The position numbers were made by a program, and so were the translations under genes. A stretch of 34,592 nt of DNA. It comes from Cyanodermella asteris. Its lineage: Eukaryota; Ascomycota; Lecanoromycetes; Ostropales; Stictidaceae. The notes beneath the pieces were generated by a model, which saw only the letters and a list, made by a program, of their open reading frames with translations, searched no databases and was not told where the DNA came from. This document shows, piece after piece, positions 1 through 34,592 of the stretch. The DNA is taken from contig UYJD01000001.1 in assembly GCA_900618795.1 (NCBI GenBank), forward strand, positions 1,300,442 to 1,335,033, read 5' to 3'. Numbering within the stretch: position 1 is the first letter of the stretch; each line of letters starts with the position of its first letter.

Positions 1-337
1 ACAACTATCCACCTCAATCTCTAGATCTGAACCTGATCGAAAACTTCTAGTTTCACCTTAAAAGGCGCGTTTTCGATATCGACCCGAGCCTCAAAACCGC
101 AGAGGGACCGCGCGTAGAGCGAAAGAGAAGGATGCGATAAGCAATTGAACAAGTAGTGGACGAATAGAATAGCGATAATGAGTGGCAGTTACCGTAGCAG
201 CTAACCAACTTAATGAAAGACCGCCTCGAGCAGGTCAAACTTGTCCACGGTAGACAAACAAAGTACTAGCAGATAGAGCAAATCAAAACCTTCATTATGA
301 ACTATTTACATGAATTAACGGCCTCATATTGACCGAC

Positions 338-1285
338 TTAGGCAACGTTGAAGTACGTGGTACTGGTGCCAAGCAAAAAATGGATACATACTTTCCGGGA
401 TACATGTAGGTTGCTGCGAAGCAATCCGCCGCTCCACGTGACCATCGCATCAGCGATGTTGATCAATGCTCGACCAGGTTTGGGGGCCACGTGCTTCCAA
501 TATTCGTCTTCACTGCCCGCGCCGCCCGGTGGTAAGATTTGGAGGCCGCCAATCACGTTGAGCAGCATCGTTAAGACTCCGATATCCATATGCCCGAGGA
601 GGTTAGTTCGTGAGGTAGGTGAATCGTGAGTTGCCTTGAGGAGTCTGATTCCAGAGCTCGATGGCTGATCGAAGAGATTCATCTGTGACAGCGAAGCTCG
701 TGGTAGCCGCATATGGTCCTCAACGTAATGCAGCACCGTTTCCAGCACAGGGTGCGCTTTCTCGAGGAAAGACTGAAAGAAGGGTTTTCGAGATTCGAGC
801 AAAGGTGGATCAAGCCTTGCTGATCCCACGTCGATGATACTGTCGCGGGTGAAATTGTACATTTCGATATTCTCCGGTCTGCCATCCTCGATCTTGGTGA
901 TACCAACGCATTTATAACTGGCGAAAGTCAGTACTCCTCGGAAAACTGTCCCTTTCTTGCTAGAAGTGCCGTCCAAATATGCTGCTTACCCATGTAAGTC
1001 TCGCGATGGATAGTAATTGTGCTGATCTAGTTCATCTTTGGGCAGACTATACAGTCCTCCCGAAATAGCAAAGAGCTCCTCGACCCCTTCCAGGATCTGT
1101 CTCCCCTCAGTTGAGTCTGTCAGATCGATATTGCAGAAGCCGGTCAGTCTGCATGCCTTGAACAAGCGCAATGATTCCTCTGGGTCATTTGACTGTAGCT
1201 TGGAGTACGATAGCTCGACGATCGGAAAGGTTTCAGTATGAATCGAGAACGTTGGGAAGCTGCTAAGATACTCCGACGACGGCAT
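338..1285 (-). pseudogene. 2-oxoglutarate/Fe(II) oxygenase, C-terminally truncated
   Basis: Isopenicillin-N-synthase-like dioxygenase. Exon 1 is 1285-990 and exon 2 is 917-338. The 72-nt intron 918-989 has GTAAGC, a TACTGAC branch and CAG, and restores the family motif HGYKCVG across the junction. The N-terminal DIOX_N region (about residues 13-100) is followed by the double-stranded beta-helix with the iron ligands HMD (in GHMDIGVLT) and the distal His in RSNLH. Directly after that His, homologs have RV, a variable stretch and the R-x-S motif that binds 2-oxoglutarate. Here the frame runs into about 20 unrelated residues and stops, giving 291 residues against the usual 320-360. No continuation was found in any frame down to position 1, though an exon beyond the window edge cannot be excluded. 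The enzyme would bind iron but probably not the cosubstrate. Splicing and family are clear; loss of function is inferred. Confidence 0.75.
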
Positions 1286-2719
1286 TAGTGTCTTGTGCTG
1301 GTATGACGATTCCGCCGAGAGTGGATGTCGGGCCTATACACTACTGATGCTTCCTCAAGAGTTTTCACATATGGGCCTGGACATCGTTATTTGTGTGCGG
1401 CTGAGAGTCAGCCAACTTTCCCTCGGGAGGCTTGGAGGTTGACCTCACATATAGGGTCTGACTTTGAACAAAGCTGCTATGTTCAGTGTGAAGCGCAAAA
1501 TCTTTGTGTTGAACGTCTTCAGGATACACGACCTTGAGCTTCGCGATCAACCCACGCGACAATCGGGAGGGTTATTCGCATTGTCGGGAACATGCGCCAT
1601 CACGATCATCGTATGTCCCTCTCTTTTTTTTAAAGTCATCGAGATTGCCAAAACATACCGTTGGTGCGGCTGAGTTAGTCGTTCTTGGCATTGCGCATCC
1701 TTTGCAGCCCGGTGGAGCAGGCGCCCACTGATCTGCTCGACGTTGATCACCGTTAGCAAGTCTGGCATGCTTCCAACACTGCGGATGAGAGGGGTCATTA
1801 TTACACAACCTTTTCCCTTCGCTTCCTCTGCTTTCTCCCTGGTATGCACGCTGTCTGGAATCTATTTGTAAGCATGCCACCATCTTCGCTCGGATGCCGT
1901 CTTTCCGACGTGCGTCTTGACTTTGTTATCGCAGATCCCCTCGGCAGCCCCTCGCGCTGATGCTCTCACAGCTGTTCGCTGTTGCTTCCATCGCCTATTG
2001 CGACGTGATCCACCGGTTAGTGCGAAGTGTGCGTGTACACCGTCCCGACACTTATTCAGTCAAGCAGCGAGGTACAAGAACTTTTGCAGTACAAGAGGAG
2101 GAGCTCTTGTGAAGAGGCAACGGTCATACTCGCGATCCGCTGGTCGTCATCCAGACTTGTTAGTCTAGCCTTGACATGTACCCGAGCCGGGTCCCTGGAG
2201 CTCGGAAATGTGCATATAGACCCCTCTCACATCCTGGATACATTGATGTGAGGCGCAGTCCGGTCTCCAGATGAAGCCGGCTGCTGGCACTCTTTTCTTT
2301 GCCGTCGATATGCAGGATCATGTTTCGCGATCGTCCATCTCTCTCTTGTTCATCGGTCATCTCAGTATATCGTGGGAGCTCGGCTTTGGCTCGCCTAAGT
2401 TGATGGTAATTAGGAACAGAAGCACAACATCCGGCACGATGTTGTTATATTTATGTTATCTGGCCAAGTAATAGAACAGAAGCACAGCATCACGAGCACT
2501 TTCGAAGCCTTGAGCTGTTGTTACAATGTCGGGATTATTTGAATCAGTCAGCTTGTGTATCAGTCGCTCATTGCCAACCTTGTATAGCACAAGTCCCTAT
2601 AATAAGTTTTGTATCGGGTCCCCCAAATCGCCCATGTCGCTAAAAGAAGATATGCAATATACAAGCTCATACCTGCAAATTCATTTTCCTCCGTATAATC
2701 CTATCATCAGTGTTGTTTT
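1286..2719. other. gene-poor interval
   Basis: No reading frame here shows a recognisable domain, good splice signals or sustained coding character. Short frames occur on both strands, the longest about 100 codons, overlapping and without family motifs. The interval contains an 18-bp imperfect direct repeat at 2414-2431 and 2474-2491. Confidence 0.5.
2414..2491 (+). repeat. short direct repeat, two copies
   Basis: The 18-mer GAACAGAAGCACAACATC at 2414-2431 recurs at 2474-2491 with one mismatch (AGCATC for ACATC). Start-to-start spacing is 60 bp. Function unknown. Confidence 0.6.
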
Positions 2720-3848
2720 CTAGTCCCGTTTTCCGTTCGCAGCATAGGTAGGAAAAGTTCCTGGCACATAGGCGTATCCGTATCCTCCTCGTCCCTCTCC
2801 ACCGCCGCCCAGCTTCTCCGCCCCGTACCTCCTCAATCGCTGCGGCATCTCCACGCCTCGGAAGTAGGCCAAACTGACCGCCAGTCCCGCTCCAAAGCTC
2901 AAAAGACAGTACGCCGCCGTGCTCAAGTGGACATGCCCTCCAAGGCCGCTGCTCAATCTACTCGTGCTCGGCGGTAACACCTCTGTCGAATACCATCGGA
3001 CACTCAGCGTCAACGCCAACGGGTCCCCGATCACCAGCTTTGGCGAACTTGACGACGGGGGCAGACTGTAAGCCGTCCCGGCTAAGATTTCTCCCTCCGG
3101 CGCACCCTTTCTCCGGTCCTTGCTCTCTGACTTCTTGCTTTCCTTCTTGTTCTTTTCGCTGTCTTGCCCCGGCTTCGAGCTGGCGGAGGATGGTTTCTTG
3201 GGATTGGGGGAGGTGGTGTGCAGGATTATGTTCAGGTGCGGATTTATGTGTAGGTGGGAGAGTTGCAGGGTGCCCGTGAGCGCGAATTGGAGGTGTGTGT
3301 AGTCGGACGCCGCGAGGGCGCCGCGGTCGGGGCACGGGGGAAGGGAGGGAACGCGACAGGAGAGGGGTGCGTCGTTGTGAACGTAGAATTCGAGAATGTG
3401 GAAGAGGGGGTCGTCGACTTCGGCGATTGTGCAATTGACATCTGTAGAGCAAGGCTATCAGCATCTGCTACTCGGTCCGGATAGTTCTCGGGCCCTCCCC
3501 GCAATTCGGATCATGAGGTATCTTTCCCATCTTGCGCGGCGAATATATATATCTACCTTTCTCGCTCCCAAACGGGACCTCCAACGCCCGCCCCGTCTCG
3601 TTGCACTTCCAAAACGGTATGTACTGAAACTCGCCCGCTTCGTTTGTAATGTGCTCGCCCGTCTCAATCGTGCGATTCAGGCACTCGACCTGCACCGCCT
3701 CCCCGAGCGCCCATCCCCGTGCCGCCGCCCTGGAGCTCCCGGACAAGACTTCTTGTTGCGCCGACGATGATGCAGCATTGACCAATTCGAAGAAGATCTG
3801 TAAATAAAAGAACAGCGCCGCAAGCAGACCGGCGCTGTGGCCCGCCAT
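2720..3848 (-). CDS. conserved secretory-pathway protein with C-terminal membrane anchor
   Basis: Two exons, 3848-3557 and 3441-2720, give 337 residues. The 115-nt intron 3442-3556 (GTAGAT, a TGCTGAT branch, CTACAG) removes an in-frame stop and joins EKDVNCTIAEVDD. The protein starts MAGHSAG with a hydrophobic signal peptide (about residues 6-26, ending VNA). A lumenal-type domain with cysteines and N-glycosylation sequons (NRT, NET, NCT) follows. Next come a lysine/serine-rich low-complexity stretch in the middle, one hydrophobic segment (TAAYCLLSFGAGLAVSLAYF) near the C terminus, and a basic, glycine/tyrosine-rich tail. The layout is that of a type I membrane protein. I do not recognise the family; no catalytic motif is visible. 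The ATG is chosen because it directly precedes the signal peptide, although the frame stays open upstream. Confidence 0.72.
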
Positions 3849-4649
3849 CGTTCGGGGCCGGTGAATGGTTTGTACCGGAGGCAAAGCGCTGAGAAGTTGA
3901 GGCGCTCGACGGGACGGTTTATGGGATTGCCGGACGGGACACGAAACGTGGACTGGTGCCAAGGGTACGGAGATGTGGTCCGGGGTGGTGGATTTAGCTG
4001 CTCCAGGAACTGCGTTACCAGGGAAGGGGAAGGCAATAGAGTTTGATGATCCGCAAACGTCTTTTTCGCTTCACTCATCACGGCTTCCATGACTTCCAAG
4101 TTCCTCGGAAAGCGCGAAAATCTAGGTCACTAAGTACGATGTGAACGGTCAGTGTATTGCGGCGTCAAATTGGCCATGTCATTCTCACCATTTTCTACTC
4201 TTGGTCTAATCCGCGTCAATCGTGTTGCTCGCTTTATCCTTGGTCACATGTCTCTTTATGAAATCAGGTGGACTCCTTGGTGACTTCTGATAAGCCCATG
4301 AACTTCCTGCTTCCATCTTCAGCGACCCTCACCAGACAGAGAGTGGTTGGCACCGCCGACGAACAGCGACGGTTAAGCTTCCGCAACGTCCCTTGCTCTC
4401 CGTCAGCAGAGTTCCGCACGCTCTTCCACCTACACTTTCGCCATCCACTGCCATCGGAGCAGACAGCTCACTTCAAATGAAGACGACAGACAATTTGGAA
4501 ACCTTTGAGACACGATGTGTCCACCTTTGTCATATCACATATCCCTGCATTGGAAATTGCATCCCCTGCTGACGTTGCCCTAAGTTTGTAAGCTGGACTC
4601 GGCCTTGTGCAAGTTCAACGCTAGCCTTGTGCACTTATTGACACGTATC
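3849..4649. other. intergenic, no gene seen
   Basis: This holds the likely promoter of the leftward membrane-protein gene. The frames present (70-140 codons) overlap each other and carry no domain or splice pattern. Confidence 0.45.
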
Positions 4650-5190
4650 ATGACACCTACCAAACCTAAGGAGGATGTCGCAGACACGGAAGACCACAAG
4701 CGGATCATGACTCTAACAGGGGCTGCAGCTACAACCAGCTCGCACGCCACGCAAGCGATGAAGAGTGGCTAGAAAGTCTGTGTGTTGGAATCGTGAAGTA
4801 CCGCAAGGAAGTCCAGTTGGACGTGCTGAAGAACACCGAAGCACCCAATGAGCCTGTTCCGACCAAGACGGAACCATCCGTGTATCGACCACTTGACCTT
4901 TTCCCGGGAATGACTCCAGAGTCGGACGCGTTTGGAGCTTCGTGATTGGCTTCGTGATTGGCTTCGTTGTGAGAGAACTTATGTCTCTGGACAGCCTACG
5001 GTCCAGTCTACAATTCTCCCTGGCCGCCGCTTACTCAAGCTCAAGTCCATCGCCATTTCGAACGTGGATTGTAGTCGTCTTCGGCACAGTCTTCCTCCTT
5101 ATTCACTACCTTTTTCGCCTCTTACCGTACATGCTTATCATCCTTGGGATCGATAGTCTATTGGTACGGCTAGCTCGCCCCAGCCCCTAA
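4650..5190 (+). pseudogene. fragmented small membrane-protein relic
   Basis: Three successive frames each look coding but do not join. The first runs from the ATG at 4650 for 40 codons to TAG at 4770. The second, overlapping it and open from about 4672, includes CSYNQLARHASDEEWLESLC and ends at TGA 4943. The third encodes FVIGFVIGFVVREL and then two strongly hydrophobic segments (WIVVVFGTVFLLIHYLF and LLPYMLIILGIDSLL) before TAA at 5188-5190. No GT-AG pair bridges the frames sensibly, so at least two frame changes are needed. The parts together resemble a fungal protein with a charged N-terminal domain and C-terminal transmembrane helices. The first hydrophobic segment is partly a product of a 12-nt tandem duplication. 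The family is not recognised. Sequencing indels are an alternative explanation. Confidence 0.4.
4937..4967 (+). repeat. 12-nt tandem duplication
   Basis: The unit GCTTCGTGATTG occurs twice in a row and then partially a third time. It is a multiple of three, so in the hydrophobic frame it repeats the residues FVIG. Confidence 0.8.
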
Positions 5191-5213
5191 GCCTCGGGCA
5201 TGTCTTCACTTTT

Positions 5214-5367
5214 TTGTCCGATGTCCGCACCAGTCTCGTCAACAGCGGCAGCTTCATCTTTCCCAAGTCACATCCCGCGATGCAGGCTCTGTATAACGCA
5301 CCCGCGACCGACGAGGAGCTGATCAGCAAAGACCACGCGGTCGACCTAAGACCGGGACTCAAAGGTG
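5214..5367 (+). other. possible exon, unidentified
   Basis: A frame with coding-like composition contains SDVRTSLVNSGSFIFPKSHP and then LISKDHAVDLRPG. It runs up to a plausible 5' splice site (AAAG/GTGAGG near 5364). It starts in a different frame from the hydrophobic relic just upstream and has no convincing ATG or downstream partner exon. It could be another piece of the same decayed gene. Confidence 0.25.
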
Positions 5368-5499
5368 AGGGCACCAACAAACTTATTACATCCTATTCTG
5401 GTGTAGAAGTGGGTAGACGAACTTGTTATGCTCGTGGGTGCGAAGCAGCCGAGTATAGCGCGGAAGAAGAGGACCAGTTATGGGGAGGAGGAGGGTAGT

Positions 5500-6011
5500 T
5501 ATGTGTTTGTGGGGCCCGCGGGGTGTGGGGGGTTCTGGTACAGGCAGTGATGTGAAGGAATATTCACGAGAATTTCGAGAGGGGGGCCATCGATGTGCAA
5601 GAATTCGATCTTTGCTGAGCTTGAGATGGAGCGTCCCAGGAAATGCGACTCTAAAGTCTAATTGTCGGCGTCATCTGTGAGTGAGCTGTACAATTGGTCG
5701 TTTTGTCATGATTTGCGAACATTCCAACGCTTGCTGCTTGATGAAACTTGATCAAAGCTCGCTAGAGAGGCCTATCCAGTCGAAACGCAGCAGGAACAAG
5801 AAAGTCGACTTCCGCTGTGCAAGTGGAAGTTTTACAGGCCTCGGGGCGGAAGACCAGCATTTCAGCTGCGGAAGCATGGTGAGCTTCCGCCTACCTTCGA
5901 CCGCACCAAGCAACGCAACAATATATGGACACAAGCGCGGAAACAGCAAAGAGAACCTGGAAAGATCACAGCGAATCCCAGCGAGATGAACAACGAGACA
6001 CAGCTTGGAGG
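5500..6011. other. intergenic, no gene seen
   Basis: Only short overlapping frames without motifs. The stretch lies downstream of the leftward Zn2Cys6 regulator and so would contain its 3' end region. Confidence 0.4.
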
Positions 6012-7223
6012 TTACAGACCAAACTTTCCGATGCTCTCGCTCCCAACCCACTCCCGGCAGTGGTCGACGCCCTTGACAAGCACCATCATGGCCACCCCAA
6101 GCTCTTCCACATCGTCCGGAGACGCGGGAGCTATATCAGCATTCCAATCACTAAATCGAACGCGAATCCACGGCTTCTCACTCGCAGCCCGCTGTCACGC
6201 AAAACTACTCCCCGCCGACCACAGTGCCTGCTGCGCGAAAAACGACAAGCCCGCAAACCCGCTCTCGTCATACCAACCTTGTTTGAGGAACATGAATAGG
6301 CCGTCAATGGAGAAGCCTGCAGAGAGAGTCCTGCGAATGGATTCGTGTAGAAGCCAGTCGGTCCAGGTTTCGGCGTTGTAGTACTGTTGGTTCGGCACTA
6401 CCAGGTGGCTTTCCTCCTCGACGGATCTGTAGAACTTGCGGAGGTGCCGTAGGGATTGGACGAGCAGTGGAAGATGGGCCTCGGCTTCTGCTCGCATGGT
6501 TATGTCACCGCCAAAGAGTTGGATGATCTGGTAGAGGCACAGCGCTTGTGTGGCTGGTAGATGTGCCGGTAGGGGTGAGGTGTCTGGTGTAGCCAGGCCT
6601 TGTGCACATTTTCTGGAAGCTTGAGAGAGACACTGAAAGACGATACGTTCGTTATCGCTCTTTCGATGTGCGTAGAGAGAGCACATGCCCAGGGCTTCTT
6701 GTAAGGCGCCAGGAATCTCATTCGGATACAGACTGAAATTGATGAAAGGACAAAGCGTACCCTCTACGCAAGCAACAGGCCACTTCTTCAGCTGCTTCAC
6801 CGCATAGACGATACGCTCTTGATAGTCTCTGCCTGCAACGACCGTTCCGTGGTAGTGAGGGTTGACAGGTTTCGGCATTTGGTCGGGTACAATAAAGTCA
6901 TCGATGCTGTCCATGACCTCGTTTCAATCCAGATCGTGGTCTGGAAACTTCAACAGCCCAGACTCGTGGACCGTGTCGGTTAATGTAAATGGCATTTCAG
7001 CTGGGGAGTCTGTCAAGTTCGACGATGCTGCCATTCCCTGGGTCGTCTCTTGTGCCGCCGTGTCTCGCACCGCACGTCCTGTGGTGGAAGCTACGGCGGT
7101 AGCTACATAGGTGCATGATAGCTGTCGAGCGCAGCATCGATAGCATGGTGTTGCGAGATCACATCGACGCTTAGCTCTTGCACACTGCTGACAGGACCTC
7201 TTATATGGACTTGGCATGGACAT
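6012..7223 (-). pseudogene. Zn2Cys6 transcription factor with two in-frame TGA codons
   Basis: A single continuous frame of 403 codons plus a TAA terminator, interrupted only by TGA at codon 100 (6924-6926) and codon 343 (6195-6197). Residues 11-37 form a canonical Zn2Cys6 cluster (C-x2-C-x6-C-x5-C-x2-C-x6-C, within RSCQQCARAKRRCD). After the first TGA the frame reads NEVMDSIDDFIVPDQMPKP and continues into the helical region typical of secondary-metabolite regulators (ALCLYQIIQLFGGD, then TWTDWLLHESIRRTLSAGF). After the second TGA it still reads as a family C terminus (SPDDVEELG, then VDHCREWVG). There are no frameshifts. From family resemblance I infer that both TGAs may replace Trp (LD-W-NEV and SSFA-W-QR). 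It would have been a nuclear pathway regulator. Either it is a recent nonsense allele or it is read through; no GT-AG intron removes either TGA. Confidence 0.82.
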
Positions 7224-7980
7224 GCGGCGGATTTGAACAATCGGACAGAAACAAATGTAGCATGTAAATTGGATTCAGTGATAAGGACAACGTCGTGCTT
7301 ACTTACTCCTGTAAATCCTCCCAAGGGAGTGTTCACGCTAGTGAACGGAAGATCCGTTCGTGTCGATTGACTAACAAGGATGACGCATAGCACAGGTAGC
7401 GTCAAGCTGGCAATAAGGGGCAACGCTGACAACAGCTTTTCTTAGAATACAGACAATCCGGCCGTGGGCAGAAGTCCTCATCCCAATCGCATTACGTAAT
7501 ATAATTCGTTGTAACCGCGCTTTTCCTGTCGACACCTCTCTTGAATACAAGCATGACCACCACGGACCCAAAAAGCGATGCGCTGGAAAATGTATGAGCT
7601 TCAAGTATAGCGCCAATGCTTGATTTCTCGGAGTCGACCACGCTGCTGCTTTAAGGCGTTCAATATGCGATTGTGGACGAGCTATGCAACTAGGCCGTGT
7701 GAAAGGCCGGCGGCAAAGATGTCTCCATCTTTCCTAGACCACCAAGACACCCATCCGCTGCAGCCTCGCCTTAGACTGTTTGATCAGCAAGATTCTGAAC
7801 CAGACCGCCGAGGAGACCTCCGAGGCTGCGCCAGGAAGCCACCTTCAGCAACGCGCAAGCACTTCCCAATGGCGGAGGTCTCGCGCACCTCTCAAAGCAT
7901 CCGTTATTGATCCTTTCGGAGGGTGACATTGCCATAGAAAACCCTGATCTTTCCTTGCCTGGACATCAGCCAGTTTCAAG
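7224..7980. other. interval between regulator and UstYa relic, with coding-like scraps
   Basis: This separates the leftward regulator from the rightward UstYa relic. On the plus strand around 7730-7930, two frames have coding-like composition (one includes CSLALDCLISKILNQTAEE), faintly like the middle domain of AflR-type regulators. None has a start, splice sites or a convincing match. Nothing firm can be called. Confidence 0.3.
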
Positions 7981-7992
7981 TATTCTCGAGGA

Positions 7993-8645
7993 TTGCCTGT
8001 CAAACCTTCCGCTCGATGGCGCTGGGCAATTACAGTCTCGATGTTCGCGGCTGCGATCTTTATTCTCGGACTTTGTATTCATATAGATGTACAAATCGGC
8101 TCAAAGCCCCTAGAAGCACATCTACCAGGCACAGCGAATCGAGGTGAGCAAGTCTCTGTACTTTCGATTCGATCGATTGAATTCAATCATTTCCTGTTGC
8201 TTGGACAAACAGTGAATTCCGGTTTGACGAAGCCTTTGCCCACATTCCTGAGCAGGCGCAAGCGGAGCCACATTGGGACTCGTTAATACCAAGTCAGCGC
8301 AACAACTAGCAGCTGCGCTCCGATACTGACGGCTTGTGAACAGATGGCCTTGGCTATGTACGCAAGTCTCCACTTGCGAAGCAGCCTTTCTGGCATCAGT
8401 GCCGCGACTTCGAGCAACTACAGAACTGGGCAGCCGAAGCCCGCATGTTTGATGCCTGTCGCTCTCGATTCTGGGATTCGTCAGAGTCAACAGTATCATT
8501 CAGGCTAGCTACACAACAATCTCAAATCCCGCCTTTGACTGTAGCATCGTGCCGTTCTGCCTCCTGGCAATCGTCGCAGCACTTCCTGCGCCAGCCCCCG
8601 ACTCTGACTCTCCGATACGCCATGTCTTCAAGTCTAATGGTATGA
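7993..8645 (+). pseudogene. UstYa/DUF3328-family protein relic
   Basis: UstYa-type proteins are oxidative tailoring enzymes in fungal RiPP and related clusters. The first block (to 8143) holds an Arg/Trp-rich stretch (ARWRW) and one transmembrane helix (ITVSMFAAAIFILGLCI). The second (8214-8292) carries the family hallmark EFRFDEAF followed by WDSLIP. A 51-nt intron (8293-8343, TACTGAC branch, CAG) then leads into NGLGYVRKSPLAKQP and a frame ending TGA at 8643. The natural first intron (8144 GTGAGC to 8212 CAG) leaves blocks one and two one base out of phase. The catalytic HxxHC motifs expected after KSPLAKQP are absent. No in-frame ATG precedes the helix except 8041, inside it. The family call is good; function is very unlikely. 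Confidence 0.6.
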
Positions 8646-8955
8646 CTGCTTAGATACCCTAGAGACTGTGATGATGCTAATGTAGTGGAGGGATTGAAAG
8701 AGTGTCTTCGCCTGATGACGTGGATAACATCTTGATCGGAGATGGATACTGAACCTAGTCCATAAAACCTACTCAAATATAGTACATAGGAGAATATCAT
8801 TGAATCAGACGGGAAGACCATATATCACTTTCATTTCTCAACTGTCATGACAAGACTAGAAAGTCGACGTGATTAACTGGCACTCCATATAAATGCTTGT
8901 TATGACTAACATCGTTCAGTGCCCACATGCAATGTGAACTCGTTGTACGCTATAG
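8646..8955. other. intergenic between convergent genes
   Basis: This is the 3' region shared by the rightward UstYa relic and the leftward O-methyltransferase. No coding signal. Confidence 0.45.
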
Positions 8956-10311
8956 CTATCCGGACCAGGTGGCCTCAACGATGGCTAACTGCGAACCTGC
9001 CGGTTGTGAGATCTTGACCTCTCCGAATCGGGGATCCGCAGTCTGGAAGAGATTTCGCCAATCTTGGGCCTCGTAGTCGCGCTCGTTGAACAAGCTCAAC
9101 ATAATCATATCCATATCTCTGTGAAAGGTCAGTATGTACTCGAACATCCGGACGGGATGACAAAAAACCTTGCTCGCCGTTCCATGTGAAGCGGGGCTTT
9201 TCCAGGAGCCTCCATCAAATGGTCGTTGACGATGACCCTGCTGCCGGGTTCCAGACCGGGAATCAAAGCTTGAAGGATCTTCACGCAGTGTTCGTCAGAC
9301 CAGTTGTGGAGGATCTGTCTGAGCAGAAAGACCTTTGCCTTGCTAGTCTGAGGCTGGAAAAAGTCGTGGCCGACGAAGCTGATTCGGGCCTTGCTTTCGG
9401 GAGGTGCAGCATTCTCGAATTTCTCGGCAATCGATGGCAAATCTTGCACCACGAACGTCAAATTGGGGAATCGACTTGCAAGAGCAGCGCTTGTGTAGCC
9501 GTCGGCTCCACCGACATCAACGACCGTGGCGTCTCCGAGCGCAGCCCAGTCGTAGCCGTTCACGAGCAACGAAACGTCCAGAGTGGGCCTCTTGCTGAAG
9601 CTGCCCATTGCGCTTGCAAAACGACGTCCCTTGTCGGGATGCGAAGAAATGTAGGCGAAGAGCGGTAAATCAGTCCTGTTTGCCACGCTCCAGCCGGTCT
9701 TTTTCGGCTTTCCCTCGGGTGTCTTGTCATCGAGCGCTTCCACGGTGTGGGCAAATGCTTGATATGCCTCATCGAACATCACGCCAAGGCCATCTGTCGC
9801 GGCAGAATCCTGGCGAAGGTACCGCGAAGCTGCTGAATGAGAAACCTGGCCTTCTTGAAGCTCGTGGAATATACGATGATGCGAGATGGCGAAGCGTATC
9901 ACGCGACGCACGATGTGTTCCTCCTGTCCAAGCTGTTTGGCGAGGTCCGGGTATGATATGCTGCCACCGAGCGGGACCTTCGAAGCGATATCATACTTGT
10001 AGATGTATTGAAGACTTGTAGCATTCAGCTGAATGGAAATTAGTAGGTGGTTCGCTCCGCAACAAAGCAAAAGGCCTTACCACTGGTCTGACCAGCTCCA
10101 TAGGACCAATAAGGAGATTGTGCAATTCGAGTGCTGCATCCACCGCCTGCATACGCGAGGCTTCCACCATGGACGACTTGATGCTCGTGTCTACAGGTCC
10201 ATTCTCATCGAAAGAAGGCTCGGGAAGTCCCTGAGTACGAAGATAGTTGTCTACCTCTTTCGTCTTGGCGTCAACGATGCCTGCCAGTTCAACGATCCTG
10301 CTTGTTGCCAT
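8956..10311 (-). CDS. SAM-dependent O-methyltransferase (fungal polyketide/COMT type)
   Basis: Three exons, 10311-10081, 10028-9169 and 9118-8956, give 417 residues, normal for fungal O-methyltransferases of the AflP/StcP type. Intron 1 (10029-10080) has GTAAGG, a CTACTAAT branch and CAG. Intron 2 (9119-9168) has the unusual donor GTTTTT but a TACTGAC branch and CAG, and joins MERRARDMDMIM in frame. The N-terminal helical dimerisation/winged-helix region is followed by SAM motif I (VVDVGGADGY, about residues 246-255). The catalytic His lies in LRQILHNWSDEHC (about 318), and the C-terminal DMDMIML and DPRFGEV motifs are intact. It transfers methyl from SAM to a hydroxyl of an aromatic or polyketide-like substrate in the cytosol; the substrate is unknown. 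It is the one clearly intact tailoring gene of the left segment. Confidence 0.9.
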
Positions 10312-10413
10312 TTTGTGGATGGGCTTTCATGGACAAAATGCTTCTGCGACGAGAATGCGAATTTCTTTGGAGAGTGGGAGAAAGGAACTGGAGAAAGCTT
10401 ACGCCCAATTCGT

Positions 10414-10421
10414 CTTTATAT
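10414..10421 (-). promoter_or_regulatory. TATA-like element upstream of the O-methyltransferase
   Basis: ATATAAAG reads on the minus strand about 100 nt upstream of the O-methyltransferase ATG, a plausible core-promoter position. No experimental support. Confidence 0.35.
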
Positions 10422-10942
10422 TGCGTCCCACTGTCCTGACCGTCTGCAAGGCTCAAACTGACCATGACTTCAAGCCCAGACCTCCTGGTCTTAGCTCTCA
10501 GGTCGACCACTGGGTGGATCACAAGCGTCAGCAGCTGCTGTGGATCTCGTCTGATGCATGATGTGCCGGAGCCCGTAAAGACGTAGTCGGGCTGCTCAGC
10601 CGCAGGCCCGCACTTCCAAGTGCTGAAGTGTCTGTGGAGGTCGGGAATCGAAAGGGGCCGCCAATCATTAGCCGGCACACACCGCGTTCAACGGACGCCT
10701 GCTAGCCGCCAGCCATGACAATCAAGGAAGTATAAAGTTTTGTAAAGGCAGCAAGAAATAGGATGGGTGGGGAGCGAGATTGAAGCGCAAGAAGCGCAGT
10801 TGGCCGATGCAGGGCCAGGGAAAAGAGCGCAGATGCGCGGGCGCGCTGATAATCGATAAATATAAGCCCACATTCGTATATTATTGAGCATGTCACAAAA
10901 AGCCCATGGGGCTATCGACGGACCTCTACGGCCTTTTTTTCT
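10422..10942. other. intergenic, no gene seen
   Basis: Upstream region of the O-methyltransferase and downstream region of the methyltransferase stub. The frames here (60-130 codons) carry no family motifs. Confidence 0.4.
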
Positions 10943-11164
10943 TTAAGGCATTACCGAGACGAAAGTGATACGCACAATAGCCGACACGTGTGGTGATACA
11001 TCGCGAGGCGGTATGTTGGAGTATTCTTCGACAAAGGCACGCGGTGTAGGCTCTTTATCTTTCACATCTTGCTGCAGCCATTGTGTCGAGTCGTTCTTCA
11101 TTACGTGACTTTGGTGTGATGCAGCGGTGGCCGTGTAAGCTCTGGGTGGAGTAGATTTCAGCAT
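10943..11164 (-). pseudogene. N-terminal stub of a second SAM methyltransferase
   Basis: A 73-codon frame from the ATG at 11164. Its core (WLQQDVKDKEPTPRAFVEEY, then SNIPPRDVSPHVSAIV) resembles the N terminus of fungal cluster methyltransferases of the AusD type. In these, a short leader with L-x-NYS-x-IP precedes 'RDRAW-x-YPYPCIG' and the Rossmann domain. Here the resemblance stops after SAIVR; neither the aromatic motif nor the SAM-binding glycines appear downstream in any frame or behind the GTAATG near the end. The family call rests on a short stretch and is tentative. Confidence 0.4.
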
Positions 11165-11437
11165 ACGACGTTATCAGATGTTCCGATTCAACTCAAGGTC
11201 CGCTCCACATACGTATGGGCAGCGTACTAGACGGGCAGGAGTGTGATTTAAAAAGCAGAAATTCGAGGTTCGATCGTTGTGAAAGCACGTTGAATAGCGT
11301 GGGCATTAGAATGAGCTGAGGGTCGCTTACATGGCAGGAACACCACATTCAGTCCGCCGTCACTGCATCTCGAAATTGGGAAGCCTCGTCATCAATCGTG
11401 GCATTAGTACCTTGTTATTTCCATTACTTCATGATCT

Positions 11438-12976
11438 CTAATTCCCAGCACAATACGCTCGCACGATGCCCGCCATTCTCGACGATCCTGCCCGTGTTTC
11501 AAAAATTCTAGCATGATCCGCGTCCTCCAGCCAAACCAAATCCAGTCCCTCGCCCTTCCAATCCATGTTCTTCCAGGCATCGATTTCACCAACCTCTTCG
11601 GTCTCCTCATCTTCACTGTCCATGGCGAAGCTTCGATATGGCCTGCGATTTCCCTCGTCGGCGTCATCGGCGAGATACCTTCCCACAGCCAATGTATCGA
11701 CTATCAGGTCCTTTCCACCAAGCACAACTGTGACATTCTTGCCTCGCAGCTCCTCCTTCCAAAGAATGTTTTGTGCCCAAAAGAAGTTCCTGCCCAGCTC
11801 GTGTGCGATTAACGGATCGGTACTGGCGAAATAGTGCAGCTGCCATTCGTTGCCCTTCCGCGGCTGGCGGCGTAGAAAGTTGTAGGCTATATGTGGGTGG
11901 TGTAGGAGGAAGCAAACGGGATCGATGAAAACGCTGCTGCTGATGAGCCTGGCCGTGGTCTGGTGATGCAGAAGCTGACTATGGAAGATGGCGCCGTAGC
12001 TATGAGATGCCAGCACGAACTGTGTGATATTGTGCGCTGCAAGGATCTTCAAAATCTCAGACACCATCTCGGTGGATTGCGGCAGCGTCGATGCTATCCG
12101 ACTGGAGATTGCCGGAAGTTCGATTGCAATGATTCCGATTTGGCCATCGTCCGGAGACATTTGACTGTTGATTGTTTGCAGGAATCGCGTGTAGGGATAG
12201 AGACCAATGCCTATCCCGTGTATGAACACCACAGGTAGTCTGGTGCGAGAGGTATGTGGCTTGAGCCAGTAGCTGAAATGTCGCCCTGGTGAGATGCGTT
12301 GTGACAGCAACGTCAACGGCCGCCACGGGAACCTGGAGAGAAAAAATGGGGTGGGGAGACGGTGGTAGCGAAAGCCGCTCAACAAGAGATTCGCCGACGC
12401 GAAGTCGTCTACCAGAGCAACGATCATGTACCATAGCAGCGGCCTGTGCTGCATCACGATCGGGTCGAAGGTCGTCCGGATTGGCACAGCTCTTCCTAAT
12501 CCAGGCTCCAGCTTCCTGCCCAGCATCTCCTCTGTTGCATCGATGTAGCCATCCAGCTCTTCCTCGTCCTCTGCGCCCCATGCGCTAGCACTCAGGAATG
12601 CCCAGCTGTAGAAGCTTCTCAGATTGTCCCTGCGGATGTCTCGTAGCGGGGCACCGCCAAACCACAACGAAAGATATGCCTCTCCATCGCTAATCGTCTC
12701 TTGAGCTTTGTCGAACAGCTTCCTTCTGTCGGCCTTTGAGAGTATGGGAGGATGAACTGCGGGGGCCTGCAGCCATCTGGAGCGCGGAATGTAAACGATC
12801 ACGTAGAAGAATATCTCGACGATGGCGATGGTCTGGAGGAAGGTGGTGAGGCCATGCGCATCATGGTCAAAGATTAGAGCGAATATCAGGGCAATGGAAA
12901 GGAGCAAAGGCCAAAAGCGAAAGAGGAAGATGACGGTGCGAATGAAGAGGTACTCGTGGAGGCTCGTGCCGATCAT
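11438..12976 (-). CDS. alpha/beta hydrolase with N-terminal membrane segments
   Basis: Intronless frame of 512 residues. Residues about 12-62 contain two hydrophobic segments (VIFLFRFWPLLLSIALIFAL and a second ending FFYVIVYIP), which should anchor the protein in a membrane. The alpha/beta-hydrolase fold follows from about 245: oxyanion strand VVFIHGIGIG, nucleophile elbow SHSYG (Ser326), acid residue in LGGKDLIVD (Asp423 or 427), and His488 in EDADHARIF. The catalytic triad is complete. The large N-terminal region before the fold is typical of an uncharacterised ascomycete hydrolase family; the substrate is unknown (lipid or ester cleavage would be a guess). An acidic loop (DSEDEETEEVGE) is inserted before the catalytic His. 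Apparently intact. Confidence 0.88.
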   Translation of the reverse strand: MIGTSLHEYLFIRTVIFLFRFWPLLLSIALIFALIFDHDAHGLTTFLQTIAIVEIFFYVIVYIPRSRWLQAPAVHPPILSKADRRKLFDKAQETISDGEAYLSLWFGGAPLRDIRRDNLRSFYSWAFLSASAWGAEDEEELDGYIDATEEMLGRKLEPGLGRAVPIRTTFDPIVMQHRPLLWYMIVALVDDFASANLLLSGFRYHRLPTPFFLSRFPWRPLTLLSQRISPGRHFSYWLKPHTSRTRLPVVFIHGIGIGLYPYTRFLQTINSQMSPDDGQIGIIAIELPAISSRIASTLPQSTEMVSEILKILAAHNITQFVLASHSYGAIFHSQLLHHQTTARLISSSVFIDPVCFLLHHPHIAYNFLRRQPRKGNEWQLHYFASTDPLIAHELGRNFFWAQNILWKEELRGKNVTVVLGGKDLIVDTLAVGRYLADDADEGNRRPYRSFAMDSEDEETEEVGEIDAWKNMDWKGEGLDLVWLEDADHARIFETRAGSSRMAGIVRAYCAGN

Positions 12977-13344
12977 GGTCGACTGCCGGGGAACTGTATG
13001 GAGAGTGGTCGGCTTGGTGGGCGCATGTTATGTCGTTCGCCAGAACGGTGTGCACCAGACAGAAGGAGGTATGGTTTGTAGAAGGTCAGACTGGCGGGAG
13101 CGCAAAGCGTCTGCCTATATGCTTCTGAATGTCGAGGTTCAAGGATTTGGTTGAGTAAGTAGTAAGGTAGGTAAGTACATTGGGCGGAAGCCTTCAACGA
13201 CGACGTGCGCCAAGACAATTGACATGCGCCGCCTGGGACGCCGGGTCGGACGTGCGTGCTCATTAACCTTCAATGTCACTCGGCAAACTATCCAGGATCC
13301 TCCTCCAATTTACGAGACCACTAGTCTAATACGAATCTATTGCC
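12977..13344. other. intergenic between two leftward genes
   Basis: Promoter region of the hydrolase and 3' region of the PMP3-family gene. Contains a GTAAG/GTAGG-rich simple stretch around 13152-13175. No coding signal. Confidence 0.45.
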
Positions 13345-13765
13345 TCAATTCGTGACGGTGCCGTAGGTGGTCCTGCCTCCATTCTGGATGTTGTCGCTGT
13401 AGACCCCTGGCGCGGCGCGACCAGGAAGCGCCCTATCACGGCGGTTGAAGTAGACATATTCCAGATAGAAGGCATGAACTGACGGCGGGGATTAATTAGG
13501 ATCCCTGATGAAGATGAACGCGGCTATAGAAGGAAGCGCAACTTACTGTGGCCTGGGAAGTAACCCAACAAAGTCAGACAGATGTTGATGAGAAAATCGG
13601 CGCCACATCCGGAAATCAGGAAGACACCGACAGGAGGTACTTGGGTTAAGCGTCAGCACCGTAGGGATTCCAATTCAGCTATTGCATCAGAGACCCACAG
13701 ATAATGGTAAGAAGTATGAGCAGGACAGTCGAAACTGGACTTCCTGTTGGCTCTGTGTGAGGCAT
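13345..13765 (-). CDS. PMP3/UPF0057-family stress-responsive plasma-membrane proteolipid
   Basis: Short three-exon gene: 13765-13699, 13639-13547 and 13478-13345, 97 residues. The introns are 59 nt (GTGGGT, GTGCTGAC branch, CCCAAG) and 68 nt (GTAAGT, CTAATTAAT branch, GTCAG). The spliced protein shows the full family pattern: hydrophobic VLLILLTIILPPVGVFL, then the signature GCGADFLINICLTLLGYFPG and HIHAFYLEYVYF. A polar tail (RRDRALPGRAAPGVYSDNIQ) follows, as in longer Sna2/Sna3-like members. Family members modulate membrane potential and salt tolerance (yeast Pmp3) or traffic to the vacuole (Sna). The N terminus is polar instead of starting in the membrane. It is divergent from the DUF2985 gene, 399 bp apart. 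Ends in TGA, which matters for the TGA question elsewhere in the window. Confidence 0.9.
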
Positions 13766-14164
13766 GGCGTGTTCTCTCTTGTCGCTGAGTTGGAGATTTG
13801 GATAACTTGGTTTTGAATTCTGAGAGTAGATGGCCGCAGATATGAGACGTGTGAGATACTCTTCACTCTTTAACAGGCAGAAAGCACCAGGATCACGACT
13901 TGCTGGCGGGCTTTGGTCTGTGCCCTGCCGTGCATCGGAAAAGCTCGCTACGTCACAGTGCGAGCTATCGAATTCCGGTAATTTCGGTCTTTTTGGCTCT
14001 TAGCGCCTCAGCCGTACTCCACCCTCGCAGATCTCTCCCACCATACCCAAGCACTCTCCTGATTCTCTTTCCAAGAATTTGGCCATTTCTGTGCACCGAC
14101 TTGTACTTGGTCGTCATCTCTTCAAGACCGCGTACCAGCGGTGATTTATCCTCTCCACGACACA
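13766..14164. promoter_or_regulatory. divergent promoter region, PMP3-like / DUF2985 genes
   Basis: 399 bp between two divergent ATGs. The right half is pyrimidine-rich on the plus strand (CT tracts about 14010-14090), as often seen just upstream of fungal transcription starts. No specific operator was recognised. Confidence 0.4.
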
Positions 14165-16295
14165 ATGGCTCCAACCCCACGACCAACGCAGCAGCCGATA
14201 ACACCGAGCGTGAACCCTGATTATGTATCCTGGCAGCAACCAAGTATTCGCATCAGACGCCTACCGTCGAACAACGCAATACCGAGAGCAAGAGGAAGAG
14301 CAGCCACCACCAGTGCTGCGGGTCCGCCTCGACCTGGCAGGAGTGCAGAGTATGGAACTACGCCTCTGACTAGTGGTGGAGTGACACAAGAAGCCAGCTC
14401 TTCTTCGCGCGACCCTGGTAGCTACTTCACAACACAAGCGCCGTCAAGTTCGGCCGCAATACCGAGGAGTGAGACTGGGAGCAACCGACGCCAGGACGAT
14501 GGCCATCAAAGCGATACTCCCGATGGCGGACGTCGACGATCCAGCTCGGATCCGACGCGAAGCCACTGGAACTCCCTTCAGGCAGCTCACACGCCAGCTT
14601 TGAGGGGCTCGCAGAGTCGAAGCCACATGCCAGCGGTCCCAGAGGTCGAAGGCTCGCCGGACGCGACGCAAGGCTTGCCGGAACCTTTCCCACCCGTCGC
14701 CCCGGAGGAAGAGATGGTCAGACTGGGACTTGGGAGGCGATTGACGAATGCATTGCGGCCTTCGTCCCGTACAACGCCTGCGGCGCCAGTGGCCAATGCC
14801 AGACAAGGGACTGTTGATGACCAGTATGAAAGGCAGATGGTAAACGTTCTTGACACCATCGGTAAGTTTGTCCACCCAGCTGGTGTTAAAGTACTTACGG
14901 CTGACGTGATCAAGACCCTGAGATCTCGACGCTAAACACTTTAACCAACGTACAAAACTCCTTGTTCGTACCCAGCTTGGGCAAATACCTGAATCGAACA
15001 CCTACATACACCCTTACGAGACACGCATCACAAGGCACATTCGCTGGGACGATCGCAGAGAAGCCGAAAGCCGAAGAGGCAGCAGATAGGATACCGGAGG
15101 ACCTCGGAAGGCTCGCACGGCAGCACACAACAGCCTCGTTGACCTCGAACTTGGACAATGACCATTTTGCGGTGCTCCCGCACGGAGAACGACTCGAGGG
15201 TTGGACGGCAGAAGACCGGGCGGAATTGAATGATCACGTCAGGCATTTATTACATTCAAGGAGAGAGGGCATCAAGAGAGGTTTCAAGGGATTCGGACAA
15301 TACGTGAGAAAGCGTGAGTGACACACGAGAATCTGTCCTTGACATTTCTGATGCATTTATAGCCCTTGGGTTCTTCGTTACGGTCTATGCAACGTTGATT
15401 ACTTTATTCGGAGCAGCCTGGGTGCTTTTCTTGATCGGTATGTTCCACGCAGTTAGTGCAGAAGAAGGTGGCTAACATGAGGGACCTAGGCTGGATCAAT
15501 GTTGGAGGCAGAAAGGATTACATCGTCAACGTAATCGACAACGTTTTAGTGGCCCTTTTTGCCATCATGGGAGACGGTCTCGCTCCTTTCAGAGCCGTCG
15601 ACACATATCATATGTGCTTCATAGCGCACTACCATCACCTGACATGGCGTCTGCGAAAGGAACAGGCTCTACCGAAGCTCCAAAACCACAACGACCTCCC
15701 TGGCCTCGACGAGAAATGTGACATTGACGCGGAGGGCCAAAACAGCAAGCCGGCAGAGTATAGTGTCCTGAATCCGAAGCAGCAGGCACGACTCGAACAC
15801 CATCAGAAGAAGTTCGCACGTTCTCACACATTCTACAAACCACACGAAACCGAGACGCATTTCGCATTCCCACTCCGCATCCTCGTTGCTGTGGTAGTAC
15901 TGTTAGACTGTCACTCCCTCCTACAAATCTCGCTGGGAGCATGTACTTGGGGAATCGATTACAGGGTTCGACCGTTTGCTCTGACAACCGTCATTCTCTG
16001 CTGCTCAATTACCTGCAATATCACGGCTGGAGTCCTTATCTCGATAGGCGATAGGCGGACACGGAAGAAGGATGTTCTCGAACGCATGTTTAGACAGGAG
16101 CTGACCGCACAAGCCATAGAAAAGTTTGAGAAGCGGCATCAGAAGGAGAGTGAGCGGAACGAAGTTCTCGAGGTCCCCGGCGCCGATACATCGACGCCGG
16201 AACCTGGCCTTCACCGACTCGTGAGTGAGAAGAGTGGGAAGAGTGAAAAGTCACGCGAACGTGTACGGCAGGCGAGCCTAGAAGGGCATGACTAG
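14165..16295 (+). CDS. DUF2985-family integral membrane protein
   Basis: Four exons, 14165-14861, 14915-15313, 15363-15437 and 15490-16295, give 658 residues. The introns are 53, 49 and 52 nt, all GT-AG with branch-like CTGAC/CTGATG/CTAAC. The first 230 residues are a disordered Ser/Pro/Arg-rich region (MAPTPRPTQQPITPS). Then a helical cytosolic region ends in RRGFKGFGQYVRK-like basic sequence. The DUF2985 core follows: TM LGFFVTVYATLITLFGAAWVLFLI, GWINVGGRKDYIVNVIDN, VALFAIMGDGLAPFRAVDTY and HHLTWRLRKEQ. Two more hydrophobic segments (FPLRILVAVVVLLDCHSLLQ; LTTVILCCSITCNITAGVLI) come before a charged coiled tail. The family is widespread in filamentous fungi and has no firmly assigned function. 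All splice junctions keep frame and family motifs, so the model is secure. Confidence 0.92.
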
Positions 16296-17057
16296 AACTC
16301 ACATAATCATGGGCAATTTCACTTTCGAGCGTTCCACGAGACCAGCACATATTTCATGCAGTGCCATTCACTTCATTGCACGAGACCGTCTCTCATGTCT
16401 GAATCTGCGAATTGAGTCCTGCCGTTTACGGATAGGCTCTCCAAGATCGTAAACACGGCTACCTGCACTCGACTGGACGCGAAATTTTTGAAAGGAACCT
16501 TTTTTTATACAATCTTTGCAGGCCTGCAGTCTGTACGACGAGTACATATTCGTAAATCTAAAAGGACGGGTCTTTGTTGTGTGAGGCCATCCTGGAATCC
16601 AACGAAGTAATCGTACTGTACAATTCGTGAGAAGCACAAAAAAGTATGCATGTGCCGTTGTCGTGACATTCAAAAGCCGCGTTCGTCCGTCGCATTGTTT
16701 TTTTGTGTATTTCCGCATCGGAATCATGATACTCATATCCGTGTGTATGTGTATCTTGAGTTGCCTTTCGTTTGCGTGCGATGGAGACGTGTTTGAGGTA
16801 AAAGAAAAGATATTCAAGGATCTTGAGATGAAGCTTTTCAAAGAGTGTAAATGTCGTTGTCGTGGTCGGCGAATAAATGCGTCGCTTTCGTTTCGTAAGT
16901 CAATATTGAGAAAGAAAAAAAGGCGTCAAAGAATGTGTCTTTGCAAGGATGCTTGCTCTTTCGGTCGGTCGTTCGTTTCGTTGCAGCCGAGACTTCGACT
17001 GCCGTGTCTCATTTTCTCTTCTCCCTTCTCCTCCCATCTCCCCTACCATCCTCTTCT
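16296..17057. other. convergent 3' region
   Basis: 762 bp between the ends of the DUF2985 gene (rightward) and the serine-rich gene (leftward). It is T-rich on the plus strand. The one longer frame (16627-17070, plus) is Cys/Arg-rich low-complexity sequence without domain character and is probably untranslated. Confidence 0.5.
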
Positions 17058-20000
17058 TCATGGATTTTGAATCCCACCACGACTGGTAACAACCCCAATC
17101 ACAATCAACACGAGACAAACCCCCAACCCCACAGCCGCCAACCCCCGATTGACCCTCCTCCACCACCTCGCACTCTCGTACCCTGCAACCTGATCCGCCG
17201 TCCACCTGACCTCCTTCTCCAGATCATCCACCCCAATAATGCTCTTCCCCTTGGCCAGCCGCTCCCCTCTTCCCCCTCCGAGCCCCCCAATCCCGCCCTC
17301 TACGCGCCCAAACGCGGGCAACGGCAGCATGCTCGCCACGAGCCAGCACGGCGGGATCAAGAATCCCATGATGAACAACAGGACCTGCACGTCGCGGCGC
17401 GACTTGGCACCACGCAGGAACGGCGCCGACGCGCTGCTGATGCTGGGAGCCAGGAAGGCGGAACGCCGGTTCAGGGCGTGGGGCGCGCCGTGCCAGAGGT
17501 GGGGCGTCCAGTCGTTGTTGATGGTGCTGGCGCGGAGGTCGCGGCGCGCGGGCGCGTGGCGGAGGATATGGTTGCGGTTCGAGGGGACGGCGCCCGTTTG
17601 GGAGGTGCCGCCGGCGGTGCTCGTGCTGGAGGAGGAGAGGAGGAGGAAAGACATTGTTTTGGGGCGCGGAGGTCGGAGGGGGGCGACTTCTGGGATCGAA
17701 GAGGAGGTGGTGGAGGAGGAGGATGATGCTGGCGGGGTGGTATCCAGGACGATTCGGATCGAGGGAGATTCGTCGTAGAGTTTGTGTCGGGGGACGGGTG
17801 ACTTGACGTGGTTTGTTGCGGGCGTGACGCCGGGAGTCGGGTTCGACGGTCTGGCTATGACGGGAGGTGTAAAGGGACTTCTCTGGGGTTCGGCCTCTTC
17901 GTCGAGGTAGTCGATGCTTGGGATCGTTGGGCTGCTGGATCTTCGCGAGCCGGATTCTCTGAACGAGGTTTGCCGGGGAGAGTGGCCGCCATAAGTCTGA
18001 TTGCGCGAGTGACCGGAAGGACCGGCGGCGGCGGAACCTTTGAACAACTGGCTACCGTACCTGCTACGTGGGATGCGGATGCTTCTCGGCGTGTTGTCCA
18101 CGCTGCTGGCGCCTGCTGGAAAGGGGATCCGGGGTCTCAGAGGGGATCGTGGCGGGGGGTGGTTGGGGAATATGCCCCAGGAAGTTCGCCCGCTGTTATT
18201 CACCTCCGGAGAACCTGCTTCAGATTGAGAGAGCGAGGAGATCTCGCTTGGATTCGGACTCGGCTGGAACGCGGAAGTTGCAGCTTGAGTCGGCTCACGC
18301 TCGAATCCAAACTGAAATGATTGGTCGGGTGTTTGAGTCGGAGATTGAGTGATCGTTGACTGTCTCAACTGTCCAGTGCGTCCAGACCCAGGCGTGAAGA
18401 ACGGCGAGATTGTTTGGCGCATTATCGATCGGCGGCGCATTCCTGGTATACGGGTATCGTGGGAGCTGTTCGCCGGATATATGATGTCCTGCGGATTTGG
18501 CGTAGTCGGAGTCACATTCTCCGAAGAGGATTCGGAGAGCTGGTACAGTCCATGTCGTGATAGTTCTGGCGTCGGTAGACTGTCTGTGGATCCTCCGCCA
18601 ATGTATGGAAGTTGAGTTGCTGGGCTGCTGTAGGATACCCACACGGGGCTGTTTGTCGTGGCTTCAGGTACCACCGTATCCTCTCGGAATCGAGGAACCG
18701 CCGAAGGTGTGGAATGGTTGAAATGAGCTTGGCTGGGCGAAGGTCCAGCAGATTCCACAACTCGAATAGATGGTTGCGCCGAGGCAATAGACATCGAGAA
18801 GGCCGACTCAATAGTTGATGGCTCCTCTAACAATGCTCCCATTTCAGATCCCCAATCCGAAGGCGACACTGTCATCGACCGAAGCTCCGACATTGATTCG
18901 ACTGAACTCCATCGATGGTGTGTTGCAGGGCGAAAGTGGCGTCTCGGAGATCTAAGCAGCTCCCCGGGATTCCGCGGACTGGGAGACGGACTCCTGGTTT
19001 CAACTGCCTGAACATATCGCGTAAGGGCAGGAAATCGATCAACGCCATCCGATGATCGATGTGATACTGGTGAGCTGAAGTTCCTAGACGTTCGGCCGCT
19101 TGATAGTCGGTTGCCCCTTCTCGGAGGAGACATTGGGGAGTAGTTGAGCAGCCGTACATTCGGTGACGAATCCTGCAATCTCTGGACGATTGGAGAGCCC
19201 GACGAGGAACCATGAAGCCGCTGCACCACGGGGGATGAGTTCATCAGCTCGGGATCTGAAGTCGAGCGACGAATTCTCCTGTCGGCAAAGTGAAGATACG
19301 AGCCCCTTGGCAGCGCATCCTCGGCATTCCTTAATCTGCGATGAACTTGGGTCCCACTAGAATTGGCCGAACGAGCGGAACCTGGTGTCTGCGTGGCTTC
19401 TGATTGCAAGTTCGCTATCGTGCGAATTGTTGGTCGCGACAATCGCGTCGCCGGAGTGGGTGTCAGGGCTGACGAATTTTGCGCAGATTCCTGAGGTAAT
19501 ACCGGCAAGTCAGAGATAGACGGAGAGTAGTCATCATTATACGAGCACCTTGAACGAGCGGTGTTGGGAAGAGAAAAGTTTGTCATCGCAGCATATTGGC
19601 CGCTTGGTGAAGGAGTGTCGTCGACGAAACGAATCGTCGAAGGGGTAACGAGGCCAGCCTCAGATAGAGAAGTGTCGTGATGAGGAGGGAAATGAACTGA
19701 AGAACGGACGCTGCCATGGTGAAAAGTCGTATCTCGAGAATGCGAGGAGGAATCGTGGTCTATGATTACAGGAGGTGTCGCTGTCGCATGGGAGTGATGT
19801 GTCGAAGGCTGGGTCGGCGTGGTTCGCCCGGCTGTAACGTTGCCAGCATCCGCGCGGCGCTGTGCCACAAGTTCAGGGAACGGCCGGAATATCTGCGACT
19901 CGAATGCCGGGAACGGTGAAGTTGTATAGATTTTGGGCAATTGGAAAGAAGGTGTCTCCCATGACCTGCCATTTTCCTGATCATTGCGCGCACGAGCTGA

Positions 20001-20132
20001 CGGCTGTGCGCTGGGCTGTGCGCTTCGTTCATTGATCTCCGAGTCCGAGCGCTGGTGAAGGGGCCGGCGCTTAGGAGAGCGGGACTTTGGCGGCGACGGC
20101 GTCGACCCTCGGGAGGCGAAACGACCTGACAT
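17058..20132 (-). CDS. large serine/proline-rich protein with C-terminal transmembrane segments
   Basis: Intronless frame of 1024 residues starting MSGRFASRGSTPSPPKSRSP. Residues 1 to about 880 are almost entirely disordered, rich in Ser, Pro, Thr and Arg, with many SP/TP sites that suit proline-directed kinases. The conserved part is C-terminal: basic RGAKSRRDVQ, a hydrophobic hairpin VLLFIMGFLIPPCWLVASML (about 917-936), a Gly-rich loop, an amphipathic stretch (DDLEKEVRWTADQVAGYES) and a last helix GLAAVGLGVCLVLIVIGVV (about 983-1001). This layout is known from fungal 'serine-rich' proteins of unknown role. The long N terminus is expected in the cytosol, tethered to a membrane. It ends in TGA. 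The codon pattern is uniform and there is no sign of decay. Confidence 0.88.
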   Translation of the reverse strand: MSGRFASRGSTPSPPKSRSPKRRPLHQRSDSEINERSAQPSAQPSARARNDQENGRSWETPSFQLPKIYTTSPFPAFESQIFRPFPELVAQRRADAGNVTAGRTTPTQPSTHHSHATATPPVIIDHDSSSHSRDTTFHHGSVRSSVHFPPHHDTSLSEAGLVTPSTIRFVDDTPSPSGQYAAMTNFSLPNTARSRCSYNDDYSPSISDLPVLPQESAQNSSALTPTPATRLSRPTIRTIANLQSEATQTPGSARSANSSGTQVHRRLRNAEDALPRGSYLHFADRRIRRSTSDPELMNSSPVVQRLHGSSSGSPIVQRLQDSSPNVRLLNYSPMSPPRRGNRLSSGRTSRNFSSPVSHRSSDGVDRFPALTRYVQAVETRSPSPSPRNPGELLRSPRRHFRPATHHRWSSVESMSELRSMTVSPSDWGSEMGALLEEPSTIESAFSMSIASAQPSIRVVESAGPSPSQAHFNHSTPSAVPRFREDTVVPEATTNSPVWVSYSSPATQLPYIGGGSTDSLPTPELSRHGLYQLSESSSENVTPTTPNPQDIIYPANSSHDTRIPGMRRRSIMRQTISPFFTPGSGRTGQLRQSTITQSPTQTPDQSFQFGFEREPTQAATSAFQPSPNPSEISSLSQSEAGSPEVNNSGRTSWGIFPNHPPPRSPLRPRIPFPAGASSVDNTPRSIRIPRSRYGSQLFKGSAAAGPSGHSRNQTYGGHSPRQTSFRESGSRRSSSPTIPSIDYLDEEAEPQRSPFTPPVIARPSNPTPGVTPATNHVKSPVPRHKLYDESPSIRIVLDTTPPASSSSSTTSSSIPEVAPLRPPRPKTMSFLLLSSSSTSTAGGTSQTGAVPSNRNHILRHAPARRDLRASTINNDWTPHLWHGAPHALNRRSAFLAPSISSASAPFLRGAKSRRDVQVLLFIMGFLIPPCWLVASMLPLPAFGRVEGGIGGLGGGRGERLAKGKSIIGVDDLEKEVRWTADQVAGYESARWWRRVNRGLAAVGLGVCLVLIVIGVVTSRGGIQNP

Positions 20133-22565
20133 GTTCGTCTGCTATTATAGCAATGACATCCTGCAAGGAATACAATCGCGGTGGAGAAGATTCGACGAGA
20201 GTTGCGTCGAGAGATGAGTTGTAGTTTGTTCGAAATCGAGTCTTCGAATGGGACTTGTGTGCGCGAGTGATGGCTGGCGCTGTATTAGTTCGTATATCTG
20301 CGTGTAACGAGCGTGGGTGCGAGGTCGTCAAAAGAGTGTCGTGCAGCAAAAACCGCGGATTAGTAGTAATTCGTGAATGAATGACAGTACGTGCGAGGGC
20401 GAGGAAAACGGCCTCGGAAGACGAGGCTGGAAATTGCCTATATAAACGGTGAAAGGCAGATGTGCCGGACTACGGAGTAGTCAAGTACACAAGGGGCGGC
20501 AAGATGCTACTGGTCGTCGAGAGCGGCCTGCGATTCGACGGATGGCGGTCTGGCGGTGATGCTGATGCTTTTCTCGCCCAACAGTCGCTCAGCAGCGTCT
20601 CCTGTTCCTGAGCCGACGTTCTGTATGGGGCTAGGCTGGAGTCCGGTGAGACTTTTGGATGCACGCACACGCCAGCAACGCTTGTCGGGGCCACTGAAGC
20701 TCGTCCCGAGGCAGGGATACAACGTGACGAACGACGGTCACCGCCTATCAGCAAAGACTAATTAAAAGAATAAAAAGCAGGACGTCGAAGGAAATGATGA
20801 ATGGCAAAATTGCGACGAGACAGCATGGGCACAAAAGGCCCCTATATTCAAGGTCCATGACAGCTTGAAGAAAGTCGATGAAGAGTGGCAGAATAGCCCC
20901 CTGCAGACCCGTGAGACAGCTTTTGCCCGGCGGCTTCGGCAGCAACCAGTGGCCGCCCACGACGGCCAAGGTGGTTGGACGAGAGCTGGCAGCGTGGAGG
21001 TTGGCGCCACGAAGCCGCTGGTTGCGCAGCCCTGAAACACACAGCAGTAGGTGAAGATCTTGCGTGAACCGCTTACTGCAGGCAAAGTACCGCCGTGTGC
21101 ATGAAAATATACCACGGCACTCAAAACACATCGATTGAAGCACGCTGAAAATACTTTGAATCGCATCTTAACGACAAACGTGCAAACAACACGACAGCCC
21201 CGTATCGGTTGGCATTTCGCCCTGGAACGGACGGGGCTCGGGGATGATGGATAGTGGAGCAGATGGCTAGCTATCGCCTATCGATAAACGATACGATAGC
21301 AAATCCGGTGGAGGGTGGCCCTCGCGCGTACCGGGAGCCGCCCGGGATTAGAAGCAGTTCGAGCCCTTCTGACGCTCGGGATCGCTGTGGTTCGTTTGCA
21401 AGACAGGGATGTCTTCTCTAGCTCAACTCGGTCACTGAGCCAGTCCTCGAGTCTTCACTGGGCTTCCTGTCGGTGGTTGAGCTTTTGCGCGCAGGTCCAC
21501 GACCAATGCAGGCCAGCAGCAACGACGCCCCGAACGATGCACCATGCGATGAGGCCGCTGTGCATGCTCGCTCCACACTGGTCAATAATGGTGAGTGGTT
21601 GGGTTGCGTAGCAGCGACGAGGCCGCGAGTCGTGTGCCATTCATTGCCTTCCACTTGCTGACAGCCACGTTGTAGTCTGATCCAGGGTGTCTGCCTACCC
21701 CTGAGCGTGATATTTTTGTAAATCGGTCTTCGCTGGTGTAGAGGTCCCACGTGGCGCCACTTATTGTCAAGTTGCTTCACTTCACACGGGGCATCAAGTA
21801 CTGCCGGTCGAACAACCGAATTATACGGTGCATTTTGGATTAGTTGTGCCGATTAGTCGCTCTATCTCCTCGGTGCTTTTGCTCACGAGGAACGCACCGT
21901 CAGCCATTGAGCTGTCGCGACTCATCGATATCTCTTGGTGACGCTCCGGGCTATCGCTTTTCGCATGCTGTACTCTTTGGCTTCATCCTCGGACGATCGC
22001 ATTGCGGGGCATCGCACAGATGCTGATGGCATCGTGCAGAATGTAGAATTTAAAGGTCTTGGTAGCTCATTTGACAGCTGCGACATGCAGTAGTAGAGCC
22101 GCGCTCACATGGCTTGGGATTATGGAACCTCCTTTTGCATGCTTGAGGATCTCCGCCAAGATCATACTCGCGTGCATATTAATTTCGAGCAGCAATTATA
22201 ATGTGCATGTTTTGATCGAGATCCAGGAAGAATTGAAGATTTGCGATCAACGAGGAGCCGCCGTTGGGCGTGGCAAGCGGCGTGACTGCCAGGATCTGCT
22301 GCCTTTTGACACGGATGCCGGCGAGGAAGTTGCGGACACGCGAGAATGTTTCCCCAACAAACATGTAATCGATATAGAAGGATTTTTTTATTTTTCCCCC
22401 CCCGCTTCGTACAGTCTAGCCCACTGCAATGAGAGTTGGGCAGTTTGGCCATATTTCGTGGGTACAACATTTACTACGCGGTTTCAATTATGTCGAGAAG
22501 AAAAACCCAGTCTTTGATCACAAATTCCAACGAACATGAGATTGATCTGCCAACTTAGCAGTAAA
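20133..22565. other. 2.4-kb gene-poor interval
   Basis: This contains the promoter of the serine-rich gene (right of 20132) and the 3' side of the NRPS-like gene. A near-perfect hairpin lies at 21270-21300. Short frames on both strands (60-150 codons) overlap without motifs. One minus-strand frame at 22179-22364 (contains FSRVRNFLAGIRVKRQQIL) has coding-like composition but no partner exons. I see no supportable gene. Confidence 0.5.
21270..21300. repeat. inverted repeat / hairpin
   Basis: GCTATCG (21270-21276), a CC bulge, TATCG (21279-21283), an ATAAA loop, then CGATA and CGATAGC (21289-21300). This gives a 12-bp stem with a two-base bulge in otherwise gene-free DNA. It could be a binding palindrome or a relic of a transposon end; no T-tract follows. 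Confidence 0.65.
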
Positions 22566-25500
22566 CTAATCGGTATTCCCGCAATGAATGTCGATCCACT
22601 GCCAGAGCTTCTGAAACAGCCTCCGATCGATAAGTCCCTTCTCATTCAGGTTCGGGCAGACCTCAATGGTTCGTTCCTGGCTGAACCAGGTCCCATCGCT
22701 TTCCGGATCGAAAAGCCCATCGCCCGCAGTCTCAGCTCTCGTCTTCCAAAGATTCAGCAACTTCTTCGCAGCATGGTCCTCCTGCAGTCCCTGCAGCTTC
22801 TCGATCCATATGGGCAAGGACATCACCCACAGGGGCTCAGGCCCAAAATCACTCTTCAGCCACTGGATGGCGTCGTTCCAGGTCGGTTCATTTGCACCGC
22901 CCTGTCTCAATACATGCCAGACCTTTGCTCCATCACCATTCGATGCAGTGGGAGTCGTGACGATCTGCAGCAATGCTTCAGCTGCTAGATCTACAGGCAA
23001 CCAGCATAGCGGTTCTGGACCAAGATCGGGTACTGCTCCCAAAGCTCGGGTAGCGCTGAGCATCAGCGGCCATGCTTCACTCATATTCCAGACTCCATTC
23101 TCGGTGTCACCGCAAAGCTGACCGACGCGGGCTATGTGAATGCATCCTTTGAGCCGTGTCTGAGTTGCTGCTTTCTCACAGATCGCTTCTGCTACCCACT
23201 TCGAGCGTGAGTAGCCAAGATGGGATGCATCCTCAGCATCACCTGATGTCATTTCCGAGATTCCTTCTTGCCTTGCCTTTGACCCGATGACGCTGGCTGT
23301 GGATGAGCAGAACAAGATCTGAGGTGGTTGAGGTCTTTGGCTGGAGAGAGCAAACACGATCATGTTGTGCACACCAGCAATATGATCATGCTCGAATGAG
23401 CGGAGTCGGGCGCTAAAGTTGACAGCCCACGCCGCATGAATGATCACATCGACTTTAGCAGCGAGCTTGCCATGGACTAAGTCTGACAAGCCGAGACTGT
23501 CTTCGCCAAGCTCCGCTGGGATGCAGATGACCTTTTTGGAGTCTTTCGTGATCGTTGTGCGTTTCCTGTGTATGAGCGATTTGGCGATACGCTCAAAGGC
23601 TGCGTGTTCATCAACTGCCCGGACAAGGCAGACTACCTTGCAAACATCGTCTCGCTTCAACAACTGGTCTAGAATATGGGCTCCTAGAGCTCCAGTGGCC
23701 CCGGTGAGGAGATATGTCTGACCTGTCACGGAGTCATTCGATGTTCTCGTAGTTCCGTTGGATTGCTTCGTTTCGCCCAAGGAACTATACTTCTTGACCA
23801 GGTTTTCCATCAAGTTAAGCTCGTTCTCGGTATCAAAACTTTGTCCCTTGCGATGCGCTATCAGAAATTTGGCCAGATTTTGTATAGTGCCACAGTCATA
23901 TATCACGTTGACTGGCAGGCTCTGAGCGCCTTCAGAATGCTTCTCCAATATGCTTCTTATTTGCATGCATGCAACAGAATCGACTCCTTGAGCGAAAAGA
24001 TCGGCATCCTCAGGCAATTCGTTTCCTTTGCCTGTAATATTTTGGACAACTTCTCTCACAAAATCCAGCACATCGCTCTCCGAATCCAGATCCCGATCAT
24101 TTGTGGTGGTATCCGTAGGCGTTGCCGATACGAGGTAGGCACCTTCAATAATCTCTTCATGTCGCTGCTCTACAGATCTCCGTAGAACTGTGCCCTTGCT
24201 GCTTTTCTCTGGTCTTGCCATATCTGCAGGAAGCACAATAAGCATGGACTTCGAAAGCCGAGCATGGGTCTGAGCCTCTTCGTTCAGACGATTGACGTCC
24301 GGCCAAATGGCCTCCACGACCTCTTCGGAAGCCATGTCATGTGCGTTGGAGGAACGCCATAACAAAGCACCAGGATATTGCTTGCCATTGCCAAAAACTA
24401 ACACATCGCTCAGCAACTGATTGACCGCGATGGCATCTTCCAAGGGCGCCGGATCGAACTTCTTGCCCGTAACAAGTGTCAGCTGCGAATCCGCTCTGGA
24501 GTGATAGCGCCACGCGTTCGGAATCGACGAATGAGGGGCAAATAGATCTGCTGTTGCATATGAATCATCTTCACGATTCCTCTTCACCAAGTGTGGCCAA
24601 TCGCTCAATACGATCAACTCTGATAAGCCGTCATCACGAGCCTCGAAGCGCAATGACTGCGTTTTGGGCCATGGTCGTAGATACTGCCACGACTGGTCCG
24701 TTTTGTAGTCACGATGAGATGATAGAAGAAAGCCACATTCAGCACTACCGAAGCGAGACACGAGGTTAACTCCTTTCCTGACAAGGTCGTTGCCGGCATA
24801 TTCTGGTAAAGCGGCACCTCCTACGCCCACAAGGTCCATGCCTCGGAGCACTTCCAAACCCTTTTCATCAGCAGCCAGAATCTGCAGAACGAACGGCACC
24901 GAACTGAAATACCTCACTGGCGGCAACTTCTTGGACACAACGCCCTGGTCAGTCAAAGCCAGCGAGGTCAAGATATTCCTGCTTGTGATGGGTATCGAAC
25001 CGGGAAAAAGCCATATCAAAGCACCGCTCGTCCAAGACCGAAAGCAATCGGCGATGCCACCATGGTATAAAGGTGTGGTGGTGAAGGCCGCAGCTGCAGC
25101 ACCGTCTAAGCAAGGTAGCACACCAACAGCAGCTCGATGCGTTTGGAGAATCGGCTTGGGAAGGCCGGTCGATGTGCCAGACGTATGGTGCAAGTATGCG
25201 ACGTCAAATTCGTCCACTTTCGGCCACTCGGTCCCATTGCTAGCTGTTGTAAAAAGCTTCGTTTGCAGAGATTCCCAATCAAAAGGTATCTCGAGGCACT
25301 GAAACGCGCCCTCACGCGCCGCACTCCGAGCAAGCTCCGAATAGATAGGATCGTACACAAGTTTTTCGACTTTGCATGTTTGGCAGAGGTGGGCGACTGC
25401 CCCCGGCTGACATTGTGGCGCGATGAGGAGGACGGCTGCTCCAGCGCGCATCAAACCGAGCCATGCGTACAGGAAGACCGGTGTGCTTCTGCAGAGCAGA

Positions 25501-25814
25501 GCGATCGTCTGTCTATGCTCTATACATGGATCCGAATCGCCTGCCTGGAAAATGGCTGCAGCTGATATCGACCCATTACGCAAATCGTTGAAGGTATAGA
25601 CGATGGAGTGGCCAGCCGCGTCACCATCTGCACCTTTCGAGTCGGCCGCATTCTGTGCATCAGGTATGTGGAAGGCTATCGCTGGGTGTTGTCCACGACT
25701 TTCGGCCTGTTCGTCAATCAGTGTGTTCACCGAAGTAAAGTTATGGGCTTTTTGGCCGTTGGCGTGTGCCGCCTGGTCTAGCGTACAAACGAAATAGTTC
25801 GGAGCAGCTGCCAT
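22566..25814 (-). CDS. NRPS-like adenylate-forming reductase (A-T-R)
   Basis: Intronless frame of 1082 residues from the ATG at 25814; the frame stays open 51 nt further but without an ATG. Adenylation domain about 25-550: phosphate loop HHTSGTSTGLPKP (about 209-221), VGVGGAALP, RFGSAECGF (about 354-362) and the C-terminal KGTVLRR. The carrier domain has the phosphopantetheine serine in DLFAQGVDSVACM (Ser613). The NAD(P)H-binding thioester reductase starts TYLLTGATGALGAHILD (about 700), with LFCSSTASVIG and catalytic Tyr/Lys in GYSRSKWVAE (about 867-872). Such enzymes activate a carboxylic acid with ATP, load it on the carrier arm and release it reductively as aldehyde or alcohol. No condensation domain is present, so no peptide bond is made. 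The substrate is unknown. All core motifs are intact, unlike the neighbouring P450. Confidence 0.93.
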   Translation of the reverse strand: MAAAPNYFVCTLDQAAHANGQKAHNFTSVNTLIDEQAESRGQHPAIAFHIPDAQNAADSKGADGDAAGHSIVYTFNDLRNGSISAAAIFQAGDSDPCIEHRQTIALLCRSTPVFLYAWLGLMRAGAAVLLIAPQCQPGAVAHLCQTCKVEKLVYDPIYSELARSAAREGAFQCLEIPFDWESLQTKLFTTASNGTEWPKVDEFDVAYLHHTSGTSTGLPKPILQTHRAAVGVLPCLDGAAAAAFTTTPLYHGGIADCFRSWTSGALIWLFPGSIPITSRNILTSLALTDQGVVSKKLPPVRYFSSVPFVLQILAADEKGLEVLRGMDLVGVGGAALPEYAGNDLVRKGVNLVSRFGSAECGFLLSSHRDYKTDQSWQYLRPWPKTQSLRFEARDDGLSELIVLSDWPHLVKRNREDDSYATADLFAPHSSIPNAWRYHSRADSQLTLVTGKKFDPAPLEDAIAVNQLLSDVLVFGNGKQYPGALLWRSSNAHDMASEEVVEAIWPDVNRLNEEAQTHARLSKSMLIVLPADMARPEKSSKGTVLRRSVEQRHEEIIEGAYLVSATPTDTTTNDRDLDSESDVLDFVREVVQNITGKGNELPEDADLFAQGVDSVACMQIRSILEKHSEGAQSLPVNVIYDCGTIQNLAKFLIAHRKGQSFDTENELNLMENLVKKYSSLGETKQSNGTTRTSNDSVTGQTYLLTGATGALGAHILDQLLKRDDVCKVVCLVRAVDEHAAFERIAKSLIHRKRTTITKDSKKVICIPAELGEDSLGLSDLVHGKLAAKVDVIIHAAWAVNFSARLRSFEHDHIAGVHNMIVFALSSQRPQPPQILFCSSTASVIGSKARQEGISEMTSGDAEDASHLGYSRSKWVAEAICEKAATQTRLKGCIHIARVGQLCGDTENGVWNMSEAWPLMLSATRALGAVPDLGPEPLCWLPVDLAAEALLQIVTTPTASNGDGAKVWHVLRQGGANEPTWNDAIQWLKSDFGPEPLWVMSLPIWIEKLQGLQEDHAAKKLLNLWKTRAETAGDGLFDPESDGTWFSQERTIEVCPNLNEKGLIDRRLFQKLWQWIDIHCGNTD

Positions 25815-26157
25815 AAATAGTTTGGCGGTAGCAAAACCAGTCAGCCTTTGTCTGCTCGAACTCAAGAGAAGAATATGAAGCGGTTGGGCGATGCAGGCTT
25901 GGGAAAGCCCACATCAAGGTGTGCGACACATCGATGACGACGGGACAGTCTGAAAACGGGGGCGGATACAGATCGTGATCGCAGCAACAGTAACCTCAAA
26001 CAACTCACAGATCAAAGGCAGCCCAAAAGCTTCAAAAATGAGCAATTATATCCGCTCTCTACACTCAGTTCTATGTCATGTAGTATTGACTTTCTCATAA
26101 TGGTTGTGCCAGGCACGCGTTCAGGGAAACCCATCACGGTCTGACGCTGTGAGCACC
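25815..26157. promoter_or_regulatory. promoter region of the NRPS-like gene
   Basis: 343 bp between the P450 relic and the NRPS-like start on the same strand. A TATAAT-like stretch on the minus strand lies near 26046-26052, about 230 nt from the ATG. No other motif was recognised. Confidence 0.35.
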
Positions 26158-27810
26158 CTAAGCTGTAGCATCTCCACCAACGTATTTAAGCCTCAGCCGT
26201 CCCATGGGAGGACTACTCGACACTCCGATCCATGGATCCTCGACACGCTTACGTCCGACGACTTCAATGTCATGATGTTCGAAACGGTGAATGAATATGC
26301 ATTTGATGACACGAGTGGCGAAAAGTCTTCCTGGACTGCTCTCTGTTCAGTATTCAATGCTATTCAACGACCATCATCTGATATCACTTACCAAGCATTG
26401 CGTCGGCATTCGAGGGAGTGGTATTGCCGGCCAATTTCTGACATGGACCTGCCATTTACTGGAATTTGCTTGCTTCTTGGGCCTGGCAGCCAGCAAGATG
26501 GTTTCCACTTATAGGGATCAGGGTACAGATCTTCGTCGTGATGGAGATCCCACAGAGGAAAGCCGACTTTGAAACCCTCGGGTACAAGGCCAATGCCAGG
26601 GACCTGCATGTCGGTCTTTTTCATCACCACCTGCGCTTCTTGAGATGAAGTTGCCCATGCGTAACGACTCCCGAAAGCTACGCCGAGTGTCACCCTCCTT
26701 CTTGCAGATGCGAGCCTGTTGATTCTCAGCTCGGATTTTGTGAATCAATGTTGTCTGGTCTGAGCCCGTGCTTCCCGCCTCCCTCGGATGACACACGGTT
26801 TCAACAATTGCGTTTTGATAGCAATAGTGGTGCTGTCAATACTGACGAAATTCATAACGCTCTCTCGTTTGGCTAGGAACTCGAGCATGATCTTGTGGAT
26901 TTTACCGACCTCCGTAGATTGATGAGCATCGAAGATTGCGCAAGTCACAAGGCCGTTTTGTGGCAAGCGATAAGACATATGTGATTCTGAGATCATAGAC
27001 GACGTACCGGTAAATGATGGTCAATTTGCATCTCAGTCAGTCTCGGGAAGTCTCCCTCCGCTCAGTCAGAAGCGGTTCGAGTTTCTGCGCAGCCTTGTGA
27101 CGAAAGTATCGGTCAGAAAGGCAAAGCAGCAAAGCCATGTATCAGCAAGGGCGTTAGCTGCTTGTGATGGATCCATAGACTTAAAGAACAACTGACGGGC
27201 GCAATATGCTTGGCATTATACCGATAGCTGCAACAATGAGCATCGTATATTGATTGAAGCTCGATGCACTGAAAAGAAGACCCAACCAAGGGTACGAACA
27301 GAGGTCGCAAACGTAGATTCTGGTGGCGACCCCATACCACTTGCCGCCTTCCGCAGCAACATTGGTCGCTAGAGCGACCAGCATCTCTTCGATCATTGCT
27401 TGTTCAAGCTGACGAAGACGCCGAGTGGGGTGTTTGGAGATTGCGCACTGGTAGATATGCTCGTGAATGATCGATGGGTCGAGTAAAACCCAATCTGCTC
27501 GCACGAATTGTCGATGCGCTTCGGATGAAGTAAGTTCCTCTTCACTCTGGTCGACAAACCAGTCCAGATAGGACAGGGGCAGCATGATCTCTGCACCGGT
27601 AAATCAGACGGAGAGAACGAACGCCCTGCCAGCCTTGGAGAACTGGAAGATTTCCACGTAAGCATACTCGCGAAACCAAGCTTGTGGACACCGTGCGGAC
27701 CTTCTTGTAACCTTCCTCGATTATCTTATGTCGCGACGACGCTTTTCAGCTAGGATATCCACCCCCATGGGAAACATCCACCACCAGGCCCAACACCTGG
27801 TATCTCAGCG
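26158..27810 (-). pseudogene. cytochrome P450, frameshifted
   Basis: Pieces of one fungal P450 lie in order in changing frames. The N-terminal region has EEGYKK (27717-27700), FSKAGRAFVLSV, a TGA at 27604-27606, then MLPLSYLDWFVDQSEEEL and DWVLLDPSIIHEH. The middle shows LIVAAIGIMPSILRP, RYFRHKAAQKLEPLL and FRESLRMGNFISRS. Then, one frame over, come MKKTDMQVPGIGLVPEGFKV and DLHHDEDLYPDPYKW. A 56-nt intron (26336-26391, GTAAGT to AGCAG) splits the haem-ligand cysteine codon and gives RRNA-CPGRLFATRVIK, ending at TAG 26158. Frames change at least three times; a stop also replaces a plausible Trp in WIS-stop-LKS near 27735. The haem loop lacks FG-x-G (it reads LECRRNAC). Microsomal monooxygenase by family; inactive here. 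It lies directly upstream of the NRPS-like gene on the same strand, so it was probably once its cluster partner. Confidence 0.8.
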
Positions 27811-29220
27811 GGCAGTCTTCCAGACGACCAGGTTGCTTTTCATAGGACCGGAAAGACAAGCACAGAGGTAAGGATTATAGGTAACACTTTCAAGCCTAGG
27901 CCTAACGTTTCCTGAACAGATCCCGAGCAAACCAGTCACGACGACAGATCGTCAAGAGCAGAATGCACCCTAATTAAGTCCTATCTGGAACTTGTTCGAA
28001 AGTGCACCGTCAACGTTCACATGCCCTCGTTCAAATCTTGTGCGGGGACCAGGTTGGGAGCTTCTCGTGCGCGAGAGATGAGTCTTGCGCTGCAAAAGCA
28101 ACGAACATGCAAGTGCAGCGCCACAAAGCAATTTCAGTGTCATCAAGTTGTTTTCTGCGCGTCAAGTAGTAGCACAGTCCAAGTCATGCTTTTCATCTTA
28201 ACCTCCGTTCGTTGATCGAGCTTGAATGATTGGTGACTTTAACTCTGAGTTCAGACCAAAGCGCCAAGGCGTCCTATGTGACAAGACAAAGGTCTGTTCA
28301 GACTCTGACATGTATCAGACAATCGGCACTTGGTGAGCTCAAGAGATCTGTCCGGTTTCAACGCGGTTGAATCAATTCGTATCGCCCAACGTGCATCTTG
28401 GTAAACAGAGACCAGAGTGGCTCATGTAAAATGACCATAACAATGATTGAACGGAACATGACGCCTGGTACAAATGACTGATCCACGAAGCAGTATCAGA
28501 ATCAGTCGTTATGTAAAGCAGAAGGTAACAGGAAGCACCCTAGTGTTTCATCAGCTTTCACAATGAATTTTCAACACGCGACCCGTGGTCGCAGATGTCA
28601 TGGATGAATTATCTCAATACAAAGACCAGGAACAGCATTATGCTTCTAGAAGATCGATGATCAAATGACACAAACATCCGGCTTCCGTGGCCTGGAAAGA
28701 TTCACGCAAGTCAGAAAATCAGTCCGAAGCCCGCAAAAGTCGATCAAAGCTCGATCAGGAGGCGCCCAGGAGGTCTCTGCGTGCCACAAGCAGATCAGCT
28801 AATGTCGCTGCTGTTCAAGAGCCAGCCCATGCCGACTCTAGTCTATGCTGAGCACCTCAAAGCCAGTGTCGCCTGAAATCAATGTTTGTCAAAGCGCGCT
28901 TCGATTCACATCAGCACGCTTTGTACAAAAGAACCGAAACGTTGCCTGAGTATAACCAATTGGCCACTGCCTGGCAGTGGGGCTGTTCTTGGCCTTGATC
29001 TCCTCGACGAGAAGATGTGGTGGGAATGGTGCAGAGTTTTGAAAGACGAACAGTATCTAGGCTTCAAGGCGATCTCTCGGCGGTCGCGGCATTCAACTCC
29101 GCCTCGCGAAAAGATTCCTCAACTTTTTCCACAAATTCTCCTACAGACTCACCACGAGAGCCATTCTCAATTAATTCTCGTCTCACCGACCTCTGCAACG
29201 GACCCCAGTGATCTCGCACC
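27811..29220. other. 1.4-kb gene-free interval
   Basis: No frame has domain motifs. The right end (about 28900-29220) is the promoter of the A49 gene and becomes CT-rich on the plus strand just before its ATG, with a frame in the opposite sense that only mirrors A49 coding DNA. Confidence 0.45.
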
Positions 29221-30641
29221 ATGTCCACCGATGCCCCCAAGAAACGCAAACAAGCCCCCACGGACTCCACCCCAAAGACGAAACACAAGAAATCAAAGTC
29301 GGTCAGCTTCGCCAGCAACGAACCCAAAAACCAAGCCCCCATCTCCCTCACCATCTCACAAAATGAGAGCGCCGAGGACGCCGACAACGAAAATGCTACG
29401 CCAGAACTGATCCTAGCCCGCACCCCGGGTATCGAACCACCCACCGACCTCGGCTTCAGCGCCTACGCCCGCGCCGGCCGCAAACGAAGAAAGCTCCTCC
29501 TGCACTCTGGCGCACACGCAAAGCTAAACTTCGACGCAACGCCCATTTCGCGACGGGTCCCGCACGGTAAGGAGAAGCACTACATCGGCGTCTTCGACCC
29601 GGAGACGAACGAGCTGCAACTCGCCCTCGCACCCGTCGTGGTGCTGAAGAACTCGCTCAAGACGTCCGCCCGGGCCACGCGGACGGAGCACGGACAAACA
29701 GCAGAGGCTGAAGAGGACAAGACGGAGAAGAGCTACTACGAGCGACGCGTCGCGTTGGGTGAAGAGTTTGGAACGAAGAAGGCGAAGAAGGTGTTGCGCA
29801 GCCAGGCGTTGAATGCCGTCACTGGTCCGAGACGGGGCGCGGAAGGGGATCGGCCGTTGCCGTTGACGGCGATGACGGAGGCGGTGATCTTGCATGCGAA
29901 GGACAATGGCGACATTGACGAGCCGACGTCGAAGGAGGAGTTGAGGGATCTCGTTGAAGGGGCGCATCCGCGTCCGACACCGAACTTGAGCGCCGAGAGG
30001 CCGGCGGATATCTACAAGCTGGATTCGCTCATACCACCGGCTGACTTGAATGGTGTCGAAATTACTGTTTGGAAGGATGCCCTTGCCAACGGCTCAAATA
30101 TCAAGACGACAAGCCGGTTCGTGAGCCACCGGGTAGCCGCTGTTTGGAAAGACTCTCGTAAGCTGAAGGCGTTGAAATATCTCTATGGAATGCTGCTGTG
30201 GTTGGGTGCGCTCGAAGATCGGGGTCGAGACGGGGCGAGGATCATGCCGAAGCGGGAAAAGATCAATGAGGCCATGGTGGGGATTGATTACGCGACGAGG
30301 GATAGCATCAGGAAAAGGTTTGCGTCTGGTGGCTCAAAGCTTAGTCCTTGGGATGTGAATAAGGCTATGCTACATGCTTGTGCTATTGCCATTGTGCTGG
30401 ATGACTGTTCGACTGAAGTGCGGGACCTTCAAGAAGATCTGAAGCTAACAAGCAAAGAGTGAGTGTTCTCGAAGTTTTGACCCCTACGTTCGCGCTAATG
30501 ATTTTCAGGATCCGCAGCTACTACAAAGAACTTGGTTGCGTCGTGGAAGCCTTCAAGGACGACAAAGAGCAGCAGACGGCCAAGCTTCGTTTCCCCTTTT
30601 CGTTGCCCGAAGTGCGAGTGCGAAGGATGGCACGCCGATAG
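29221..30641 (+). CDS. RPA49: RNA polymerase I subunit A49
   Basis: Two exons, 29221-30458 and 30509-30641, give 456 residues. The 50-nt intron (GTGAGT, CGCTAATG branch, TTCAG) lies in the C-terminal part and joins SKE-IRSYYKELGC. The N-terminal part has a basic KKRKQ/KHKKSK nuclear-localisation-type stretch and the dimerisation region that pairs with A34.5 (about 70-150; LLLHSGAHAKLNFDAT, KEKHYIGVFDPETNELQL). The C-terminal tandem winged-helix region includes MTEAVILHAKDNGDIDEP, RFVSHRV and LKALKYLYGMLLWLG. The product acts in the nucleolus in Pol I initiation and elongation on rDNA. It is a conserved gene and marks this part of the window as core sequence. The terminator is TAG. The model is secure. 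Confidence 0.93.
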
Positions 30642-30884
30642 CCATTTGTATACAGAAGCCTGGCTGCTTGATTTGACTGAGGAATAGTGTTTTCATCAAG
30701 CATCGGAAAGTTGATGGATTCACGAACTTTGAATAAAGCTATTTGTGCCAATTGCATCCTGACAAAAAAACGCTCGATGGCTGGCGTCATGCTCGGAAAT
30801 CCCTGAATCGTGACTCATAAACCATTCCTCGTTGACCGGTAGAAGACGATGGTGCCCTGTCTTCTTCAATTCTTCTTTCACTGT
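30642..30884. other. convergent 3' region
   Basis: 243 bp between the convergent A49 gene and the methyltransferase. No coding signal. Confidence 0.5.
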
Positions 30885-31956
30885 TCATGCACCCCGGCTC
30901 ACGTCAAGGTTCTTTGCCAGTATCACCTGGGCCTGGACCATGGGTCTTGCACCGTCTATGCTCACCTCGGCCTTGACTTGTTCGATCAAACTTCTCGCCC
31001 TCTCTTGACTCCAGCCCGCGTCCCGCGTCAGGAGCCGTAAACCTCGAGCCTCGAGCCCCTCGAGCATAGCCACGGCCGCCATGCGACCGATGCGGTGATC
31101 TCAATGACTGGTACTCCATTCGCCGAGGGCCACTGCTGGCTTGAAAGTTCTTTGGATTTTCAGGCCCACCGCCTCGAGTAGCTCGGCACGGGCGTGGCGC
31201 AAGTCCAACAAGCCACTCAATCCACGACTAGATGCGGCAGATGACAAGGCTGTATTGTAGGCGGCTAGAGCAAGTGACGCTTCTGAGGATGAGGCAGCAG
31301 ATGGTCCTGCATCAGCTTGTGAAGATGGAGTGCCGGACGATGGCGAAAGCCCGGGAAGAGAAATGGCACCAAAGTCCATGGTCTCGAACGAGCCGCGTGG
31401 CTTGAGACAGCGATAGATCTCGGAGTATATTCCTGGAAGCTCTTGTTCTGTGAAGGCGCCAGCGAGGCCGCGCATGTGGATGAAATCGAAGTAGTCGCTT
31501 TCGAAAGTCCATGGAATAGACCGAGCGTCGCCAATCTGAAAATGTAGGTTCGAAGGGATGTGACCCGCTGCAGAGCCAATTTCTGAGCTGATGTCTGTTG
31601 CGATAATCTGAGAGGTGGGATGTTTGAGGGCTGCCGCAATCGCCCAATCGCCCGGGCCCGTGCCAATGTCGAGGATCCGTAGGGGGGTGCTGGTAGACAA
31701 GTATGTCATGGAAAGTTTACGGTCGAGAAGGAGAAGGAAGGCTTGATGCTGTATAGACAAACGAGTTGCCTCGTCCGGATCGTCCGGAAGTATGCAAGTA
31801 TCGTTCGCGTATTGGCGCCCATTCTCTGAGACTCGTGTGGAAGACGGATCATGCTCGCTGGGGATCGACTCTCTGTACGACAGTGATAATCAGTGACACA
31901 TCTCACTTGGATGAGGAAGACTGGCGAGAATGCTGTGCCACTTTGTCCGGAAGCAT
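30885..31956 (-). pseudogene. LaeA-like SAM methyltransferase with one in-frame TGA
   Basis: Exon 1 is 31956-31907 (MLPDKVAQHSRQSSSS) and exon 2 starts at 31857 after a 49-nt intron (GTGAGA...CCCCAG); a 34-nt alternative ending TACAG is also in frame. The frame includes ENGRQYAN, ILPDDPDEATRLSIQHQAF, SAM motif I LRILDIGTGPGDWAIA (about 77-90), ATDIS, QIGDARSIPW, FDFIHMRGL and LKPRGSFETMDF, all as in fungal LaeA-type methyltransferases. A TGA at 31101-31103 (codon 269) interrupts the frame. Another 71 codons follow in the same frame: DHRIGRMAAVAMLEGLEARG, LLTRDAGWS and VQAQVILAKN, which is the family C terminus, closed at 30885. The truncated product keeps the Rossmann core but loses the C-terminal cap. 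It could still be folded; nonsense allele or readthrough. Confidence 0.78.
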
Positions 31957-34400
31957 GGGGCGCTGTTAGGCTAGATCGCCCCAGGCACAATTGACATGGT
32001 CGATCACGTCCTGGAAAATTCGCAGAGGATGATGAGTTCTCCCAATAGACACACGAAGGATTTGAAGTACTTACGAAGAGGCTTCAACGTCAGAATCTTG
32101 GTCTCGTTGCGACATAATAAGACTGACTATGTCAGGCATCTCGACGTCCATAGGACTCCTGGATGCGGCCATCTGCAACTGCTATAGTAGCCCGCTCAGG
32201 CGGAAGCGTTGGCTGGGCACTAAATGCTGCAACGAAGGCGGGTAAATCGCTCTCTTTGAGTTCTGAGATACGCGGCTTTCTTCCGGCCTGGGACGACAAG
32301 CAAGAAGTAAAGGATCCTTAGCTTATGGTAAAACCTGTAATGCATGCCCCAATGTCTGGGTCGAGGGAGTGTGGAGCTGATTATAGCTCTTGCCTCGTCG
32401 TGGAGGGGCTTACAGGACTGGCTGGGGGCCTGCAGACAGAGTTGGCCGAAGACTGTTGATCCGCCCTGTGGACAATCTCGTTCGGTATCAACGGTCATGA
32501 AGACAGCAACGTTGCATGCGGACGACGGAAAATGATGCGAAGCCTGTCACTAGCTGAACTGAAGTTGAAAATAAAGGGTATCAGGACACAGGACTGTCAG
32601 GGGCCGTAGGCGATTGGTACGAGGCGAGGGATGAGGAAGTATCAAGTTCCTCCCAGGCCTACAGCATGCCGCACTCAGGAGCAGCGGCAGCAATCATACG
32701 GCAGTAGTCAGGACCCTCCGACTAAGGGAGTAGCAGCAACGGGGCCGTGTTGAACTGGGTAGCAGACGCTGAAAGCGCGAGCCAGTGGAATCGGCTGGAG
32801 GAAGGGTAGGATATCTTGGGCTGTCGTGAGTCGGTTGTGCCAAGTAAGGGTCGATCAGTGGGTGCTCCTGTCTGCACAGATGTGCTGGCAGTCGAAAGGC
32901 AAGACGGCCAATCCAACGGAGTGCAACGGTGTGGCCCGAAGCAAGCTTTAGAGCTATCTGGATGGCGGGCGGCCTCGGTTGGAGTGGCCTGTGGGAGCAA
33001 GGCGCGCTGGACAGACGGCATGAGGCGTAGTGATGACGAGCCGGGTCATGATCGTTTAGGCTGATGACTGACGACTCGTGGTCAGAGGCAAATCCAATGG
33101 CAACAGTAAAGGGGATTGAATATTACCAACTCTGGTCGTGCAGCCCAAGACAGAAAACCGGCGAAGCTACTGCATATCTTAGCGCAGGATGAAGCTCAGG
33201 GTGCATCGTGCCGCGGAACTGTGAGCACTAGGGGCTGCATACCCACGAAATGGACCACGCGGCACGAGCAAATCCTTGCTCAGTCTAGCAGCAGCTGGCC
33301 GTGAGGGCGGATTGTCGTCGGTGCAGCCACGATTTAGCTCGGATTTGCTGGCTCGAGCCGGGGTGGAGTCGCACTCGTCCAGGCCCTGTGCGACCTCGAT
33401 TCGTCGAGGAGGCAGTAGTCGGAGGACAGCATCGATAGCAGAGGGTGGATTGGATGCTCTCGGTGCTGGCCTGGGTGGTCGATTGGAGTCAGCGCAGAGT
33501 GTGTGAGAGTGGGGGAGGGCAGCAGAGCAGAGCAGACATTTCGAGGCACGAGCCGCCTTTGGGGAAAGGAGGGTGGCAGCCGGCGGCTTCGGCGGGAAGC
33601 AGTGCATGACGGCGGGCTGACCGCCTCCCTGGGAATGCTGGCATCGCCTCGCAGCCAGTGCTTTCTCTTCCCAAGCAACATCCAAACCTCACGCTCGTCG
33701 TAGGCTGATCCGCCATCGAGAATCACCGTCCCAGCGCCGCGGTCTCGGGTCCAGCCACCCGGCGAGTCGGTCGTCGCACTGCTGCTGGCGCAGACGACGT
33801 CTGCTCGTCCTGTTCGGCCGCATCACGTTCTCCTTGTCGACTAGGACGCCGTCCGACGCGAGCCCTACTTACCGATACTGTGGTCCTGGTACATTCCAAC
33901 GGCACTTGCTACACGTGGGAATTCCCTGCTCCGGTCCTGTGCAGTTCTGCGCGTCTCGGGATGCGGAGAAGACAGGAGCGTAAAGCTTTGTCCCCACACG
34001 TGCATGAAGCTTTTTGACTGATTTGTGAAAAGTTGTTCCTCGCCTCAAGCCACGACCGGCCATCTCGGAGATAGATCTTGGCGGATTCGGATACTTGTCA
34101 AGCATATGGCAAAGAGCGCCGTCTCGGGCTCGTGCACAGCTCAGGATCAGCTAGATAATCGATGTCCTCGGCCCTCTGTGAACAGGGATGGCTGGTGTGA
34201 GAGTGAGCGGCAAGGGCTTTTACGCCTTCCTACCCAACTAGCACCCACACCTCGGCTGTCAATTTACGACTCGACTCGTGAACCATGGTTATTCGAGCCA
34301 CGAAGCTGTCGCCCTGGTGGCATGTCCCGAGCCATGCAATCCGCTGGCCTGGCCCTCGCACCCCTACGCAAAAAAAAACGAGACACTCCGACTTGGCATT
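31957..34400. other. 2.4-kb interval without a supportable gene
   Basis: Frames of 60-170 codons occur on both strands, mainly in a GC-rich stretch at about 32700-33900 where random frames are long. None shows a domain. A minus-strand frame at 34105-33869 (MLDKYPNPPRSISEMAGRG) ends at a GTAAGT and could be a first exon, but no convincing second exon was found. Confidence 0.45.
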
Positions 34401-34410
34401 ACGATTCATA

Positions 34411-34592
34411 AACAAGTGACGATTTTATAACGCGAATAACTTAACGAATTCAATTGCTATTAATAACCTATAAACTTACCTTTACTCGTAATTACCGCCT
34501 ATAGTCGTCTAGGTATAGAATTAACCTATTTATTAATACTTTCCTATTATACCGAGCCCTATCTCTTAAGCGTTAATTCTCGCGTTATATGT
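34411..34592. repeat. edge of a RIP-mutated AT-rich repeat
   Basis: The base composition changes abruptly to TA-rich DNA (TTAATAACCTATAAAC-like). From about 34460 on, TpA is very frequent while CpA is absent and TpG appears only at the last bases. That is the signature of repeat-induced point mutation, in which CpA becomes TpA. The element type cannot be read from this edge, and it continues beyond the window. Confidence 0.7.

What the first reader, a model, noticed from the sequence alone, without database searches (positions are those of the whole stretch)
6012..7223. Zn2Cys6 regulator open for 403 codons except two TGA codons, both at probable Trp positions
There are no frameshifts, the zinc cluster is perfect, and the sequence after each TGA still resembles the family, including the extreme C terminus. 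Random decay would normally add indels or other stops. Either the allele is very young, or the TGAs are read through or otherwise tolerated. Protein from the first ATG alone would be a DNA-binding domain without an effector region, a possible dominant competitor.
Basis: partly seen in the sequence, partly recalled or inferred. Interest (0 to 1): 0.72.

Follow-up and report, generated by a model that had tools for sequence, protein, structure and literature searches.

The report
Freshly broken fungal regulator gene
A fungal gene for a DNA-binding regulator is cut short by two stop codons and most likely is a recently disabled gene; a second gene nearby is cut short the same way, so this looks like ordinary gene loss and not a new way of reading stop codons.

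Summary
Largely real. On the minus strand, 7223-6012, a Zn2Cys6 regulator frame runs 403 codons to TAA, broken only by TGA at codons 100 and 343. The zinc cluster passes Pfam's cut-off. The one recognisable paralog in the genome has Trp at codon 343; codon 100 could not be tested. Family resemblance of the extreme C terminus was not detectable.

Candidate introns over the TGAs score like random exon positions. Neither TGA has the UGA-CU(A) readthrough context, and both have G before the A, which fungal A-to-I editing disfavours. A limited sample of other families gives no sign that TGA is generally a sense codon.

A third in-frame TGA without intron signal lies in a methyltransferase gene of the window (31103-31101), where two paralogs have Arg and Gln, not Trp. 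A P450 nearby is probably a relic. This points to local nonsense decay, not a special use of TGA at Trp.

Best reading: a young single-copy pseudogene or loss-of-function allele, whose likely product is a 99-residue zinc-cluster fragment. Whether the stops are fixed, segregating or errors needs reads or sister genomes not held here.

The parts
6927..7223 (-). N-terminal piece, 99 codons from ATG; the only product if TGA100 terminates
7107..7199 (-). Zn2Cys6 zinc cluster (residues 9-39)
   Evidence: Pfam Zn_clus 24.3 bits, cut-off 21; three PDB relatives of weak E-value 0.009-0.34
6924..6926 (-). in-frame TGA, codon 100, context GAT TGA AAC
   Evidence: residue expected here not testable
6198..6923 (-). 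middle piece, 242 codons, probable regulatory (middle homology) region
   Evidence: Fungal_trans 16.6 bits, below cut-off; paralog L061 pairwise blastp 3.5e-8, genome-wide E 0.113; codon usage rank 160 of 208 live windows
6195..6224 (-). LW-x7-stop motif; paralog L061 has LW-x7-W
6195..6197 (-). in-frame TGA, codon 343, context GCG TGA CAG; Trp in paralog L061
6012..6194 (-). C-terminal piece, 60 codons and TAA; frame open, homology not detectable
31104..31889 (-). SAM-methyltransferase gene, part before its premature TGA
   Evidence: Pfam Methyltransf_25 54.4 bits
31101..31103 (-). third in-frame TGA; Arg (L097) or Gln (L099) in paralogs, no intron signal (best 8.5)
30888..31100 (-). methyltransferase C-terminal part after the TGA, aligned with paralogs
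   Evidence: best other match in the genome alone has only E 0.122, but lies just downstream of the best match of the main part
26391..26744 (-). P450 fragment, probably part of a relic that reaches to about 27603 (extent judged by eye): frame changes and stops, no heme-loop motif in any frame
   Evidence: no intron-aware model was made
918..989 (-). control: canonical 72-nt intron of the 2OG oxygenase gene that removes an in-frame TAA (988-986)

Best explanation
A young, single-copy (unitary) pseudogene or loss-of-function allele of a fungal Zn2Cys6 regulator. Two separate nonsense substitutions ended the frame at codons 100 and 343. Translation stops at codon 100 and gives at most a 99-residue zinc-cluster fragment without the regulatory region; the transcript is probably a target of nonsense-mediated decay. 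The rest of the frame has not yet had time to collect frameshifts. The same process has put a premature TGA into a methyltransferase gene about 24 kb away, and a probable older case, a P450, lies between them. Shown: the frame, the two stops, the zinc cluster, Trp in the paralog at codon 343, absence of intron signals, the third TGA. Inferred: termination in the cell, age, and loss of function.
For: Stops and frame. No second close copy of the middle and C pieces was found in the genome, so not a dead duplicate of a close relative. Codon 343 at a Trp of the paralog. No intron signal: best scores 8 and 9, reached by 65% and 36% of 294 random exon positions, against 11.5-13 for 8 of 13 paralogs with a same-frame continuation and for the 2OG oxygenase, a level reached by 0 of 294. 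Codon usage of the middle and C pieces normal and no RIP-like dinucleotide bias, hence young. A third premature TGA in the methyltransferase at a non-Trp site and a probable P450 relic suggest that genes of this window are being lost. TGA is not unexpected: 41 of 144 one-step routes to a stop in this frame end in TGA.
Against: No frameshift and two stops of one kind. The three intron-less premature stops that I recognised outside the P450 are all TGA: about 2% by chance if each had the 28% share of one-step routes, about 19% with the 57% share of TGA (43 of 75, my count) among all same-frame pairs listed; chosen after the fact. No ortholog, read or transcript was available, so inactivity is inferred. 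Codon usage would look the same if the gene were still used.
Confidence: 0.72

Rival explanations
1. Base-call error or an allele that segregates in the species: other isolates or the reads carry an intact gene, so the gene as a whole is alive.
For: Codon usage is that of a live gene and there is no indel. Same-species copies could not be looked up.
Against: Two single-base errors in one frame and a third in the methyltransferase would be needed; long-read errors are mostly indels (recalled).
Confidence: 0.12
2. The truncated products are used: a 99-residue zinc-cluster protein competes for promoter sites, or the 239-residue second frame (ATG at 6914, nine bases after TGA100) is made on its own.
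For: The zinc cluster is intact; a second frame with ATG starts at 6914. A comparable zinc-cluster-only product through intron retention is described for AN1569 of Aspergillus nidulans (PMC8396895, passages).
Against: Pfam finds only Zn_clus in the fragment, so no recognised dimerisation element; the second frame is itself cut at codon 343, before the Trp that the paralog has.
Confidence: 0.07
3. Both TGAs are decoded, by readthrough, A-to-I editing or a suppressor tRNA, so that a full-length regulator is made under some condition.
For: Codon 343 is at a Trp site; an inosine in the third place of UGA would read as Trp (recalled); fungi do restore premature UAG stops by editing (PMC4817773, PMC11156358, passages). 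TGA343 is followed by C, and in the centroid (not the minimum-energy) fold its A lies in a loop closed by two pairs. The 61 bases around TGA100 fold slightly better than shuffles (z -2.1, 6 of 200 as good).
Against: The described fungal readthrough motif is UGA-CU(A) (PMC4207609, passages); here it is UGA-AA and UGA-CA. In Fusarium editing the base before the A is U in 85.7% and G in 5.0%, and GAC is named as rarely edited; the A of TGA343 has the GAC context. In the minimum-energy folds neither A lies in a hairpin loop. A tRNA pattern with a UCA anticodon hits 51 times against 42 for its reversed control, and the 3 of 51 that I tested are not tRNAs by ARAGORN. No TGA inside 80 matches of three other families, though 3 TGA beside 3 TAG occur in 103 zinc-cluster matches and 1 TGA in 10 methyltransferase matches. 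The third TGA is not at a Trp site.
Confidence: 0.05
4. Introns with unusual signals remove one or both TGAs.
For: An in-frame stop in the 2OG oxygenase of the window is removed by an intron. The intron score is not fully sensitive: 5 of 13 paralogs with a same-frame continuation scored below 11.5.
Against: Best candidates score as random exon positions; an intron over codon 343 would remove all or part of the LW-x7-W motif.
Confidence: 0.04

Closest known systems
Pseudogenes of fungal transcription factors (A. nidulans AN0737 and AN1887 named as possible cases in PMC8396895; a PnPf2-like pseudogene in Parastagonospora, PMC6152946; passages only)
   Same: Loss of a recognisable regulator gene, in a genome with other lost genes
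   Different: The A. nidulans cases are described as probable duplicates; no close duplicate was found here, and the lesions seen are only two stops
PUK1-like pseudogenes restored by A-to-I editing in Fusarium graminearum (PMC4817773, passages)
   Same: Open frame interrupted only by in-frame stops, one at a Trp site
   Different: Those stops are UAG with U before the edited A; here UGA with G before it; no sign of restoration
Functional UGA-CU(A) readthrough in fungi (PMC4207609, passages)
   Same: UGA stop and an open frame after it
   Different: The motif is absent at both sites; two stops would have to be passed

Membership tests
Zn2Cys6 fungal transcription factor | C-x2-C-x6-C-x5..12-C-x2-C-x6..8-C zinc cluster | tested here: met
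   Pfam Zn_clus 24.3 bits, cut-off 21; motif read; the spacing rule is recalled
Zn2Cys6 fungal transcription factor | middle homology (Fungal_trans) region | tested here: inconclusive
   16.6 bits, below the cut-off of 23; paralog pairwise blastp 3.5e-8, genome-wide E 0.113
Pseudogene | premature stop or frameshift that removes a needed domain | tested here: met
   TGA100 before the probable regulatory region
Pseudogene | no splicing, editing or readthrough that restores the frame | tested here: inconclusive
   sequence signals absent or poor; no RNA or protein data
Pseudogene | relaxed selection against orthologs | not testable with these tools
   I had no fungal genome other than the window's own
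A-to-I restored pseudogene (PUK1 type) | UAG stop with U before the edited A | tested here: not met
   UGA with G before the A at both sites; preference
A-to-I restored pseudogene (PUK1 type) | edited A in a hairpin loop | tested here: inconclusive
   not in either minimum-energy fold; in the centroid fold of TGA343 in a loop closed by two pairs
Programmed UGA readthrough (UGA-CU type) | UGA followed by CU(A) | tested here: not met
   UGA-AAC and UGA-CAG; motif

The most novel reading that the evidence does not exclude
The regulator is held off by two UGA codons that are decoded only in a particular state of the fungus, so that full-length protein is made through editing or readthrough at two sites, and a methyltransferase nearby is gated in the same way.
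Probability: 0.04. Interest if true: 0.75.

Novelty: new member of a known kind. Interest (0 to 1): 0.2.

Why it matters
If it is what it seems, it is one more case of young gene loss around fungal metabolite-type genes, useful to population geneticists of this species. It would matter more only if RNA or protein data showed that the UGAs are decoded: editing or readthrough of two UGA codons in one regulator was not described in the passages I saw, which is no full search of the literature.

Tried and rejected
Orthologs: the only scan of genome contigs (bacteria and archaea) gave one hit, L093, a Sphingomonas contig; its match crosses a stop upstream of what looks like the release-factor gene prfB (recognised by eye) and I take it as chance. 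I did not scan viral contigs.

Introns over either TGA: rejected on scores against 294 random exon positions; not fully sensitive (5 of 13 paralogs below 11.5, and one of the eight above, L061, may be that gene's true end).

TGA as a sense codon genome-wide: MFS_1 10 matches, adh_short 20, Methyltransf_25 50; in-match stops 1 TAA and 1 TAG, no TGA; these scored only 9 of 304, 19 of 203 and 50 of 76 candidates. Elsewhere TGAs do occur inside matches: in the 103 Zn_clus matches four rows show stops, 3 TGA and 3 TAG in all, and 1 of 10 matches of the methyltransferase search holds a TGA. I did not look into these.

Enrichment of TGA among intron-less same-frame interruptions in the 80 regulator loci: 14 TGA, 6 TAG, 5 TAA. 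These include antisense and untranslated stretches, and TGA makes up 43 of the 75 same-frame pairs listed for the window (my count), so not informative.

Suppressor tRNA: pattern hits near background; 3 of 51 looked tRNA-like, were fetched and gave no tRNA in ARAGORN.

C-terminal homology: not detectable. Repeat-induced point mutation: no bias. Coding scores of the zinc-cluster part are low (rank 3 of 67 paralogs), which I cannot interpret; because of this the TGA100 pair does not pass the filter.

Full report
What is there. On the minus strand a frame begins with ATG at 7223 and ends with TAA at 6014-6012. It holds two in-frame stops, both TGA: codon 100 (6926-6924) and codon 343 (6197-6195). 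Simulated sequence of the same composition had 15.0 stops on average and never two or fewer in 4000 trials. The first 99 codons hold a Zn2Cys6 cluster above Pfam's cut-off. The middle 242 codons match Fungal_trans only weakly (16.6 bits, cut-off 23), and the last 60 match nothing. The finding gives plus-strand coordinates for a minus-strand gene; otherwise its coordinates are right.

Where the window lies. It is part of a 28.5-Mb genome in 25 contigs with at least 103 zinc-cluster matches, in all likelihood a filamentous ascomycete (my recognition from its genes; no tool named it). Neighbours recognised by Pfam are a 2OG oxygenase, an O-methyltransferase, an alpha/beta hydrolase, a DUF2985 gene, an adenylating reductase of the NRPS-like type, a P450 fragment, RNA polymerase I A49 and a SAM-methyltransferase.

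Is codon 343 a Trp site? The middle piece has one recognisable paralog in the genome, at C6:792-794 kb. It is weak at genome scale (E 0.113), clearer among the 3855 segments of 80 fetched regulator loci (E 0.0054) and in a pairwise comparison (3.5e-8). The alignment is collinear over W-x-DW-x-L-x-ES and on to LW-x7-W, where our gene has LW-x7-stop. Two further regulator loci, L071 and L079, have LW-x-A-x5-W, but one search did not find them as relatives, so they count as motif evidence only. Among 68 places with [LIVMF]W-x-[AS] in sense-strand frames of 67 loci, 5 have W at that distance; about one would be expected from a Trp frequency of 1.5%. Trp at codon 343 is therefore well supported, mainly by one alignment. 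Codon 100 is in a linker that does not align; Trp there is a guess.

Does the frame after codon 343 belong to the protein? Codon usage says it may (rank 75 of 208 windows of live paralogs), but homology with the paralog's tail is not above shuffles (z 0.78), so this part of the finding is not confirmed.

Splicing. I scored every GT-AG stretch of a length divisible by three that spans a stop. Random positions in 49 uninterrupted paralog frames gave a median of 8 and a 99% point of 11 (294 positions). Eight of 13 paralogs with a same-frame continuation, and the 2OG oxygenase of the window, score 11.5 to 13; in the oxygenase the 72-nt intron restores a context familiar from that enzyme family (recognised from memory). 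The two TGAs of the regulator score 8 and 9. Five of the 13 paralogs also score below 11.5, and one of the eight (L061) may be that gene's true end, so the test is strong but not complete.

Readthrough and editing. The described fungal readthrough motif is UGA-CU(A) (PMC4207609, passages); the regulator has UGA-AA and UGA-CA. Fungal A-to-I editing restores UAG stops and prefers U before the A; G there makes up 5.0% of sites and GAC is rarely edited (PMC4817773, passages; PMC11156358, passages). An inosine in UGA would give Trp, so the idea is attractive, but the context is poor at both sites. In the minimum-energy folds of 61 bases neither A sits in a hairpin loop; in the centroid fold the A of TGA343 sits in a loop closed by two pairs. 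I saw no sign of a general use of TGA as a sense codon: 80 matches of three other families are crossed by one TAA and one TAG and no TGA. The samples are small, and TGAs do occur inside 3 zinc-cluster rows (TAGs occur there too) and in 1 of 10 rows.

A third TGA. A scan of the whole window for frames that continue after one stop showed the same situation in the SAM-methyltransferase gene: TGA at 31103-31101, coding scores 16.0 before and 6.2 after it, best intron score 8.5. I aligned it with three of its nine other matches. The sequence after the stop follows the C-terminal part of the enzyme, and the stop stands where L097 has Arg and L099 Gln (in L098 the stretch is one residue longer, with Glu or Lys near). 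By itself the part after the stop finds its best relative only at E 0.122, but that match lies just downstream of the best match of the main part, in one open frame. This TGA is not at a Trp site. A P450 fragment with no heme-loop motif in any frame is probably a relic, though I made no intron-aware model and one of its stops has an intron score of 11.5. Together these suggest that several genes of this window are being lost by ordinary nonsense changes.

How surprising are two clean TGAs? In this frame 144 of 3636 single-base changes give a stop, 41 of them TGA, so two TGAs have a chance near 8%, or 11% if only transitions count. Mutation-accumulation counts of wild-type aspergilli (58 substitutions and 5 indels, 10 and 2, 32 and 18; PMC6844060, passages), with two thirds of indels taken as frameshifts (assumption), give a chance of about 1 to 17% that two lesions are both nonsense. 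That is mild, after-the-fact evidence, and fits a loss so young that only a few per cent of neutral change has passed (inference).

Conclusion. Most likely a young unitary pseudogene or loss-of-function allele whose product, if any, is a zinc-cluster fragment. A sequencing error or segregating allele is the main rival and cannot be tested here. The special readings (editing, readthrough, a dominant competitor) are not excluded but have little positive support beyond the Trp at codon 343.

Noticed in passing
window 31101-31103 (- strand): Premature TGA without intron signal in a SAM-methyltransferase gene; two paralogs have Arg and Gln there and the C-terminal part continues in frame.
   Followed up: yes
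window 26391-26744, perhaps to 27603 (- strand): Probable cytochrome P450 relic beside the NRPS-like reductase: signature fragment, frame changes, several stops, no heme-loop motif.
   Followed up: partly
L042 (G000:C15:30900-34100, - strand): Another Zn2Cys6 regulator, within about 34 kb of a contig end, with an in-frame TAA about 105 residues after the start of the zinc cluster and 242 further residues in frame; best intron score only 6.
   Followed up: partly
window 918-989 (- strand): In-frame TAA of the 2OG oxygenase is removed by a canonical 72-nt intron (GTAAGC ... CTGAC ... CCAG).
   Followed up: yes
window 22569-25913 (- strand): NRPS-like adenylating reductase (AMP-binding, PP-binding, NAD_binding_4), 1115 codons open; its product is unknown.
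   Followed up: no
window 15435-16292 (+ strand): Frame with a DUF2985 match, function unknown.
   Followed up: no
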